64,000 bases of DNA from Streptomyces sp. RKAG290. GTDB taxonomy: Bacteria; Actinomycetota; Actinomycetes; Streptomycetales; Streptomycetaceae. The stretch is taken from assembly GCF_023701695.1 (NCBI RefSeq), contig NZ_JAJOZC010000001.1, forward strand, positions 6,943,894 to 7,007,893, given 5' to 3'. Each line of letters opens with the position of its first letter. Within the stretch, counting starts at the first letter, position 1. A model generated the notes under the pieces. That model had not been told where the DNA came from and searched no databases. It worked only from the letters and a program-made list of their open reading frames with translations. Position numbers and translations under genes: made by a program. Below, piece by piece: positions 1 through 64,000 of this stretch.

Positions 1-575
1 TCGGCGTCCCGCGGGACCCCGGCGGCCAGCCGTGGACGTATCTGCAGCCGCCGCTGGGGCTCGCCAACGGAGTCAGCAACCTGGACCCGACGGCCCTGTA
101 CCCCTTCGGCCACGGTCTCTCGTACACCTCCTTCGCCTGGGAGCCGGGCGCCCCGGCGCCGCAGGAGATTCCCACGGACGGCTCGGCCGACATCGAGCTG
201 ACGGTCCGCAACACCGGTGACCGGGCGGGTGCGGAGGTCGTCCAGCTCTACGTGCACGACCCGGTCGCCCAGACCACACGTCCCGACAGCCGGCTCATCG
301 GCTACGCACGGGTGCCGCTCGACGCCGGCCAGGAGGCGCGTGTGAGCTTCCGGTTCCACGCCGATCTGGTGTCCTTCACCGGCGTCGGCGGCCGACGGGT
401 CGTCGAACCGGGTGCGCTGGAGCTGCGCCTCGCGGCGTCCAGCGGCGCCGCCGACATCCGGCACACGGTCCGTCTGCGGCTCACCGGGCCCGAGCGCACG
501 CTCGATCACCGTCGCCGGCTCGTCTGCGGCACCTCCGTCGAGCCCGTGAAGGCGGCCGCCCCCGCGCGGGGCTGA
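1..575 (+). CDS. GH3 family beta-glycosidase, C-terminal end (5' truncated by window)
   Basis: The open frame enters at the window edge (first full codon at position 3) and ends at a TGA at 573-575, giving about 190 residues. It shows the hallmarks of the C-terminal part of GH3 enzymes: a YPFGHGLSYTSF motif near residue 38, followed by a fibronectin-III-like domain with AEVVQLYVHDP and a GARVPL-like segment (about residues 50-185). GH3 enzymes of this layout are usually beta-glucosidases or beta-xylosidases. The active-site domain lies outside the window, so the substrate cannot be read. A GH115 alpha-glucuronidase follows on the same strand, which makes a role in xylan breakdown plausible but inferred. 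Confidence 0.9.
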   Translation, partial: GVPRDPGGQPWTYLQPPLGLANGVSNLDPTALYPFGHGLSYTSFAWEPGAPAPQEIPTDGSADIELTVRNTGDRAGAEVVQLYVHDPVAQTTRPDSRLIGYARVPLDAGQEARVSFRFHADLVSFTGVGGRRVVEPGALELRLAASSGAADIRHTVRLRLTGPERTLDHRRRLVCGTSVEPVKAAAPARG

Positions 576-918
576 CCGTTCCGCTGCCGCCGGGTGGGTG
601 CGGCGCGGCCCGCACCGCCGTGCCCCGCCCGGTTCCGCTTCCGACGCCGTGCACCTCCCCGTGCCGCTGTACCGGCCTCCGCCGGATATGCGGGGAGGTT
701 CACGAAACTTTCGACATATCCGCACCCGTACGCACGTCGACGCCGACCCTGCTCGACGCGGACCACCACGCCAAGCCCGCGTACAGCGCCCTGAGCGACG
801 ACCTGAAGCTCGCCGCGCGCCGGGACTGACGGCCCGCGACGACCAAGGCCCCTGCCCGGACCCTTCCGGGCAGCCACCCATCCGATGTGCCGTGAATACG
901 AACAAATAGGGGAGCAGT
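576..918. other. Intergenic region between GH3 and GH115 genes
   Basis: This 343-base gap has no convincing gene. Its short open frames have shadow-like composition. It holds the CGAAACTTTCG palindrome at 703-713 (listed separately), set inside an outer inverted repeat CGGATATG (683-690) and CATATCCG (715-722). A GGGGAG ribosome site sits just before the GTG-rich start of the next gene, at about 909-914. Confidence 0.6.
703..713. promoter_or_regulatory. CGAAA-C-TTTCG palindrome, candidate xylan-regulator operator
   Basis: The 11-base sequence CGAAACTTTCG is a perfect inverted repeat. Boxes of the form GAAA-N-TTTC are known from upstream regions of Streptomyces xylanase genes and from BxlR-type xylan regulators. 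It lies about 205 bases before the GH115 alpha-glucuronidase, an enzyme that debranches glucuronoxylan. The operator role is inferred from family knowledge and position. Confidence 0.55.
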
Positions 919-3900
919 ATGGACGACAACGTCCCGCAGTACGCCGGCCGCCGAGCTGTGCTGGGGCTCGGGCTGGGTCTCACCGCCCTCACCGCGACCC
1001 CCCTCGGCTCCCTCCTCGGAGTGTCCGCCGAGGCGTCCGCCACCGGTCACGGGCCGGCGGTGCGCCCGACGGATCCCGGCGCGTACATCTCGTTCGCGGC
1101 CAGGACCGGCAGCTTCGCACTGGTCAGGAACGGCCGTGCGGCTCCGATCCTGGTCAGCGACCGTGACTGGGCGGGCGTCGTCCGGGTGGCGGGCGACCTG
1201 CGGAGCGACATCGAGCGCGTCACCGGAATCCGCCCCGCGCTCTCGCACGGCGCGGTGCCCGAGGGGCGCGAGATCACGATCATCGGCACGGTGGGCCGCA
1301 GCCCGCTCATCGACGGACTGGTCGCCCGGGGCAAGCTCGACGTCACCGCGATCCGGGGCAAGTGGGAGACCAGCCTCCAGACCGTGGTGGACAAGCCGCT
1401 GCCCGGCGTCGACCGCGCCTTCGTGATCGCGGGGAGCGACCAGCGCGGCACGATCTTCGGTGCCTACGACGTCTCGCGGGGGATCGGGGTATCGCCCTGG
1501 TACTGGTGGGACGACGTCACCCCCGTACGCCGGGACGAGATCCATGTGCTGCCCGGCCGGCACACCCAGGGCACCCCGGCCGTGAGGTACCGCGGGTTCT
1601 TCATCAACGACGAGAACCCCGCACTCGGCACCTGGGCCCCCGCCTTCTTCGGCCCCGGCAAGGCCCCCGGCTACGAGGGCGGCTTCCACGCCGGCTTCTA
1701 CGCCAGGATCTTCGAGGTCATGCTCCGGCTCAAGGCCAACTACCTGTGGCCGGCCGTCTGGGGCCGGGCCTTCGCCGAGGACGATCCGCTCAACCACGCC
1801 ACCGCCAAGGCGTACGGCGTCGTCATGGGCACCTCGCACGAGGCACCCATGATGCGCGGCATCGAGGAGTGGAACCGGCATGCGGTCGCGGCGGTACGCG
1901 ACAGTTCGGGCAACATCACCACCCCCGGGCACGACCCCTACGGCGGCACCGGCGAGTGGTCGTTCCGTCGCAACGCCGAGGCGATCAAGGCCTACTGGGC
2001 CGACGGCATCCGCCGGATGAAGGACGAGGACTTCGAGGGCGTCGTCACCCTCGGCATGCGCGGCAACGGCGATGTCAGCCTTCCCGACGGCGACGGCATC
2101 GAGCTGATGACCGAGATCATCGCCACCCAGCGGCAGATCCTCGCCGACGTGTCCGGCAAGGACGTCACCACGATTCCGCAGGTCTGGACGCTGTACAAGG
2201 AGGTCCAGCACTACTGGGACCGCGGGCTCCGGGTGCCCGACGACGTCACGGTGGTCCTCACCGACGACAACTGGGCCAACATCCGCAAACTGCCCGACCT
2301 CGACGACGACGCCCGCCAGGGTGGCTACGGCCTGTACTACCACTTCGACTACGTCGGGGTCGGCCGCAACTACAAGTGGGTGGACACCGCTTCGCTGCCG
2401 AACATGTGGGACCAGCTCCACCAGTGCGTCGCGTACGGGAACCACGGGCTGTGGGTCACCAACGTCGGCGACCTCAAGGGGAACGAGCTGCCCACGCAGT
2501 TCTTCCTGGAGTACGCCTGGAACCCCGAGCGCTGGACCCTGGACCGGCTGCCGGAGTGGGAGGAGCAGTACGCCCGGCAGAACTTCGGCGAGCAGCAGGC
2601 CGCAGCCGTGGCCGGCGTCCTGCGCGGCTACGGCCGGCTGCAGTCGCGGCGCAAGCCCGAACTCCTCAACCGGAAGATCACCCTCGATCCGGCCAAGGAC
2701 CCCGCCGGGGACGCCTCGGCGGTCGTCTACGACGACCGGGCCACCCCGTTCAGCATCGTCGACTACCGCGAACTGGAGCGGGTCACCGAGGAGTGGCGCC
2801 GGCTCGGCGCCGAGGCAGACCGGGTCGGACGCCGGCTGCCCGGCTCCGCCCAGGACGCCTGGTACGAACTCGTCGGGTACGAGGTGCGGGCCACCGCCAA
2901 CCTGTACGCGCTGCGTGCGGCGGAGTTCACCAACCTGCACTACGCCGGACAGGGCCGGGCCCTCACCAACGACTTGGCGGCCGCCGCCGAGGCCCGGCTC
3001 GCCGACGACCTGGCCCTGGCGGAACGCTTCGGCACGCAGGTGGCCGGCGGGAAGTGGCGGGGCTTCCAGACCCAGCCGCACATCGACTACGGCGACGTGG
3101 ACCGCTACGGACCGAACGCACCCTGGCAGCAGCCCGAGATCGACAACGTCGCCCTCAGGGACGTGCTCTTCCCGGCGGTCAGGCGCATCGACCTGCCCGC
3201 CGCGGCCGAGATGGGGGTGGCCGTCGACGGCTCGACCGCCTGGTGGCCGCAGGAGAGCGGGCAGGCCGTGCTGCCGGTCTTCAGCCCCTACCAGAGCCAG
3301 CCCGCGCAGTACATCGAGGTGTTCAACCGGGGGCGGGCGCCCTTCGACTACCGGGTGCGCACCGGCGTCTCCTGGCTGACCGCCGACCACACCCGGGGCC
3401 GGGTCGACAAGCAGGACCGCATCACCCTGCGCGTCGACTGGGACGAGGCTCCGAAGGGGGTCACCGAGGTGCCGGTCACCGTCACCGGGCCGGACGGCCT
3501 GGAGGTGGTCGTCCGGGCGGTCGTCGACCGGCCGGCACTCGACCGCTCCCGGCTGGACGGCTTCGTCGAGGCGAACGGCTACGTCTCCATCGAGGCCGAC
3601 CACTACAGCCGGGCCGTCGGCGCCCGCGGCATCAGCTGGCAGCGCATCCCGGGAATCGGCCGGACCGGAGCGGGGATGGAACCCTTCCCGGTCACCGCCG
3701 GCCGGCAGACGCCGGGCGGCAGCGGCCCGCGGCTGGAGTACCGGGTCAGCCTCTTCACCACCGGACCGGTCACCGTCCACGCCTACCTGTCGCCCCGCAA
3801 CAACCCGCTGCCGACCGACGGACTGACGTACGCCGTCTCCCTCGACGACGCCGCGCCGCAGCCGGTGAACGTCACCGAGGTGACGGGGGCCGACGACGGG

Positions 3901-4101
3901 ACGATGAACGCGCAGTGGGCCCGCAACACCTCCGACAACGTCAACGTCACCAGTACGGTGCACCACATCGGCACCGCCGGAGTGCATGTGCTGAAATTCT
4001 GGATGGTCGACCCGACGGTGGTGCTGCAGAACTTGGTGGTCGACACCGGCGGCCTCAAGCCCAGCTACCTGGGCCCGCCGGAGAGCCTCCGGCTGCGCTG
4101 A
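919..4101 (+). CDS. Secreted GH115 xylan alpha-1,2-glucuronidase
   Basis: This 1060-residue protein matches the GH115 family, which removes (4-O-methyl-)glucuronic acid from xylan. The N-terminus has a twin-arginine type signal (RR at residues 11-12 followed by AVLGLGLGL), so it is probably exported folded. Recognisable GH115 stretches include YRGFFINDENPAL, LKANYLWPAVWG, MGTSHEAPMMR and LTDDNWANIRKLP within about residues 170-650. A C-terminal domain begins near residue 880 (NGYVSIEADHYS), as in other members, and the length is normal for the family. The ATG at 919 has a GGGGAG ribosome site. The upstream CGAAACTTTCG box and the neighbouring GH3 gene fit hemicellulose use. Confidence 0.93.
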   Translation: MDDNVPQYAGRRAVLGLGLGLTALTATPLGSLLGVSAEASATGHGPAVRPTDPGAYISFAARTGSFALVRNGRAAPILVSDRDWAGVVRVAGDLRSDIERVTGIRPALSHGAVPEGREITIIGTVGRSPLIDGLVARGKLDVTAIRGKWETSLQTVVDKPLPGVDRAFVIAGSDQRGTIFGAYDVSRGIGVSPWYWWDDVTPVRRDEIHVLPGRHTQGTPAVRYRGFFINDENPALGTWAPAFFGPGKAPGYEGGFHAGFYARIFEVMLRLKANYLWPAVWGRAFAEDDPLNHATAKAYGVVMGTSHEAPMMRGIEEWNRHAVAAVRDSSGNITTPGHDPYGGTGEWSFRRNAEAIKAYWADGIRRMKDEDFEGVVTLGMRGNGDVSLPDGDGIELMTEIIATQRQILADVSGKDVTTIPQVWTLYKEVQHYWDRGLRVPDDVTVVLTDDNWANIRKLPDLDDDARQGGYGLYYHFDYVGVGRNYKWVDTASLPNMWDQLHQCVAYGNHGLWVTNVGDLKGNELPTQFFLEYAWNPERWTLDRLPEWEEQYARQNFGEQQAAAVAGVLRGYGRLQSRRKPELLNRKITLDPAKDPAGDASAVVYDDRATPFSIVDYRELERVTEEWRRLGAEADRVGRRLPGSAQDAWYELVGYEVRATANLYALRAAEFTNLHYAGQGRALTNDLAAAAEARLADDLALAERFGTQVAGGKWRGFQTQPHIDYGDVDRYGPNAPWQQPEIDNVALRDVLFPAVRRIDLPAAAEMGVAVDGSTAWWPQESGQAVLPVFSPYQSQPAQYIEVFNRGRAPFDYRVRTGVSWLTADHTRGRVDKQDRITLRVDWDEAPKGVTEVPVTVTGPDGLEVVVRAVVDRPALDRSRLDGFVEANGYVSIEADHYSRAVGARGISWQRIPGIGRTGAGMEPFPVTAGRQTPGGSGPRLEYRVSLFTTGPVTVHAYLSPRNNPLPTDGLTYAVSLDDAAPQPVNVTEVTGADDGTMNAQWARNTSDNVNVTSTVHHIGTAGVHVLKFWMVDPTVVLQNLVVDTGGLKPSYLGPPESLRLR

Positions 4102-4137
4102 GCGAGGCGGGGGACCGGGCGAGGGAGAGCAGGGCGA

Positions 4138-4521
4138 ATGAAGAGCGGGCACGACGAGACCGGAGCGCCGGCCGAATACCTGGAGGTGACCCCCGTCGCC
4201 GCCGGGGTCGAGGTCAGGGTCGGCACACCGTCGGGAGAGCTCTCGCTGATCTGCACCCCTGACCGGGCCCGGGAAGTGGCTGCCGCTCTCGGCCTCGCGG
4301 CGGACGAGGTCGAGAGCGTCCGGTCGGCGGACCCCGTCACGGTCCGGGCGGACGAGCTGCGCCGCGGAGACGTACGCGACGGCGAGCGCGCCATGACCGT
4401 GGACGGGATCAGAATCGACGGGGCCACCGCCCATGTCACCTGGAAGTCGGGTGCCGGGCGCAGCTGGAACCAGCAGTACGACGCGGACGCCCGCATCACC
4501 CTGCGCCGCCGCGGGCGGTAG
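4138..4521 (+). CDS. Hypothetical protein, 127 aa
   Basis: I do not recognise a family. The frame starts 36 bases after the GH115 stop, behind a GGGAGAG ribosome site, and has normal Streptomyces codon bias. The protein is acidic in its first two thirds and contains a segment GIRIDGATAHVTWKSGAGRSW near the C-terminus that suggests a small beta-rich fold. It has no signal peptide or membrane segment. Its spacing suggests it may be co-transcribed with the GH115 gene, but nothing links it to sugar metabolism. Confidence 0.6.
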   Translation: MKSGHDETGAPAEYLEVTPVAAGVEVRVGTPSGELSLICTPDRAREVAAALGLAADEVESVRSADPVTVRADELRRGDVRDGERAMTVDGIRIDGATAHVTWKSGAGRSWNQQYDADARITLRRRGR

Positions 4522-4602
4522 ACCCGTCGGCGGTCCCCTCCCGCCGCGCACTGCCGCGGGACGGGGCGCACCCTGGAGTGGAGATCCCCGGAGGTGAGCG
4601 CC

Positions 4603-4875
4603 ATGACGCAGACAGCAGTCGGATGGCACATCGAGCTGGAATTCGAGGAGGACACCCACCGCACCCGCGCCGCGGCCATGGTCCGGCTCTCGGACGGGAG
4701 CGAGGTACGCGCCCACGGCTACGCCAGCCGTCACCCCTCCGACTCCGAACAGCCCAGGGTGGGCGAGGAGATCGCGGGTGCCCGTGCACTGAACGAACTG
4801 GCGATGAAGCTGCTGACCAAGGCGCACGACGAGATCGACGCGGAGTCCGGACGCACGTCGTACCCGCTGACCTGA
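4603..4875 (+). CDS. DUF1876 domain protein (Rv1738-like)
   Basis: This 90-residue soluble protein fits DUF1876: an early HIELEFEED strand, then RAAAMVRLSDGSEVRAHGYA, and a C-terminal helix with ALNELAMKLLTKAHDEIDA. The family includes mycobacterial Rv1738, a hypoxia/dormancy protein whose fold resembles ribosome hibernation factors. The start at 4603 is chosen over the in-frame GTG at 4594 because GGAGG at 4590-4594 lies eight bases before this ATG. It stands alone between the GH115 cluster and the ene-reductase. Its function here is unknown; a stress or dormancy role is inferred from the family. Confidence 0.8.
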   Translation: MTQTAVGWHIELEFEEDTHRTRAAAMVRLSDGSEVRAHGYASRHPSDSEQPRVGEEIAGARALNELAMKLLTKAHDEIDAESGRTSYPLT

Positions 4876-4908
4876 ACGCCTTGGGTCCGAGGGGTGGGTG
4901 CCGGGCCG

Positions 4909-4980
4909 CTTGTACGAGAGGCTTCGTAATTTGACGGACGTCGTAGTACGGAAGGTATCGTACAAGCGATCCTTCCGTAC
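4909..4980. promoter_or_regulatory. Nested inverted repeats before the ene-reductase gene
   Basis: Two perfect inverted repeats interleave here. CTTGTACGA (4909-4917) pairs with TCGTACAAG (4958-4966), and GTACGGAAGG (4946-4955) pairs with CCTTCCGTAC (4971-4980). A TTGACG at 4931-4936 could serve as a -35 element. The second repeat ends 20 bases before the start codon. This is the expected layout for a repressor controlling an electrophile-responsive reductase. The regulator is not encoded next to it. Confidence 0.55.
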
Positions 4981-5000
4981 CCGGCGAAACGGAGTCCGTC

Positions 5001-6098
5001 GTGAGTGCCCTTTTCGAGCCCATCACCCTGAGGTCGCTTGTCGTGCCCAACCGGGTATGGATGGCACCCATGTGCCAGTACAGCGCCGAACCGGTGGGGC
5101 CTGACGCGGGGGCGCCCACCGACTGGCACTTCGCCCATCTCGCCGCCCGCGCCACCGGCGGCACCGGACTGATCCTCACCGAGGCCACGGCCGTCAGCCC
5201 CCAGGGGCGGATCAGCCCGGCCGACCTCGGCATCTGGAACGACACCCAGGTCGCGGCGTTCCGCCGGATCACCGACTTCGTCAAGGCGCAGGGCTCGGCC
5301 GTCGGCATCCAGCTGGCCCACGCCGGCCGCAAGGCCTCCACCGCCGCCCCCTGGACCGGTGGCGGACCGGTCGGCCCCGACGCGCACGGCTGGACGCCCG
5401 TCGCGCCCAGTCCGCTGCCGTTCGACACCGGCTACCCCGTGCCGCACGAGCTGACCGTGGACGAGATCCATGGCGTCGTCGCCGACTTCCGTGCGGCCGC
5501 GCGCCGCGCGCTCGACGCGGGCTTCGAGGTCGTCGAGGTGCACGGGGCGCACGGCTATCTCATCGGGCAGTTCCTCTCGCCGCACAGCAACCGGCGCACC
5601 GACTCCTACGGCGGCAGCTACGACAACCGCGTCCGGTTCGCCCTCCAGGTCGTCGACGCCGTACGAGAGGTGTGGCCCGAGGACCTGCCGGTCTTCTTCC
5701 GCATCTCCGCCACGGACTGGCTCACCGAGAACGCCGAGGACGAGCGCGAGGGCTGGACCGCGGACGAGACCGTGCGGTTCGCCGAGGAGCTCCGGGCCCA
5801 TGGGGTCGACCTGCTGGACGTCTCCACCGGCGGAAACGCTCCCCGTGCCCGCATCGCCGCCGGCCCCGGCTACCAGGTCCCCTTCGCCGAGCGGGTGAAG
5901 CAGCAGACCTCGCTCCCCGTCGCGGCCGTGGGCCTGATCACCGACCCGCAGCAGGCCGAGAAGATCCTCACCGAGGGCCGGGCGGACGCCGTGCTCCTCG
6001 GGCGCGAGCTGCTCCGCAGCCCTTCGTGGGCCCAGCAGGCAGCCCGCGAGCTCAGTGGTCAGGTACGCGCTCCCGAGCAGTACGGCTACGCGATCTGA
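5001..6098 (+). CDS. NADH:flavin oxidoreductase, Old Yellow Enzyme (YqjM class)
   Basis: This 365-residue protein is an FMN TIM-barrel ene-reductase that reduces activated C=C bonds with NAD(P)H. The MAPMCQYSA motif near residue 17 carries the Cys and Tyr typical of the bacterial YqjM subclass. AHAGRK supplies the flavin/substrate-binding histidine region, followed by HGAHGYLIGQFLSP and a C-terminal phosphate-binding segment GRADAVLLGRELL. The GTG at 5001 follows a GGAG at 4991-4994. It is monocistronic and ends in a strong hairpin. The paired inverted repeats upstream suggest induction by quinones or other electrophiles, but that is inference. Confidence 0.93.
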   Translation: MSALFEPITLRSLVVPNRVWMAPMCQYSAEPVGPDAGAPTDWHFAHLAARATGGTGLILTEATAVSPQGRISPADLGIWNDTQVAAFRRITDFVKAQGSAVGIQLAHAGRKASTAAPWTGGGPVGPDAHGWTPVAPSPLPFDTGYPVPHELTVDEIHGVVADFRAAARRALDAGFEVVEVHGAHGYLIGQFLSPHSNRRTDSYGGSYDNRVRFALQVVDAVREVWPEDLPVFFRISATDWLTENAEDEREGWTADETVRFAEELRAHGVDLLDVSTGGNAPRARIAAGPGYQVPFAERVKQQTSLPVAAVGLITDPQQAEKILTEGRADAVLLGRELLRSPSWAQQAARELSGQVRAPEQYGYAI

Positions 6099-6116
6099 CC
6101 GCACCCTGCGTCCGCC

Positions 6117-6149
6117 CGCGCCCTCCCCGCTGCCTGCGGGGAGGGCGCG
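6117..6149 (+). terminator. Stem-loop terminator after the ene-reductase gene
   Basis: CGCGCCCTCCCCGC (6117-6130) pairs perfectly with 6136-6149 around a five-base loop, 19 bases past the stop codon. There is no T-tract, which is usual for Streptomyces terminators. Confidence 0.7.
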
Positions 6150-6287
6150 GACGCATGCCGTGCGCTGAACCGGCCTCCGTTCACCGCACATTCACCAGGG
6201 ATGACGGCCGCGGCATTCCCTCCGGCGCCGTGGGGATCTACGCTCGGCCCCGAATCGATCATCGTTGTCCCCGTCCGGCCGGATGAA

Positions 6288-6299
6288 GACAACGTTGTC
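6288..6299. promoter_or_regulatory. GACAACGTTGTC palindrome, LacI-type operator of the GH92 gene
   Basis: This perfect 12-base palindrome lies 25 bases before the GH92 start codon. It has the central CG and dyad symmetry of LacI-family operators. An identical 12-mer occurs at 52391-52402 between a LacI regulator gene and a sugar kinase gene, so the same regulator probably binds both. Confidence 0.7.
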
Positions 6300-6324
6300 C
6301 GAACTCCCTGGAAGGTACCGCGAC

Positions 6325-8763
6325 ATGCCCACCAGACCCCTGCCCGCGGCCCGGCGTCTCGCCGCGCGCGCAGCCGCCGTGCTCGTCACCGGCGCGCTCG
6401 CCGCGGCGGTCCTGCCCCCGGCCGCCGAGGCCGTGGCTCCCGTCAGCCGCCCCACCGCCTATGTGGACCCGCTCATCGGCAGCGCGAACGGCGGCAACAC
6501 CTTTCCCGGCGCCACCCTCCCGTACGGCATGATCGCCTGGTCGCCGACCAGCACCACCGGCGACCAGACGAGCACCGGCGCCGCCAACGGGTACGAGTAC
6601 GGTGCCACCCGGCTGCGCGGACTGAGCCTCACCCACGTCAACGGTGCCGGCTGCAACCCCGGCGCCGCGGGCGACATACCGATCATGCCGTTCGTCGGGG
6701 ACGTCACCTCGTCACCGTCCGCCGACACCAAGGACGCGGTCTACGCCGCGAACTTCTCGCACGACGACGAGCGCGCCGTACCGGGCCGCTACACCGTCGG
6801 CCTCGACTCAGGCGCCACCGCGGACCTCGCGGTCAGCCGCCGTGCGGGCGTGGCCGACTTCGGCTTCCCGGCCGGGAAACCCGCCAACCTGCTCTTCCGG
6901 GTCTCCAACTCGCTCAACGGCAGCGAGGACGCCCAGGTGGAGATCGACGCCGCGCACCGCAAGGTCACCGGCTCGGTGCTCACCGGCGCGTTCTGCGGAC
7001 GGCGGGCCAACGGCGGTACGAACAACCGCAAGAGCTACTACCGCCTCTACTTCACCGCGTCGTTCGACCGCGCCTTCTCCTCGACCGGTACGTGGAAGGA
7101 CGGCACCCTCGCCCCCGGCGCCACCACCGGCAGTGGCGGCGAGGGCTACGCCACCGGGGCGGACCGGGCCGGCCGCGGGTCGGGCGGCTGGGTCGGCTTC
7201 GACACCGCGTCCGGCAGCGACGTCCACATGCGGATCGGCATCTCCTACGTCAGCCAGGCCGGTGCCGAGGCCAACCTCAGGTCCGAGATCGCCCCGCACG
7301 CCGGGGTGGCCGACGTCGCGGCGGCCGCGAGCCGCAGCTGGGACCGGGAGCTGAGCTCCGTGACCACCGGAGGCGGCACCGAGGCGCAGCGCACCACCTT
7401 CTACACCGCGCTGTACCACTCGCTGATGCAGCCCAACCTGATCAGCGACACCGATGGCCGCTACCCGGGCATGGACGGTGCTCCGCACCGGGTGGAGCGC
7501 GGGCAGAAGGCCCAGTACAGCAACTTCTCCGGCTGGGACCAGTACCGGGCCCAGATACAACTGCTCGCCCTGCTCAAACCGGAGATCGCCGGTGACTTCG
7601 CCCAGTCGCTGTACAACTTCGCCCGGCAGAACGGCGGCGTGTGGGACCGGTGGGTGCACATCAACGGCGCGACCCATGTCATGACCGGTGACCCCACCGC
7701 GGCGACGCTGGCCACCTTCTACGCCATGGGTGTACGGAACTTCGACTACGAGGGCGCCTACGAATCGCTGGCCCACCAGGCGACCGTTCCCCTCGACGAC
7801 GGTCTCTCGGATGCCGGCTGCCCGGGGCAGTGCACCGGCCAGCGGCCCAATCTGGGCCAGTATCTGGAGTCCCACTACGCGCCGCAGGACGTGTGCCACT
7901 GCTGGGGCGGCGCAGCCGAGACCCTGGAGGACGCGGTCGCCGACGACGCGCTCGGGCGCTGGGCCGGACTGCTCGGCCGCGACGCGGACGCCAAGGCGTT
8001 CAAGGAGCGGGGCGGCTGGTGGCGCAACGTGTTCAACTCCGCGGCCACCGACGGAGCCGGCACCGAGGGCTACATCCAGGCCCGCAACCTCGACGGCTCC
8101 TGGCTCACCCCCTTCAGCCCGGGAAGCGACAGCGGCTTCGCGCAGGGCACCAGCGCCACGTACACCTGGATGGTGCCGCAGGACGTCCAGGGGCTGGCCG
8201 AGGCGATGGGCGGCCGTGACGTCGCGGCGCAGCGGCTGGACGCCTTCTTCCACAAGGCGGACGGTTCCTGGTCGGTGAAGGGCGGCGACGCCGTGCGCTA
8301 CGACCCGACCAACGAGCCCGGAATCCACGCCCCCTGGCTCTACAACGCGCTCGGTGAGCCGTGGAAGACGCAGGAGACGGTCCGCGAGATCCTGGACACG
8401 GTCTACGGGACGGGGCCGCGCGGCCTGCCCGGCAACGACGACCTGGGCACCATGTCCGCCTGGTACGTCTTCTCGGCGCTGGGGCTGTATCCGCGGACGC
8501 CGGGCAGCGGGGACCTGCTGCTGGGTACGCCGCTGTTCCCGAGCGCGGTGATCGACCGGCCGCACGGCAGGGACATCACCATCAGCGCGCCGGCCGCCGA
8601 CGCCACCCACCCGTACATCGACGCGGTGGCGGTCGACGGCCGCGTCCACGACCGGTCGTGGACGGACGCGAGCCTGCTCGCCCGGGGCGGCTCGCTGGCC
8701 TACCGGCTGGCCGACAGGCCCAACACCACCTGGGGCACGTCTCCTTCGGGGCTGCCGCGGTAG
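6325..8763 (+). CDS. Secreted GH92 alpha-mannosidase
   Basis: This 812-residue protein matches GH92, a calcium-dependent family of exo-alpha-mannosidases, often alpha-1,2. A Sec-type signal peptide spans about residues 1-36, with paired arginines then an Ala-rich core. The mature part opens with YVDPLIGSANGGNTFPGA, a classic GH92 N-terminal motif. Later come GWDQYRAQIQL, CHCWGGAAETLED and NDDLGTMSAWYVFSALG near the C-terminus, the conserved catalytic-domain signature. The start at 6325 is preferred over the in-frame GTG at 6265 because GGAAGG at 6310-6315 precedes it and the shorter form begins directly with a signal peptide. Regulation is probably through the palindrome at 6288. Confidence 0.93.
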   Translation: MPTRPLPAARRLAARAAAVLVTGALAAAVLPPAAEAVAPVSRPTAYVDPLIGSANGGNTFPGATLPYGMIAWSPTSTTGDQTSTGAANGYEYGATRLRGLSLTHVNGAGCNPGAAGDIPIMPFVGDVTSSPSADTKDAVYAANFSHDDERAVPGRYTVGLDSGATADLAVSRRAGVADFGFPAGKPANLLFRVSNSLNGSEDAQVEIDAAHRKVTGSVLTGAFCGRRANGGTNNRKSYYRLYFTASFDRAFSSTGTWKDGTLAPGATTGSGGEGYATGADRAGRGSGGWVGFDTASGSDVHMRIGISYVSQAGAEANLRSEIAPHAGVADVAAAASRSWDRELSSVTTGGGTEAQRTTFYTALYHSLMQPNLISDTDGRYPGMDGAPHRVERGQKAQYSNFSGWDQYRAQIQLLALLKPEIAGDFAQSLYNFARQNGGVWDRWVHINGATHVMTGDPTAATLATFYAMGVRNFDYEGAYESLAHQATVPLDDGLSDAGCPGQCTGQRPNLGQYLESHYAPQDVCHCWGGAAETLEDAVADDALGRWAGLLGRDADAKAFKERGGWWRNVFNSAATDGAGTEGYIQARNLDGSWLTPFSPGSDSGFAQGTSATYTWMVPQDVQGLAEAMGGRDVAAQRLDAFFHKADGSWSVKGGDAVRYDPTNEPGIHAPWLYNALGEPWKTQETVREILDTVYGTGPRGLPGNDDLGTMSAWYVFSALGLYPRTPGSGDLLLGTPLFPSAVIDRPHGRDITISAPAADATHPYIDAVAVDGRVHDRSWTDASLLARGGSLAYRLADRPNTTWGTSPSGLPR

Positions 8764-8773
8764 CTCGGAAGGC

Positions 8774-8822
8774 GGCCCCGGGCCGATCCCGCGGCCTGTT
8801 CGCGGTGATCCGGCCCGGGGCG
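8774..8822 (+). terminator. Imperfect stem-loop after the GH92 gene
   Basis: GCCCCGGGCC and GGCCCGGGGC form a ten-pair stem around a long internal segment just downstream of the GH92 stop codon. Exact ends are approximate. Confidence 0.45.
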
Positions 8823-8842
8823 TCGCCGGGGTCAGACACGAC

Positions 8843-8864
8843 GAATTTCTATCGTTGAAAATTC
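8843..8864. promoter_or_regulatory. AT-rich inverted repeat before the PA14-GH2 gene
   Basis: GAATTT (8843-8848) and AAATTC (8859-8864) flank CTATCGTTGA. The stretch TTTCTAT-CGTTG-AAAATT resembles the site at 18303-18325 upstream of the GH127 gene (TTCTATGCAACGTTGGAAAATT), with a four-base and a one-base difference. This suggests a shared LacI-type regulator. The surrounding 8835-8940 is unusually AT-rich for this genome. Confidence 0.45.
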
Positions 8865-8970
8865 TCCGTGCACGACTGTTGTTTTGAGTTTGGTGTTGTG
8901 GCTCAATGTTCGATTGTGTGCTGTGCCTCACAGGTTCGAGGCACTTCAGCTCTCTCGACAGGACGACGCC

Positions 8971-11900
8971 TTGAGACGACAAAAGCCCCACCCCCGCGCT
9001 CTGTTCAGGACGGTGGTCTGCGCTGCCGCGCTGCTGATCCCCGTGGGCGCGACCCTGGTCCCGGCCGCCGCAGCCGCACCGGCCGCAGCCGCCGGCGCCG
9101 CCTCCGCCACCGCTTTCGCGGCCGCCGATCCGGCCACCGACGTGCACGGCCTGAAGGGCGAGTACTTCAGCATGTCCGCGCCCGGCGCGCGGGACTTCGA
9201 CAAGCTCGGCGGAGTCGCACTCGACCCCGAGATCAACTTCCCCGGCCTCACCGGGGCGTTCGAGTCGGCCACCGGTCAGGCCGAGAACACCACCGCCCGC
9301 TGGACCGGCAGTATCCAGGCCCCCGAGGACGGCGACTACACCTTCGCCGCGAGCGGCGACAACGGCTTCCGGCTCTACATCGACGGCAAGGTGGTCATCG
9401 ACCACTGGGAGCCCGACTGGGACAACGAGCAGACCAGCAAGCCGCTCGCGCTGAAAGCCGGCCAGCCGCACGAGTTCAAGCTGGAGATGTTCCAGGACAC
9501 CGGCGGCGCCAACATGTTCCTGCGCTGGTCCAGCGCGAAGCTCTCGAAGGAGATCGTTCCGGAATCGGCCTTCACCCCGCCCGCCGACTTCGAGGTCTAC
9601 CCGGTCGGGCTGACCGTCGGCGACGACGGACAGAAGCTGCAGGCCACGTTCGACGACAAGGTCAGCGACTTCTCCGCGGTGAAGGACCACCTCGCGATCG
9701 AGGCGGACACCTCACCGATACCCGTGAAGTCGGTCGCCCGCGTGCCCGGCAACGCCAAGGCCCTGCTCGTCACCCTGTCCGCGCCCGTCCAGAAGGGCCA
9801 GCAGGTCCGCTTCGCGTACGACGGCGAGGGCGGTCTGCAGGCAGGCGGCGAGAGCGTCCCCGAGATCAGCCGCACGGCCAAGAACCTGTCCACGCACCGG
9901 CTGACCACCACCTGGGGCGACAAGCTCGACCGCAACCACCCGCTGCCCGAGTACCCCCGGCCGCAGCAGGTCCGCGACGAGTGGAAGAACCTCAACGGTC
10001 AGTGGGAGTTCGCCGGAGCCACGGCGGGCGAGCAGCCCGCCTTCGGGAAGGCGCTCGGCGAGCACATCACGGTGCCGTACCCCGTCGAGTCACAGCTCTC
10101 CGGACTCGAGCGCCACGAAGACCACATGTTCTACCGCAAGCTCGTCACCGTGCCGAAGAGCTGGTCCGTCGGCCAGGACAAGGGTGCCAAGGGCAAGGGC
10201 GGCAAGAACAACCGTCTGAAGCTCAACTTCGGGGCCGTCGACTACCAGGCCCGTGTCTGGGTGAACGGCAAGCAGGTCGCCGAGCACACCGGCGGCTACA
10301 CCTCCTTCACCGCCGACATCACCGACGCGGTCAAGGGCACCGGCCCGCAGGAGATCGTCGTCGCGGTCACCGACACCACGGGTGACGACCAGCCGAAGGG
10401 CAAGCAGTCCCGCAACCCCGGCGGCATCGTCTACACCCCGTCCTCCGGTATCTGGCAGACCGTCTGGATGGAGCCGGTCGCGCCCGCCTCGGTGGACACC
10501 CTGACGACCACCCCCGACATCGACAAGGGCAGCCTCGCCCTGAAGGTCAACTCCGCGGACTCCTCGGCCGGTGCGCAGATCAAGGCCGTCGCCCGGGACA
10601 AGAAGGGCAAGGTCGTCGGTACGGTCACCGGCCCCGCGAACCACGCGCTGAGCCTGCCCGTCGCCAAGCAGCACCTCTGGACCCCGGACGACCCCTACCT
10701 GTACGACCTCGAGGTCACCCTGACCGACGGCCGCTCCAAGGACACCGTCGACAGCTACTTCGGCATGCGCTCCCTCGGCATCCAGAAGGTCGGCGGCTAC
10801 CAGAAGCTGGTCCTCAACGGGAAGCCGTTCTTCTCCCTCGCCATGCTGGACCAGGGCTTCTGGCCCGACGGTCTCTACACCCAGCCGAGCGACGCCGCGC
10901 TGACCTTCGACCTGAAGGCGCAGAAGGAGCTCGGCTTCAATGCGGTGCGCAAGCACATCAAGGTGGAGTCGGCCCGCTGGTACTACCACGCGGACCAGCT
11001 CGGCCTGCTGGTCTGGCAGGACTTCGTCTCCTCCGACATCACCGGTGAGAAGGGGCAGCAGGCCTTCCTCTCGCAGGGCAAGCAGATGATGGAGCAGCTG
11101 CACAACTCGCCCTCGATCGGCGGCTGGATCGTCTTCAACGAGGGCTGGGGCGAATGGGACCGCGCCGAGACCGGCAAGATCGCCGAGTCCGTCAAGGCCG
11201 CCGACCCCTCCCGCGTCGTCAACGCGCACAGCGGTGTCAACTGCTGCTCGTCGAAGGGTGACTCGGGCAAGGGCGACATCATCGACCACCACGACTACCT
11301 CAACAACGAGGCCCCGTTCCCGGACGACCGGGCGGCCATGGACGGCGAGCACGGCGGCTTCACCCTCCGTACCCCCGGCCACATGTGGCCCGGTGCGCCC
11401 GCGGCGATCTACAGCGGTGTGGCGGACAAGGCCGCCCTCACGGCCAAGTACGTGGACAACACGCGCACGTACTACCTGGCAGCGGCCGGTGCGGAGCTGT
11501 CCGGCTCGGTGTACACCCAGGTCAGCGACCTGGAGAACGAGCTGAACGGTCTCTACACCTACGACCGGCGAGAGATCAAGGTCGACGCGAAGCAGGTCCG
11601 GAAGATCAACGAGCAGGTCATCGCGGCCGGCGCGGCCGCCGGTGACCGCGACGAGGTGAAGGGCGGCGCCGCCTGGAACCTCGACGAGGGCAAGGGCGCC
11701 GAGGCGGGCGACCAGGGCCCCAACCACCTCCCGCTCACCCTCTCCGACGGCGCCTCCTGGACCCCCGGCGTCCAGGGCTCCGCGCTGAAGTTCAACGGCG
11801 AGGGACAGTACGCCGAGACCACCGGCCCGGCCGTCGACACCACGAAGAACTACACGGTGTCGGCCTGGGCCTCCCTCGACGAGCTGCCCGGCAACTACGC

Positions 11901-12273
11901 GACGGTCGTCAGCCAGGACGGCAGGCGCACGGAGAACCCGTTCTACCTCCAGTACGGGCAGGGCGCGTTCGCCTTCAGCACCCCGGGCGGCAACCGGGCC
12001 CGGGTGGAGATGAAGCCGGAGACCGGCAAGTGGTACCACCTGGTGGGTGTGCGCGACGGCGACGAGCTGAAGCTGTACGTCGACGGCAGCCTCGCAGCCA
12101 CCGCGCCGGCCGGACCCGCGGACGTCAGCACCGGCCCGCTCTCCGTGGGGCGTGCCCGGTACGCGGGCGAGAAGGGTGACTTCTGGAACGGCTCCATCGA
12201 CCAGGTCAGGGTGTACGACAAGGCCCTGACCGCGGACGAGGTGAGCGCGCTGCACGGCACCGAACAGCCGTAG
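8971..12273 (+). CDS. Secreted GH2 glycosidase with N-terminal PA14 and C-terminal LamG domains
   Basis: The protein is about 1100 residues. A signal peptide (about 1-45) precedes a PA14 carbohydrate-binding domain (HGLKGEYFS, about 50-180). The GH2 sugar-binding domain starts near residue 316 (HPLPEYPRPQQ) and is followed by the immunoglobulin-like and TIM-barrel domains. NEGWG at about 723-727 carries the acid/base glutamate, and GEHGG the probable nucleophile. A LamG/concanavalin-like domain occupies about 900-1100. A TTG start at 8971 is chosen because it opens with RRQKPHPRALFR, a normal signal n-region; the longer frame from 8884 would add an implausible leader. GH2 covers beta-galactosidase, beta-glucuronidase and arabinosidase-like activities, so the substrate is open. 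Confidence 0.85.
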   Translation: MRRQKPHPRALFRTVVCAAALLIPVGATLVPAAAAAPAAAAGAASATAFAAADPATDVHGLKGEYFSMSAPGARDFDKLGGVALDPEINFPGLTGAFESATGQAENTTARWTGSIQAPEDGDYTFAASGDNGFRLYIDGKVVIDHWEPDWDNEQTSKPLALKAGQPHEFKLEMFQDTGGANMFLRWSSAKLSKEIVPESAFTPPADFEVYPVGLTVGDDGQKLQATFDDKVSDFSAVKDHLAIEADTSPIPVKSVARVPGNAKALLVTLSAPVQKGQQVRFAYDGEGGLQAGGESVPEISRTAKNLSTHRLTTTWGDKLDRNHPLPEYPRPQQVRDEWKNLNGQWEFAGATAGEQPAFGKALGEHITVPYPVESQLSGLERHEDHMFYRKLVTVPKSWSVGQDKGAKGKGGKNNRLKLNFGAVDYQARVWVNGKQVAEHTGGYTSFTADITDAVKGTGPQEIVVAVTDTTGDDQPKGKQSRNPGGIVYTPSSGIWQTVWMEPVAPASVDTLTTTPDIDKGSLALKVNSADSSAGAQIKAVARDKKGKVVGTVTGPANHALSLPVAKQHLWTPDDPYLYDLEVTLTDGRSKDTVDSYFGMRSLGIQKVGGYQKLVLNGKPFFSLAMLDQGFWPDGLYTQPSDAALTFDLKAQKELGFNAVRKHIKVESARWYYHADQLGLLVWQDFVSSDITGEKGQQAFLSQGKQMMEQLHNSPSIGGWIVFNEGWGEWDRAETGKIAESVKAADPSRVVNAHSGVNCCSSKGDSGKGDIIDHHDYLNNEAPFPDDRAAMDGEHGGFTLRTPGHMWPGAPAAIYSGVADKAALTAKYVDNTRTYYLAAAGAELSGSVYTQVSDLENELNGLYTYDRREIKVDAKQVRKINEQVIAAGAAAGDRDEVKGGAAWNLDEGKGAEAGDQGPNHLPLTLSDGASWTPGVQGSALKFNGEGQYAETTGPAVDTTKNYTVSAWASLDELPGNYATVVSQDGRRTENPFYLQYGQGAFAFSTPGGNRARVEMKPETGKWYHLVGVRDGDELKLYVDGSLAATAPAGPADVSTGPLSVGRARYAGEKGDFWNGSIDQVRVYDKALTADEVSALHGTEQP

Positions 12274-12331
12274 TCGCGCACTCCCGCTGAAGTGCTGAAG
12301 GCCTGAAGGCCCGAAGCGCTGGTGCACTGAA

Positions 12332-12371
12332 CCGCTGCCTGCTGTCGCCCCTGTGCGGCAGCAGGCAGCGG
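12332..12371 (+). terminator. Stem-loop after the PA14-GH2 gene
   Basis: A 13-pair perfect stem (CCGCTGCCTGCTG and its complement) encloses a 14-base loop 59 bases after the stop codon. Confidence 0.6.
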
Positions 12372-12420
12372 CATGCGCCCCGGCGGACCCGCGGCCCTGG
12401 CGCCGTGTGAGGATCATGGA

Positions 12421-12942
12421 ATGGCTGAGCCGCAGATCCGTCGCCGCCGGGACGGCGACATGAAGGCGTGCATCGAGGCGCTGGCCACCGTGCACGAGGC
12501 GGACCGCTACCCGGCGCAATGGCCGGCCGGCCCGGGCCGCTGGCTGACACCGGACGGCATGCTCGACGCCTGGGTGGCCGTGGCGGGGCCGGACGTCCTG
12601 GGACATGTGGGGCTGACCCGTACCGGCCTTTCCACGGCGGCGCAGGCCGGCCTTCCGCCGGACGAACTGGTGTCGGTGACCCGGCTGTTCGCCACGGCTA
12701 CGGCCCGTCGGCGTGGGGTGGCGCGTGCGCTGCTCGCCGCCGTGACGGCCGCGGCAGCCGAGGGACGGCGGCTGGTCCTGGAGGTGGAGGACGGCAGCGG
12801 GGCTGCCGTTGCCCTCTACGAGCGCGCCGGGTGGCGCCGGGTCGGCAGCCGCTCCGGGAACTGGACGACGGCGGACGGTCGGACGGCGCTGATGCATACC
12901 TATCTGGCGCCGGCCGGAGGGGCGCGGTGGCGCGGACCGTGA
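12421..12942 (+). CDS. GNAT family N-acetyltransferase
   Basis: This 173-residue protein has the GNAT fold. VTRLFATATARRRGVARALL around residues 85-105 is the acetyl-CoA pyrophosphate-binding motif, followed by LEVEDGSGAAVALYERAGWRR, the typical C-terminal strand-helix pair. The acceptor substrate is unknown. The start at 12421 is preferred to an in-frame ATG at 12373 because GAGGA lies at 12409-12413. It is a single gene between two glycosidase genes, with stem-loops on both sides, and shows no obvious functional tie to them. Confidence 0.85.
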   Translation: MAEPQIRRRRDGDMKACIEALATVHEADRYPAQWPAGPGRWLTPDGMLDAWVAVAGPDVLGHVGLTRTGLSTAAQAGLPPDELVSVTRLFATATARRRGVARALLAAVTAAAAEGRRLVLEVEDGSGAAVALYERAGWRRVGSRSGNWTTADGRTALMHTYLAPAGGARWRGP

Positions 12943-13254
12943 ACGGGCCGACGGCGTTGCGGCTACCGGCAGCGGATCCGGCCGTCCGAGAACGAACGTA
13001 CGCGGCGGACCGCCAACGGACCGACGGCCCGGACCGACGCGGTCGCGTCGGTCCGGGCCGTGACCCTGGGGCCTCTCGTTTGGATCATGCCGGGCTCGCG
13101 AGCCCCGGCACCGCACCTCGCGGCGTTGTCGTCGGTCGCCGACGCTCCGCGTCGACTCCCTCCTCCGCCTTGCGAGGCACAGCACCGGACCCCGCTCCCT
13201 GACCCGGCCTGGTCCAGACGAAAGATCCTGGCAGCGGTGCGGGTGGGCGTCAGA
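12943..13254. other. Intergenic region between convergent genes
   Basis: No gene is supported in these 312 bases. The only clear structure is the long perfect hairpin at 13024-13061, listed separately. Confidence 0.6.
13024..13061. terminator. Bidirectional stem-loop terminator
   Basis: A perfect 17-pair stem (ACGGCCCGGACCGACGC and its complement) with a GGTC loop lies between the convergent GNAT and GH2 genes. Confidence 0.75.
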
Positions 13255-15600
13255 TCACGGCGCCCAGGGCGCCTCCACCGCCCAGGTGGTGTCCTCGGTG
13301 AAGGTGGCCGGGTTGTCCCAGGCGTGTCCGCCGCCCGGTGTGGCCAGCCAGACCTCCGAGTCGATGTGGCGCAGATAGCTGCCCGGCAGATTGGCGCTGG
13401 ACAGTCTCACCCCGCCCGTCCCGGCGACGGCGCACCAGGTGGCATCGGCCTTGAACAGGGCCGAGCCGTCGTTGGCGTCCCGCCGGACCCGGAAGTCGCG
13501 GTGCCGGAGGAACTCGCCCGGATAGTTGCGGGACTCCAGCGAGTAGCAGTTGCTGTTGCCGAGACCGGCGACGATCTTCCAGGTGGCGTCGCCCTTGAGC
13601 ACCGCGCTGCTCCCGCCGTCGACGACCGCGGTGAAGGCGAGCGCGTCCTGATGGCGCAGATACTTGTCGGTGTACCCGGGCGTGGTGACCCGCAGGGACT
13701 TGTACTGCCCGGTGGGCAGCGTGACCGGTGGTGCGGGGTTGCGGGAGGCGTTGATGAGGGCCTGGTTGGCGGCCTTCACGCGTGCCGCGTCCACCTTGAC
13801 CACCTGACGGTCGTAGGTGAGCAGCCCGTTCGCCTCGTTCTCGACGTCGGTGATCTCCGTGTAGACGGAGGCGGAGAGCCCCGCCGGCAGCTGTCCGACC
13901 CGGATGCTGTCGAGCAGCCCGACGAACCGGTTGTTGAGCGCGGAGGTGCTCGCCTGGTCCTCGTAGCTGAATCCGCCGCCGGGATACCACTCGTGCCCGG
14001 GGACCTTGTAGCCGAGGCCGCCGAACTCGCCCAGGACGGCCGCCCGGGTGGACGTCGGTGCGGTGTTGCCGGGGCCGACGTAGACGTGGTTGTCGACCAC
14101 GTCCCCGTTGCCGCCGTCGACCGAGCCGCAGCAGTTGACGCCGCTCATGTTGTCGACCAGCCGGGACGGGTCGTACGCCTTGACCTCGTTGGCGATCCTC
14201 GCCTGGTCGTACTGCCCCCAGCCCTCGTTCTGGTCGACCCACATGACCAGCGAGGGCGAGCTGCGGTGCTGGTCGATGACCGCGTGGTATTCGACCTCCC
14301 ACTGCGCGCGGGCCGCGGTGTCGGGGCTCTTGCCGGTGTCCATGGCGGGCATGTCCTGCCAGACCAGCAGGCCGAGCTTGTCCGCCCAGTAGAACCAGCG
14401 CTGCGGCTCGACCTTGATGTGCTTGCGCACCATGTTGAAGCCGAGGTCCTTGTGCGCCTGCAGGTCGGACTTGAGTGCGGCGTCCGTCGGCGCGGTGTAG
14501 ATGCCGTCCGGCCAGTAGCCCTGGTCCAGGGTGCCGGTCTGGAAGACGAACTTGCCGTTCAGGACCGGCCGCAGGATGTTGTCGACCTTGGCCACGGCGA
14601 TCGACCGCATGCCGGCGTAGCTGCCGGCCGAGTCGGTCACGGCCGACCCGTCGAGCAGCTCGGCCTTCACGTCGTACAGGAACGGGTCGTCCGGGCTCCA
14701 CAGATGCGGGTTCGGCACCGGCACGGAGATCTCCGAGCCGATGGTTCCGGTGGCCGTACCGACGACGTTGCCGCCGCTGGAGACCGTGACCCGGGCGCTG
14801 CGGCCGGCAGCGGACGCGCCCTGCACCTTCACCCGCAGGGTGCTGTTGCCCAGGTTCGGTGTCATGTCCAGGCGGGTGATGTGTGCCGCCGCGACCGGCT
14901 CCAGCCAGACCGTCTGCCAGATACCGGAGGCCGCGGTGTAGAAGATGCCGCCGCCGTTGTGCGGCTGCACGTCATTGATGCGCTGCTTGCCGACGGCCTG
15001 CCCGCCGGTCTGCGTCGGGTCGTAGACGGAGACCACGACCGTGTTCGTGCCGCCGTTGAGCTGCGGGGTGATGTCGTACGCGAACGAGTCGTAGCCGCCC
15101 TTGTGCGCACCGACCTGGGTGCCGTTGACCCAGACCGTGGTCTGCCAGTCGGAGGCGCCGAAGTTGAGCTCGACCCGGCGGCCGTTCCAGTTCGACGGCA
15201 CGGTGAAGGTGCGCTTGTACCAGAGCTTGTCGTTCTCGGTGATCTTGCGCTGGATGCCGGAGAGCGCGGACTCCGCGACGAACGGCACCCGGATCTGATC
15301 GGTGAACGAGGACGGCTGCCCGGCGTCGCGGCCGGTCACCGCGAAGTCCCAGATGCCGTTGAGATTGGCCCAGTCGGGCCGGGTGAGCTGCGGGCGCGGG
15401 TACTCGGGCAGCGGCTTGTCGACCGGGACCTGAGCGGTCCAGGGGGTGGTCATGGGGGAGGGCTTGGGCGTCCAGGACGCGGCGCCGGCCGGCGCGGCAC
15501 CGACTCCCACCAGTGCGGTGGACACCAGCGCCAGCAGTCCGGTGCCGGCGATCACTCGTCTCCACCAGGGCCCGTGGCCGGGAACACGTAAACGGCTCAT
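13255..15600 (-). CDS. Secreted GH2 glycosidase with C-terminal AbfB (CBM42-like) domain
   Basis: This 781-residue protein begins with a signal peptide (WWRRVIAGTGLLALVSTALVG). The GH2 domains cover about residues 45-610: PLPEYPRPQLTRPDWANLNG, then WVNGTQVGAHKGGYDSF, DQNEGWGQYD near residue 455 (acid/base Glu), and GEFGGLGYK (probable nucleophile). Residues from about 630 to the end form an AbfB-type trefoil with repeated LRH segments (DKYLRHQD, GEFLRHRD, GSYLRHID). AbfB domains bind arabinofuranosyl side chains. AAGGAG precedes the ATG. It follows the GH127 arabinofuranosidase gene on the same strand after a 99-base gap holding a hairpin. The binding domain and neighbours suggest action on arabinose-decorated polymers. 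Confidence 0.88.
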   Translation of the reverse strand: MSRLRVPGHGPWWRRVIAGTGLLALVSTALVGVGAAPAGAASWTPKPSPMTTPWTAQVPVDKPLPEYPRPQLTRPDWANLNGIWDFAVTGRDAGQPSSFTDQIRVPFVAESALSGIQRKITENDKLWYKRTFTVPSNWNGRRVELNFGASDWQTTVWVNGTQVGAHKGGYDSFAYDITPQLNGGTNTVVVSVYDPTQTGGQAVGKQRINDVQPHNGGGIFYTAASGIWQTVWLEPVAAAHITRLDMTPNLGNSTLRVKVQGASAAGRSARVTVSSGGNVVGTATGTIGSEISVPVPNPHLWSPDDPFLYDVKAELLDGSAVTDSAGSYAGMRSIAVAKVDNILRPVLNGKFVFQTGTLDQGYWPDGIYTAPTDAALKSDLQAHKDLGFNMVRKHIKVEPQRWFYWADKLGLLVWQDMPAMDTGKSPDTAARAQWEVEYHAVIDQHRSSPSLVMWVDQNEGWGQYDQARIANEVKAYDPSRLVDNMSGVNCCGSVDGGNGDVVDNHVYVGPGNTAPTSTRAAVLGEFGGLGYKVPGHEWYPGGGFSYEDQASTSALNNRFVGLLDSIRVGQLPAGLSASVYTEITDVENEANGLLTYDRQVVKVDAARVKAANQALINASRNPAPPVTLPTGQYKSLRVTTPGYTDKYLRHQDALAFTAVVDGGSSAVLKGDATWKIVAGLGNSNCYSLESRNYPGEFLRHRDFRVRRDANDGSALFKADATWCAVAGTGGVRLSSANLPGSYLRHIDSEVWLATPGGGHAWDNPATFTEDTTWAVEAPWAP

Positions 15601-15645
15601 CGGTTCGTCTCCTTCGTTCGGTCCAGCTCCGTCATGCGGGAAGCC

Positions 15646-15667
15646 CCCCGCGCCGGGTGGCGCGGGG
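15646..15667 (-). terminator. Stem-loop between the GH127 and GH2 genes
   Basis: CCCCGCGCC and GGCGCGGGG pair around GGGT in the gap after the GH127 stop codon. It may terminate or attenuate reading into the GH2 gene. Confidence 0.55.
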
Positions 15668-15699
15668 AGCGGTGCGGGATTGCGTGGAACAGTCGGGGG

Positions 15700-18147
15700 T
15701 CAGACGAGCTGCCAGAGGTGGTCGTCGGTGCCGTTGTCGTCGTACTGCACGACGTGGGCGCTGTCGGCGGTGGACATGTTGTCGACGCCGAGGACCTTGG
15801 CGGAGTGCCGGTTGCGGATGCGGTACCAGCCGTCTCCGTCAGGGACGAGCTGCCACAGGTGGTCGTCGGTGTCGCTGTCGTCGAACTGGACGACGTGGGC
15901 GCTGTCGGCGGTGGACATGTTGTCGACGCCGAGGACCTTGGCGGAGTGCCGGTTGCGGATGCGGTACCAGCCGTCGCCCTCGGGGACCAGCTGCCAGTCG
16001 TGGTCGTCGGTGCCGGTGTCGCCGAACTGGACGACGTGGGCGCTGTTGGCGGTGGACATGTTGTCGACGCCGAGGACCTTGCCGGAGTGCCGGTTGCGGA
16101 TGCGGTACCAGCCGCCCGAGAGCCACGGCTGCGCGTCCGGGTCGGCAGTCGGGAACGACGTGATGCGCAGGCGCGCCGCACCCATGGGGACGAGCGTGAT
16201 CTCCTCGACCGGTTGCGTGCTGCGGGCCGGACTGTCCTGGAGCGGGGTGACGACGTGTTCGCCGTCCGCCGCCCACTCCGGGATGCGGCGGGCCCGCGCG
16301 GTCATGGTCAGCGGGGTGCCGTCGAGCGTGAACGGGTTGGCGTCCTTGACGTGGCTGACCGTGTGGTGGTGCAGCGAGGCCGCCGGCTTCTTCTCGTCCA
16401 GCACGAGTCCGTAGTTCCACGGGCCGGTGGCGTGCACCCCGAACTCCGGGAACTGGTCGGTGCCGCCGATGCGCTCGTAACTCTCACCGATCCGCAGCGA
16501 GTACGTGAGCGGGCCGCGGTCCACGCTGACGGAACCGTGGTTGTGCTCCCAGGTGCGGACGGTGGTCTGCTGCGGGAAGCGCAGGGTCACCTTGTCGCCG
16601 TCGGCCCAGGTGCGGTCGATGCGGGTGAAGGCGGGTCCGGCGGGAGCGTCCACGCCGCGCCCGTTCACCTTGATCTCCGGCACGGCGCACCAGGCCGGCA
16701 CCCTGAGCACCAGCGGGAAGCGCAGCTGCTTGGGTGCCTTCAGGGTCAGGGTGACCGTGTCGGTGAACGGATAGCCGGTCTCCTCGGTGAAGGTGACCTC
16801 GGTGCCGTCGGCGACCTTCGCGGTGACCTCGCTGCTCGCGTACATCGCGGCGGCGAGACCGCCGTCGGGGGTGGCGAGCCAGAGCTCCTCGACGAAGTAG
16901 GGCCAGCCCATGCCGTAGTTGTGCGGGCAGCAGCGGTACTGGTCCACGCCAGGCAGGAACGCCTGCATGGCGAAGCCGTTCTGGAACTGCCGTTGCTTCT
17001 TCGGCGCGTTGTCCAGGTCGACGCTGTTGGCACTGGTGATGTAGTGGATCGACCTGCCGGACGGGTCCAGCGAGGCGGGCAGCGAGTTGAAGGCCAGTTC
17101 CTCGCAGCGGTCGGCCCACAGGGGATCGCCGGTGATCCGGGTGAGCAGCTGGTGGCTGGCCATGAACTCGACGATCCCGCAGGTCTCGAAGCCCTGGCGC
17201 GGGTCGCCGTGCCCGGGACGCGCGTTCTCGTCCCCGGCGAAGCCGCCGCCGGGGAACTGCCCGTACTGGTCCATGGCCTTGCCGTAGGTCCCGTAGGTGT
17301 CCCGGGTGTCGTCGGCCGAACCGCTGCGCAGCGCGTACTGGGCGGGCTCGCGGAAGCCCTGCGCGATGTTGACGTTGTGCAGGTTGACCAGGTTGTCGCC
17401 CCAGTCGGCGCCGTTCGCGTGGATCTTGTCGGCGAGGTCCAGCAGGAAGGTGTCGCCGGTGCGGTTGAAGAGCCAGAACACGCTGTCCAGGCCGTCGCCC
17501 CAGCGCAGCGCGATCCAGCTGGTGTTGAAGGCGCCGGGCCCCTGGGCGTTCATGTAGCGGAAGAACCGGCTGAGGAAGGGGATGATCCGGGTGTCCCCGG
17601 AGTACTCCTGCCAGGAGCGCAGCGCCTGGACCAGCGGGAGGAAGGGCCAGAAGTCCGGGCCGCCGTTGAGCGAGGTGCGCAGCGACTTCGGGCCGAAGAG
17701 GCCGTCGGACTGCTGGGTGGCGAGGATCGCGTCGAACCAGCGGCGCACGGTCGCCAGCGCCTTCGCGTCGCCGGTGACGATGGCGAGGTCGGTGTAGCCG
17801 CGCAGCCAGTACGGGACCTCCTCCCAGCCGCCCAGTTCGGGGCGGACCCAGCCGGTGGCGGTGAAGTCCAGGAAGTGCGAGAACTCCTCGTACCGGCCGC
17901 AGAGGCCCTCCAGCTGGAGCTTCAGCTGGCCGGCCAGCCAGCCGCGCGCGGTCACCCGGCCGGGCGGGAGTTTCAGGAACGCCGTCGGGTGGAGGGGGGC
18001 GGCGTTGGGGGAGTAGTGGCCCCCATGGGCCGGTTCTGCGCGGTGCTCGGCCGCGGTCGCGGTGGTGGCCCAGCGGCCGCTCGCCGCCGTGGCGGCCGCG
18101 GCCGTGGCCAGCGCACCGGCCATGAGTTGTCTGCGGTTCAGTGGCAT
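15700..18147 (-). CDS. Secreted GH127 beta-L-arabinofuranosidase with ricin-type lectin tail
   Basis: This 815-residue protein opens with a twin-arginine signal (LNRRQLMAGALA). The GH127 (DUF1680) domain fills about residues 45-670. FETCGIVEFM and YRCCPHNYG provide the Glu-Cys and Cys-Cys pattern that, in characterised GH127 enzymes, binds zinc and includes the nucleophilic cysteine. Three near-identical 47-residue repeats (WYRIRNRHS..KVLGVDNMST) at the C-terminus form a beta-trefoil, CBM13/RICIN-like lectin. AGGAG eight bases before the ATG at 18147 fixes this start over the longer frame to 18267. It is divergent from a furanose-type ABC importer, which supports a role in releasing arabinofuranose. 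Confidence 0.92.
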   Translation of the reverse strand: MPLNRRQLMAGALATAAAATAASGRWATTATAAEHRAEPAHGGHYSPNAAPLHPTAFLKLPPGRVTARGWLAGQLKLQLEGLCGRYEEFSHFLDFTATGWVRPELGGWEEVPYWLRGYTDLAIVTGDAKALATVRRWFDAILATQQSDGLFGPKSLRTSLNGGPDFWPFLPLVQALRSWQEYSGDTRIIPFLSRFFRYMNAQGPGAFNTSWIALRWGDGLDSVFWLFNRTGDTFLLDLADKIHANGADWGDNLVNLHNVNIAQGFREPAQYALRSGSADDTRDTYGTYGKAMDQYGQFPGGGFAGDENARPGHGDPRQGFETCGIVEFMASHQLLTRITGDPLWADRCEELAFNSLPASLDPSGRSIHYITSANSVDLDNAPKKQRQFQNGFAMQAFLPGVDQYRCCPHNYGMGWPYFVEELWLATPDGGLAAAMYASSEVTAKVADGTEVTFTEETGYPFTDTVTLTLKAPKQLRFPLVLRVPAWCAVPEIKVNGRGVDAPAGPAFTRIDRTWADGDKVTLRFPQQTTVRTWEHNHGSVSVDRGPLTYSLRIGESYERIGGTDQFPEFGVHATGPWNYGLVLDEKKPAASLHHHTVSHVKDANPFTLDGTPLTMTARARRIPEWAADGEHVVTPLQDSPARSTQPVEEITLVPMGAARLRITSFPTADPDAQPWLSGGWYRIRNRHSGKVLGVDNMSTANSAHVVQFGDTGTDDHDWQLVPEGDGWYRIRNRHSAKVLGVDNMSTADSAHVVQFDDSDTDDHLWQLVPDGDGWYRIRNRHSAKVLGVDNMSTADSAHVVQYDDNGTDDHLWQLV
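15703..16110 (-). repeat. Three tandem 141-bp coding repeats (lectin trefoil)
   Basis: Three copies with 141-base periodicity (the last, at 15703-15828, cut to 126 bases by the stop codon) encode the lectin repeats of the GH127 protein. Copies differ at only a few positions, for example Gly/Ala after RNRHS and QFGD/QFDD/QYDD. The DNA identity is high enough for slippage or recombination between copies. Confidence 0.9.
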
Positions 18148-18680
18148 GGAGGGGTCTCCTGCTCTCTGCCGGCCGTGCGGGGACTCCGGCTCGGGGAAGG
18201 CGCATGACACGTGCGGGCTGCCAAGACGCTCCGGCGGGGGACGGATACCGGGACGCGCCCATGGCAAGGAGCGCCGTCGCGACCCGGCGGGCTGCGCGGC
18301 AACTTCTATGCAACGTTGGAAAATTGGCTACCGGCGGTATGACAGCACGGCGTCAAGCGGCTGTCCAGGGGTGCGGCAGTAACCGGTGGGGCCGCAGCCG
18401 CCGGCCGGACCCGAACAACTCCGACACATTTTGGAAACGCATCGACAACGCTCTTGCCGCCCGTGCCGCGCCGCCTATATAACGTTGTAAACCGAGCCGC
18501 CGAGAGGCCGCACAGGCTCTCACGACCGCAGTCCGTGCAGCTGGGGCCCACCCCCGTGAAGCACTCGCGGGGTCGTGAGGAATGCAGTGACATCAGCCGC
18601 CGAGCGGCCGATGCATCGTCCAGCCATGCCCGACCGCACGCCCACCAGCGTGCCGTCATCCCGCCAAGGAGCCCCCGCGC
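18148..18680. promoter_or_regulatory. Divergent promoter region with AACGTTG operators
   Basis: This 533-base gap separates the GH127 gene (minus) from the importer operon (plus). Two LacI-like sites are visible: TTCTATGCAACGTTGGAAAATT around 18304-18325 with the palindrome CAACGTTG at 18311-18318, and TATATAACGTTGTAAAC around 18476-18492. A half-site GACAACG lies at 18444-18450. The first site is about 160 bases from the GH127 start, the second about 190 bases from the importer start. No gene is supported inside the gap. Confidence 0.6.
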
Positions 18681-19766
18681 ATGATGATCCAGCGCCGAAC
18701 CCGTACCCTCGCCGTGGCCTGCCTCCTCGCCGCCACCGCCACGCTGGCCGCCTCCGGCTGCTCCAAGTCGGAGGGCTCGGACAACGCGAGCGCTGACAGC
18801 AGCCAGGGCGCCCAGGCGGCCAAGTCCCCCGAGTCCTCCTCCGGTTCCGGCTGCTCGCTGCAGACCTACGGAGCGCCGAAGCTGGACCTGAAGAACGCGG
18901 TGGTCGGCTTCTCCCAGTCGGAGAAGGAGGCCAATCCCTTCCGGATCGCCGAGACCCAGTCCATCAAGGACGAGGCCAAGAAGGTCGGCGTCAAGAAGCT
19001 GCTCACCACCAACGCCCAGTCGCAGCTGTCCAAGCAGATCAGCGACATCCAGGACATGCTGTCGCAGGGCGCCCAGTTCCTCATCGTCGCCCCGCTGAAC
19101 TCCGACGGCCTGGAGCCGGCGCTGAAGGCCGCCGCCGCCAAGAAGGTCCCGGTCCTCACCATCGACCGCAAGGTCAACTCCACCGCGTGCAAGGACTACG
19201 TGGCCTTCCTCGGCTCCGACTTCGTCGAGCAGGGCAAGCGCGCGGCGGACGCGATGATCAAGTCGACCGGCGGCAAGGGCAAGGTCGCCATCCTCCTCGG
19301 CGCGTCGGGCAACAACGTCACCACCGACCGCACCAAGGGCTTCGTCGACCAGCTCAAGGCCAAGGCCCCCGACCTGAAGATCGTCGCCCAGCAGACCGGC
19401 GAGTTCGCGCGCGACAAGGGCCAGCAGGTCATGGAGCAGCTCATCCAGTCCAAGCCCGACATCACCGCCGTCTACGCGGAGAACGACGAGATGGGCCTCG
19501 GCGCCGTCACGGCCCTGAAGGCTGCCGGCAAGAAGCCCGGCAAGGACGTCAAGATCGTCTCCGTCGACGGCACCCGCAACGCCGTCCAGGCCCTGGTCAA
19601 CGGCGAGTACAACGCCGTCATCGAGTCGAACCCGCGCTTCGGGCCGCTGGCCTTCGCGACCGCCCAGAAGTTCTACGGCGGCGAGGAGATCCCGGAGAAC
19701 GTCATCATCACCGACCGTGCCTACGACGAGTCCAACGCCAAGGCCTCGCTCGGCGGCGCGTTCTGA
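18681..19766 (+). CDS. ytfQ: Sugar ABC transporter substrate-binding lipoprotein, YtfQ-like
   Basis: This 361-residue protein is a cluster-B periplasmic-type binding protein. A lipoprotein signal ends in LAASGC with the lipidated Cys at residue 27, followed by a Ser/Gly-rich linker. The mature part resembles E. coli YtfQ, the galactofuranose-binding protein: NPFRIAETQSIKDEA, VAPLNSDGLEPALKAA, LTIDRKV, TDRTKGFVDQLK and AENDEMGLGAVTALKAAG. Residues in this family bind the furanose form of galactose or arabinose. AAGGAG at 18666-18671 supports the first of two adjacent ATGs. It heads a four-gene importer operon and is followed by a stem-loop that may raise its mRNA level over the downstream genes. 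Confidence 0.88.
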   Translation: MMIQRRTRTLAVACLLAATATLAASGCSKSEGSDNASADSSQGAQAAKSPESSSGSGCSLQTYGAPKLDLKNAVVGFSQSEKEANPFRIAETQSIKDEAKKVGVKKLLTTNAQSQLSKQISDIQDMLSQGAQFLIVAPLNSDGLEPALKAAAAKKVPVLTIDRKVNSTACKDYVAFLGSDFVEQGKRAADAMIKSTGGKGKVAILLGASGNNVTTDRTKGFVDQLKAKAPDLKIVAQQTGEFARDKGQQVMEQLIQSKPDITAVYAENDEMGLGAVTALKAAGKKPGKDVKIVSVDGTRNAVQALVNGEYNAVIESNPRFGPLAFATAQKFYGGEEIPENVIITDRAYDESNAKASLGGAF

Positions 19767-19822
19767 CCTGACCGGCACCACCTGCCCGTAGTACCCGCAG
19801 GGGCGCCGGGCGGGCAGGGACC

Positions 19823-19848
19823 GGTCGCGTACCGACCCGTACGCGACC
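19823..19848 (+). terminator. Stem-loop between binding-protein and ATPase genes
   Basis: GGTCGCGTAC and GTACGCGACC pair around a six-base loop. Such hairpins after solute-binding-protein genes often act as attenuators or mRNA 3' stabilisers, giving more binding protein than transporter. Confidence 0.5.
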
Positions 19849-19954
19849 CCCGGCCCGCGCCGGCCCCCGGTGGATCACCTGCCGCCGTGGCGCTCCCCCG
19901 TCACGGCGGCCACCGGGCCCACACCCTTGGAAGAGCGGAAGGCCAAGACCAGCC

Positions 19955-21610
19955 ATGGCACCACCCGAAGCAGTACCGCAGCCGCCGGAGCCGGCCGCCT
20001 ACGTGAAGGAGGCAGCCGCGCCTGCCGACGGCGCGGCGCAGGCAGCCGGCGCGGCCGTGCCCGTCCTGGAAGCGCGTGCGGTGAGCAAGCGCTTCCCGGG
20101 CGTCGTCGCCCTCGACGACGTCTCCTTCTCCCTGCGTGCCGGGGAGACCCACGCACTGGTGGGGGAGAACGGAGCCGGCAAGTCCACCCTGATCAAGGTG
20201 CTGACGGGCGTGTACCAGCCCGACGGGGGAGAGCTGCGACTGACCGGACAACAGGTCGCCTTCGCCCGGCCGTTCGAGGCGCAGCAGGCCGGCATCTCCA
20301 CGATCTACCAAGAGGTGAACCTCGTCCCGCTGATGAGCGTGGCGCGCAACATCTTCCTCGGCCGGGAGCCGAAGAACCGTTTCGGCCTGATCGACTTCTC
20401 CCGCATGCACCGCGAGACCACCGAACTGCTCGACGGCTTCGGGGTGCGCGTCGACCCGAAGCGGCCGCTGCACACCCTGGGCATCGGCACCCAGCAGATG
20501 GTCGCGCTGGCCCGCGCCGTCTCGGTCAACGCCCAGGTCGTCATCATGGACGAGCCCACTTCCTCGCTGGAGCCGCGCGAGGTCGAGACCCTGTTCCGGG
20601 TCATCGAGGACCTGCGTGAGCGCGGCATCGCCGTGCTCTACGTCAGCCACCGCATGGACGAGCTCTACCGGATCTGCGACCGCGTCACCGTGCTCCGCGA
20701 CGGCCGCCACATCCACACCGGTGACCTCGCCGACCTCGACCGCATGCAGCTCGTCTCGATGATGCTCGGCCGCGACATGGCCGAGGTCCGGCGCTCCGGC
20801 CTCACCAGCTTCGGCTCCGAGGGACACGACGCCTCCCGCACCCCCGTGCTCACCGCGAAGGGTCTCTCCCGCAACCACCAGCTCCACGACATATCCCTGT
20901 CGTTGTACGCCGGCGAGGTGCTCGGCCTCGGCGGTCTCCTCGGCTCCGGCCGCAGCGAGACCGCGAAGGCCCTGGCCGGTGCGCTGAGCCTGGACTCCGG
21001 CGAGATCGGGGTCGGCGGGCGCACCCTGCGCAGGCTCACCTCCGCCGGCGCCATCCGGGCCGGGATCAGCCTGCTGCCCGAGGACCGCAAGGCCGAGGGC
21101 ATCGTCCCCGGCCTCTCGGTCCGCGAGAACATCGTGCTGGCCGCGATGCCCCGCCTCTCCCGCGCAGGTGTCGTCTCCCGCGCCAAGCAGGACCGCATCG
21201 TCGACATCTTCATGAAGCGGCTGCGGATCAAGGCGGCGAGCCCCGAACAGAAGGTCGGCGAGCTCTCCGGCGGAAACCAGCAGAAGGTCCTGCTGGCCCG
21301 CTGGCTCTGCCTGGAGCCCAAGGTGCTGCTGCTTGACGAGCCCACCCGCGGCATCGACGTCGGCGCCAAGGCCGAGGTCCAGAGCCTCATCGACGACCTC
21401 GCCCGCGAGGGCCTCGCCGTCCTGCTCATCTCCTCCGACATCGAGGAACTCATCGAGGGCGCCGACCGCATCGTCGTCCTGCGCGGCGGCGCGGTCGCAG
21501 GCGAACTGGCGGGCGACGAGGTGGCCGAGAGCCACCTGCTCGAAGTGCTCGCCGACCACTCACCGGCGCCCGCAGGGAAGGCCCCGGCCGCTCAGGAGGA
21601 CCCCCGATGA
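19955..21610 (+). CDS. ytfR: Sugar ABC transporter ATPase with two nucleotide-binding domains, YtfR-like
   Basis: This 551-residue protein has the fused double ATPase layout of ribose/galactofuranose-type importers. Domain 1 (about 35-270) has Walker A GENGAGKST near residue 71, and VVIMDEPTSSLE as Walker B. Domain 2 (about 290-530) has a degenerate Walker A (LLGSGRSETAK), a signature LSGGNQQKV near residue 437 and LLLDEPTRGID. As in relatives, only one site looks fully catalytic. The N-terminus has an Ala/Pro-rich extension of about 30 residues. Its stop overlaps the next gene by four bases (ATGA), showing translational coupling to the permease. Confidence 0.93.
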   Translation: MAPPEAVPQPPEPAAYVKEAAAPADGAAQAAGAAVPVLEARAVSKRFPGVVALDDVSFSLRAGETHALVGENGAGKSTLIKVLTGVYQPDGGELRLTGQQVAFARPFEAQQAGISTIYQEVNLVPLMSVARNIFLGREPKNRFGLIDFSRMHRETTELLDGFGVRVDPKRPLHTLGIGTQQMVALARAVSVNAQVVIMDEPTSSLEPREVETLFRVIEDLRERGIAVLYVSHRMDELYRICDRVTVLRDGRHIHTGDLADLDRMQLVSMMLGRDMAEVRRSGLTSFGSEGHDASRTPVLTAKGLSRNHQLHDISLSLYAGEVLGLGGLLGSGRSETAKALAGALSLDSGEIGVGGRTLRRLTSAGAIRAGISLLPEDRKAEGIVPGLSVRENIVLAAMPRLSRAGVVSRAKQDRIVDIFMKRLRIKAASPEQKVGELSGGNQQKVLLARWLCLEPKVLLLDEPTRGIDVGAKAEVQSLIDDLAREGLAVLLISSDIEELIEGADRIVVLRGGAVAGELAGDEVAESHLLEVLADHSPAPAGKAPAAQEDPR

Positions 21611-22584
21611 CCCAGGCCACGCTCTCCACCACACCCGCCGCCCGCCCCCTGGCGCGGCTGCGCGACCCCGCCTGGTACCAGGAGTACGGCGTGTACCTCG
21701 CCGTCGCGGTGGTGCTCCTGTTCAACGCGCTGTTCACCGAGCACTTCATGACCGCGGACAACCTCCGCACCCAGCTCGTCCAGGTCGCGCCCATCGTCAT
21801 CGTCGCCCTGGGCATGGCCCTGGTGATCGGCACCGAGGGCGTCGACCTCTCCGTCGGCTCGACCATGGCGCTGGCCGCCGCGCTCCTGCCGCTCTACCTC
21901 GGCTACGGGCTGGTGGCCGCCCTCGTCATGGCCCTGCTGGCCGGAGCGCTCGTCGGCGCCGTCAACGGCACGCTCGTCTCACTCGTCGGGCTGCAGCCGA
22001 TCGTCGCCACCCTCGCGCTGTTCGTCGGCGGCCGCGGCCTGGCCCTGGTCATGGCGGACGGTCAGCTCAAGCAGATCGTCAACCCCGACCTGCTGTCGCT
22101 CGGCACCGGATCCTTCCTCGGCATCCCGCTCGTCGTGCTCATCGCCGCGGTCCTCGCGGTCGCCGTCGCCTTCCTGGTCCAGCGCACCACCTTCGGCCGC
22201 CAGGTCGTCGCGATCGGCGGCAACCGGCCCGCGGCCGCGCTCGCCGGGCTGCCCGTGCGCCGCGTACTGATCGGCGTCTACATGCTCTGCGGGGTGCTCG
22301 CCGCACTGGCCGGCATCCTCGCCACGGCCAGGCTCACCGCCAGCGACCCCTCCTCGCTCGGCACCCTCATGGAACTCTCCGCCATCACGGCGGTCGTGGT
22401 CGGCGGCACCCCGCTGAACGGCGGTTCCATCCGGGTCCTCGGCACGGTCGCCGGCGCCCTGCTGATGCAGTTGCTGCGCGCCACGCTCGTCAAGCACGAC
22501 CTGCCCGACTCCACCGCACAGATCGCCCAGGCGGCCATCATCATCGCCGCCGTCTACGTCGCCCGGGAGCGTCGGTCCCGATGA
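21607..22584 (+). CDS. ytfT: Sugar ABC transporter permease, YtfT-like
   Basis: This 325-residue membrane protein belongs to the RbsC/YtfT permease family, with about eight to ten hydrophobic segments. VIVALGMALVIGTEGVDLSVGS near residue 65 is the family signature, and VNGTLVSLVGLQPIVATLAL and ITAVVVGGTPLNGGS follow. The permease forms a heterodimer with the second permease encoded directly after it. Both its start and stop overlap neighbouring genes by ATGA, so the order ATPase, permease, permease is strictly coupled. Confidence 0.92.
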   Translation: MTQATLSTTPAARPLARLRDPAWYQEYGVYLAVAVVLLFNALFTEHFMTADNLRTQLVQVAPIVIVALGMALVIGTEGVDLSVGSTMALAAALLPLYLGYGLVAALVMALLAGALVGAVNGTLVSLVGLQPIVATLALFVGGRGLALVMADGQLKQIVNPDLLSLGTGSFLGIPLVVLIAAVLAVAVAFLVQRTTFGRQVVAIGGNRPAAALAGLPVRRVLIGVYMLCGVLAALAGILATARLTASDPSSLGTLMELSAITAVVVGGTPLNGGSIRVLGTVAGALLMQLLRATLVKHDLPDSTAQIAQAAIIIAAVYVARERRSR

Positions 22585-23642
22585 ACGAAACCTCACCTTC
22601 CCCGGTGGCCCAGGCCCCGGCACCGCGCAAGACCTCCGCAGCGGCCGGCGGCGGCGCGCCCCGCCCCGTGACCGGCGAGCCACCCGCGCTCGGACAACGG
22701 CTCGCCGAACTCCTCCAGCGTCAGGGCGTGCTCGCGGTCCTGCTCACGGTCGTGATCGCCGCGTCCTTCATCTACCCGACGTTCGCCACGCTGGACAACG
22801 CCCGCGGCGTGACCGTGCAGGCGTCGTTCCTCGCCGTGGTGGCCCTCGGCATGACCATGGTCATCATCACCGGCGGCATCGACCTGTCCGTCGGCTCCGT
22901 CTTCGCGCTGGGCGGTGTGCTTGCCGCGTGGGCCTCGCAATGGGGCTTCCTTGCCGCACTGTTCCTGCCCCTCGTGGTGTGCGGTGCGATCGGCCTGCTC
23001 AACGGCTTCCTGGTGGCGCGCGCCGGAATGGCACCGTTCATCGTCACGCTCGCCACCCTGCTCGGGGCCCGCGGCATCCTCCTGGCCTTCACCGACGAGG
23101 GCGCCACCACCTACCTGGTCCCCAAGGGATCGGCCTTCGCCGAGCTGGGGCAGGGGAGCGTGTGGGGGTTCGGCTACCCGATCCTCATCGCTGTCGTGCT
23201 GTTCGGCATCGGCGGACTGGTCCTGCAGCGCACCTCGTTCGGACAGACCCTCTTCGCCGTCGGCGGCAGCAGCGACGCGGCCACCCTGATGGGCCTGCCC
23301 GTGGCCCGTACCAAGATGCTCGTCTACACCCTCAGCGGACTGCTGGCCGGGCTCGCCGGCGCGCTCAACGCCGCCCGGCTCTCCTCCGGCGTCACCATCG
23401 TCGGCGTGGGCATGGAGCTCGACGCGATCTCCGCCGTCGTCATCGGCGGCACCCTCCTGGTCGGCGGCGCCGGATCGATCAGCGGGACGCTCTGGGGAGT
23501 ACTGCTGCTGGCCGTCATCCAGAATCTGATCAACCAGATCGGCTCGCTGAACTCCTCGTACCAGTCGGTCGTCAGCGGTGGGTTCCTTATCGTTGTCGTC
23601 GTGGCCCAGCGCTACCTCGCGCGCAGCCGCAGAAGCACCTGA
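22581..23642 (+). CDS. yjfF: Sugar ABC transporter permease, YjfF-like
   Basis: This 353-residue protein is the second channel subunit. After a soluble, Pro/Ala-rich N-terminal extension of about 40 residues come the hydrophobic segments with VVALGMTMVIITGGIDLSVG, and a C-terminal part GVGMELDAISAVVIGGTLL that closely resembles E. coli YjfF of the galactofuranose importer. Having two different permeases of exactly this pair is characteristic of the YtfQRT-YjfF system and not of ribose importers, which use one. A perfect 24-base palindrome follows the gene. Confidence 0.92.
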   Translation: MNETSPSPVAQAPAPRKTSAAAGGGAPRPVTGEPPALGQRLAELLQRQGVLAVLLTVVIAASFIYPTFATLDNARGVTVQASFLAVVALGMTMVIITGGIDLSVGSVFALGGVLAAWASQWGFLAALFLPLVVCGAIGLLNGFLVARAGMAPFIVTLATLLGARGILLAFTDEGATTYLVPKGSAFAELGQGSVWGFGYPILIAVVLFGIGGLVLQRTSFGQTLFAVGGSSDAATLMGLPVARTKMLVYTLSGLLAGLAGALNAARLSSGVTIVGVGMELDAISAVVIGGTLLVGGAGSISGTLWGVLLLAVIQNLINQIGSLNSSYQSVVSGGFLIVVVVAQRYLARSRRST

Positions 23643-23646
23643 ACCC

Positions 23647-23670
23647 GTGCCGGGGCCGCGGCCCCGGCAC
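23647..23670. terminator. Perfect 24-bp palindrome after the importer operon
   Basis: GTGCCGGGGCCG is followed directly by its complement, giving a 12-pair stem four bases past the permease stop codon. It may reduce reading into the regulator gene. Confidence 0.6.
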
Positions 23671-23739
23671 AGGTCCAGCCGAACCGGCGGAGCCGGGCCA
23701 CTGCGCTTCAACGCGCGTCAAGTCGATTCAGGGAGTGCC

Positions 23740-24774
23740 GTGGGCGTCAGCCTCAAGGACGTTGCGCAACGGGCGGGCGTATCGATCAAGACCGTGTCGA
23801 ACGTGGTGAACAACTATCAGCACGTCACACCGAAGATGCGCGCCAAGGTGCAGCAGGCCATCGACGAGCTCGGCTACCGCCCCAACCTCACCGCACGGCA
23901 CCTGCGCAAGGGCCGCACCGGCATCATCGCCCTCGCCGTCCCCGAGTTCGGCAACCCGTACTTCGCGGAGCTGGCGGGCGCGGTCGTCGACGCGGCGGCG
24001 AGGCACGACTACACCGTGCTGGTCGACCACACCGGTGGGCTGCGGGAGAAGGAGCTCCTGGTCAGCCAGGGGTTTCGGTCCCATGTGATCGACGGCCTCA
24101 TCCTCAGCCCGATCCACCTGGAGACCGAGGACCTGATGGCGCGCACCGAGACCGCGCCGCTGGTGCTGCTCGGCGAGCGCGAGTACGAGGCCCCGTACGA
24201 CCACATCGCCATCGACAACGTCGCGGCCTCCCGGGAGGCCGTCCGCCACCTCATCGACCAGGGGAACCGGCGGATCGCCTTCCTCGGCTCGCGCACCGGC
24301 CGCGAACGGCAGCCGGCCCATCTGCGGCTGCGCGGCTGGCGGGAGGAGCTCGCCGCCGCGGGCATCGAGCCCGACGAGTCGCTGGTCGTGGTCACCGACG
24401 GCTACGGCCGCGAGGACGGGGCCACCGCGATGGCCGCCCTCCTGGACCGCGGGGAGCAGCCCGACGCCGTGTTCGCGTACAACGACCTCATCGCCATCGG
24501 AGCGATGCGTACCCTCTTCGAACGGGGTCTGCGCATCCCCGAGGACGTCGCCGTCGTCGGGTTCGACAACATCGAGGAAAGCCTCTACGGAGCGACCACG
24601 CTGACCACCGTCGCCCCGGACAAGGAAGCCATCGCCCAGCTGGCCGTCGACAGCCTCGTCGAGCGCCTCTCCGGCGAACCGGTGTCCGAACCCAGGCGGC
24701 CCCGGCCCGGCTACCGGCTCGTCATCCGGGAATCCACCGTCCCCCGGCCACCCGCCGAGCGGGCCGGACCGTAG
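23740..24774 (+). CDS. LacI family transcriptional regulator of the furanose locus
   Basis: This 344-residue protein has an N-terminal LacI helix-turn-helix (DVAQRAGVSIKTVSNVVN, about residues 7-24), a hinge helix and a sugar-binding domain. FAYNDLIAIGAMRTL and VAVVGFDNIEESLYG are typical inner motifs. The GTG at 23740 follows GGGAG closely, and this start places the recognition helix at the usual position. It lies directly downstream of the importer genes and upstream of an epimerase gene. It is the natural candidate to bind the AACGTTG-type sites before the GH127, importer and perhaps PA14-GH2 genes. The inducer is inferred to be an imported pentose or hexose. Confidence 0.9.
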   Translation: MGVSLKDVAQRAGVSIKTVSNVVNNYQHVTPKMRAKVQQAIDELGYRPNLTARHLRKGRTGIIALAVPEFGNPYFAELAGAVVDAAARHDYTVLVDHTGGLREKELLVSQGFRSHVIDGLILSPIHLETEDLMARTETAPLVLLGEREYEAPYDHIAIDNVAASREAVRHLIDQGNRRIAFLGSRTGRERQPAHLRLRGWREELAAAGIEPDESLVVVTDGYGREDGATAMAALLDRGEQPDAVFAYNDLIAIGAMRTLFERGLRIPEDVAVVGFDNIEESLYGATTLTTVAPDKEAIAQLAVDSLVERLSGEPVSEPRRPRPGYRLVIRESTVPRPPAERAGP

Positions 24775-24808
24775 TGCCCCGGCCGGCACGGCCTGCTGGG
24801 CGGGGCAC
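24774..24808 (+). terminator. Weak stem-loop after the LacI gene
   Basis: GTGCCCCG and CGGGGCAC pair across a 19-base internal segment immediately after the stop codon. Confidence 0.4.
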
Positions 24809-24871
24809 CAGCGGCCGTACCCCCGGCCGTCCCTGCCCCGCCCGGCCGTCCGCTCGTCCCAAGGATCTCTG

Positions 24872-25951
24872 ATGCCTCGCCCCACCGTGAACCGCAAACC
24901 GTTCGGCGCCCATGGGCACACGGACGTCGACGTCTGGACGCTCGACTCCGGGACCGGAGTCCGGGCCGAGATCCTCACCTACGGCGGCATCCTGCACCGC
25001 CTCACCGTGCCGGACACCGCGGGAGCCACCGCCTCGGTCGTACGCTCGCTGACCGCCCTGGACGAATACACGGGCAAGAACCCGTTCTTCGGCGCCCTCA
25101 TCGGCCGCTTCGCCAACCGCATCGCGCACGGCCGCTTCACCCTCGACGGGACGGCGTACCAGGTCCCCGCCAACGACCGGGGACACGCCCTGCACGGCGG
25201 GCCCGACGGCTTCCACACCCGTGTCTGGCAGGCCGCGGGCGAGTCCACCGCCACGGCGGCGACGCTCCGGCTCACCCTGCACAGTCCCGACGGCGACATG
25301 GGATTCCCCGGTGCGCTGGACGTCACCGTCACGTACACCCTGGACGCGGCGGGCACCCTCGCCCTCGACTACACCGCGACCACGGACCGCGCCACCGTCC
25401 TCAACCTCACCAACCACGCCTACTTCGACCTCTCCGCACGGGGCGACATCCGCGGGCACACGATCCAGGTGGACGCCGACAGCTACCTCCCCGTCGACGA
25501 ACAGGGCATTCCCGAGGGCCCGGCCACGCCGGTGCACGCGACCCCGTTCGACCTCACCGCCCCGAGCACCGTCGGGGAGCGGATCACCCTCCCGGACGAA
25601 CAGCTGCGCAGGGCGGGCGGGTTCGACCACTGCTGGATCCTGCACGAGCCCGCGACACCGGGGGAGCTGCGCCGCGCCGCCCGGCTCACCGCCCCCGGGG
25701 CCGAGCGGGTCATGGAGGTGTGGACCACCGAACCCGGCATCCAGGTCTACACCGCCAACCAGCTCGACGGCACCATGGCCGCGCCCGGCGGCGGGCACCA
25801 CGACCGCCACAGCGCCGTCTGCCTGGAGACCCAGCACCTGCCCGACTCACCCAACCGCCCGAACCACCCCGGCACGGTCCTGCGCCCGGACGAGGTCTTC
25901 CGCAGCCGCACCGAGTTCAGGTTCCCGCACCTCGCCGCCGCCACGGCCTGA
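24872..25951 (+). CDS. galM: Aldose 1-epimerase (mutarotase)
   Basis: This 359-residue protein is a GalM-family mutarotase that interconverts alpha and beta anomers of aldoses. Motifs are GRFANRIAHGRF, HALHGGPDGFHTRVW with the conserved histidines, NLTNHAYFDLS with the catalytic His, and VCLETQHLPDSPNRP near the C-terminus with the catalytic Glu. AAGGAT stands a few bases before the ATG. No signal peptide is evident, so it acts in the cytoplasm. Placed after the furanose importer and its LacI regulator, it probably prepares the imported sugar for phosphorylation or isomerisation. Confidence 0.93.
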   Translation: MPRPTVNRKPFGAHGHTDVDVWTLDSGTGVRAEILTYGGILHRLTVPDTAGATASVVRSLTALDEYTGKNPFFGALIGRFANRIAHGRFTLDGTAYQVPANDRGHALHGGPDGFHTRVWQAAGESTATAATLRLTLHSPDGDMGFPGALDVTVTYTLDAAGTLALDYTATTDRATVLNLTNHAYFDLSARGDIRGHTIQVDADSYLPVDEQGIPEGPATPVHATPFDLTAPSTVGERITLPDEQLRRAGGFDHCWILHEPATPGELRRAARLTAPGAERVMEVWTTEPGIQVYTANQLDGTMAAPGGGHHDRHSAVCLETQHLPDSPNRPNHPGTVLRPDEVFRSRTEFRFPHLAAATA

Positions 25952-25969
25952 ACCGGCGGCACCGGAACG

Positions 25970-26009
25970 GGCCCGGCCCGCGGATGTCACACACTCCGCG
26001 GACCGGGCC
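25970..26009. terminator. Bidirectional stem-loop between galM and amylase genes
   Basis: GGCCCGGCCCGCGGA (25970-25984) pairs with 25995-26009 with a single mismatch around a ten-base loop, between two convergent genes. Confidence 0.75.
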
Positions 26010-26024
26010 TCCTGCCGCCGTGCG

Positions 26025-29000
26025 TCACTTCAGATACGGGCCCGCCGCCCCGACCTTCCCCGGAGCGGCGTTGCTGCCGCCGAGGTCCAGGACGTAGATC
26101 CGCATGTTGCCCTTGCCGGGGGCCGCCACGCTCAGCTTGCCGTCCGACACCACCTTGGTGTCACCGGTGACCGCGTCCTGGTAGGTGCCGTTGGGGATCC
26201 CGGTGTAGGTGGCCGCGCCGGTGACCGTCACCAGGGCGAAGCTGTCCACTCCGTTCGCGGCGTCGGTGTAGCGGCGCTTGTACGCCATCTGCCCGGTGAT
26301 GCCCTCGGTGGAGTACTGGCCCATCTGGAGGGCCGGCACGGCGCGCCGGATCTCGTTGAGCCGCTGGACGTGCTTGACCAGCGGCTTGCTCAGTGTGTTC
26401 GCGACCTCGCCGGTGGCCGAGGAGACCTGGCCGAAGCCGGACGCCTCGACCGTCCCCGCGAGGTGGTCGCCGTAGTAGGCGCGGCCGGTGGTCGCCAGCG
26501 GGCAACTGGGCCCGCAGTCGATCTTCTTGCCGGCCTGGAACTCGATCTCCGATCCGTAGTACAGGGTCGGGATGCCGCGGAAGGTCCACATCAGAGCCAT
26601 GTTCTCGGCCCAGGCGTCGGTGCCGCCCGCATAGCGTTCGCTGCTCTTGTTGGGACCGTAGTCGTGACTGTCGACGTAGACGACGTTGTACGTGGCGTCG
26701 TTGTAACTGTCGTCGGAGTCCTTGCCGTTGTTGTACGCGTTGTCGGCGTCACCGAAGTTCATGTGCATCCGCATGTCGATGACGTTCATGCCGGAGAACT
26801 CGCTGTGGTCCGGCGTGTGGTAGGTGTTGCCGGCCAGGAAGGCGTTGGCGGAGACCGGCTGAGCCCCGGTGCCCAGCTTCTCCTCGTAGTCGTACATCTC
26901 CAGTGCGGCCTTGCTGTCGTCCGCGCTGTACTCCTTGCGCTCCTTCCAGGTGAAGAACTGCGCCGAGTGGTTGACCGATCCGCGGTTCCACTTGTCGTTG
27001 ACGAACGCGCCCACCTCGCCGAAGACGAAGAAGTTCTTCGCGGCCGTGGCACCGAACTGCTGGGTGACGCGCTCCTGGATCGCCGGCAGGAAACGGCGGT
27101 TCCAGGTGGTGCGGGGGATGTGGACGGCGGTGTCGATGCGGAAGCCGTCCACGCCCATGTCGATGTACTTGTCGTACGCGCCGATCAGGTAGTTCTGGAC
27201 CGGTGCGGACTCGGTGTTGAAGTCGGCCAGGTCCTCGTGCAGCCAGCAGGAGCGCGAGTCCTCGCCCTCCCAGTTCCCCAGCCAGCAGTTGTGGTAGTAC
27301 TCCTTCGGGAACATGCCCGAAGTCGGGTTCGGCCACTGGCAGTTGTAGATCCTGTAGCCCTCCGGCGAGGTGGACCCGGTGGGCTTGCCCCAGTTGACGC
27401 AGGTGTTGCCCGAGGGTTCGGCGGTGGACCACAGGTCGCCGTTGTAGTACGACTTCCCGGACTTCGTCTCCACGCTCACGCCGTCGTACTCGAAGCCCTC
27501 GTCCTTCTCGTCGTAGTACCAGCTCCACTGGTCGTCGCGGACGCCGTAGACGGCCGGGGTGTACAGGCCCTTGGCGCCCCAGCGCGAGGAGTGGTTGTAG
27601 ACGACGTCCTGGTAGATCTTCATGCCCTTGGCGTGCGCGGCGTTGATCAGGTCCTGGTACGAGGCGCCCGCCGATTCGAGGCGGCCGTCGACCTGGTAGA
27701 AGTCGTAGCCGTGATAGCCGTGGTAGTCGTAGTCGGACCGGTTGAGCACCACCGGGGTGATCCAGACGGCCGAGAACCCGAGCCCCTTGATGTAGTCGAG
27801 CTTGTTGACCAGACCCTTGAAGTCGCCCCGGAACATGGGGTCGCCGTTGGCCGCGTTACCGGACTTCACGTCCTGGCTGCCGCCCCGGTTGTTGCTCGCG
27901 TCCCCGTCGTCGAAGCGGGCGGTCAGGACGAAGTAGACGGGGTCCTTGCGCGGGTCGGTGCCCAGCGGCCTGCCCGCCGCGGGGGCCACCGGCCCGGAGC
28001 CCGTGGTCACGGTCGCGGCGGCCGAGGGCGCCGAGGTGTTGCCCGCCGCGTCCACCGCCTTGACGGTGTAGGTGTAGGCCGTCTTCTCCTCCAGATGCGC
28101 GTCGGAGTAGACGGTCGAGCCGACATCGCTCACCATCGAGCCCTTGGTGCCGCCGGTACGCGTCACCTGATACCTCGTCACGGCGCGGTCGTCGGTGGAG
28201 GGTTCCCAGGTGAGAACCGCCGACACGCCGTCCACGTCGGCCTTCACCCGTGTCGGGACGGTGGGTGCCTCGGTGTCCGCGGGCTGGGCGGCACACGGGT
28301 CGGCGGCGTCCTTGGTCACGGCCTTGTTCCTGACCGTGGAGACGCCCGCGAACAGGGTGTAGTCGCTGCCGTTGTTGTTGTCCCAGACGCCGTTGCCGTT
28401 GTTGAACGCGGCCTGCATCTTCGTCGCGGTGCCGAGCTCGACCGAGCGCTTCACCCAGCCGGTACAGGCCGCCTCCATGCCCACTCCCGGCACGGCGGTC
28501 CAGGACCCGCCCGCCGGCTGGTAGTGCAGGTTGGTGGTGGTCCAGCCGACGGTCGTGGTCGAGTAGTAGACCGTGGCGGTGTTCTCCGCACCGGCCGTGG
28601 CGGTCGGGGAGGGGGAGGGGTCCGGACCTGTTCCGGCGCACGGATCGCTGTGCGCCACCACCCCGTCCCTGACGGTGAGGGAGCCGGTGCCCAGCGCGTA
28701 GTTCTTCCCGGCGTTGTTGTCCCAGACGCCCGATCCGTCCGTGAACGTGGCGGCCAGGCCGGTCGAACTGCCCAGCGGCACGGTCTTCTTGACCCAGTCC
28801 GTGCACGCCGCCTCCATCCGCGCGCCCGGCAGGGCGGTCCAGGATCCGCCGTCAGGCGCGTAATGGAGGTGGTAGGCGGACCAGTCGCGGGTCTTCGTGT
28901 AGTAGAAGACCGTCGCCGTGTTCTCCGAGGCCGCCACGGGCGTGGCGGCGGGGGAGCCCGCCGGGTCCGGTGCGGCCGTGAGCAGTCCCAGCAGTCCGAC

Positions 29001-29056
29001 GGCCGCCGCGACCGCGGCCAAGGGGCGTCCGAGCAGCAGATGGGGGAGCGTTTCAT
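26025..29056 (-). CDS. Secreted GH13 alpha-amylase with two CBM25 domains and FN3 (start frameshifted)
   Basis: The frame from 26025 encodes a large starch-degrading enzyme. In order: two CBM25 starch-binding domains (each with VxYY, LHYxPxGGSWT and GVWDNN), one fibronectin-III domain (about 265-345) and a GH13 catalytic domain. GVDGFRIDTAVHI holds the nucleophile Asp, FFVFGEVGAF the acid Glu and VYVDSHDYG the third carboxylate. The frame is open to 29213 but has no credible start there. An ATG at 29056 with a GGAGAG ribosome site lies one base out of frame. Adding one base to the G run at 29042-29046 gives MKRSPHLLLGRPLAAVAAAV, a textbook signal peptide, and a 1010-residue protein. Confidence 0.88.
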
Positions 29057-29189
29057 TCGTCTCTCCAGGGGAGTGCGGCAGCCTTCCGGCCGCCGCAGCC
29101 AACTGCGGGTGCTCATCGAGCACCCGCGGATCCCGCCGGAGAACCCGGACGCGCCTCGGGGTTCGGGCGAGCAGTGCATCCGGACAGCA

Positions 29190-29225
29190 AGAGCTGTCTG
29201 AATTTTGCTGCAATGTTTTGCGGTC
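29190..29225 (-). promoter_or_regulatory. AT-rich promoter segment of the amylase gene
   Basis: Upstream of the amylase start, read on the minus strand, is GCAAAACATTGCAGCAAAATT. TTGCAG-containing repeats are a feature of Streptomyces amylase and MalR-controlled promoters. The match is partial, so the assignment is tentative. Confidence 0.35.
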
Positions 29226-29311
29226 TGGAAGCTACCCGTGCATGACAGGTAGGTAAAGAGTCCGAACGGCACCGGTCGTCCGGGCGCCGGGGTCCGCGGG
29301 GGAATGCCGGA

Positions 29312-29752
29312 ATGCACCGGGCTGTTTCGACGTCCATGACCTTCTCTGTGGACGTGACCGTGCGGGGCTACGAACTCGACACCCAGGGCCATCTCAACCA
29401 GGCCGTCTATCTCCAGTACGCCGAGCATGCGCGCTGGGAGCTGCTGCGGGCCGCCGGGCTGCCGCAGGAGAAGCTGCTGGCCGACGGGGTGGGGCCGGTC
29501 GCGCTGGAGGTCACGGTGAAGTTCCGCAAGGAACTGCGGGGCGGTGAGCGGGTGCGGGTGTCCTGCCGGTTCGACTACGGGGAGGGCAAGACGTTCACGA
29601 CGGAGCAGCAGATCCTCAAGGAGGACGGCACCGTGGCCGCGGAGGTCACGGGTCTCGCGGGCATCCTCGACCTCACGACCCGCAGGCTGGTCGCCGATCC
29701 GCGCGGCCGCCTCGCCTCGCTCGCCAAGGACCCGGACCTGCTGAGCGGCTGA
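29312..29752 (+). CDS. Acyl-CoA thioesterase, 4HBT hotdog fold
   Basis: This 146-residue protein has the 4-hydroxybenzoyl-CoA thioesterase/YbgC pattern: RGYELDTQGHLNQAVYLQYA around residues 18-37, where the D-x-x-G-H-x-N segment and the following helix form the active site. FRKELRGGERVRVSCRF and FTTEQQILKEDG complete the hotdog fold. It hydrolyses acyl-CoA of unknown chain length. The ATG at 29312 follows GGGGGA at a normal distance; an in-frame ATG at 29336 is the alternative. It is divergent from the amylase gene and convergent with the next gene. Confidence 0.88.
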   Translation: MHRAVSTSMTFSVDVTVRGYELDTQGHLNQAVYLQYAEHARWELLRAAGLPQEKLLADGVGPVALEVTVKFRKELRGGERVRVSCRFDYGEGKTFTTEQQILKEDGTVAAEVTGLAGILDLTTRRLVADPRGRLASLAKDPDLLSG

Positions 29753-29759
29753 CCGCGCG

Positions 29760-30335
29760 TCACGTGACCTTCCGGCCCTCCCGCAGTGCGGCCACCGCTC
29801 TGTGCAGGCGGGCCGCCCGGACCTCGGGTGTGCGCGCCGTCATCAAGCGCATGATCACCAGGTACCGGTCGGTCCTGCCGAGCTGCTCGTAGAAGCGCCG
29901 CGCCGGTTCGTCCGCCTCCAGGGCCGCGGCGAGGTCGGCCGGGACGGTCGCCGTGCGCTGCGAGGGGTACGCGGCGTCCCACCGCCCGTCCGACCGTGCC
30001 GCCTCGACCTGGGCGAGGCCGGCCTCCCGCATACGGCCGGCGGCGAGGAGCGCCTCGACCTTCTCCACGTTGACCTGCGACCACGTGCTCCGCGGCCGGC
30101 GCGGAGTGATCCGCTGCAGGTAGTACACCTCGTCGAGGGACTTGCGCTGACCGTCGATCCAGCCGAAGCAGAGCGCGACGTCGATGACCTCGGCAGCGGT
30201 GACGGACCGCACGCCGGAGCTCCGCTTGGCGATCTTCAGCCACAGGCCGGTCCGGTCGGCGTGATGCTTCTCCAGCCACGCTTCGAGCCGGCCGGCCTCT
30301 TCGAAGGGGAGGGGGCTCTCGGGTGTCTCCGTCAT
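29760..30335 (-). CDS. YdeI/OmpD-associated family protein
   Basis: This 191-residue soluble protein shows the YdeI family pattern: HHADRTGLWLKIAKRSSG, then VIDVALCFGWIDGQRKSLDE around residue 60, and a run ending TPRRPRSTWSQVN. The C-terminal part is a helical DUF1905-like/bacteriocin-protection segment with DLAAALEADEPARRFYEQLG. The biochemical role is poorly known. AGGAGG nine bases before the ATG at 30335 selects this start over the longer frame. It is divergent from an ArsR-type regulator. Confidence 0.85.
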   Translation of the reverse strand: MTETPESPLPFEEAGRLEAWLEKHHADRTGLWLKIAKRSSGVRSVTAAEVIDVALCFGWIDGQRKSLDEVYYLQRITPRRPRSTWSQVNVEKVEALLAAGRMREAGLAQVEAARSDGRWDAAYPSQRTATVPADLAAALEADEPARRFYEQLGRTDRYLVIMRLMTARTPEVRAARLHRAVAALREGRKVT

Positions 30336-30469
30336 CCGACTGCGCCTCCTGGGCAGATGGCCGGGCCAGTGCCCGTCGATGGACGCCACGCTATCCATGA
30401 TCGAGGCCGGATTCTGTCCTATATGCCGGGCGTCCGTCCCGGCCCTCACTCGTGGCGCCGGTGTGAAAC

Positions 30470-30485
30470 TACGATGGGTCTCGTA
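30470..30485. promoter_or_regulatory. TACGA-N6-TCGTA inverted repeat
   Basis: TACGA (30470-30474) and TCGTA (30481-30485) flank six bases, about 40 bases before the ArsR start and in the gap to the divergent YdeI-like gene. It is a likely autoregulatory site. It overlaps a TATTAT-like -10 element at 30484-30489. Confidence 0.45.
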
Positions 30486-30523
30486 TTATGGGAGGCCCCG
30501 GACGAAGACGATGCGGAGCCACC

Positions 30524-30892
30524 GTGACCCCTGCCAGCGCCACAGACCCGGCCGTCGGCGCCCGCGCGCTCGCGCACCCGGCACGTGACGAGATCAGGAT
30601 CGAGTCGGTGCTGCACGCGCTCTCCGATCCGGTGCGCCTGTGCGTGGTGCGTGAACTGGCCGCCGCCGACGGCGAGCTCACCTGCTCCCGGTTCGACCTG
30701 CCCGTGTCCAAGTCCACCAGTACGCACCACTTCCGGGTGCTGCGCGAGAGCGGCATCGTCCAGCAGGTCTACCGCGGCACCGCCAAGATGAACGGGCTGC
30801 GGCGCGAGGACCTGGAGGCGGTGTTTCCCGGACTGCTGGACCGCCTGCTCGAAGCCGCGAACCGGCAGGCGGACCGGCTCGCCGGGCGCTGA
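30524..30892 (+). CDS. ArsR family winged-helix regulator
   Basis: This 122-residue protein contains an ArsR-like winged helix: ALSDPVRLCVVRELA, then a recognition helix VSKSTSTHHFRVLRESG near residue 60, and a wing with QQVYRGTAKMNGLR. I see no paired cysteine metal site of the classical CxC type, so it may respond to something other than thiophilic metals. The GTG at 30524 follows CGGAG at a proper distance. Its target is probably its own promoter and the divergent YdeI-like gene. Confidence 0.85.
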   Translation: MTPASATDPAVGARALAHPARDEIRIESVLHALSDPVRLCVVRELAAADGELTCSRFDLPVSKSTSTHHFRVLRESGIVQQVYRGTAKMNGLRREDLEAVFPGLLDRLLEAANRQADRLAGR

Positions 30893-30939
30893 CCCCTCCC
30901 CACCGCCCACGCCCGGGCGAGGGCCCCGGCAGGGCATCC

Positions 30940-32312
30940 CTACGTGAGGCTGTCGTCCTGTGCCGCGCGCAGGAGCCCCGGCCAGTCCGGGATCTTCACC
31001 GGACCACGGCCGAGCGACCGCCCCAGAGCCGCCTCGGCCCGTTCGATCGACAGCCAGCCGTCCCACGCCACCGGGCGCAGCCCCCATGTCCGCAGCGCGG
31101 CCAGCGGATCCGGCGCCGACGGGCGGCCGGTGAGCAGCGGGGCGTCCTCGATCAGCGAGGCGACGGTCTCCTTCGCACACGACCGGTTCGAGCCGATGAC
31201 CCCCGTCGGCCCTCGCTTGATCCATCCCGCGACGTACTGCCCGGGCACCGGCACCCCGTCCCGCAGCACCCGTCCGGCCAGGTGGGGCACCGTCCCGTGC
31301 ACCGGGTCGAAGGGCAGGCCGGGCAGCGGCATCCCGCGGTAGCCGACCGCACGCAGTACGAGCTGGGCGTCGATGTCCTCGAACACTCCGGTGTCGCGCA
31401 CCCCGCCGCTGCCGTCCGGTGCCGTGCGGGCGAACCGCACACCGGCCACCCGCCCCCGGCGCTCCAGCAGTTCGACCGGACGCAGGAAGAACCGCAGCCC
31501 GATGGTCCGGGACGGTGTGCCTGCGGTGGCGGGGGCGCCGGCGGCCCACCCGCGCAGCACGTCCAGGTTCCGCCGCACCATCGCGGGCAGTACCGGCGAG
31601 CCCGGCGCCGTACCGGCGTAGGCCGGATCCAGGGCGAGCTCCGCCGGGTCGACGACGATCCGTGCCCCGGGGAGCCCGCCGAGCTCCCGGAGCTCCTTCG
31701 TGGTGAACCTGGCCTGTGAGGGCCCCCGCCTGCCCGCCATGTGGACCTCACGCACCCGGCTGCCCGCCAGCACGCCGAGCGCGGGCTCCGGCACGTCGGT
31801 CGGCCGCAGCTCGTCTGCCCCCGGGCGAGGATCCGCGCCACGTCCACGGCGACATTGCCGACGCCGATCACCACGGCCGAACGGGCCTGGAGCGCGAAGC
31901 GGTTGGCGGCCGCGTCGGGGTGTGCGCTGTACCAGGAGACGAAGTCGGTCGCCGAGTGACTGCCGGGCAGCTCCTCGCCGGGGATGCCCAGCGGGCGGTC
32001 CGTGGCCGCTCCGACGCAGTAGACCACCGCCTGGTAGAGCGCGCCCAGCTGCTCGGGCGACACCCCGTCCCCGCCCACCGGGACGTTGCCGACGAAGGTG
32101 ACCCGCTCGTGCTCCAGCACGGCGCGCAGGCTCTGCTGGAGTGACTTGATCTTCTCGTGGTCCGGAGCGACTCCGTACCGCACCAGGCCGTACGGACAGG
32201 GCAGCCGGTCAAGGACATGCACCCGCACATCGGGCACCAGGTTCTGTGCCACCAGGGACTGGGCGGCGTAGATCCCGCTGGGGCCGGATCCGACGACGGC
32301 GACACGTAGCAC
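30940..32312 (-). CDS. fprA: Ferredoxin/adrenodoxin-type NADP reductase FprA, broken by one-base frameshift
   Basis: Two overlapping frames together encode one FprA-like flavoprotein. The N-terminal part has the FAD site VVGSGPSGIYAAQSL, GLVRYGVAPDHEKIK and the NADPH-site segment VGVGNVAVDVARILA. The C-terminal part continues with VREVHMAGRRGPSQARFT, VLRAVGYRG and YVAGWIKRGPTGVIGSNR. The frames switch at the C run 31818-31822. One extra base there restores ILARGADELRPTDVPEPAL and a protein of 457 residues, essentially the 456 of mycobacterial FprA. The GTG at 32312 follows AAGAGG. FprA passes electrons from NADPH to ferredoxins serving P450s. A real mutation or a sequence error would both fit. 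Confidence 0.88.
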
Positions 32313-32388
32313 GGCGCACCTCTTCCCGGAGGGTGACTCCAGCATCGCACCGGCGGGCCCGGCGGGGGAGGGGCGCGCCGGGCCTTCG

Positions 32389-33057
32389 TCAGGAGGAGAG
32401 GGCGCGCATCCGGCCGATCTCGGTCGTCTGCTGGGCGACGACGTCGTCGGCCATCTCCTCGACCTGCACGTTGTTCCCCTCCGAGAGCACCTGGGTCGCC
32501 ATGGTGACCGCCCCCTGGTGGTGGGTGATCATCCGCTTCAGGAAGAGCTTGTCGAAGGCCGCGCCCTTCGCGGCCCGCAGCTGTTCCAGCTGGCCGGGGG
32601 TGGCCATGCCGGGCATGGCGCCGTGCTCGTGCCCGTCGGCCTGCTCCGCCCGGTCGTGGCGGGAGAGCCAGCCCCGCATCGCACCGATCTCGGGCTGCTG
32701 AGCCGCGGTGATGCGCTCGGCGAGCCTCTTGACCGCGGCCGAGCCGGAACGGGAGGGGACCAGGGCGGTGAGCACCAGCGCCTGGGAATGGTGCTGGATC
32801 ATCATCCGGACGTAGCGGACGTCCGCCGAGTTGGGTGTGTCCGCGCCTGCGGCCTTCGCGGCCTCCTCGGCGGAGAGCGTACGCGCGGGCTCACCCGGCT
32901 TCCCGGGGGCCACGACCGAAGCGGCCCCGTGGGACCGGTCGTCGGAGCCGCTGTCACCACCGCCCGCGTCGCAGCCGGCCGAGGTGAGCGCGGCGGCGGT
33001 GACGGCGGCGGCGAGGGCGATTCCGCGAAACCGCCGGAGGTGACGACAAATCAACAA
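32389..33057 (-). CDS. DUF305 lipoprotein
   Basis: The protein is about 222 residues. A signal peptide ends in TSAGC, giving a lipid-anchored extracellular protein, followed by a Gly/Ser/Asp linker. The DUF305 core has two copies of the HH helix motif: MMIQHHSQALVLT and MITHHQGAVTMA, plus His/Met-rich HEHGAMPGM between them. Such residues suggest copper or other metal binding. A TTG start at 33057 is chosen because GGAGG lies five bases before it; GTG codons at 33075 and 33102 are alternatives without a good ribosome site. It is divergent from the LVIVD gene, a pairing I recall from other actinobacteria. Confidence 0.85.
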   Translation of the reverse strand: MLICRHLRRFRGIALAAAVTAAALTSAGCDAGGGDSGSDDRSHGAASVVAPGKPGEPARTLSAEEAAKAAGADTPNSADVRYVRMMIQHHSQALVLTALVPSRSGSAAVKRLAERITAAQQPEIGAMRGWLSRHDRAEQADGHEHGAMPGMATPGQLEQLRAAKGAAFDKLFLKRMITHHQGAVTMATQVLSEGNNVQVEEMADDVVAQQTTEIGRMRALSS

Positions 33058-33232
33058 AGCGGCCTCCGTTGACACATGGGTGGTTGCTCTCTGTCCTAGC
33101 ACGTCAACGCACAGCTGCGATCAGAAACTTTCATTACGGCTCAGTTGCCATCTGTTGAGATGTACATGGGAAGGACGATACTGCCGGGGTCCGTGAACCG
33201 GTCAACTACATTCGGATCCATGGGAGGACGCA

Positions 33233-34723
33233 GTGACCTCGTTGCACACCACCCCGGTGCGGCGCAGACGTCTGGGCGTGGCGGCTGCCGCCGTCGGGCT
33301 CTTCGCGACTCTGCTGACGGCCGGGCCCGCGGCCGCGACGCCCGACCCCGGTGACTCGGCCGCGAACCGCACCGCGGCCTCCACGCGCCAGCAGGCCGAG
33401 GCGACCGCCGCGATCAAGAGCGGTGAGATACCGGGCGTGGACGAGATCGTCCACAGCAGCAACATCACCCATCTCGCCAATGTCCCCAAGGACGCGCTCC
33501 AGGGACTCAACACGGACCTGGCCTTCCAGGGGAAGTACGCCTTCGCCGGGAACTACGACGGCTTCAGGATCTTCGACATCAGCAACCCGAGGTCGCCGAG
33601 GACGGTGGCCCAGGTCCTGTGTCCCGGATCGCAGAACGACATCTCCGTCTCCGGGAACCTGCTCTTCCTGTCCACCGACTCCTCGCGCAGCGACAACTCG
33701 TGCGCGAGCACCACGCAGCCGGCCACGGAGAAGTCCTCCTGGGAGGGCATGAAGGTCTTCGACATCAGCGACAAGCGCAATCCGAAGTACGTCGCCGCCG
33801 TCGAGACCGCGTGCGGATCGCACACCCACACGATCGTCCCGGAGCGCAGAGACGTCTACGTGTACGTCTCCTCGTACTCGCCGAGCGAGACGTTCCCGGA
33901 CTGCCAGCCGCCGCACGACGGGATCTCCGTCATCAAGGTGCCGCGCAAGGCACCCGAAGAGGCCCGCATCGTGAACTTCCCGGTGCTCTTCCCGGACGGC
34001 GGGAACCCGGGCGCGCCCGCCAACCCGGGCGTGTCCAAGACCACCGGCTGCCACGACATCACCGTGCTGCCGTCCAAGGATCTGGCGGCCGGTGCGTGCA
34101 TGGGGGACGGCCTGCTGTTCTCCATCAAGGACCCGGAGAACCCGAAGATCATCGACCGGGTCCAGGACAACGTGAACTTCGCGTTCTGGCACTCGGCGAC
34201 CTTCAACCAGCGGGCCGACAAGGTCGTCTTCACCGATGAGCTGGGCGGCGGTGGCGCGGCAACCTGCAACGAGGAGATCGGTCCGAAGCGCGGCGCCGAC
34301 GGCATCTACGACATCGTCGGCCGGGGCGACCACCGCAAGCTGGTCTTCCGCAGCTACTTCAAGATCGACCGGCCGCAGGCCGACACGGAGGTCTGCGTCG
34401 CCCACAACGGTTCGATCATCCCGGTCAAGGGCCGTGACCTGATGGTCCAGGCCTGGTACCAGGGCGGAGTCTCCGTGTGGGACTTCACCGACTCCTCGAA
34501 GCCGAAGGAGATCGGCTTCTTCGAGCGCGGTCCCGTCACCACGGAGGAGGTCACCACGGCCGGTCCGTGGTCGGCCTACTACTACAACGGCTACATCTAC
34601 TCCAACGACATCGCCAAGGGCTTCGACGTCCTGAAGATCGACGACCGGCGCACCGATCCGGCGAAGCGGGTGCGCACGGACGAGCTCAATGTCCAGACGC
34701 AGCCGGACTACTTCGACCGCTGA
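33233..34723 (+). CDS. Secreted LVIVD-repeat beta-propeller protein
   Basis: This 496-residue protein has a signal peptide (RRRRLGVAAAAVGLFATLL) and then repeats of the LVIVD type, predicted to form a beta-propeller: AFAGNYDGFRIFDISNPRSP, EGMKVFDISDKRNPKYV and GGVSVWDFTDSSKPKEIGF are three clear copies. Paired cysteines within the mature part (for example AVETACGSHTH and FPDCQPPH) suggest disulfides. GGGAGGA precedes the GTG. It faces the DUF305 lipoprotein gene across a shared 175-base promoter region, so the two may be regulated together and meet outside the membrane. Confidence 0.87.
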   Translation: MTSLHTTPVRRRRLGVAAAAVGLFATLLTAGPAAATPDPGDSAANRTAASTRQQAEATAAIKSGEIPGVDEIVHSSNITHLANVPKDALQGLNTDLAFQGKYAFAGNYDGFRIFDISNPRSPRTVAQVLCPGSQNDISVSGNLLFLSTDSSRSDNSCASTTQPATEKSSWEGMKVFDISDKRNPKYVAAVETACGSHTHTIVPERRDVYVYVSSYSPSETFPDCQPPHDGISVIKVPRKAPEEARIVNFPVLFPDGGNPGAPANPGVSKTTGCHDITVLPSKDLAAGACMGDGLLFSIKDPENPKIIDRVQDNVNFAFWHSATFNQRADKVVFTDELGGGGAATCNEEIGPKRGADGIYDIVGRGDHRKLVFRSYFKIDRPQADTEVCVAHNGSIIPVKGRDLMVQAWYQGGVSVWDFTDSSKPKEIGFFERGPVTTEEVTTAGPWSAYYYNGYIYSNDIAKGFDVLKIDDRRTDPAKRVRTDELNVQTQPDYFDR

Positions 34724-34780
34724 GCCGACGGCAGGCCGTACCGCACGCGGAGCCTGAAGGCCCGGGAGCCGTGACTGCCG

Positions 34781-34821
34781 CGCCGGTTCCGCCGGGGGTT
34801 CCTCACCCGGCGGAACCGGCG
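34781..34821 (+). terminator. Stem-loop after the LVIVD gene
   Basis: A perfect 16-pair stem (CGCCGGTTCCGCCGGG and its complement) with a nine-base loop begins 57 bases after the stop codon. Confidence 0.7.
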
Positions 34822-34938
34822 TTCACGCGCCGTGACGTTCATTGACCGATCCGCCGCACCGGGACATGCTGTACCCCCGCGTCGACCGGCTGCCGGCCGC
34901 AGGCAGTCGCATGGTCCGCGGCCGGCCGGGGTGACCGC

Positions 34939-34973
34939 CTGGTTCCGGCGGCGCAGGGGATCGCCGGAACCAG
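34939..34973 (-). terminator. Stem-loop after the 74-aa hypothetical gene
   Basis: CTGGTTCCGGCG (34939-34950) pairs perfectly with 34962-34973, ending six bases downstream of the minus-strand stop codon. Confidence 0.6.
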
Positions 34974-34978
34974 ACGAC

Positions 34979-35203
34979 TCAGGCCGCCTCGTACCGGTGT
35001 GCCCGACCGCCACGCCACTCGACCCACTCCGGGCTGTCCAGGATGCGCTCGGGGTCGTCGAGCCCCGCGCCCTCCAGGAACACGATCACATCGTGGTCGG
35101 AGTGCGCGAGGCCCAGTATCTGGACCCGCCCGTCGCGCTGGACGGTGACGCGTCGCCCGCCGGAGGGGGACGGGCGGAAGATCACGATCGGGGGAGAATT
35201 CAT
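34979..35203 (-). CDS. Small conserved-looking hypothetical protein, 74 aa
   Basis: The product begins MNSPPIVIFRPSPSGG and ends EWVEWRGGRAHRYEAA. It has compact beta-strand-like segments (RRVTVQRDGRVQILGLA) and an acidic middle. No family is named with confidence, though the sequence is well composed and not repetitive. GGAGG stands unusually close to the ATG (one base), so the start is slightly uncertain. A hairpin follows the stop. It has no signal peptide or membrane helix. Confidence 0.6.
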   Translation of the reverse strand: MNSPPIVIFRPSPSGGRRVTVQRDGRVQILGLAHSDHDVIVFLEGAGLDDPERILDSPEWVEWRGGRAHRYEAA

Positions 35204-35315
35204 GCCTCCAGGGTGCGACGTGCCGACGGCCGACGCACAGCGGACCGGAAACCCGGTCCCGGGGCGGATCAGGAACGTGTAGCGGCGGTGAACCGGCCGC
35301 CCCGCCCGAGGAGGG

Positions 35316-35495
35316 TCAGGCGGCGGACCTGGCGCTGCCGCGGGTGGCAGCGGCCCACTCGACCAGCAGCCGCTGGTACTCGTCCTCGTCAGCCGGGGAC
35401 AGGTAGCCGCCCGAGCGCTGCCACAGTTCGCGAATGTCTTCATTCACCACTGCGGCGGAACGCACGGAACCGGACGGGCACGGAGTCGGGGGCAT
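35316..35495 (-). CDS. Small hypothetical protein, 59 aa (paralogue of the protein at 56079-56255)
   Basis: The C-terminal 45 residues read VNEDIRELWQRSGGYLSPAD and EYQRLLVEWAAATRG. The same pattern occurs in a second small gene at 56079-56255, which shows that both are real genes. It is predicted to be helical and soluble. The ATG at 35495 is preferred to an in-frame start at 35558 by length match with the paralogue. Function unknown. Confidence 0.6.
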   Translation of the reverse strand: MPPTPCPSGSVRSAAVVNEDIRELWQRSGGYLSPADEDEYQRLLVEWAAATRGSARSAA

Positions 35496-35565
35496 AGGTA
35501 CCAGGCTAAGGCCCCGATGTGACAATCCGACCCATTGGGCGTCAGGGACATCTCTCACATGTTAT

Positions 35566-36266
35566 TCAGGCAACCCCGGGCCTCAATCCGAGCTCCCTCA
35601 GTGCGGAAGGCCGCTCTGCCAGCGGCGCATGGTCCACGAACCGCACCTCGCAGCCCAGCGCGGCCGCCCCGGCGTCCGCGTGCCGGTCGTCGCCGACCAT
35701 CACCACATCCGTCGGATCGTGGCCCAGAAGTGTGCAGGCCTTGTGGAAGAGCCGTGCGTCCGGCTTCTGGATGCCGTGCTCGTAGGACAGCACGTACGCG
35801 TCGACGAAGGGTCCAGTCCGTGCGCCCGGAAGACCGGCCGCAGATCCCATCCGATGTTGCTGACCACGCCGATCCGGACGCCGCTGTCGCGCAGCCCGCC
35901 CAGCACCTCGGCCGCGTCCGGATACGGCTGCCATGCCGCCGGGGTCCGGTGCCGGTCGTACAGGGCGTCGTACAGTCCGGGATCCGGCAGTGCGACCTGG
36001 CGGGCCAGGCCGGTGAACGCGGCCCGGTGCCGGGACGCGCTCGCGTCGCGGACGGCCCAGGCCTCCGCCAGCGCCTCGGGCACGCGCTGCGGTGACGGGC
36101 CGCCCGGCAGGGCGCCGGCTGCCTCCAGTTCCGCCGCGTACCGGTCGAAGTCGGCCTCGTCCACACCGACCCCCCGCTCGGCGAGGGCCGCGGCGAGCCA
36201 GGACCGGACGGATTCGATCCGGAACAGCGTCCCGGAGAAGTCGAAGAGCACACCCTTGATCGGCAT
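35566..36266 (-). CDS. HAD-family hydrolase, broken by one-base frameshift
   Basis: The N-terminal part has the HAD motif I DFSGTL near residue 9 and motif II VVSNIGWD. The frame then breaks, and the remainder is in another frame: FVDAYVLSYEHGIQKPDARL (motif III Lys) and VVMVGDDRHADAGAA (motif IV Asp pair). The break lies at the GGG run 35809-35811; one added base restores GLDPFVDAYVLSYE and a 233-residue protein. It is therefore an intact-looking phosphatase apart from one base. The start codon at 36266 begins MPIKGVLFDFSG. Likely a soluble phosphatase of unknown substrate. Confidence 0.85.
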
Positions 36267-36312
36267 GGCCCGATCCTCACCGATGCGGCGGCGTCCCGGC
36301 AAGGACGGCTGC

Positions 36313-37020
36313 TCAGACAGGGGGTTCCGGCCGTTCGCGTTCCGACCGTTCGCGCGACCCGTACCGGTCGAACCCGGCAATCGAGAAGGCGACCAGCGCG
36401 GCCCCCAGCAGCCACCCGCCCAGCACATCGGACGGCCAGTGCACGCCCAGGTAGAGCCGGGTGGCGCCGACCCCGAGCACCGAGACCCATGCCACCACCG
36501 TCGCCGCGCACCGGGTCCGGGGTCCGGCGCCGTGACGGCGCAGCAGCCACAGCAGCAGGCCGCAGCTCACCACCGCCGTCATCGCGTGTCCGGAGGGGAA
36601 CGCCGCGTAATGGGCGGAGTCCACCGGATCGGGCCACCGGGGCCGCTCCCGGCCCACAGCGGCCTTGATCCCCTGCTGCAGAAGACTGGAGAACAGGGTC
36701 GTCACCGCCACCCAGGCCGCGAGCAGCCGTTCGCCGCGCCACCACAGGGCCACCACCGCGACGGCGATCAGCGCGCGCATCGTCCACGGGTCCCACAGCC
36801 AGTCCGTCAGCACCCGGTTGACGTGGACGAGGCCTGGCTCGGTCACCGCACGCCGGTGCAGCGCATCGGCGACCGTGCGGTCCAGGCGCATCAGCGGGGG
36901 CCACCGCGCCGCGACCAGGGCCAGCAGCGCCAGGGCGAGGACCGCGCAGCCGGCCCCCGTCCACAGGGCCGGCCAAGGGGTGCGGGTGCGGTCCGGTCGG
37001 GCGAGGGGCGGGGAGTGCAT
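36313..37020 (-). CDS. PAP2-family membrane phosphatase
   Basis: This 235-residue protein has about five or six membrane segments and all three phosphatidic-acid-phosphatase motifs: KAAVGRERPRWP (K-x6-RP type), AAFPSGHAMTAV and GATRLYLGVHWPSDVLGG. It should remove phosphate from a lipid phosphate or polyprenyl pyrophosphate on the outer face of the membrane. The C-terminus is a charged tail rich in Arg and Glu. It lies 46 bases upstream of the HAD gene on the same strand and may be co-transcribed with it. Confidence 0.92.
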   Translation of the reverse strand: MHSPPLARPDRTRTPWPALWTGAGCAVLALALLALVAARWPPLMRLDRTVADALHRRAVTEPGLVHVNRVLTDWLWDPWTMRALIAVAVVALWWRGERLLAAWVAVTTLFSSLLQQGIKAAVGRERPRWPDPVDSAHYAAFPSGHAMTAVVSCGLLLWLLRRHGAGPRTRCAATVVAWVSVLGVGATRLYLGVHWPSDVLGGWLLGAALVAFSIAGFDRYGSRERSERERPEPPV

Positions 37021-37088
37021 GGAGGGATCCTCGCCGACGAGCGGTGCGCCAGGCCATCACGGTGCGCCGGGCCCGAGGGCGTGTCCCG

Positions 37089-38024
37089 CTATCCGAGGGC
37101 CCTGAGCCCCGGGACGAACGCCACCAGGAGCGGAACCACCGGTACGAGCGTGGCCGCCGCGGTCAGCCGCAGCCGTCGGCCCGCGGTGAGCCGCCCCGCG
37201 GGCGCCAGCAGCCGGTTGACCCGCAGCGGCACCTGCGCGTCCGGCGTGGGACAGGGGCCGAACACGCCCCGGTCCTCGTTGAGTTCGACCAGTGCGAGCG
37301 CGGTCGTCAGCCGGCCGAAACGCCGCGAGGCCATGTCGTCGGCGGCCAGCTCGACGAGCCGGTGCATCTCGCCACGGAACGCCGCGAACACCGGAACCTG
37401 CGGAAAACCCGTCGCCAGCGCGGCGGAACAGTTCAACAGCCAGTCGTGGCGCGCCTGCGCGTGACCCTGCTCGTGCGCGAGCACCGCATCCAGCTGACGG
37501 CCCTTCAGCCGCCCCAGCGCCGCGGTGGTGATGACCAGTTGGGGCGCGGCACCCGGCAGCCACCAGGCGTCCGGGCGTTCCCCCTCCAGCACCACCAGGC
37601 GTCCGCTGCCGGGCTCCTCGCCTGGCATCAGCGGGGAGCGCACCAGGAGTTCCGCGCGCCGCTGCCTGCGCCGCAGCTGAGCCCGGCGGATCTCCCGGGT
37701 CAGCATCGCGGCCGTCCACACACCGCCGAGGGCCAGCAGCACGGCCATCACGGCCGACCACGGCCCGTACGCCGCAAGGGCGTACGCCTCTACGACGCCG
37801 TGCGGTGCGGGCGCGAAGACGTGGCCGCGCACGGCCTGCCAGGCCGCGGCCGCGCTGAACGTCATGGACAGCCCGAAGGACAGCAGCACACCGGCCACCA
37901 CGCACTGCCATACCCACAGGGCCACAACCGGCTCGCGCTCCGGCCATTCGGCCCTCGCCATCACCCGCGGGGTCACGACGGCGGCCAGTGCACCGAGCAG
38001 CAGCAGCGCGAGGGAGACCAACAT
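37089..38024 (-). CDS. M56-family (BlaR1-type) membrane metallopeptidase
   Basis: This 311-residue protein has three or more N-terminal membrane segments, then a zinc-peptidase domain with HEQGHAQARHDW around residue 192 (HExxH) and a downstream ELAADDMASRRFG that supplies the third zinc ligand region. A final hydrophobic segment lies near the C-terminus. M56 proteins usually work with BlaI/CopY repressors as surface sensors. No such repressor gene is next to it here; the partner is instead a DUF5134 membrane protein just upstream. Confidence 0.88.
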   Translation of the reverse strand: MLVSLALLLLGALAAVVTPRVMARAEWPEREPVVALWVWQCVVAGVLLSFGLSMTFSAAAAWQAVRGHVFAPAPHGVVEAYALAAYGPWSAVMAVLLALGGVWTAAMLTREIRRAQLRRRQRRAELLVRSPLMPGEEPGSGRLVVLEGERPDAWWLPGAAPQLVITTAALGRLKGRQLDAVLAHEQGHAQARHDWLLNCSAALATGFPQVPVFAAFRGEMHRLVELAADDMASRRFGRLTTALALVELNEDRGVFGPCPTPDAQVPLRVNRLLAPAGRLTAGRRLRLTAAATLVPVVPLLVAFVPGLRALG

Positions 38025-38110
38025 GGCGTCAGCCTATGAGGGGCACGGCGCACACGGGTATGGCTGCGCTCGCCAAGTGACGTACGACACGGTTTGCCGG
38101 GCCCCCTGTC

Positions 38111-38701
38111 TCACAGGGTGAGCAGCATCGCGAACATCGCTATCCCCATGGTCAGCCGGCAGGCCATCGCCAGCTCCGGCCGGGCGCCCCAGCCCGCCGC
38201 CCGCGGTCCGCCCGCCACGGCCCCGTCGCCGGCCGTCGTCGCGGCCACCGGTATCAGCCGGGCGCCCGAGTGCAGCACGTACGCCGCGTAGTAGGCGAGG
38301 AGCAGCCCGGTCAGCAGCGGTGCGCCGTCGGCCGTGGCCATGGTGTGGGAGCCGTGACCGCCGTGTGCCGCTCCGCCGGCCCCCGCCATCACGAGGGCCA
38401 TGTAGACCATCGCCGACGAGCCGACCAGGTGGTGCAGATGGTGACCGCTGCGCCGGGAGAACCAGAGTGCGCGCAGCGCGGCGACACCGAACAACGCCGC
38501 GTACACCGCCCAACCCCACGCGGGCGGGGCGACGACGGCCGCGGGAACGGCCATCGCGGCCATGCCGAAGCCCATCAGCGCCTCCGCACGCGCGGTCCGG
38601 CGCTCCTCCCCGGTCCCGCTGCGGGTCCGCAGCAGGCAGTACGCACCCGTCACCGCGCACAGCGCCGTCAGCAGGCAGCCGGGCACCACCTGTCCATGCA
38701 C
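38111..38701 (-). CDS. DUF5134 family membrane protein
   Basis: This protein of about 196 residues has five or six hydrophobic segments. Histidine-rich stretches (SGHHLHHLV and AHGGHGSHTM) sit between membrane helices and may bind copper or another metal. A GTG at 38701 is preferred because GGGGGAGG lies six bases before it; an in-frame ATG at 38728 is the alternative. It precedes the M56 peptidase gene by 86 bases on the same strand, a pairing common in actinobacteria. Function unknown; a metal-linked membrane role is inferred. Confidence 0.78.
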   Translation of the reverse strand: MHGQVVPGCLLTALCAVTGAYCLLRTRSGTGEERRTARAEALMGFGMAAMAVPAAVVAPPAWGWAVYAALFGVAALRALWFSRRSGHHLHHLVGSSAMVYMALVMAGAGGAAHGGHGSHTMATADGAPLLTGLLLAYYAAYVLHSGARLIPVAATTAGDGAVAGGPRAAGWGARPELAMACRLTMGIAMFAMLLTL

Positions 38702-38843
38702 AGCAGACCTCCCCCGGGCGAACGGCATCGCCTTCGCCTAGTCGATGCCCGGGGCCGGACGCTCGTACGCGGCGCACGGGAGTACTGGGGGAGCGCGCGG
38801 CGGGGGTGCAATGCGATGCACCCGGTGCGAGCGCTCTCGGACG

Positions 38844-39230
38844 TCAGGGCCGGAAGCGGAGTGGATGGTCCGCAGGCACCTCGACGACGGCGATCCGGAC
38901 CCCGTCCGGATCGGAGATCCACATCTCGTCCAGCCCCCAGGGCTCACGCTGCGGCGGCCGCAGCACCTCCACCCCCCGGGCCGACACCTCCTCGTACGCC
39001 GCGCGTACGTCGGCCACCTGGAGCCACAACTGCATTCCGGGAGCCGGTGGGGCGTCCCCGCGGCCGGAGAGCTCAAGGAAGCCGCCGCCGAGGAAGTACA
39101 CCGTCCCCCGCTCGGGGCCGGTACCGAACTCCCGGTACACGGGCAGCCCGAGGGCCTCCCCGTAGAAGGCCCGTGACCGATCGGGATCCGTGGGACGCAA
39201 CAGGACGCGGCTGCTCAGCACATGAACCAT
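38844..39230 (-). CDS. VOC-family (glyoxalase/bleomycin-resistance-like) protein
   Basis: This 128-residue protein consists of the two beta-alpha-beta-beta-beta units of the vicinal oxygen chelate fold: RVLLRPTDPDRSRAFYGEAL, then MQLWLQVADVRAAYEEVSAR and MWISDPDGVRIAVVEVP. Possible metal ligands include an early His and a late Glu, as in family members. It could be a dioxygenase, lyase or binding protein. It is divergent from the GNAT gene that follows. Confidence 0.85.
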   Translation of the reverse strand: MVHVLSSRVLLRPTDPDRSRAFYGEALGLPVYREFGTGPERGTVYFLGGGFLELSGRGDAPPAPGMQLWLQVADVRAAYEEVSARGVEVLRPPQREPWGLDEMWISDPDGVRIAVVEVPADHPLRFRP

Positions 39231-39363
39231 GGTCGGAGCCTAAGGGCGGCGAAAGGGCGCGCGGGCCAGGCACGATCCCGGCGAGAGGCCTCAGGGCCCT
39301 TGCCGCGTGGTGGGGGGTTACGCTGCTGCGGCAAGGCCACGGCAGAGAAACGGAGAGCCCCTC

Positions 39364-39921
39364 ATGGACACCGCACCGCCCCGGGACTCGGGAGAGCTGA
39401 CCTTCCGCGACGCGACCGACGCAGATGTTCCCGCCCTCGTGGAGCTCATCCAGTCCGCCTACCGCGGTGACTCCAGTCGTGCCGGATGGACCACCGAGGC
39501 GGACATCCTGCAGGGGCAGCGGACCGACCCGCAGGGAGTGCTCGCGGTGGTCGAGGACCCCGGCAGCCGGCTGCTCGTGGTGGAGCGTGACGGGGAGCCG
39601 GTCGCCTGCTGCCAGCTCGAACACCGCGGTGAAGCGGCCTACTTCGGGATGTTCGCGGTCCGCCCCGCACTCCAGGGCGCGGGCCTCGGCAAGGTGATCA
39701 TCGCCGAGGCCGAGCGCACCGTCCGGGAGAGCTGGGGCGCGCGCGAGATGCACATGACCGTGATCTCCGTCCGGAACGATCTGATCGCCTGGTACGAGCG
39801 CCGCGGCTACCGCCGTACGGGAGAGCTGAGCCCCTTCCCGTACGGCGACGAACGCTTCGGCATCCCGCAGCGCGACGACCTCGCCTTCGAGCTGCTGATC
39901 AAGGACCTGCCGGCCGGCTGA
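39364..39921 (+). CDS. GNAT family N-acetyltransferase
   Basis: This 185-residue protein has GNAT motifs: LTFRDATDADVPALVELIQ at the N-terminus, FGMFAVRPALQGAGLGKVII (acetyl-CoA site) around residue 100, and LIAWYERRGYRRTGEL. The late FPYGDERFGIPQRDDLAFELL segment is common in a Streptomyces subfamily. The ATG at 39364 follows GGAGAG. The substrate is unknown. It converges on the GDPD gene with a gap of only seven bases. Confidence 0.88.
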   Translation: MDTAPPRDSGELTFRDATDADVPALVELIQSAYRGDSSRAGWTTEADILQGQRTDPQGVLAVVEDPGSRLLVVERDGEPVACCQLEHRGEAAYFGMFAVRPALQGAGLGKVIIAEAERTVRESWGAREMHMTVISVRNDLIAWYERRGYRRTGELSPFPYGDERFGIPQRDDLAFELLIKDLPAG

Positions 39922-39928
39922 GGAGCGG

Positions 39929-40612
39929 CTACGCGGTGAAGCGGCCCGCGCGGCGGATCTCCGGGAAGTCGGTCGTCGCGCCGTCGAGCCCGAGCCCGCG
40001 GGCCAGCCGCAGGTGATCCTGCGTGTTGACCACCCAGCCCACCACCGTCAGCCCTTCGGCGTGCGCCTTCTCGACCAGCTCCAGGGTGATCCGCCGGACG
40101 TTGAGCACCAGCCTGGTGGCGCCCACCGCCTTCGCGCGGTCCACCAGGTCGTCGCCCCAGCGGCTGGCGACGAGCGCCGTCCGCACCCCGGGCACCAGCT
40201 GCGCGATCTCGGCGATCGCCTCGTCGTGGAACGAGATCACCTCGACCCGGTCGACGAGATCGCGCTCCCGCATCACTCCGGCCAGGGTGCGGGCCGCGGC
40301 CACATCCTTGATCTCGGCCTGCAGCGGGGACGCCACGGCGTCGAGCACCTCCTCGAAGACCGGCACCCGCTCGCCCTGGCCCGCGTCGAGTGCGCGCAGC
40401 TCGGCCAGCGTCTTCTCGGAGATCGGGCCCTCGCCGTCGGTCGTACGGTCCACCTCGGCGTCGTGCATCACGGCGAGGGCGCCGTCCTTGCTCAGGTGAA
40501 GGTCCAGTTCGATGAGGTCCATCCCGGCCTGTTCGGCGTGGACGAAGGACCGCAGGGTGTTCTCGGGCTCGACACCCATCACCCCGCGATGACCGATGGT
40601 GAGAAAAGACAA
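39929..40612 (-). CDS. Glycerophosphodiester phosphodiesterase
   Basis: This 227-residue protein matches the GDPD family, which hydrolyses glycerophosphodiesters to glycerol-3-phosphate and an alcohol. Motifs are IGHRGVMGVEPENT (catalytic His and Arg with metal-binding Glu), LIELDLHLSKDGALAVMHD (metal ligands and second catalytic His) and LQAEIKD. No signal peptide is present in this form, so it is probably cytoplasmic. A TTG at 40612 is chosen because it is preceded by GAGAG and yields the standard N-terminus; upstream codons in the frame look non-coding. Confidence 0.9.
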   Translation of the reverse strand: MSFLTIGHRGVMGVEPENTLRSFVHAEQAGMDLIELDLHLSKDGALAVMHDAEVDRTTDGEGPISEKTLAELRALDAGQGERVPVFEEVLDAVASPLQAEIKDVAAARTLAGVMRERDLVDRVEVISFHDEAIAEIAQLVPGVRTALVASRWGDDLVDRAKAVGATRLVLNVRRITLELVEKAHAEGLTVVGWVVNTQDHLRLARGLGLDGATTDFPEIRRAGRFTA

Positions 40613-41099
40613 GGCACTCTCGCTTCCGTCGACGGCGTCTACCCGCGCTGCTCCTACCCACGCGGCACCACGGCATGACCGCAACTCGGCAGCCTAGTGT
40701 CCCGTCGCGGCGGGCGAAGGGACCGGGCGAGGGGGCGGGGCGCCGTGCCCGGCCAGGACGGCACGGATGCTCACGCGGCGGTTGTCCAGAGCGGTACGGA
40801 CGGGCTGACGCGGTCCGTGCTGTCGGCAGCGCCCGTGCTGTGCGAGGTGCGTCACCCATGGGGGTGGGCGCGTCCCTCGCACGCTTGCCGGGCGGCCGTG
40901 AGAGGCGGCGGGGGACGGCCCATGTCCGCTGCCCCTCACGGCCGTTCATCTCATGAAGCATCCGTGGCAACGCTGTGTGACAGGAAAAATCGCGGTGACC
41001 ATGAGGGTTGGCAGGATAATTTTCGGATCCCCACTTGTCTCGGAGAACCGCACACGGATACGGTTGCTTGACGCGAGGTTCTCCCGTGGAGGAAGAGAT
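40613..41099. other. Intergenic region before the DUF6421 operon
   Basis: No gene is supported in these 487 bases. The stretch 40960-41080 is distinctly less GC-rich and contains GATAAT (41015-41020), a possible -10 element for the downstream operon. The ribosome site GGAGGA at 41088-41093 belongs to the next gene. Confidence 0.5.
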
Positions 41100-42497
41100 A
41101 TGACGGAAATTCTTGTGCACGACGTCACCGACGGCGGCATAGCTGCCGCCCAGCGGGTGGTCGAGCACCCGGCCTGGCCCGCGCTCAAGAATGCCGTGGA
41201 GGAAATCCGCCCCTGGCAGTCGAAGGACGGCTCCATCGACTTCGAGGCCGAGGGAGCCCCCTCCCGCGCGGCCGCCGGGGCGACGCTGGAGCGGGTCACC
41301 GCCGCGGTCGAGCGGCTCTCCCCGCTGCTCCCGCACGACGCCGCGTACCACCGGGCCCTCGTCGCGGATCTGCGCCGCTGGGCGGCCGACGGCTTCGGCG
41401 TCCCCGACTTCCTCGACTCGCTTCTCGCCTTCCAGCCGGCCAAGAACCGCGTCGACGGGCTGCAGCACCTCGTCGTCTTCGCGATGTACACGCAGAACGG
41501 CAACCCTGACCGCAACCTCGAAGCGGTCGTGCTCCGGATGGTCTGGCCCGAGTGGCTCGCCGACCTGGAGGCGACCCGCTACGACAACCCGCTGTTCTGC
41601 GGCATCACCTTCGAGGACTTCACCTCCGGGTACGACACCAATTCCGCGGTGCTCTTCCCGGAGACCATCGCCGTGCGCGAGGCCCCCGAGCGCTTCAGCT
41701 GGGGCGGCATCTTCTGCGACCGCGAGGCCGCCCGCTTCCGCCGGGTCACCGAGGCGTCCGTCGAGCTCCTGAGCGTCGAGCTGCCCGAGGACATCCGCGA
41801 GATGGTCGGCGACCAGCAGCGCTGCGAGCAGGCCTTCGTGCTCTGGGACATGGTCCACGACCGCACCCACAGCCACGGTGACCTCCCGTTCGACCCGTTC
41901 ATGATCAAGCAGCGCCAGCCGTTCTGGATGTACGGCCTCGAAGAGCTGCGCTGCGATCTCACTGCCTTCCGGGAGGCCGTGAAGCTGGAGGCGGACGGCT
42001 TCGGCCAGGGCCGCGACGTGCAGTACGCCGTGCTGTTCGACCGGATGTTCCGCTTCCCGGTCACCGGTGAGCGCGTCCGCAACTACGACGGTCTCGGTGG
42101 CCAGCTCCTCTTCGCGTACCTCCACAAGCACGATGTCGTGCGCTGGACCGACAACACCCTGAAGATCGACTGGGAGCGGGCCCCGCAGGTCACCAACCAG
42201 CTCTGCGGGGAGATCGAGAAGCTCTACCGCGACGGCATCGACCGCCCCAAGCTCGTCCACTGGTTCGCCGCGTACGACCTGGTCTCCAGCTACCTGGCTC
42301 CGCACCCCGGCTCCCGCTGGGCCAAGGGTCCGGACGCGCTGGACCTCTCCCAGCCGCCCCGCAAACTCGTCGACGACGTGCTTCCTGACGAGTTTCCCCT
42401 GAGCATGTTCTATGAGGCGCTCTCCAAGAAGCTGAAGAACGTGATCGCCTCCACCAAGGGGATCACCGCCGCGGAAGCCGGGCAGGCGGCCGCGTGA
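41100..42497 (+). CDS. DUF6421 family protein
   Basis: This 465-residue soluble protein matches DUF6421, a family of unknown function found in Streptomyces. Visible features are FQPAKNRVDGLQHLVVFAMY and a His/Asp cluster VHDRTHSHGDLPFDPFM around residue 260 that looks like a metal-binding or catalytic site. FWMYGLEELRCDLTAF and a charged C-terminus follow. There is no signal peptide. GGAGGA lies six bases before the ATG. It is the first gene of a tightly packed same-strand run with an SDR and an aldolase. Confidence 0.85.
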   Translation: MTEILVHDVTDGGIAAAQRVVEHPAWPALKNAVEEIRPWQSKDGSIDFEAEGAPSRAAAGATLERVTAAVERLSPLLPHDAAYHRALVADLRRWAADGFGVPDFLDSLLAFQPAKNRVDGLQHLVVFAMYTQNGNPDRNLEAVVLRMVWPEWLADLEATRYDNPLFCGITFEDFTSGYDTNSAVLFPETIAVREAPERFSWGGIFCDREAARFRRVTEASVELLSVELPEDIREMVGDQQRCEQAFVLWDMVHDRTHSHGDLPFDPFMIKQRQPFWMYGLEELRCDLTAFREAVKLEADGFGQGRDVQYAVLFDRMFRFPVTGERVRNYDGLGGQLLFAYLHKHDVVRWTDNTLKIDWERAPQVTNQLCGEIEKLYRDGIDRPKLVHWFAAYDLVSSYLAPHPGSRWAKGPDALDLSQPPRKLVDDVLPDEFPLSMFYEALSKKLKNVIASTKGITAAEAGQAAA

Positions 42498-42523
42498 GCG
42501 CACGTCGTGAGGAGGCGGTGGCC

Positions 42524-43291
42524 ATGAACGGAAACGGCAAGGGCAGCGGGAGCGGTGCGCTCGAAGGCGCCGTGGTGGCTGTTGCGGGAGCGGCGGGTCC
42601 GGCCGGCCGGGCCGCACTGCTGCGCCTCGCCGAGGCGGGCGCGGTCGTCGTCGCCTCGGACGCGAACGCCACCCGGCTCGCCGAGGCCGTGGACGCGGCC
42701 CGCTACGCACACGGCGGGGCCACCGTCACCGGGGACACCGTGGATCTGCTCGATCTCGATGCCGCCCGTGACTGGGCCGACCGGACGGAGAAGGAATTCG
42801 GCCGGATCGACGGTCTCGTCCACCTCGTGGGCGGCTGGCGTGGAAGCGCCGGCTTCGCCGAGACGGACCTCGCCGACTGGACACTGCTGGAGCGGCTCCT
42901 GATCCGTACGGTCCAGCACACCTCGCTGGCCTTCCAGGGCGGACTGCAGCGCAGCGACCGCGGCCGCTACCTGCTGATCAGCGCGGCGGGCGCGAGCAGC
43001 CCCACCGCGGGCAACGCCGCGTACGCCGCCTCGAAGGCGGCGGCCGAGGCCTGGACCCTGGCGCTCGCGGACTCCTTCCGCAAGGCGGGGGGCGAGGACG
43101 GCGCGCGGACCGCGGCTGCGATCCTGGTCGTGAAGGCACTGGTGCACGACGCCATGCGCGCCGAGCGCCCGAATGCGAAGTTCGCGGGCTTCACCGACGT
43201 CAAGGAGCTGGCCGATGCCATCGCCGGCGTCTGGGACCGGCCCGCCCCGGAAGTGAACGGAAAGCGCCTGTGGCTGACCCCGCAACCGTAA
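42524..43291 (+). CDS. SDR-family oxidoreductase
   Basis: This 255-residue protein has the Rossmann fold of short-chain dehydrogenases. GAVVAVAGAAGPAGRAALLRL at the N-terminus is a variant cofactor loop, LVHLVGGW replaces the usual NNAG, and LISAAGASSPTAGNAAYAASKAA contains the Ser and YxxxK catalytic residues. It ends in a typical SDR tail (VNGKRLWLTPQP). The ATG at 42524 follows GGAGG; an overlapping GTG at 42494 is possible. It overlaps the next gene by 22 bases, showing a translationally coupled operon. Confidence 0.87.
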   Translation: MNGNGKGSGSGALEGAVVAVAGAAGPAGRAALLRLAEAGAVVVASDANATRLAEAVDAARYAHGGATVTGDTVDLLDLDAARDWADRTEKEFGRIDGLVHLVGGWRGSAGFAETDLADWTLLERLLIRTVQHTSLAFQGGLQRSDRGRYLLISAAGASSPTAGNAAYAASKAAAEAWTLALADSFRKAGGEDGARTAAAILVVKALVHDAMRAERPNAKFAGFTDVKELADAIAGVWDRPAPEVNGKRLWLTPQP

Positions 43292-44349
43292 GGACCGACG
43301 CGCGTCGGCATCACGACCCGCAGGTACGCGGCTTCGCCAGTGACAACTACGCGGGAACCCACCCGGAGATCCTCGCGGCACTCGCCCTCGCCAACGGCGG
43401 CCACCAGATCGCCTACGGCGAGGACGACTACACCGGTCATCTCCAGCGCGTGATGCACAGCCACTTCGGCCCCACGGCCGAAGCCTTCCCGGTCTTCAAC
43501 GGGACCGGCGCCAACGTCGTCTCGCTCCAGGCGATGACCGACCGCTGGGGAGCGGTCATCTGCGCCGAGTCCGCCCACATCAACGTGGACGAGGGCGGCG
43601 CCCCGGAGCGGGTCGGCGGCCTCAAGTTGCTCACCGTGCCCACCGAGGACGGCAAGCTCACTCCGGAGCTCATCGACCGGCAGGCGTACGGCTGGGACGA
43701 CGAGCACCGTGCCATGCCGCAGGTCGTGTCGATCACCCAGAACACCGAGCTCGGCACGGTCTACACGCCCGGCGAGATCCGCGCCATCTGCGAGCACGCC
43801 CACGGGCACGGCATGAAGGTCCACCTGGACGGAGCCCGGATAGCCAATGCCGCGGCCTCCCTGGACGTACCGATGCGTACGTTCACCAACGCCGTCGGCG
43901 TCGATGTGCTGTCCTTCGGCGGGACGAAGAACGGGGCGATCTTCGGCGAGGCCGTCGTCGTCCTGAACCCCGACGCCGTCCGCGCGATGAAGCACCTGCG
44001 CAAGCTGTCCATGCAGCTCGCCTCCAAGATGCGGTTCGTCTCGGTGCAGCTGGAGGCGCTGCTCGCGGGCGACCTCTGGCTGCGTAACGCCCGGCACGCC
44101 AACACCATGGCCCAGCGGCTCGCCGAAGGAGTCCGCGCGGTGGGCGGTGTGGAGATCCTCTACCCCGTGCAGGCCAACGCCGTCTTCGCGCGGCTGCCGC
44201 ACGCGGTGAGCGAGCGGCTGCAGCAGCGCTTCCGGTTCTACTTCTGGGACGAGAAGGCCGGAGACGTCCGCTGGATGTGCGCCTTCGACACCACGGAGGA
44301 CGACGTGGACATGTTCGTCGCCGCACTGAAGGAAGAGATGGCAGCCTAG
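43270..44349 (+). CDS. PLP-dependent threonine-aldolase/beta-eliminating lyase family enzyme
   Basis: This 359-residue protein is a fold-type I PLP enzyme like low-specificity L-threonine aldolase, which splits threonine to glycine and acetaldehyde. FASDNYAGTHPEI near the N-terminus is the family opening (usually SD..G..P), AESAHINVDEGGAPE follows, HLDGARIANAAASL binds the cofactor ring, and SFGGTKNGAIFGEAV carries the PLP lysine. The GTG start lies inside the end of the SDR gene. The variant N-terminal motif means related activities, such as phenylserine or beta-hydroxy amino acid aldolase, are also possible. Confidence 0.88.
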   Translation: MADPATVRTDARRHHDPQVRGFASDNYAGTHPEILAALALANGGHQIAYGEDDYTGHLQRVMHSHFGPTAEAFPVFNGTGANVVSLQAMTDRWGAVICAESAHINVDEGGAPERVGGLKLLTVPTEDGKLTPELIDRQAYGWDDEHRAMPQVVSITQNTELGTVYTPGEIRAICEHAHGHGMKVHLDGARIANAAASLDVPMRTFTNAVGVDVLSFGGTKNGAIFGEAVVVLNPDAVRAMKHLRKLSMQLASKMRFVSVQLEALLAGDLWLRNARHANTMAQRLAEGVRAVGGVEILYPVQANAVFARLPHAVSERLQQRFRFYFWDEKAGDVRWMCAFDTTEDDVDMFVAALKEEMAA

Positions 44350-44373
44350 AAGAGCCCCCTGCCTCGATGCATG

Positions 44374-44420
44374 AGTATGCGGTTGATTGGAAACTGATTG
44401 ACTCCGGTCGACCGCATACT
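44374..44420. promoter_or_regulatory. AGTATGCGGT inverted repeat before the transglutaminase-like gene
   Basis: AGTATGCGGT (44374-44383) has its exact complement at 44411-44420, with 27 bases between. A third copy of the related element (GCATACTCAT, complement of 44371-44380) lies inside the gene at 44554-44563. The arrangement suggests a looping or cooperative operator for the gene starting at 44434. Confidence 0.4.
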
Positions 44421-44433
44421 TACGCTCGCGGCC

Positions 44434-45030
44434 ATGGAGATGATTCAGCAGGTACCCGAACTCTCGGCCTACCTCGCGGCCGACGAGGCGATCGATCATG
44501 AGCATCCACTGGTGCGGGAGACCGCTGCGCGCCTGCGTTCCGAAAGTACGGATGCATACTCATACGCGGCTGCCGCCTATGCCTTCGTGCGCGACGACAT
44601 CGTGCACTCCTCCGACTCGGGCGACGTGCGCGTCACCTGGCGCGCCTCGGACGCCCTGGCGACCCGCAACGGCATCTGTCATGCCAAGTCCCACGCCCTG
44701 GCCGCGCTGCTGCGCGCGGAGGGCATCCCGGCGGCTCTCTGCTACCAACGGCTCACCGAGGAAGGCACCCCGGGACCCGTTCACGGGCTGATCGCGCTGC
44801 GGCTCCCGGGCCGGGACAGCTGGGACCGTCAGGACCCGCGGGGCAATCGGCCCGGCGTGGACGCGCAGTTCTCACTGGACGAGGAGCGGCTGGCCTGGGC
44901 GCCACGGCCGGAGTTCAATGAAATGGACTATCCAGTACTCTATGCGGCACCGCACCCGTTGGTTCTGCGTGGCATGCAGGCAGCCGCCGACCGTGCCCAG
45001 CTCTGGCACACGCTCCCCGCGGCGCTCTGA
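44434..45030 (+). CDS. Transglutaminase-like domain protein
   Basis: This protein of about 198 residues has a bacterial transglutaminase/cysteine-protease-like core: RVTWRASDALATRNGICHAKSHALAALLRA carries the catalytic Cys, and GPVHGLIAL the His. A mostly helical N-terminus (YLAADEAIDHEHPLVRE) precedes it. It lacks a signal peptide and is likely cytoplasmic. The start is uncertain: no strong ribosome site is present, and a TTG at 44398 is in frame; the ATG at 44434 is chosen because the protein then begins MEMIQQVPEL. It follows the aldolase gene and precedes a B3/B4 protein on the same strand. Confidence 0.82.
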   Translation: MEMIQQVPELSAYLAADEAIDHEHPLVRETAARLRSESTDAYSYAAAAYAFVRDDIVHSSDSGDVRVTWRASDALATRNGICHAKSHALAALLRAEGIPAALCYQRLTEEGTPGPVHGLIALRLPGRDSWDRQDPRGNRPGVDAQFSLDEERLAWAPRPEFNEMDYPVLYAAPHPLVLRGMQAAADRAQLWHTLPAAL

Positions 45031-45053
45031 TCCGTACCGAGGCAAGGCAGTCG

Positions 45054-45746
45054 ATGACCCTGACCATCTCCGTTTCCGACAGCGTCCGCGTCCTCGCCCC
45101 GGATTTCAGCTGCCTCGTGGTCGAGGCGCAGGGCCTCGTCAACGGGCCCAGCAGCGAAGCCGGTGCAGAACTCCTGGACGAGGCGACGCGCCGTCTGGTC
45201 CGGCGGCTCGACGGCCGGCCCCCGCACGAGGACCCCCACCTGGCCGCCTGGCGCGACGCGTACACCGCGTTCGGCGCCAAGCCCTCACGTACCCGCAACT
45301 CCGCGGAGGCCCTCGCCAAGCGGGCGCTGACGGACGCGGGCCTGCCCCGGATCAACCTGCTGGTCGACCTCTACAACGCGATCAGCGTCGCCCACCTGAT
45401 CCCGGTCGGGGGTGAGGACACCGACCGCATCAAGGGCGCCATGCGGCTCGTTCGCTCCACCGGCCAGGAGCCGTTCCCCACCGTCGCGGGCGGTGCCGAG
45501 GCCGTCGAACACCCCGAGCCCGGCGAAGTGGTCTGGTGCGACGACGAGGGCGTCACATGCCGGCGCTGGAACTGGCGCCAGGGCGTACGCACCCGGCTCA
45601 CCGAGGAATCGGTCAACGCCCTGTTCCTGCTGGAGAGCCTCGCACCGATGCCGGCGGAGGCGCTCGATGCGGCCGGGGCCGAACTCGCCGAAGGACTGGC
45701 GAAGCTGAGCCCCGGAGCACGGATCGCCGTCCGCAGGCCGGAGTGA
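45054..45746 (+). CDS. B3/B4 tRNA-binding domain protein
   Basis: This 230-residue protein matches stand-alone B3/B4 domains, which in phenylalanyl-tRNA synthetase beta chains form the editing site. Clear features are HLAAWRDAYTAFGAKPSRTR and LPRINLLVDLYNAISVAHLIPVGG (shortened here), with a C-terminal RRWNWRQGVRTRLTEESVNALFLLE region. Stand-alone versions may edit mischarged tRNA or act in amino-acid related metabolism; this is inferred. AAGGCAG precedes the ATG. It is 23 bases from the transglutaminase-like gene and likely shares its mRNA. Confidence 0.85.
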   Translation: MTLTISVSDSVRVLAPDFSCLVVEAQGLVNGPSSEAGAELLDEATRRLVRRLDGRPPHEDPHLAAWRDAYTAFGAKPSRTRNSAEALAKRALTDAGLPRINLLVDLYNAISVAHLIPVGGEDTDRIKGAMRLVRSTGQEPFPTVAGGAEAVEHPEPGEVVWCDDEGVTCRRWNWRQGVRTRLTEESVNALFLLESLAPMPAEALDAAGAELAEGLAKLSPGARIAVRRPE

Positions 45747-45776
45747 CGTTCCCGCGCGGGCGGTGAGGGGGCCTCG

Positions 45777-46499
45777 TCAGCCGCGCTCGCGGACCTCGGC
45801 GGGTGTCGGAGCCGTGCCGCCCAGATGCGCGGGCACCCACCAGGTGTCACTCGCGTCCTTCGGGCGCACCGGGTACGCGCGCTGAGCGGCCTCGAGGAGC
45901 TCCTGCACGCGCTCACGCAGCCGTCGGGTGATCGCGCCCGCGTACTGGTCGGTGGGGGCCTCCATCGGCTCGCCGACCCGGATCGTCACCGGGATGTGGC
46001 TGCGCCTGAAGTTGCGCGGGCGGCCCTTGGTCCAGAGCCGCTGGGTGCCCCACAGCGCCATCGGGATCAGCGGCACCCCGGCCTCCTGGGCAAGGCGTGC
46101 GGCACCCGACTTGAAGTTCTTCAGGGTGAAGGACTCCGAGATGGTCGCCTCGGGGAACACGCCGATGATCTCGCCCGAGCGCAGCGAGGCGAGGGCGTGC
46201 GCATACGCGTCCTCGCCCTGCTTGCGGTCGACGGGGATGTGCTTCATGCCGCGCATCAGCGGCCCGGAGATCTTGTGCCGGAACACCGATTCCTTCGCCA
46301 TGAAGCGGACCAGCCGCTTCTGCGGCAAGGTCGTGAGCCCGCTGAAGATGAAGTCCAGATAACTGATGTGGTTGCTGACCAGAACCGCGCCGCCAGTCTT
46401 CGGGAAGTGCTCCGAACCCTGGGTGTCGATCTTCAGGTCGAGCGCCTTGAAAAACGTGCGAGCGGCGCCGATGACCGGCCGATAGACGAGTTCTGCCAT
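45777..46499 (-). CDS. Lysophospholipid acyltransferase family protein (PlsC-like)
   Basis: This 240-residue membrane-associated enzyme transfers an acyl chain to lysophosphatidic acid or a similar acceptor. LVSNHISYLDFIFS near residue 45 is the NHxxxxD catalytic motif, and GVFPEATISESF the substrate-binding PEG/PEA motif. IPMALWGTQRLWTKG is also typical. The start at 46499 (MAELVYRPVIG) is chosen as the family-like N-terminus; a longer frame extends to 46592. It is divergent from the thioredoxin gene. Confidence 0.9.
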   Translation of the reverse strand: MAELVYRPVIGAARTFFKALDLKIDTQGSEHFPKTGGAVLVSNHISYLDFIFSGLTTLPQKRLVRFMAKESVFRHKISGPLMRGMKHIPVDRKQGEDAYAHALASLRSGEIIGVFPEATISESFTLKNFKSGAARLAQEAGVPLIPMALWGTQRLWTKGRPRNFRRSHIPVTIRVGEPMEAPTDQYAGAITRRLRERVQELLEAAQRAYPVRPKDASDTWWVPAHLGGTAPTPAEVRERG

Positions 46500-46717
46500 C
46501 TGGGGAAGACCCTTCTTCAGCGCCTGGGGAGGGTTCTCCCGGCGGAAGTTACGCAGCCGTAGGTTTTCGGCATTGGGCCGATCGTGCCCCATGCGCGTCG
46601 CGCTGGCCAGTCTCGGCGGGCGCGGGGCGCGAGATTCTCGTCACGTGGAACGGCCGGGAATGTCCCGGCGGTCGCGGGTGCTGACCCTTTGCGTAGAGCT
46701 CTGACAGGAGGCCGAAG

Positions 46718-47044
46718 GTGGACGGGCAGGCACATGCGGAGAGACTGGGGAGGGCCCAACTCGGCGTGGAACTGGGGGAGCGGGCGACGCTCGTCCAGTT
46801 CTCGAGCGCCTTCTGCCAGCCCTGCCGGGCCACCCGGCGCACGCTCGCCGAGGTGGCGGGAATGGTCGACGGCGTCGCCCATGTGGAGATCGACGCCGAG
46901 GCGCATCTCACTCTTGTGCGTGCCCTCGGCATCAGCCGGACCCCGACCGTGCTGGTCCTGGACGCGTCCGGCCGAATCGTCCGGCGGGCCGTCGGGCAGC
47001 CACGCACCGTCGACGTCGTGGCCGCGCTGGGGCAGGCGATGTGA
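46718..47044 (+). CDS. Thioredoxin-like protein
   Basis: This 108-residue protein has the thioredoxin fold with the redox motif SSAFCQPCRATRR near residue 32. The CQPC dipeptide differs from the common CGPC and would change redox potential. The cis-Pro segment ISRTPTVLVLDASGR is present. ACAGGAGG precedes the GTG at 46718. There is no signal peptide. It could serve as an electron donor or thiol sensor in the cytoplasm. Confidence 0.9.
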   Translation: MDGQAHAERLGRAQLGVELGERATLVQFSSAFCQPCRATRRTLAEVAGMVDGVAHVEIDAEAHLTLVRALGISRTPTVLVLDASGRIVRRAVGQPRTVDVVAALGQAM

Positions 47045-47080
47045 CGGGCCGTGATGCATCTCCCACCTTGTGGGACGGTC

Positions 47081-47110
47081 TTGACTGCACCCACCATGCA
47101 TCGTCAGTCT
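47081..47110 (+). promoter_or_regulatory. Putative promoter of the leader peptide/flavin reductase unit
   Basis: TTGACT (47081-47086) and CAGTCT (47105-47110) are separated by 18 bases. If used, transcription would begin at or next to the ATG at 47117, so the leader peptide would be read from a leaderless mRNA. Confidence 0.4.
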
Positions 47111-47116
47111 GACGCT

Positions 47117-47197
47117 ATGCCGCCAGTACTCCTTCTCTACGGCCGGGTCCATGTCGACCTCGCCCGCAACGCGAGTGCGCGCTGTCCGGATGCCTGA
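47117..47197 (+). CDS. Putative sulfur-metabolism leader peptide, 26 aa
   Basis: A 26-codon frame reads MPPVLLLYGRVHVDLARN and ends ASARCPDA, 43 bases before the flavin reductase start. The RxHVDLAR core followed by a late Cys is the mark of small actinobacterial leader peptides found before cysteine, sulfonate and other sulfur genes. Such peptides are thought to sense Cys-tRNA or ribosome stalling. An in-frame ATG at 47096 would lengthen it by seven residues. It is too short for usual gene callers. Its regulatory role is inferred from family knowledge. Confidence 0.7.
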   Translation: MPPVLLLYGRVHVDLARNASARCPDA

Positions 47198-47240
47198 GCA
47201 TCCACGGCCCCGTACTCCCGACGCGCAGAAGGACCCTTCC

Positions 47241-47747
47241 ATGACGGCATCACCCGAGCTCGGCAACGCCCGGACGGCATCCCCGGACCTCCTCCGCTCC
47301 GTGTTCCGGCAGCACGCCGCCGGAGTCGCCGTGATCACCGCCGCCGGCGACGGACCGGTCGGTTTCACCGCCACCTCCCTCAACTCCGTGGCCGCCGAGC
47401 CGCCGCTGATCTCCTTCGGCGTGGGCACCTCGTCCTCCAGCTGGCCGGTCGTCGCGGAGGCCGAACACATCGGCGTCCACATACTCGGCGAGCATCAGCA
47501 GGAGCTGGCCGCCACCTTCGCGCGCAGCGGCGCCGACCGGTTCGGCCCGTCCACCTATTGGCGCAGCGGGCCTGCAGGTGTCCCGGTGCTGGACGGCGTG
47601 CTGGCGTGGCTGGTCTGCCGCGTGGTGGCGAGGGTTCCGGCCGGGGACCACCGGATCGTCATCGCCCAGGCGGAAGTCGGTGACCCGGCCGGGTCCGGCC
47701 GGCCGCTGGTCTACCACCAGGGACGCTTCACGGCTCTGCGAGACTGA
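47241..47747 (+). CDS. Flavin reductase family protein (FMN-binding split barrel)
   Basis: This 168-residue protein has the flavin reductase split-barrel pattern: SVFRQHAAGVAVITAAGDGPVG, then FTATSLNSVAAEPPLISFGV and GVHILGEHQQELAATFA. It reduces FMN or FAD with NAD(P)H to feed a partner monooxygenase. AGAAGGAC precedes the ATG at 47241. The upstream leader peptide points to a monooxygenase of sulfur compounds, such as alkanesulfonate desulfonation, encoded elsewhere; that link is inferred. Confidence 0.88.
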   Translation: MTASPELGNARTASPDLLRSVFRQHAAGVAVITAAGDGPVGFTATSLNSVAAEPPLISFGVGTSSSSWPVVAEAEHIGVHILGEHQQELAATFARSGADRFGPSTYWRSGPAGVPVLDGVLAWLVCRVVARVPAGDHRIVIAQAEVGDPAGSGRPLVYHQGRFTALRD

Positions 47748-47835
47748 GAACCGCATGTGGCTGCCGGGCGCCGGCGTCGGCTAGATCACAGTTCAAAGCG
47801 CTTGCTTATGGGGCAGGCGCTGGGTGTACTGGCGA

Positions 47836-47845
47836 GTAATATTAC
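47836..47845. promoter_or_regulatory. GTAATATTAC palindrome before etfB
   Basis: A perfect ten-base AT-rich palindrome lies 102 bases before the etfB start, in an otherwise GC-rich region. It may be an operator or overlap a -10 element (TAATAT). Confidence 0.35.
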
Positions 47846-47946
47846 GGTCGGAGCGTCGGTCGCCCCGACCGGAAATCGCCCCATCAGGCGCCTATGCTGC
47901 GTGCAACAAGGCAGCCCGGAAATGACGATGCAGTAGGAGAGCCGGC

Positions 47947-48732
47947 GTGAGCTTGAGGATCGTTGTCTGTGTGAAGTACGTGCCCGACGCGACCGGTGAC
48001 CGGCATTTCGCCGATGACCTGACGCTGGATCGTGAGGATGTCGACGGTCTGCTGTCGGAGCTGGATGAGTACGCGGTCGAGCAGGCGTTGCAGATCGCGG
48101 ACGGGGCGGACGAGGCGGAGATCACCGTGTTGACGGTGGGTCCGGAGGATGCCAAGGACGCGTTGCGCAAGGCGTTGTCGATGGGTGCGGACAAGGCTGT
48201 TCACGTCGAGGACGACGACCTGCACGGCACTGACGTCATCGGTACGTCCCTGGTCCTGGCCAAGGCTGTGGAGAAGACCGGTTACGACCTGGTCATCTGC
48301 GGCATGGCGTCGACGGACGGCACCATGGGCGTGCTCCCGGCGCTGCTCGCGGAGCGCCTGGGTGTCCCGCAGGTCACGCTGCTCTCCGAGGTGTCGGTCG
48401 AGGGCGGCACGGTCAAGGGCCGTCGTGACGGCGACACCGCGAGCGAGCAGCTCGAGGCGTCCTTGCCGGCCGTGGTCTCGGTGACCGACCAGTCGGGCGA
48501 GGCCCGTTATCCGTCGTTCAAGGGCATCATGGCGGCGAAGAAGAAGCCGGTGGAGTCCTTGGACCTGGGGGACCTGGAGATCGAGGCGGACGAGGTCGGC
48601 CTGGGCGGCTCCTGGAGCGCGGTGGACTCCGCGGCCGAGCGTCCCGCCCGCACGGCGGGCACGATCGTCAAGGACGAGGGCGAGGGCGGCAAGCAGCTGG
48701 CCGAGTTCCTTGCGGGCCAGAAGTTCATCTAG
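47947..48732 (+). CDS. etfB: Electron transfer flavoprotein beta subunit
   Basis: This 261-residue protein is EtfB/FixA, the AMP-binding small subunit of the electron transfer flavoprotein. It accepts electrons from acyl-CoA and other flavin dehydrogenases. VVCVKYVPDATGD opens the protein; DEYAVEQALQIADG, ALSMGADKAVHVED, SLVLAKAVEK and GMASTDGTMGVLPALLAERL follow. The C-terminal recognition loop contains PVESLDLGDLEIEAD. The GTG start follows GGAGAG. It is co-directional with etfA after a 90-base gap. Confidence 0.96.
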   Translation: MSLRIVVCVKYVPDATGDRHFADDLTLDREDVDGLLSELDEYAVEQALQIADGADEAEITVLTVGPEDAKDALRKALSMGADKAVHVEDDDLHGTDVIGTSLVLAKAVEKTGYDLVICGMASTDGTMGVLPALLAERLGVPQVTLLSEVSVEGGTVKGRRDGDTASEQLEASLPAVVSVTDQSGEARYPSFKGIMAAKKKPVESLDLGDLEIEADEVGLGGSWSAVDSAAERPARTAGTIVKDEGEGGKQLAEFLAGQKFI

Positions 48733-48822
48733 ATCCAGGCTCGCGGGCCGGAAGTTCATCTGAGCCCCGCCCGCCCCTACATCGCCGACCCGCCTCTTTC
48801 GCACGCAGGAGATTGAAGTCCC

Positions 48823-49785
48823 ATGGCTGAAGTTCTCGTCTATGTCGACCACGTGGACGGAGCCGTCCGCAAGCCCACCCTGGAGCTGCTGACGCTCGCC
48901 CGCCGTATCGGCGAGCCGGTCGCGCTCGCGCTGGGCAACGGCGCCGCCGACACCGCCGCCGTGCTTGCCGAGCACGGTGCGGTCAAGGTCCTGACCGCCG
49001 ACGCGCCGGAGTTCGCCGACTACCTCGTCGTACCGAAGGTGGACGCGCTGCAGGCCGCCTACGACGCGGTGTCCCCGGCCGCGGTGCTGCTGCCCTCCTC
49101 GGCCGAGGCCAAGGAGATCGCGGCCCGCCTCGCGCTCCGGATCGGTTCCGGCATCATCACCGACGCCGTCGACCTGGAGGCCGGTGACTCGGGCCCGGTC
49201 GCCACGCAGTCGGCGTTCGCCGCCTCGTACACCACCAAGTCCCGTGTATCCAAGGGAACTCCGGTCATCACGGTCAAGCCGAACTCGGCCGCCGTCGAGG
49301 CCGCCCCTGCCGCGGGTGCCGTCGAGGCCCTCACGGTCGCCTTCTCCGCGACGGCCACCGGCACCAAGGTCCTCTCCCGCACCCCGCGCGAGTCGACCGG
49401 CCGTCCGGACCTGACCGAGGCCGCGATCGTCGTCTCCGGCGGCCGTGGCGTCAACGGCGCGGACAACTTCGCCATCATCGAGGCGCTCGCCGACTCGCTG
49501 GGTGCTGCTGTCGGCGCCTCGCGCGCCGCTGTCGACGCCGGCTGGTACCCGCACACCAACCAGGTCGGCCAGACCGGTAAGTCCGTCTCCCCGCAGCTGT
49601 ACATCGCCTCGGGTATCTCGGGTGCGATCCAGCACCGGGCGGGTATGCAGACGTCCAAGACGATCGTCGCGATCAACAAGGACGCCGAGGCCCCGATCTT
49701 CGACCTCGTCGACTACGGCGTCGTCGGTGACCTCTTCAACGTCGTGCCCCAGCTCACCGACGAGGTCACCACCCGCAAGGGCTGA
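48823..49785 (+). CDS. etfA: Electron transfer flavoprotein alpha subunit
   Basis: This 320-residue protein is EtfA/FixB, which binds FAD. The C-terminal FAD domain is clear: VVSGGRGVNGADNFAIIEAL, ASRAAVDAGWYPHTNQVGQT, YIASGISGAIQHRAGMQTSK and VAINKDAEAPIFDLVDYGVV. The N-terminal part mirrors EtfB with LALGNGAADTAAVLAEHGA. A hairpin follows at 49819-49850. Together with EtfB it forms the heterodimer that passes electrons to the quinone pool. Confidence 0.96.
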   Translation: MAEVLVYVDHVDGAVRKPTLELLTLARRIGEPVALALGNGAADTAAVLAEHGAVKVLTADAPEFADYLVVPKVDALQAAYDAVSPAAVLLPSSAEAKEIAARLALRIGSGIITDAVDLEAGDSGPVATQSAFAASYTTKSRVSKGTPVITVKPNSAAVEAAPAAGAVEALTVAFSATATGTKVLSRTPRESTGRPDLTEAAIVVSGGRGVNGADNFAIIEALADSLGAAVGASRAAVDAGWYPHTNQVGQTGKSVSPQLYIASGISGAIQHRAGMQTSKTIVAINKDAEAPIFDLVDYGVVGDLFNVVPQLTDEVTTRKG

Positions 49786-49818
49786 CCCCGCACGCAGCAC
49801 GGCACGACCCGCAGACCC

Positions 49819-49850
49819 GGGGCCGCACGGTGGACACACCGCGCGGCCCC
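49819..49850 (+). terminator. Stem-loop after etfA
   Basis: GGGGCCGC (49819-49826) pairs with GCGGCCCC (49843-49850), with further partial pairing inside the loop, 33 bases past the stop codon. Confidence 0.55.
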
Positions 49851-49916
49851 GCAGCGTTTCTGATCACCATTGACGCAGGTACGGCGGCCTTATAACTTCA
49901 CTATACGGATTGTTGA

Positions 49917-49931
49917 TTCCGGGAAGCGGAA
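49917..49931. promoter_or_regulatory. TTCCG-N5-CGGAA inverted repeat before the aldolase gene
   Basis: TTCCG (49917-49921) and CGGAA (49927-49931) flank five bases, 26 bases before the start codon. A TTGACG (49870-49875) and TATAAC (49891-49896) upstream could be a promoter with short spacing. The repeat is a plausible operator, perhaps for an IclR-type regulator, but no regulator gene adjoins it. Confidence 0.4.
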
Positions 49932-49957
49932 ACAACGAGAGTGTGGAGGGTGCGGAA

Positions 49958-51256
49958 ATGGGTCAGCAGGAGAAGGTGGCGACGAGCCTCGCCGGCGCGG
50001 TGAGCGAGGGGATCAGCGCTTCCCTCACGGAGGTGGACGCCGAACTCGCCCGCCGTTACCCGGGTGACCCCGGGACCCGCCAGCCCGTCCACACCGTCTA
50101 CGTACCGGGGGACGCCTTCACCGCCGGCACCATCCGCTCCTGGGGCGACCAGGCGCTGCGGGCGCTGGACGAGCACGCCCCCGACGCGGCCTCCCTCGCC
50201 GCGGTTCTCGGCATTCCGGACGAGCTCGCCGGTGCCGTCCACGACCGGGTGCGCGCCAAGCTGGAGCGCGAGCCCGTCGAGGACCTGCGGGTCGACTTCG
50301 AGGACGGCTTCGGTCCCCGCTCCGACGCGGAGGAGGACGAGACCGCAGCCCGTGCGGCGCGGCTGATCTCGGACGCGTACGCGAACGGCACGGCCGCCCC
50401 GTACATGGGCATCCGGATGAAGTGCATGGAAGCTGCCGTGCGTGACCGGGGAATCCGCACCACCGACGTCTTCCTCACCGGCCTGATGCAGGCGGGCGGG
50501 CTTCCCGACGGGCTCGTGCTCACCCTGCCGAAGGTGACGTACCCCGAACAGGTCACCGCCTTCGTCCAGCTCCTCGAAGCCTTCGAGAAGGCGCACAGCC
50601 TGCCTTCGGGGCGGCTCGGCTTCGAGATCCAGATCGAGACCAGCCAGTCCATCCTGGCCGCCGACGGCACCGCCGCCGTCGCCCGGATGATCGACGCCGC
50701 ACAGGGCCGCGCCACCGGCCTGCACTACGGAACCTTCGACTACAGCGCGTGTGTCGGTGTCAGCGCCGCCTACCAGGCGAGCGACCACCCGGCCGCCGAC
50801 CACGCCAAGGCCGTCATGCAGGTGGCCGCCGCGGGCACCGGTGTACGCGTCTCCGACGGCTCGACCAACGTCCTGCCCGTCGGCCCGACCGCGCAGGTCC
50901 ACGAAGCCTGGCGGCTGCACTACGGCCTCACGCGGCGCGCTCTGGCCCGCGCCTACTACCAGGGCTGGGACATGCACCCGGGCCACCTGCCGACCCGTTA
51001 CGCGGCCGTCTACACGTTCTACCGCGAAGGTCTGGAGCAGGCAGCGGCCCGGCTCGCCGCGTACGTGGCCAAGGCCGGCGGCGACGTGATGGACGAACCC
51101 GCCACCGCCAAGGCACTCAGCGGCTACCTGCTGCGCGGCATCGACTGCGGCGCCCTGGACACCGCCGAGGTGGCGCGGCTGACCGGGCTGACCCGCGCGG
51201 ACCTCGACGCCTTCGCCTCACCGCGGCGCGGGGCACTGACGGTCACGACCCCGTAG
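49958..51256 (+). CDS. HpcH/HpaI-like aldolase/citrate lyase family protein (DUF6986)
   Basis: This 432-residue protein belongs to the phosphoenolpyruvate/HpcH-HpaI aldolase superfamily. VEDLRVDFEDGFGPRSDAEE contains an acidic metal-site pattern, followed by MGIRMKCMEAAVRD, RLGFEIQIETSQSIL and ATGLHYGTFDYSACVGVS. The C-terminal helical part ends in a three-residue-poor tail. It probably splits or forms a carbon-carbon bond of a keto acid, with a divalent metal. GGAGGG precedes the ATG at 49958. The gene converges on the LacI regulator gene with only ten bases between. Confidence 0.85.
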   Translation: MGQQEKVATSLAGAVSEGISASLTEVDAELARRYPGDPGTRQPVHTVYVPGDAFTAGTIRSWGDQALRALDEHAPDAASLAAVLGIPDELAGAVHDRVRAKLEREPVEDLRVDFEDGFGPRSDAEEDETAARAARLISDAYANGTAAPYMGIRMKCMEAAVRDRGIRTTDVFLTGLMQAGGLPDGLVLTLPKVTYPEQVTAFVQLLEAFEKAHSLPSGRLGFEIQIETSQSILAADGTAAVARMIDAAQGRATGLHYGTFDYSACVGVSAAYQASDHPAADHAKAVMQVAAAGTGVRVSDGSTNVLPVGPTAQVHEAWRLHYGLTRRALARAYYQGWDMHPGHLPTRYAAVYTFYREGLEQAAARLAAYVAKAGGDVMDEPATAKALSGYLLRGIDCGALDTAEVARLTGLTRADLDAFASPRRGALTVTTP

Positions 51257-51266
51257 CCGTCCGCCC

Positions 51267-52295
51267 TCAGTTCGGGCGCAGCTCGCCCGAACCCCGGGGG
51301 ATCAGCCTCGTCGGGAGCTCCACCCGCGCCGGTGCGTGGGCGGCGCCGTCGAGCCGGCGGAAGAGGTGCTCGGCCGCGGTGCGGCCGACGGCCGCGGCGT
51401 CCTGGGAGATGACGGTGATACCGAGCAGATCAGCGAGCTCGATGTCGTCGAAACCGACCAGGGCGACCGCGGGGTCCCGGTCGGCCAGGACGCGCACCAC
51501 GGTCACGGTCACGCGGTTGTTTCCGGAGAACAGCGCCGTGACGGGCTCCGGGCCGGAAAGCATGGTCTCGGCGGCCCGGCGGACCCGGGCGGGCTCCGTG
51601 GAGCCGAGGGAGACCCAGGAGTCCTCCACGGTTATCCCGGCGTCCGCCATGGCGGTGTGATAGCCGCGCAGCCGCTCGGTGGCGGTGTGGATGCGCGGCT
51701 GGTCACCGATGAACCCGATCCGGCGGTGGCCATGCGCGATCAGGTGCGCGACGCCCTGACGGGTGCCGCCGAAGCTGTCCGAGAGCACCATGTCGGCATC
51801 GATCCGGCCCGCCGGCCGGTCCACGAAGACGGTCGCGATGCCGGCCTTTATCTCCGGCTCCAGGTAACGGTGGTCGTCGCCGGCCGGGATCACGATGAGC
51901 CCGTCGACCCGGCGCGCGCACAGCGCCAGGACGAGCTCCTGCTCGCGCTCCGGGTCCTCGGCGCTCGAACCGTTGATGAGCAGCGCGCCGTGCGCGCGGG
52001 CGACCTCCTCCACCGCGCGGCTCAGCGGCCCGTAGAAGGGGTCGGCGAGGTCCTCCAGGACGAGTCCGATGGACGCGGTGCGGCCTTTGCGCAGCACGCG
52101 CGCGCTGTCGTTGCGGCGGAAGCCCAGTGCGTCGATGGCCTCCTGGACCCGGCGCTCGGTGTCGGGTGTGACGCCTGCCTCGCTGTTGACCACGCGGGAG
52201 ACCGTCTTGAGGCCCACTCCGGCACGCGCGGCCACATCCTTCATGGTCGGCCGGTTGCCGTAACGGGGCTCGGGATGACGGGTGGTCTCGGCCAC
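51267..52295 (-). CDS. LacI family transcriptional regulator (probable mannosidase/ROK regulator)
   Basis: This 342-residue protein has a LacI helix-turn-helix (MKDVAARAGVGLKTVSRVVN, about residues 17-36) preceded by a short polar arm, and a ligand-binding domain with GLVLEDLADPFYG and ALFSGNNRVTVTVV. VALVGFDDIELADLLGITV is the usual late motif. The GTG at 52295 follows AGGA at nine bases and avoids the extra proline-rich leader. It is divergent from a ROK sugar kinase gene with the palindrome GACAACGTTGTC between them. The same palindrome before the GH92 mannosidase suggests control of mannose or mannoside use. Confidence 0.9.
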   Translation of the reverse strand: MAETTRHPEPRYGNRPTMKDVAARAGVGLKTVSRVVNSEAGVTPDTERRVQEAIDALGFRRNDSARVLRKGRTASIGLVLEDLADPFYGPLSRAVEEVARAHGALLINGSSAEDPEREQELVLALCARRVDGLIVIPAGDDHRYLEPEIKAGIATVFVDRPAGRIDADMVLSDSFGGTRQGVAHLIAHGHRRIGFIGDQPRIHTATERLRGYHTAMADAGITVEDSWVSLGSTEPARVRRAAETMLSGPEPVTALFSGNNRVTVTVVRVLADRDPAVALVGFDDIELADLLGITVISQDAAAVGRTAAEHLFRRLDGAAHAPARVELPTRLIPRGSGELRPN

Positions 52296-52390
52296 GGTGC
52301 GCTGTCCTGTCGTCGGTTCGGGCTGTCCGGCGGGGCCGCGGAGACTACCGCGAGGGGGGCCGGAGGCTGTGGCGTCGAGCATAGGCCCTG

Positions 52391-52402
52391 GACAACGTTG
52401 TC
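52391..52402. promoter_or_regulatory. GACAACGTTGTC operator between LacI and ROK genes
   Basis: This perfect 12-base palindrome lies in the divergent promoter region, 95 bases from the LacI start and 73 bases from the kinase start. It is identical to the site at 6288-6299 before the GH92 mannosidase gene. It is the likely binding site of the adjacent LacI protein. Confidence 0.72.
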
Positions 52403-52475
52403 AGCTGAATAGAGACTATGCAGACCGATTACTGAAGCCGCAGGTCCCACCCCCTCACCATCCGGAGCCACACCA

Positions 52476-53432
52476 ATGCATACCGACCTCGTCGCCGCGC
52501 TGGACATCGGCGGCACCAAGATCGCCGGCGCGTTGGTCGACAGCAACGGCACGCTCCTCGTACGCGCGCAGCGCCCGACGCCCGCCCGCGAGAGTGGCGA
52601 GAAGGTGATGGGCGCGGTCGGTGACGTGCTGGCCGAGCTGACCGCCTCGCCCCTGTGGGGGCGGGCATCGGCCGTCGGTATCGGCAGCGCGGGCCCGGTG
52701 GACGCCACCGCCGGGACGGTCAGCCCCGTCAACGTCCCCGGCTGGCGGGACTTCCCGCTCGTGGCGCGGGTGAGCGAGGCGGCCGGCGGGCTGCCCGTCG
52801 AGCTGGTCGGTGACGGGGTCGCGATGACCGCGGCCGAGCACTGGCTGGGCGCCGCCCGCGGTTACGACAACGCGCTGTGCATGGTCGTGTCGACCGGTGT
52901 CGGCGGCGGACTGGTCCTCGGCGGCATGCTCCGCCCGGGCCCCAGCGGAAACGCGGGCCACATCGGACACATCAGCGTGGACCTGGACGGCGACCCGTGC
53001 CCGTGCGGTTCGCGCGGCTGCGTCGAGCGCATCGCCAGTGGCCCCAACATCGCGCGCAGGGCGCTGGACGGCGGCTGGCGGCCCGGCCCCGACGGTGACG
53101 CCTCGGCCGCGGCGGTGGCGGCCTCGGCACGGGCGGGAGACCCGGTCGCGGTGGCCTCCTTCGAACGGGCCGCGCAGGCGCTGGCCGCGGGTATCGCCGC
53201 GACGGCCACGCTGGTCGAGATCGACATCGCGGTGATCGGCGGGGGAGTGGCCGGGGCCGGCGACGTGCTGTTCGCCCCGCTCCGCAGGGCCCTGCGCCGG
53301 TACGCCACGCTCTCGTTCGTCCAGCAGCTGACGGTCGCGCCCGCGGTCATGGGCAACGACGCGGGGCTGGTCGGCGCGGCCGCCGCGGCGTTCTCGGCGC
53401 GAGTGGGGGCGGACGGGGTGGTCCCGGTCTGA
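52476..53432 (+). CDS. ROK family sugar kinase
   Basis: This 318-residue protein is a ROK-fold kinase. LDIGGTKIAGALVD is the phosphate-binding loop, VGIGSAGPVDATAG and VPGWRDFPL follow, and the zinc motif GDPCPCGSRGCVERIASG is complete. The catalytic Asp lies in the VELVGDGVAMTAAEHW segment in place of the usual NDAN. It phosphorylates a hexose, by context perhaps mannose, in the cytoplasm. It has no N-terminal DNA-binding domain, so it is a kinase and not a ROK repressor. A CGGAG sequence precedes the ATG. Confidence 0.92.
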   Translation: MHTDLVAALDIGGTKIAGALVDSNGTLLVRAQRPTPARESGEKVMGAVGDVLAELTASPLWGRASAVGIGSAGPVDATAGTVSPVNVPGWRDFPLVARVSEAAGGLPVELVGDGVAMTAAEHWLGAARGYDNALCMVVSTGVGGGLVLGGMLRPGPSGNAGHIGHISVDLDGDPCPCGSRGCVERIASGPNIARRALDGGWRPGPDGDASAAAVAASARAGDPVAVASFERAAQALAAGIAATATLVEIDIAVIGGGVAGAGDVLFAPLRRALRRYATLSFVQQLTVAPAVMGNDAGLVGAAAAAFSARVGADGVVPV

Positions 53433-53447
53433 GGCCCTTCCTCCTGA

Positions 53448-53489
53448 GTACGCCGGGCGGACCCGAGACCTCGGGTCCGCCCGGCGTAC
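53448..53489. terminator. Bidirectional stem-loop between kinase and alpha-galactosidase genes
   Basis: A perfect 19-pair stem (GTACGCCGGGCGGACCCGA and its complement) with a four-base loop separates the convergent genes. Confidence 0.8.
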
Positions 53490-53516
53490 GTGTGGAGCAG
53501 GGCGCCGGCCCCGGAC

Positions 53517-55562
53517 TCAGCAGGTGATGCGGAGATCCCCCCAGTCCGCGTGGTCGGAGTCGTCTCCGTCGCCGCCGTCGGTGACCACCAGACGGACTAC
53601 CTGCGCACCGCTCACCTCAGCCGACACCGGCTGCGCGGCCATCGCGGTGGTCAGCACGCCGGTGGACGTCACCTTCTTGCCGTCCGCCCAGATCTCGAAG
53701 GTGACGCTCCCCTTGGCGTCCTTCTCGTCGTCCACGCCGACCCGGGCCGTCACGGTGCTGCACGCACCACCCGTGTAGTACTCGACGGCGCTGTCCGCGT
53801 GCACCCCCAGGCCCTTCGCGTAGACCTCGCCGCCGATGGTGAGCGGCTTCCCGTCGCCCGCCTCGCTCTCGCCGTTGCTGGTGTCCTTCTCGACCGGTCC
53901 GTAGCCGTTGGACGCCGAGAGCTGCGGGAGATCGCTCAGATAGCCGCCACCGGCCGGTGGTGCCACCACCACATGGGCCTGGAACGGCACCGAGTTGCGC
54001 ACCCGCTTGCCGGTGGGCGAGCGGTACTGCGCGGTGAGCGTGAGGTCGTACGTACCGGTGGCCGTGCCCGCAGGGGCCGTCACCCGCCAGCGCGTGGTCA
54101 GCGCCCGCCCGGTGGGCAGCGCCACGGCAGTCGTCGAGGAGCCTGCCCTGACCTGCCAGCCGGACGGTCCGGTCAGCGCGGCCGACACCTTCAGGGCGGG
54201 CGTGCGGCCCAGATCGGTGAGCGTGGTCGTCAGCGCTGCGGTGCGCCCCGCCTCCACCAGGGTGCTGCCTCCCAGGCCGAGTTCCACGGCCGGTGGGGAC
54301 GCCGCCCAGTCGCTGTCGGCGGCGACGCGCAGCAGCACGGTCCCGTGCGCCGGGACGGTCGCCGAGATGGCGCCCGCGGTGTTGTACTCCTTGTGCTCCC
54401 ACAGATCACGCATCGTGTACGCGGCGGCCTTCGGCAGCCCCGCTGCCGCAGCCGTCGTCGAGATCCGCTGCGCGTTCCCCGTCTCGTTGAAGAGCGCCAC
54501 CGTACGGCTGCCGTCCTGCATCTCCTTGGAGACGACCCAGCGCCCCGCGTCGGAGGAGAGGACGGCGCCCTGCTTGCCCAGCGGGTCCTGATCGACCGCG
54601 ATGACCTCGTGGTTGGCCAGGATCTCGTACGTCTGCGGAGTCGCCTTGCGGAGGTCGGAGCCGATGAGCAACGGCGCGGCCATCACCGACCACATGGAGA
54701 AGTGGGTGCGGTACTCGGTGTCCGTCATCCCGCCGTTCCCGACCTCCAGCATGTCGGGGTCGTTCCAGTGGCCCGGTCCTGCGGCTGCGGAGAGCGGCAG
54801 ATTCTGCTTCATGATCGACAGCATGCTGCTCCAGCTGTCGTTGATGTCGCCCGTGGTGCGCCAGAGGTTGCCGATTCCCGCGGCCCATTCCCAGGGCTTG
54901 TTCTGCCCCCATTCGCAGATGCTGTAGACGATGGGACGGCCGGTGGCCGCCAACGCGTCGCGCATCGTCGTGTAGCGCTCTTTCGCGTCCACGCCCTCGT
55001 TGTTGCAGTTGTCGTACTTGAGGTAGTCGACGCCCCAGTCGGCGAACTGCTGCGCGTCGCTGTACTCGTGGCCGAGCCCGCCGGGCAGTCCGACGCTGTC
55101 GCAGGTCTTGGTGCCCGCGCTGGTGTATATCCCGAGCTTCAGGCCCTTGGAGTGGACGTAGTCCGCGACGGCCTTGATGCCGTTGGGGAAACGCACCGGG
55201 TCGGCCTCCAGCTTGCCGTCCGCGTTGCGCTGCGGCTTGGCCCAGCAGTCGTCCAGGTTGACGTACCGGTAGCCGGCGTCCTTGAGGCCCTTCTCGACGA
55301 AGATGTCCGCGATGCCCTTGACCATCGACTCGTTGAACTCGGCCCGGCAGTGGGTCGAGTTCCAGTTGTTGAACCCCATGGGGGGAGTGAGGGCGAGGCC
55401 GTTGTCGGCCTGCGCCCTGGCCGCGGAGGCCGGTGCGGGGGCCGGGGAATCGGCGGCGGCGGCGGGGACGGAGACGCCCGCCGCGCACAGGAGGCCTGCG
55501 GTCAGCGCTCCGATGACTCTCCGGCGGCCTGTGCGGGTTGAACGGGTTGGAAGATGACGCAT
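53517..55562 (-). CDS. Secreted GH27 alpha-galactosidase with NPCBM-type domain
   Basis: This 681-residue protein starts with a signal peptide (RRRVIGALTAGLLCAAGVSVP). The GH27 catalytic domain (about residues 55-330) has LALTPPMGFNNWNSTHC, YVNLDDCWAKPQ, DWGVDYLKYDNCNNEG with the nucleophile Asp, CEWGQNKPWEW and GPGHWNDPDMLEVGNGG. A beta-sandwich domain follows (to about 410), then an NEW3/Ig-like alpha-galactosidase-associated domain, and a C-terminal NPCBM carbohydrate-binding domain (about 530-681) with LGVHADSAVEYYTGG. GGAGGA lies nine bases before the ATG at 55562. It would remove alpha-galactose from galactomannan or raffinose-type sugars. Confidence 0.93.
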   Translation of the reverse strand: MRHLPTRSTRTGRRRVIGALTAGLLCAAGVSVPAAAADSPAPAPASAARAQADNGLALTPPMGFNNWNSTHCRAEFNESMVKGIADIFVEKGLKDAGYRYVNLDDCWAKPQRNADGKLEADPVRFPNGIKAVADYVHSKGLKLGIYTSAGTKTCDSVGLPGGLGHEYSDAQQFADWGVDYLKYDNCNNEGVDAKERYTTMRDALAATGRPIVYSICEWGQNKPWEWAAGIGNLWRTTGDINDSWSSMLSIMKQNLPLSAAAGPGHWNDPDMLEVGNGGMTDTEYRTHFSMWSVMAAPLLIGSDLRKATPQTYEILANHEVIAVDQDPLGKQGAVLSSDAGRWVVSKEMQDGSRTVALFNETGNAQRISTTAAAAGLPKAAAYTMRDLWEHKEYNTAGAISATVPAHGTVLLRVAADSDWAASPPAVELGLGGSTLVEAGRTAALTTTLTDLGRTPALKVSAALTGPSGWQVRAGSSTTAVALPTGRALTTRWRVTAPAGTATGTYDLTLTAQYRSPTGKRVRNSVPFQAHVVVAPPAGGGYLSDLPQLSASNGYGPVEKDTSNGESEAGDGKPLTIGGEVYAKGLGVHADSAVEYYTGGACSTVTARVGVDDEKDAKGSVTFEIWADGKKVTSTGVLTTAMAAQPVSAEVSGAQVVRLVVTDGGDGDDSDHADWGDLRITC

Positions 55563-55815
55563 CGTCACGTTCCTCCAGACTCGTGCCGAATCAATTGACG
55601 GCATGTACACGCTAGGACGAGCGATTACGTTAGAGCCTGTTGAAGTCTGTTGGAAGGGGTGCTGCCTGATGTGCGGTTATCTCGTCAAATCCCTTGACGT
55701 GGGCCTTGTTTGAGGGTGAGCTCCACGCGGGCGTTCGGTTGTGTGCGGTTGCCCACGGGCAGGAGGCTGTGGAGCGGCCCTCGCCTGACGGGTGAGCGGT
55801 ACCGCGCCGCGCCGC

Positions 55816-55832
55816 AGGACATCGGATGTCCT
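55816..55832. promoter_or_regulatory. AGGACATC-G-GATGTCCT palindrome
   Basis: A perfect 8+1+8 palindrome lies in a stretch with no intact gene. It has the form of an operator for a dimeric regulator, about 250 bases upstream of the alpha-galactosidase start. No regulator is assigned. Confidence 0.4.
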
Positions 55833-55879
55833 GACGCGAACTGGGGGCTGTGGCAGGGCAGTCGGTGCAGCGCGGCGAC

Positions 55880-56039
55880 GCTTCGACGCCGTCGCCACGG
55901 GCCCGTCAGAGAATCCGTGCGGGCGACCGGCCCGAGAATACTTCCAGCCCTCTTCGCTGTACGGCTTGCTCGTCGCCTCTGCCTCGGCCTCGACGGCGGC
56001 ACGGAACAGCTGGATCAGTTCATCGCTCGGATTCGCCAC
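55880..56039 (-). pseudogene. Possible truncated gene remnant
   Basis: About 40 codons from a GTG at 56039 look like a genuine N-terminus: ELIQLFRAAVEAEAEATSKP then YSEEGWKYSRAG. After about 55880 the translation becomes low-complexity and shadow-like up to a stop at 55677. It lacks a ribosome site. I do not recognise the family. It may be a broken gene or chance. Confidence 0.3.
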
Positions 56040-56078
56040 GGCCGGATCTATACGGCTGCACTGGCAATCACTCGCAGG

Positions 56079-56255
56079 TCACGCCGCCTCAACCCCGTCG
56101 CCCCGCACCACAGCCGCCCACTCGGCCAGCAGCCGCTCGTACTCCCGGCGCCCCTCCGGCGACAGCCGGCCGCCCCGCTGCCACAGCGCGCGGATGTCCG
56201 CGTTCACCGCGGCGAGCGAGCGCGCCGGTGAGGCAGGTGAAGGGGGAGTGGACAT
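56079..56255 (-). CDS. Small hypothetical protein, 58 aa (paralogue of 35316-35495)
   Basis: The product opens MSTPPSPASPARSLAAVNAD and continues IRALWQRGGRLSPEGRREYE then RLLAEWAAVVRG. It aligns closely with the small protein at 35316-35495, sharing VN-x-DIR-x-LWQR and EY-x-RLL-x-EWAA-xx-RG. Two conserved copies in one window make both credible as genes despite their size. No clear ribosome site is seen. Function unknown; predicted helical and cytoplasmic. Confidence 0.6.
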   Translation of the reverse strand: MSTPPSPASPARSLAAVNADIRALWQRGGRLSPEGRREYERLLAEWAAVVRGDGVEAA

Positions 56256-56443
56256 GCGAACAGCCTACGACGCCGGACAGGCAATGGCCCCGGCGGCGTC
56301 GCGACGGGCCGTGCAGGGGCACCCGGCCCACCGGAGGCCGGTGGGCCGGCACGGCCGGGCCGGACGGGCGGACATGCCTCCGATCGAGTCACACAGGCGC
56401 ACTGACCGAGGTGGTTGTCAGTGGTCGGTGTCATCCTGCGGGT

Positions 56444-56710
56444 ATGGACGAGATCATGCGGCGACGGGTGTACGGCGCCGATCACGACGACCCCGACCCG
56501 GGGCCCCGGCCGGGGCGTGTCTACCGGGAGCTGGTGGGCGGTCCGCTCGACGGGCTGCTGCTGGACGTGACCGGCTGGACGGAGGTGGCCCTGGCGGACG
56601 GCACCGCCCTGATCACCGAGATCGGCTCCTACGGGGCCGGCGGCAGGGCCGAGTACGGGCCGCGGGCCGACAACCCGTACAAGTGGGACTGGCGCGGCGA
56701 CACGCCCTGA
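56444..56710 (+). CDS. Hypothetical protein, 88 aa
   Basis: The product has an acidic N-terminus (RVYGADHDDPDPGPRPG) and then a well-formed segment VYRELVGGPLDGLLLDVTGW and EVALADGTALITEIGSYGAGG. It ends NPYKWDWRGDTP. GGPLDG segments of this type occur in small Streptomyces and phage proteins of unknown role. The start at 56444 is chosen as the first ATG of the well-composed region; a second lies at 56456. It has no signal peptide. Confidence 0.55.
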   Translation: MDEIMRRRVYGADHDDPDPGPRPGRVYRELVGGPLDGLLLDVTGWTEVALADGTALITEIGSYGAGGRAEYGPRADNPYKWDWRGDTP

Positions 56711-57020
56711 GCGTCCTGTGGGGTCGGGGGACGCGTCCGCCGACGTTGCACGGCACCGGACCCGGCTCCCTGATCCGGTGCCCTCCGGCGATCTGGCCTG
56801 CTCCGGCCTGATCCGAGCGAAAGGTCAGAGCGTCTCCGGATGGCTCGCAGCGAGAAGAAGGCCCGCCGCCTCGTAGCCGATGGCACCACCTTCCTCTGGG
56901 CGGCGGGCCACCGGCACCGCACGGAGGGCGGCAGGCCGGACGGGCTGACCGGCTCGGCAACCACTCACGACCGGCCGGGCGGGCTGACGGCAGCGGCTCA
57001 CGGGTGTGTCCCGTGCGCCC
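56711..57020. other. Intergenic region with possible degraded frame
   Basis: No intact gene is supported. A plus-strand frame from 56840 starts with a protein-like stretch (ARSEKKARRLVADGTTFLWA and GHRHRTEGG) that resembles the opening of some small Streptomyces proteins, but it continues into low-complexity sequence antisense to the gene at 57021-57197. It may be a gene remnant. Confidence 0.4.
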
Positions 57021-57197
57021 TCAGTGGCCGCGGTCCGAGGACTGCTGCGGCACGACGACCAGGAACGCGTCCTGTTCCAGATCCATCACGACCTCCGCCG
57101 CGACGCCCTCGCCGCGGCGGGCCGCCGCGAACTCCTCCGCCGGCCAGCTGCCCCGCGGGCCCCCTGCGGGGAATTGTTCAAGCACGGTGCGAAGCAC
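57021..57197 (-). CDS. Small hypothetical protein, 58 aa
   Basis: The minus strand encodes VLRTVLEQFPAGGPRGSWPA, then EEFAAARRGEGVAAEVVMDL and a final EQDAFLVVVPQQ strand. This is a well-composed alpha/beta sequence, unlike the Arg/Pro-rich shadows on the opposite strand. The GTG at 57197 follows an AGGGGG at six bases; a second GTG lies at 57185. It is too short for most gene finders. No family is recognised. It is divergent from the kinase-Nudix gene. Confidence 0.6.
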   Translation of the reverse strand: MLRTVLEQFPAGGPRGSWPAEEFAAARRGEGVAAEVVMDLEQDAFLVVVPQQSSDRGH

Positions 57198-57403
57198 GGT
57201 CCACCCCCTGTCGTTCCTCCTGCTGTCCGCTCCAACGACGTCCGGCCGTCCTCGTTACGGCTCCGGGGGCGGCCGTCCCGGTAGCTCAGGACGCCCGTCG
57301 GCGGCCGTCCGCTGTCGCGTTCGTGCAACGGCATCGCCTCAGACGTGTTTTCGCGGCAGGGTGATGCGGGCAAGCCACAGGGGGCTACGGAAGAGGGGGA
57401 ACC

Positions 57404-58441
57404 GTGATCGTCTGGATCAACGGTGCGTTCAGCGCGGGCAAGACCAGCGCCGCGCGCGAACTGATCGATCTGATCCCGAACAGCACCTTCTACGACCCGG
57501 AACTGACCGGCGCGGGGCTGCGGTGTCTGCTGCCCCAGAAGAAGCTCGCCGAGGTGACCGACTTCCAGGACCTGCCGATCTGGCGGCGTCTGGTGGTGGA
57601 CACCGCGGCGGCCCTGCTCGCCGAGGTCGGTGGGGTACTGGTGGTGCCGATGACACTGCTGCGACAGGAGTATCGCGACGAGATCTTCGGAGGGCTCGCT
57701 TCCAGACGCATTCCGGTGCGCCATGTGCTGCTCTCACCTGAGGAAACGATCCTGCGGCAACGAATAGCCGCCCGAGTGGAATTCGCCGACGATCCGGAAC
57801 ACAGCGAACGGGTCCGGCAGTGGGCGTACCAGCACATCGAGCCCTACCGGTCGGCGCTCGACTGGATCACCGGGGACGCCCACACCATCGACAACGGCGC
57901 GCTCACCCCGCAGGAGACCGCCGCGACCATCGCCGAGGCCCTGCGCACCGGGGCCGCTCCGGCCTGCGAGATCGTGCAGACCCCCGATCCGACCGCGGAG
58001 ACCGTCGCCGCCGGGGTGCTGCTCTTCGACGAGCACGGCCGGGTCCTGCTCGTGGACCCCACCTACAAACCCGGCTGGGAGTTCCCCGGAGGCGTGGTGG
58101 AAAGGGGCGAGGCCCCGGCGCAGGCCGGGATCAGGGAGGTCGCCGAGGAGATAGGGATACATCTCGCAAACGTGCCGAAGCTGCTCGTCATCGACTGGGA
58201 GGCGCCCGAGCCGCCCGGCTACGGCGGACTGCGGCTGCTCTTCGACGGCGGTCTGCTGCCGGGCCGGGACGCCGAACGGCTGCTGCTCCCGGGTTCCGAG
58301 CTGCGTGGCTGGCGGTTCGTCACCGAAGCGGAGGCGGCCACCATGCTGCCGCCCACCCGGTACGAACGGCTGCGCTGGGCGCTGCGCGCCCGCGAGCAGT
58401 CAGCCGTGCTCAATCTGGAGGCCGGGGTACCGGTGGGCTGA
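57404..58441 (+). CDS. P-loop kinase-Nudix hydrolase fusion protein
   Basis: This 345-residue protein joins two domains. Residues 1 to about 185 form a P-loop kinase or zeta-toxin/AAA_33-like NTPase: VWINGAFSAGKTSAARELI is Walker A, VVPMTLLRQEYRDEI the core, and ILRQRIAARVEF a lid-like segment. Residues from about 200 form a Nudix hydrolase: FPGGVVERGEAPAQAGIREV is followed by AEEIGI, completing the Nudix box. The protein may sense or recycle a nucleotide or nucleoside, but neither substrate is readable. The GTG follows GGAAGAGGGGGAA. It stands alone. Confidence 0.85.
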   Translation: MIVWINGAFSAGKTSAARELIDLIPNSTFYDPELTGAGLRCLLPQKKLAEVTDFQDLPIWRRLVVDTAAALLAEVGGVLVVPMTLLRQEYRDEIFGGLASRRIPVRHVLLSPEETILRQRIAARVEFADDPEHSERVRQWAYQHIEPYRSALDWITGDAHTIDNGALTPQETAATIAEALRTGAAPACEIVQTPDPTAETVAAGVLLFDEHGRVLLVDPTYKPGWEFPGGVVERGEAPAQAGIREVAEEIGIHLANVPKLLVIDWEAPEPPGYGGLRLLFDGGLLPGRDAERLLLPGSELRGWRFVTEAEAATMLPPTRYERLRWALRAREQSAVLNLEAGVPVG

Positions 58442-58449
58442 GGAGCGCG

Positions 58450-58740
58450 GTCCCGCGGCTCGTCGCCGGTCACGGGGTCCCTCTGACCGGAGCGGACCGC
58501 GGCCGGTGCCGGCGCCGCCAGCCGCTGGGACGAGGCCGCGGCCTGCTCACGGTCGATGTTGGAGATGCCCGGCATCACCGGCTCCACCCCCGGCCACACA
58601 GTCTCCGGTGAACAGCACCCCGTGCGCGGGGAGATGGAGACAGGGGAACCCGGGGTGGGGCCGGGGGAGCGGACCACCCGCGCGCGCCCCGCCGTCGAAT
58701 GCGACGTTCGAGCCGTCGGACAGTTCCCGGTCGACCCGGG
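58450..58740 (-). pseudogene. Decayed metallo-beta-lactamase-fold gene
   Basis: On the minus strand, fragments of an MBL-fold protein are scattered over two frames. Frame one gives VDRELSDGSNVAFDGGAR and LHLPAHGVLFTGD; frame two gives VVRSPGPTPGSP, then VEPVMPGISNIDREQAAASS and RDPVTGDE. Put in order, they rebuild the C-terminal half of a typical MBL protein (PGHTPGS, HGVLFTGD, GDPLTG) with at least three frame changes. The N-terminal half with the HxHxDH site is missing and is replaced by a 9-bp tandem repeat. It is a genuine pseudogene, not a single sequence error. Confidence 0.75.
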
Positions 58741-58785
58741 TCGGCGGGGTCGGCGGGGTCGGCGGGGTCGGCGGGGCCGGCGGGG
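58741..58785. repeat. 9-bp tandem repeat, TCGGCGGGG, five units
   Basis: Four exact copies of TCGGCGGGG are followed by a fifth with one change (CCGGCGGGG). The array lies exactly where the MBL pseudogene loses its N-terminal half, so it may mark the decay point. Confidence 0.9.
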
Positions 58786-58834
58786 CCAGCGGCACGGTCG
58801 GCGCGTGCATCCACGCACGGATCTACGCACGGAT

Positions 58835-58867
58835 CTACGCGCCGGGCGAGCTTCGCCCGGCGCGTAG
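58835..58867. terminator. Strong stem-loop before the M20 gene end
   Basis: CTACGCGCCGGGCGA (58835-58849) pairs perfectly with 58853-58867 around a three-base loop, 52 bases past the minus-strand peptidase stop. It is preceded by two direct copies of ACGCACGGATCT. Confidence 0.7.
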
Positions 58868-58918
58868 CCGGGGCAGCAAGGGCTTCGCCCCGTCCCTCAG
58901 GACGCCGGCCTCGCTCGG

Positions 58919-60283
58919 TCAGGCGTTCTTGGACGCGGCGTAGTTCTGCAGGAACAGCGCCTCGGTCACCGAGAGCCGCTCCAGCTCCTCGGGGGACACG
59001 CTCTCGTTCACCGCGTGGATCTGCGCCTCGGGCTCGCTCAGTCCGATCAGCAGGATCTCCGCCTCCGGGTACAGCCCGGCAAGGGTGTTGCAGAGCGGGA
59101 TCGAGCCGCCCATCCCGGAGGTCTGCATCTCCTGACCCGGGTACGCGGCCCGCATGGCGTCCGCCATCGCGGTGTACGCCGGACTGGTGATGTCGGCGCG
59201 GAACGGCTGCCCCTGACCGACCTGCTCGACCGAGACCCGCGCCCCCCACGGCGCGCGCGTCTTCAGGTGCGCGGTGAGCAGCTTCGTCACCGCGTCGGCG
59301 TCGCCGCCCGGCGGCACCCGCAGGCTGATCTGCGCCCGCGCGCTCGCCTGCACCGACGGCGTCGCGCCGACCACCGGCGGGCAGTCGATGCCGATCACCG
59401 TGACGGCGGGCCGCGCCCAGATCCGGTCCGCGACGGTACCCGTGCCGATCAGCTCGACCCCGTCCAGGACCTTGGCGTCCTTGCGGAACTCCGCCTCCGG
59501 GTACTGCAGACCGTCCCACGTCCCCTGCGTGGTGAGGCCGTCGACGGTCGTCGTCCCGTCCTCGGCGCGCAGCGACGCGAGCAGCTGGATCATCGCGGCC
59601 AGCGCGTCGGGCGCGGCGCCGCCGAACTGCCCCGAGTGCAGGTTCCCTTCGAGGGTGTCCAGCCGCACCCGCAGCATCGTCATCCCGCGCAGCGACGAGG
59701 TGACCGTGGGCAGACCCACCCGGAAGTTGCCGGTGTCGCCGATCACGACGGTGTCGGCCGCCAGCAACTCCGGGTGCGCCTGCGCGTACTGCTCGAGACC
59801 GCCGGTGCCCTGCTCCTCCGAGCCCTCGACGATCACCTTCACGGAGACCGGGACCCCGCCGTTCGCCCTGAGGGCGCGCAGCGCGAGCAGATGCATGATG
59901 AAGCCGCCCTTGCAGTCGGCCGAGCCCCGGCCGAACCAGCGCCCGTCACGCTCCGTCAGCTCGAACGGCGGGGAGAGCCAGGCGGACTCGTCGAGCGGCG
60001 GCTGCACGTCGTAGTGCGCGTAGAGCAGCACGGTGGGTGCACCGGCCGGGCCGGGCAGGAAGCCGTAGACGGACCGGCTGCCGTCCGGGGTGTCGAGCAG
60101 GGCGACATCCTGGAAGTCCTCGGCGCGCAGCGCCCCGGCGACCCACTCGGCGGCTGCGTCGCACTCGCTCGTGGGGAACACCGCGGGATCCGCCACCGAC
60201 TGGAAGGCCACCAGCTCCGCGAGCTCCGCCTTGGCGCGGGGCATCAGTGAGGCGACGGACTCGGAAATCGGACGGGCGGTCAT
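58919..60283 (-). CDS. M20-family dipeptidase
   Basis: This 454-residue cytoplasmic metallopeptidase has the full M20 zinc site: LLYAHYDVQPPLD (His and catalytic Asp), WFGRGSADCKGGFIM (bridging Asp), VIVEGSEEQGTGG (catalytic Glu and metal Glu), and late motifs TSGMGGSIPLCNTLAGLYP and AQIHAVNESV with the final His. The lid domain lies at about residues 190-310. It should cleave dipeptides or N-acyl amino acids. AGGAG eight bases before the ATG at 60283 fixes the start. It is divergent from the FAD reductase gene. Confidence 0.93.
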   Translation of the reverse strand: MTARPISESVASLMPRAKAELAELVAFQSVADPAVFPTSECDAAAEWVAGALRAEDFQDVALLDTPDGSRSVYGFLPGPAGAPTVLLYAHYDVQPPLDESAWLSPPFELTERDGRWFGRGSADCKGGFIMHLLALRALRANGGVPVSVKVIVEGSEEQGTGGLEQYAQAHPELLAADTVVIGDTGNFRVGLPTVTSSLRGMTMLRVRLDTLEGNLHSGQFGGAAPDALAAMIQLLASLRAEDGTTTVDGLTTQGTWDGLQYPEAEFRKDAKVLDGVELIGTGTVADRIWARPAVTVIGIDCPPVVGATPSVQASARAQISLRVPPGGDADAVTKLLTAHLKTRAPWGARVSVEQVGQGQPFRADITSPAYTAMADAMRAAYPGQEMQTSGMGGSIPLCNTLAGLYPEAEILLIGLSEPEAQIHAVNESVSPEELERLSVTEALFLQNYAASKNA

Positions 60284-60313
60284 GGGCACGCTCCTAGCAG
60301 GTGCGACGTTATG

Positions 60314-60331
60314 TGTACGAAACCGCGTACA
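60314..60331. promoter_or_regulatory. TGTACG-N6-CGTACA inverted repeat in a divergent promoter
   Basis: TGTACG (60314-60319) and CGTACA (60326-60331) lie between the divergent peptidase and FAD reductase genes, 31 bases from the peptidase start. The half-site resembles TTGTACGA seen before the ene-reductase gene at 4911. Confidence 0.4.
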
Positions 60332-60465
60332 TGCCGCCGCGAATGCGGCGTTGCGGGTACGGCGGAGGCTCGGCCGATCCTCCCACAGGAGGTATCGGCC
60401 GGAACGCGCCGTAGGATGCCGTGAGCAGCTTGGGCCACTGGTCGGATCGGGAGCAGAAGCACATC

Positions 60466-61680
60466 GTGAGCAGCGAGAACGCAGACGCCGGACATGAGCA
60501 CGAAGAGTCGTCCGTGTGGGACGTCGTCGTAGTCGGCGGCGGACCCGCGGGAGCCTCCGCGGCATACGCGGCGGCGGTAGCCGGCCGTAAGGTGCTGCTG
60601 CTGGAGAAGGCGGAACTGCCCCGTTACAAGACGTGCGGCGGCGGCATCATCGGGTATTCGCGCGATGCGCTGCCGCCCGGATTCGAACTGCCGCTGCGGG
60701 ACCGGATCCACGCGGTCACGTTCTCGCTGAACGGCAGACTGGCGCGCACCCGCCGCTCCAAGCGCATGCTCTTCGGGCTGATCAACCGCCCCGAGTTCGA
60801 CGCGGGGCTGGTCGAGGAGGCGCAGAAGGCCGGTGCCGAGCTGCGTACCGGAGCGACGGTGTCCCGGGTGGAGCAGCACGGCGCCGCGGTGCCGGACCGG
60901 CGCACGGTCGCGGTGGTGCTGTCCGGCGGCGAGACCGTCCTGGCCCGCGCCGTCGTGGGCGCGGACGGCAGTGCCGGACGGATAGGAGCTCATGTCGGGG
61001 TGAAGCTCGACCAGGTGGACCTGGGCCTGGAGGCCGAGATCCCGGTGCCGGAGACGGTCGCCGAGGACTGGGCCGGCCGGGTGCTGATCGACTGGGGCCC
61101 CATGCCGGGCAGTTACGGCTGGGTGTTCCCCAAGGGCGACACGCTGACGGTCGGTGTGATCTCGGCGCGCGGCGACGGCGGCGGTACCAAGCGGTACCTG
61201 GAGGATTTCATCGCGCGCCTCGGCCTGGCCGGGTTCGAACCGAAGATCTCGTCCGGCCACCTGACCCGCTGCCGCAGCGACGACTCGCCGCTGTCCCGCG
61301 GCCGGGTGCTCGTCTGCGGGGACGCGGCCGGTCTGCTGGAGCCCTGGACCCGCGAGGGCATCTCGTTCGCGCTGCGTTCGGGGCGGCTCGCCGGTGAGTG
61401 GGCGGTCCGTGTCGCGGAGTCGCACGACGCGGTGGACGCCCGCCGTCAGGCCCTCAACTACGCCTTCGCCATCAAGGCCGGACTCGGCGTCGAGATGAGC
61501 GTCGGACGCCGCATGCTGAAGCTCTTCGAGCGGCGCCCGGGTGTACTGCACGCGGTGCTGACGGGATTCCGGCCGGCGTGGAACGCGTTCGCGGGGATCA
61601 CCCGGGGGACGACCTCGCTTGCCGAGCTGGTCCGTTCGCATCCGCTGGCGCAACGGGCGCTGTCCGCGATGGACCGCTAG
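60466..61680 (+). CDS. Geranylgeranyl-reductase-family FAD oxidoreductase
   Basis: This protein of about 404 residues is an FAD-dependent reductase of the geranylgeranyl reductase/MenJ family, which saturates isoprenoid side chains of menaquinone or other polyprenyls. VVVVGGGPAGASAAYAAAVA binds FAD, LPRYKTCGGGIIG is the family motif, INRPEFDAGLVEEAQKAGAE follows, and VCGDAAGLLEPWTREGISFA is the second FAD site. Actinobacterial homologues have similar length. The GTG at 60466 is chosen by fit to that length; an in-frame GTG at 60421 with AGGA nearby is the alternative. Confidence 0.85.
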   Translation: MSSENADAGHEHEESSVWDVVVVGGGPAGASAAYAAAVAGRKVLLLEKAELPRYKTCGGGIIGYSRDALPPGFELPLRDRIHAVTFSLNGRLARTRRSKRMLFGLINRPEFDAGLVEEAQKAGAELRTGATVSRVEQHGAAVPDRRTVAVVLSGGETVLARAVVGADGSAGRIGAHVGVKLDQVDLGLEAEIPVPETVAEDWAGRVLIDWGPMPGSYGWVFPKGDTLTVGVISARGDGGGTKRYLEDFIARLGLAGFEPKISSGHLTRCRSDDSPLSRGRVLVCGDAAGLLEPWTREGISFALRSGRLAGEWAVRVAESHDAVDARRQALNYAFAIKAGLGVEMSVGRRMLKLFERRPGVLHAVLTGFRPAWNAFAGITRGTTSLAELVRSHPLAQRALSAMDR

Positions 61681-61742
61681 GAAGTACGCGTCACGGCAGT
61701 GGTCCGGCCGGATTGGCGGTCCAGGGAAAAGCGGACCGGGGG

Positions 61743-61764
61743 ACCGGCCGGCGCGCCGGCCGGT
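61743..61764. terminator. Perfect 22-bp palindrome between convergent genes
   Basis: ACCGGCCGGCG and its complement adjoin without a loop between the FAD reductase and the nitroreductase-like gene; the last base is shared with the minus-strand stop codon. Confidence 0.55.
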
Positions 61765-62216
61765 CAGTCCTCGATCGTGATCCGGAAGACGGGGTGGTCG
61801 GGGCAGGCCGCCAGGAGTTCGGCGTCCGTGGACTTCGCCGTGATGCCCTTGAAGTACTGGTTGACCTCCCAGCCCCAGCGCTCCAGGTAGGCGCGGACGA
61901 CGATCACCTTGTGCGCGTCGTCCGCGATCTCCACGGCGGTGAAGGAGCGGGTTCTGCGGCCCTTCCGCAGTTCGCCGCCGCCCGCGGCCCGCATGTTGCG
62001 CACCCACTGCGAGTGGCCGCGGGCCGAGACCAGGTACTGCGCGCCCTCGAAGGGGTGCGGGTTGACGGGGACGCGCTGCATCTGACCGCTCTTGCGGCCG
62101 CGGACCGACAGTTCCTGTGTGCCGAGCAGGCTGACCCCGTGCCGGGCGAGCCAGCCGACGATGCCGTTCATCCGGACGGTGAGCGGGCTTCCCTGAAGGT
62201 AGTAAGGCTGCGACAT
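61764..62216 (-). CDS. Nitroreductase family deazaflavin-dependent oxidoreductase (Ddn-like)
   Basis: This 150-residue protein matches the F420-dependent Ddn/DUF385 family with a split-barrel fold. Features are LLGTQELSVRGRKSGQMQRV, then GAQYLVSARGHSQWVRNMRA with the Trp and Arg/Asn used for F420 binding, and a C-terminal DHPVFRI. It uses reduced F420 to reduce an unknown substrate. It is divergent from a TetR gene, with two matching operators between them, so the TetR probably represses it. Confidence 0.88.
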   Translation of the reverse strand: MSQPYYLQGSPLTVRMNGIVGWLARHGVSLLGTQELSVRGRKSGQMQRVPVNPHPFEGAQYLVSARGHSQWVRNMRAAGGGELRKGRRTRSFTAVEIADDAHKVIVVRAYLERWGWEVNQYFKGITAKSTDAELLAACPDHPVFRITIED

Positions 62217-62234
62217 GGTGACCCCACTGCTTGG

Positions 62235-62301
62235 GAGAGCGGTGCTCTCGCTTGAGATCAGTGTGCACTGGAACGGTGCCTAAAAGCAAGAGCAGTGCTC
62301 T
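62235..62301. promoter_or_regulatory. Two AGAGC-N3-GCTCT operators in the nitroreductase/TetR promoter
   Basis: GAGAGC-GGT-GCTCTC (62235-62249) and AGAGC-AGT-GCTCT (62289-62301) are two copies of the same inverted repeat, 42 to 48 bases apart. They lie 19 bases from the nitroreductase start and 43 bases from the TetR start. The second overlaps an AT-rich stretch (CTCGTTTTTGG). This is a classic TetR autoregulatory layout. Confidence 0.7.
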
Positions 62302-62343
62302 CGTTTTTGGTCGCCGCTCTGTTCGCGTGGCAGACTGAGACCC

Positions 62344-63057
62344 ATGAGTGCTATCCGGGGAGCCAGGGAACGGGCCCGTATCGAGGTCACCGCCGCCATC
62401 AAGGACGAGGCGAGAAGGCAGCTCGCGGCGGAGGGTGCGGCGAAGCTCTCGTTGCGTGCGGTGGCGCGCGAGCTCGGCATGGTCTCCTCCGCGCTCTACC
62501 GCTACTTCCCCAGCCGCGACGAACTGCTCACGGCCCTGATCGTCGACGCGTACGACTCCGTGGGCGAAGCCGCCGAGAAGGCGCACCGGACCGCGCTGCC
62601 GGACGCCTCCGTGCCCGCCGCCCATCTGAACCGCTGGGTCGCGGTCGCCTGCGCCGTACGCGACTGGGCACTGGCGCATCCGCACGAGTACGCGCTGATC
62701 TACGGCTCGCCCGTGCCCGGCTACACCGCGCCGCAGACCACCGTCGGACCCGCGTCCCGCGTCGGCCTCGTGCTCATAGCCGTCGTCCAGGAGGCCCACC
62801 GCCAGGAGGGGCTCTCACTTCCGCCGCTCGCCGAGGAACTCCGTCCGGAGGCCGAACGCCTCGCCGCCGACCTGGCCCCCGACCTGCCGCCCGCCGTCGT
62901 GGCACCGCTCGTCGCCGCGTGGTCGCAGCTGTTCGGGCTGCTGTCGTTCGAGCTCTTCGGCCAGTTCAACCGGGTCGTGGAGGCGAGGGAGGTCTTCTTC
63001 CGCCAGGCCGTGGCGGAGCTGGCCCGCGCGGTCGGCCTGCTCGGCGGCCGCCGGTGA
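62344..63057 (+). CDS. TetR family regulator
   Basis: This 237-residue protein has an N-terminal TetR helix-turn-helix (KLSLRAVARELGMVSSALYR, about residues 38-57, with the ALYRYFPSRDELL tail) and a C-terminal domain of the TetR_C_13/WHG type with VPGYTAPQTTVGPASR and LFGLLSFELFGQFNRVVE. The C-terminal domain binds an unknown ligand. It should bind the two AGAGC-N3-GCTCT sites in the promoter and control itself and the divergent nitroreductase-like gene. Confidence 0.9.
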   Translation: MSAIRGARERARIEVTAAIKDEARRQLAAEGAAKLSLRAVARELGMVSSALYRYFPSRDELLTALIVDAYDSVGEAAEKAHRTALPDASVPAAHLNRWVAVACAVRDWALAHPHEYALIYGSPVPGYTAPQTTVGPASRVGLVLIAVVQEAHRQEGLSLPPLAEELRPEAERLAADLAPDLPPAVVAPLVAAWSQLFGLLSFELFGQFNRVVEAREVFFRQAVAELARAVGLLGGRR

Positions 63058-63230
63058 GTCTCCGGCCTGCCGGAAGGCGCCCTGCCCGTTCGCCGTACTC
63101 CACAGGGAGTACGGGTGATCACCACGCCCGGCGGACGCCCCGGTGGTGGTGCGCGGTCTAGCGTGGCCGGCATGGAAGAGCAGCGCTCACAGACCCGCGG
63201 CGGCCCCCCTGAGGAGCAGGGCGGACCGCC

Positions 63231-64000
63231 GTGGCGACGGCTCTGGGCGCGCGGCGCGGCGGACGGCGACCCGGCAGGGCCCGGTGGTGGCTCCTGGGGC
63301 CCTGGAGCCACGGCGGTCCGCCGCGCTGGCTGACCGGCGTGCGGGGGCGGTCGGCAGACCGGCTGCCCTGGCCGTCGACTCTGCTGCTCGGCGTCGTCGT
63401 CATGGCCGGTTCGACCGTCGCGGCCCGCGGCCAGCTCGACGACAAGGCGCCGCTGGACCTCTTCGCCCGGCTGCTCCTCCTCGTCGCCGTGGCGGTGCTG
63501 CTGCTGCGTCACCGGTATCCCGTCGTGACTGTCTTCGTGACGTCGGCGGCGGCGACGGTCTATCTCGGTGCCGGCTACCCGTACGGTCCGGTCTTCCTGA
63601 CCGTGGCCGTGGGCTGCTTCAGTGCCGTCGTCGCCGGACATCGCAGAGCCGCCTGGTCGGCGGTCGGCATGGTGTGGGTGGGACATCTCCTCGTCGCCCA
63701 CTGGCTGTACCGCTGGCTGCCCCCCTCCGGCGACTCGGCTCCGCCCTGGGGGCAGGAGGTGGGGGTCGCCGCCTGGGTGGTGGCCATCGTCGCCGCCGCG
63801 GAGTTCGTCCGCGTACGCCGTGAACAGTGGGCCGCCCAGCGAGTGGAGCGGGCGGCCCAGGAGAAGCGCCGGGCCGACGAGGAGCGCCTGCGGATGGCCC
63901 GCGAACTGCACGACGTCCTCGCGCACAGCATCTCCGTCATCAATGTCCAGGCCGGGGTCGGCCTCGCGCTGCTGGACTCCGACCCCGAACAGGCCCGCAC
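63231..64000 (+). CDS. Sensor histidine kinase, N-terminal part (cut by window end)
   Basis: From about 63300 the frame encodes a membrane region of four or five helices (STLLLGVVVMAGSTVA, FARLLLLVAVAVLLL, VFLTVAVGCFSAVVA, VGVAAWVVAIVAAAEFV), then a charged coiled-coil linker (AAQRVERAAQEKRRADEERL) and a HisKA_3 box MARELHDVLAHSISVINVQA with the phospho-acceptor His. This is the NarL/DesK-type kinase class; its response regulator should lie beyond the edge. The start is uncertain: GTG 63231 is in frame with GAGGAG upstream, but an ATG at 63172 begins a better-looking N-terminus in another frame and would need one added base near 63295. Confidence 0.8.
   Translation, partial: MATALGARRGGRRPGRARWWLLGPWSHGGPPRWLTGVRGRSADRLPWPSTLLLGVVVMAGSTVAARGQLDDKAPLDLFARLLLLVAVAVLLLRHRYPVVTVFVTSAAATVYLGAGYPYGPVFLTVAVGCFSAVVAGHRRAAWSAVGMVWVGHLLVAHWLYRWLPPSGDSAPPWGQEVGVAAWVVAIVAAAEFVRVRREQWAAQRVERAAQEKRRADEERLRMARELHDVLAHSISVINVQAGVGLALLDSDPEQAR

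Follow-up and report, generated by a model that had tools for sequence, protein, structure and literature searches.

A 12-bp palindrome is said to occur at four places in the genome of Streptomyces sp. SirexAA-E, two of them upstream of alpha-1,2-mannosidase genes, and the same work, by Ohashi et al. (2021), reportedly introduced SsManR as a new regulator responsive to mannose and mannobiose; its abstract is also said to state that SsCebR responds to mannobiose. From this description, SsManR is probably the SirexAA-E orthologue of the LacI-family regulator analysed below, and its motif probably the palindrome GACAACGTTGTC. A search of literature titles and the opening parts of abstracts returned no description of GACAACGTTGTC as an operator; the 12-mer string itself matched literature on Streptococcus and E. 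coli. A second related system is that of the cellobiose repressor CebR, a LacI/GalR-family protein for which the available excerpt of one study describes a single palindrome, TGGGAGCGCTCCCA, at many scattered carbohydrate-enzyme genes with cellulose-related targets (PMC4898821). The partial text of another study names cellobiose and mannobiose as ligands of SsCebR (PMC12772271).

The window, by which we mean the whole 64-kb stretch of DNA analysed here, carries two exact copies of GACAACGTTGTC, each a perfect palindrome with no strand assigned: one at 6288-6299, upstream of a GH92 alpha-mannosidase gene, and one at 52391-52402, in the divergent promoter region of a LacI/ROK gene pair, with 46 kb between them. 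A sequence-only reading of the window had pointed to this identical 12-mer at two operator positions and judged it unlikely to be shared by chance. Both copies were confirmed, and the counts agree with that judgement: about 0.0012 exact copies would be expected in 64 kb from base composition (Poisson P ~7e-7), and matches with up to two mismatches numbered nine in the window, compared to a mean of 2.1 and a largest value of six in 100 shuffles. In the 8.08-Mb genome from which the window comes (the source genome), GACAACGTTGTC occurs seven times against about 0.15 expected from composition, whereas the reversed palindrome, identical in composition, occurs once; with up to one mismatch allowed, the counts are 37 and three, respectively. 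The genome-wide search that the reading had proposed bore out the enrichment of the exact motif and showed that a pair of sites was too small a scope for it. Abundance away from promoters, which the reading had named as the observation that would speak against the motif, was mostly not seen for exact copies, five of the seven lying upstream of genes and two within coding sequence (L020 and L016). Simple gene calling had placed all seven between genes, a picture that we rejected because L016 falls within a ThuA gene and L020 within the part of a GH92 gene that encodes its N-terminal domain. Among the 30 one-mismatch copies, 22 fall within called genes and eight are intergenic, which argues that these copies are mostly background.

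The LacI-family regulator (51267-52295, minus strand) contains the Pfam LacI helix-turn-helix and sugar-binding domains, with PF00356 at 50.9 bits and PF13377 at 85.3 bits, both above cut-off, and is 91% identical to the SirexAA-E protein L087. Diverging from it is the gene for a ROK-family sugar kinase (52476-53432, plus strand; Pfam ROK, E 4e-63), a candidate mannokinase. The best NCBIfam match of this kinase was the N-acetylmannosamine kinase subfamily, with a score of 179.9 bits against a cut-off of 283, and the scores for all 13 NCBIfam families listed were below their respective cut-offs. The operator at 52391 lies between the called LacI start (52295) and the ROK start (52476). Among the 27 genes of the source genome that encode a LacI-type helix-turn-helix, this LacI gene is the only one with a site of up to two mismatches in the 450 bp before the DNA-binding domain, and also the only one with the helix VGLKTVSRVV. 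Of 537 confirmed matches, the best 80 were taken as orthologues; they have 83-95% identity, and their titles all name Streptomyces. Within this set, the exact GACAACGTTGTC stands upstream of LacI at all 80 loci, the ROK gene is adjacent and divergent at 79, and the helix VGLKTVSRVVN is kept in all 69 of the 80 orthologue rows that were listed; no ROK match was found at the single exceptional locus (L126).

On the LacI side of the operator, window positions 52369-52390 form a block that is strongly conserved in the 80 loci (CAGGGCCTATGCTCGACGCCAC in the LacI direction, some positions varying) and is perhaps part of the LacI promoter. This conservation led us to consider a longer LacI frame starting at the ATG at 52382, beside the operator, which we rejected as coding since the frame runs into LacI in only 25 of the 80 loci.

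A LacI orthologue is present in all 26 genus genomes compared, with the exact site beside it in 25; in the remaining genome (G012), LacI is kept and the exact site is absent genome-wide. Since the exact site accompanies LacI in 25 of 26 genomes and at every one of the 80 orthologous loci (the best of 537 matches), and a site is found at just one of the 27 LacI-type genes of the source genome, LacI 51267-52295 is very probably the regulator acting at GACAACGTTGTC, as judged from this conservation. More broadly, LacI matches with E values up to 1e-75 were found in 64 of 65 genus genomes and in 13 of 15 genomes from elsewhere in the order, the latter including weaker matches that are maybe paralogues. 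Six more divergent LacI promoters from the same genus had the exact site in five cases, and only 136 bases were available for the sixth. For eight LacI relatives of other genera (55-64% identical), the exact site was found upstream in two, no site with up to two mismatches was found in the 400 bp upstream of the other six, and no ROK gene was detected upstream of any of the eight in the stretch fetched.

Altogether, the 26 genomes contain 96 exact sites, of which 25 are at LacI, 38 upstream of GH92 genes and 33 elsewhere; in 25 genus genomes, 89 exact copies of GACAACGTTGTC compare with four of the reversed control. When GH92 genes are counted by their N-terminal domain, with a limit of 2 kb upstream of that domain, the exact site precedes 37 of 58. 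In 20 GH92 genes from 20 genomes, which are of a type with a long N-terminal region, the site is 1252-1330 bp before the N-terminal domain, and in one of the 37 tallied genes (G023:C1:536760) another open frame, which has no Pfam match, lies between site and GH92. The exact upstream site is missing in 21 of the 58 genes, at least six of which have a one-mismatch copy upstream and four of which (L217, L219, L226 and L228) have a two-mismatch copy only. Together with the conservation at LacI (80 of 80 loci among the best 80 of 537 matches, and 25 of 26 genomes), the tally of 37 in 58 GH92 genes lends strong support to the earlier proposal that one LacI regulon joins the GH92 gene to the LacI/ROK pair.

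The variants GACAACGATGTC, GACATCGTTGTC and GACATCGATGTC were also seen upstream of GH92 genes (L218, L224, L225, L226, L228, L230, L042, L286 and L287), in four cases as pairs about 45 bp apart (L224, L225, L286 and L287). They suggest either that a position next to the central CG tolerates variation or that another regulator is involved.

Outside the source genome, 30 exact sites are neither at LacI nor upstream of GH92; nine are in called genes and 21 are intergenic by gene calling, two of which (L199 and L200) proved on closer reading to be inside ThuA genes. Most, not all, of the flanking genes were scanned. Sugar-linked genes preceded by these elsewhere-sites include GH26, GH5, GH1 with a ROK gene, another ROK gene and mannose-6-phosphate isomerase, and further adjoining genes encode a GH2 enzyme, a GH127 enzyme and a GH67/solute-binding-protein pair. 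Other neighbours had no obvious sugar link, among them genes for a polyketide synthase, a lipase and a PAP2 protein; several more lacked a Pfam match. The families GH5 and GH26 include beta-mannanases, and their occurrence alongside alpha-mannosidases hints that the shared signal may be mannose or a short manno-oligosaccharide.

The GH92 gene of the window (6325-8763, plus strand, from the ATG at 6325) encodes an alpha-mannosidase with Pfam matches to the GH92 catalytic (E 6e-144) and N-terminal (E 3e-61) domains, PF17678 being matched over positions 1-236 of 236 and PF07971 over 1-463 of 464, and it scored 519.9 bits against NCBIfam TIGR01180 (cut-off 249.55). Its best solved relatives are named alpha-1,2-mannosidase, and its N-terminus, judged by eye, resembles a secretion signal. 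Between the operator at 6288 and the GH92 ATG lie 25 bases, which include the ribosome-site-like GGAAGG at 6310-6315; a scan of 6100-6400 for sigma-70 promoters and terminators found none. The operator is exact in L280, the closest orthologue fetched (87% identity across the N-terminal part), and occupies the corresponding position 38 bp ahead of the start. It was not found upstream of three orthologues of 78-86% identity (L281-L283, the start of L281 being unclear), and two of 73-74% identity (L284 and L285) have a two-mismatch operator upstream. The exact operator is thus kept in one of the six closest orthologues, and it is frequent among the more distant GH92 genes of that comparison. Turnover of operators among orthologues is common in regulons; because of this turnover among the six, the site at 6288 is weaker evidence than the LacI/ROK site.

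Several features surround this gene. A second half-like site, ATCATCGTTGTC, with three mismatches, lies at 6258-6269, 30 bp upstream of the GH92 operator, and L280 has CTCAACGCTGTC, also with three mismatches, 35 bp upstream of its operator. Next after GH92, on the same strand, is a gene for a GH2-type enzyme with PA14 and LamG-like domains (8884-12273); the two are separated by about 120 to 250 bp, depending on which start is used, and could be co-transcribed. Further along, at 13255-18123, a GH2 gene with an AbfB domain adjoins a GH127 gene with ricin-type lectin domains; a GH127/lectin gene in another genome (G024, L196) has an exact operator 160 bp upstream.

The source genome has five GH92 genes, as counted from six profile matches, two of which are pieces of one gene, and from five N-terminal domains. 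Three have an exact upstream site, one has the one-mismatch site GACAACGATGTC directly upstream of its start, and the remaining one contains an exact copy within its coding sequence. In addition to the two window sites, exact copies lie at five positions. The site at C1:1041450 has a GH92 gene with an F5/8-type domain at a distance of 72 bp and, divergent to that gene, a solute-binding-protein gene whose called start is 450 bp away and which is followed by a permease gene; at C1:6891289, the called start of the neighbouring GH92 gene is 82 bp away. At C1:5208545, an ATG follows the site after 16 bp and opens a frame that ends after 142 codons; the called frame beyond the stop matches an MGH1-like glycoside hydrolase, so that this gene looks interrupted in the assembly. 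The remaining two copies are the in-gene sites. One, at C1:7866871, falls in the N-terminal domain of a GH92 gene, and the frame of this gene, too, looks interrupted; the other, at C1:199751 (L016:4752-4763), lies within the 5' part of a ThuA/glucose-sorbosone dehydrogenase gene. If sites were placed at random, the probability of at least three GH92 genes neighbouring the seven would be ~6e-8, assuming 7000 genes and two neighbours per site. Interrupted frames were seen in three target genes of this assembly (L018, L020 and L042), reflecting either decay or sequencing indels.

From these patterns, we regard it as highly probable that GACAACGTTGTC is the operator of the LacI repressor encoded at 51267-52295, within a mannose regulon that joins GH92 enzymes, the ROK kinase and an ABC transporter. 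The repressor would occupy the palindrome at its own divergent promoter region, shared with the ROK kinase gene, those at GH92 mannosidase promoters, and the one between a GH92 gene and the divergent ABC sugar transporter, and would be released by mannose or a small manno-oligosaccharide. Secreted GH92 enzymes would then trim mannose off substrates such as fungal mannan or N-glycans, the ABC transporter would import the sugar, and the ROK kinase would phosphorylate it. In this scheme we infer DNA binding, repression, the inducer and the substrates of transporter and kinase. A point against the regulon is that the transporter gene starts ~450 bp from the site at C1:1041450.

Some exact copies lie in coding sequence or beside unrelated genes, as would be expected if the 12-mer were a chance or general repeat with no regulatory meaning. 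However, the counts relative to composition and to the reversed control, and the conservation at promoters, at LacI in all 80 loci taken as the best of 537 matches, make such a repeat vanishingly unlikely. We give just as little credence to GACAACGTTGTC being the operator of CebR, an idea favoured by the mannobiose response that SsCebR reportedly shows. Both cellobiose and mannobiose appear as its ligands in the partial text of PMC12772271, but the CebR site given in the excerpt of PMC4898821 is a different palindrome, TGGGAGCGCTCCCA. It is also improbable that the distant GH92 sites are controlled by another regulator with the same DNA preference, for example of the LacI family, with the local LacI acting at its own promoter only. 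The variants GACAACGATGTC and GACATCGATGTC before several GH92 genes could mean that such a related regulator exists; against it, the combination of VGLKTVSRVV with an operator-like site in the preceding 450 bp is confined to this LacI among the 27 LacI-type genes of the source genome, and LacI and site are kept together in two promoters of other genera with no ROK gene detected nearby.

Control by the window LacI may extend to the inside of a gene. About 50 codons into the ThuA/glucose-sorbosone dehydrogenase frame, the exact 12-mer is identical in five orthologues (L016, L199, L200, L202 and L238), an agreement that is biased since all five were reached only through the site itself. The start of the gene, upstream of the site, resembles a signal peptide as judged by eye. 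The site encodes Thr-Thr-Leu using ACA and TTG, which account for 3.4% of Thr and 2.5% of Leu codons, respectively, in a usage table drawn from the loci of this analysis, and the preceding residue varies (Ser, Pro, Arg or Ala) while the last base of its codon stays G. The rare codons, the identical 12-mer and the varying residue suggest selection on the DNA. We tentatively propose a mannose regulon that spans the genus and in which the repressor also acts at an intragenic roadblock operator in the ThuA gene, a reading that we think somewhat doubtful as a whole; if true, this operator would bring an oxidative sugar enzyme under the control of mannose.

Taken together, these results would link the multiple GH92 alpha-mannosidases of Streptomyces to a regulator, an operator and a probable class of inducer, and suggest that one palindrome ties GH92 enzymes to a sugar importer and a kinase and, in some species, to GH5, GH26 and mannose-6-phosphate isomerase. 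The core of the system is reportedly already in print for SirexAA-E, and what is added here is its breadth across the genus and the proposed in-gene operator. In SirexAA-E we found five exact copies of GACAACGTTGTC, compared to the four reportedly described: both of its GH92 genes have one upstream, and the others lie in the LacI/ROK interval, in a ThuA gene and by a gene whose protein has no Pfam match. The LacI orthologue L087 has the exact site at -109, and the window LacI is a probable orthologue of SsManR. Because these sites fit the reported description of SsManR well, the finding appears to represent an already-known type of regulon in another strain. As with the palindrome said to lie upstream of alpha-mannosidase genes in the SsManR regulon, here three of five GH92 genes have the exact site upstream and one more a one-mismatch site, although the source genome has five such genes where SirexAA-E has two. 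The likeness to CebR, as far as the excerpted account of that system goes, lies in a LacI/GalR-family regulator and one palindrome at scattered carbohydrate-enzyme genes, whereas the operators themselves differ, TGGGAGCGCTCCCA for CebR and GACAACGTTGTC here.
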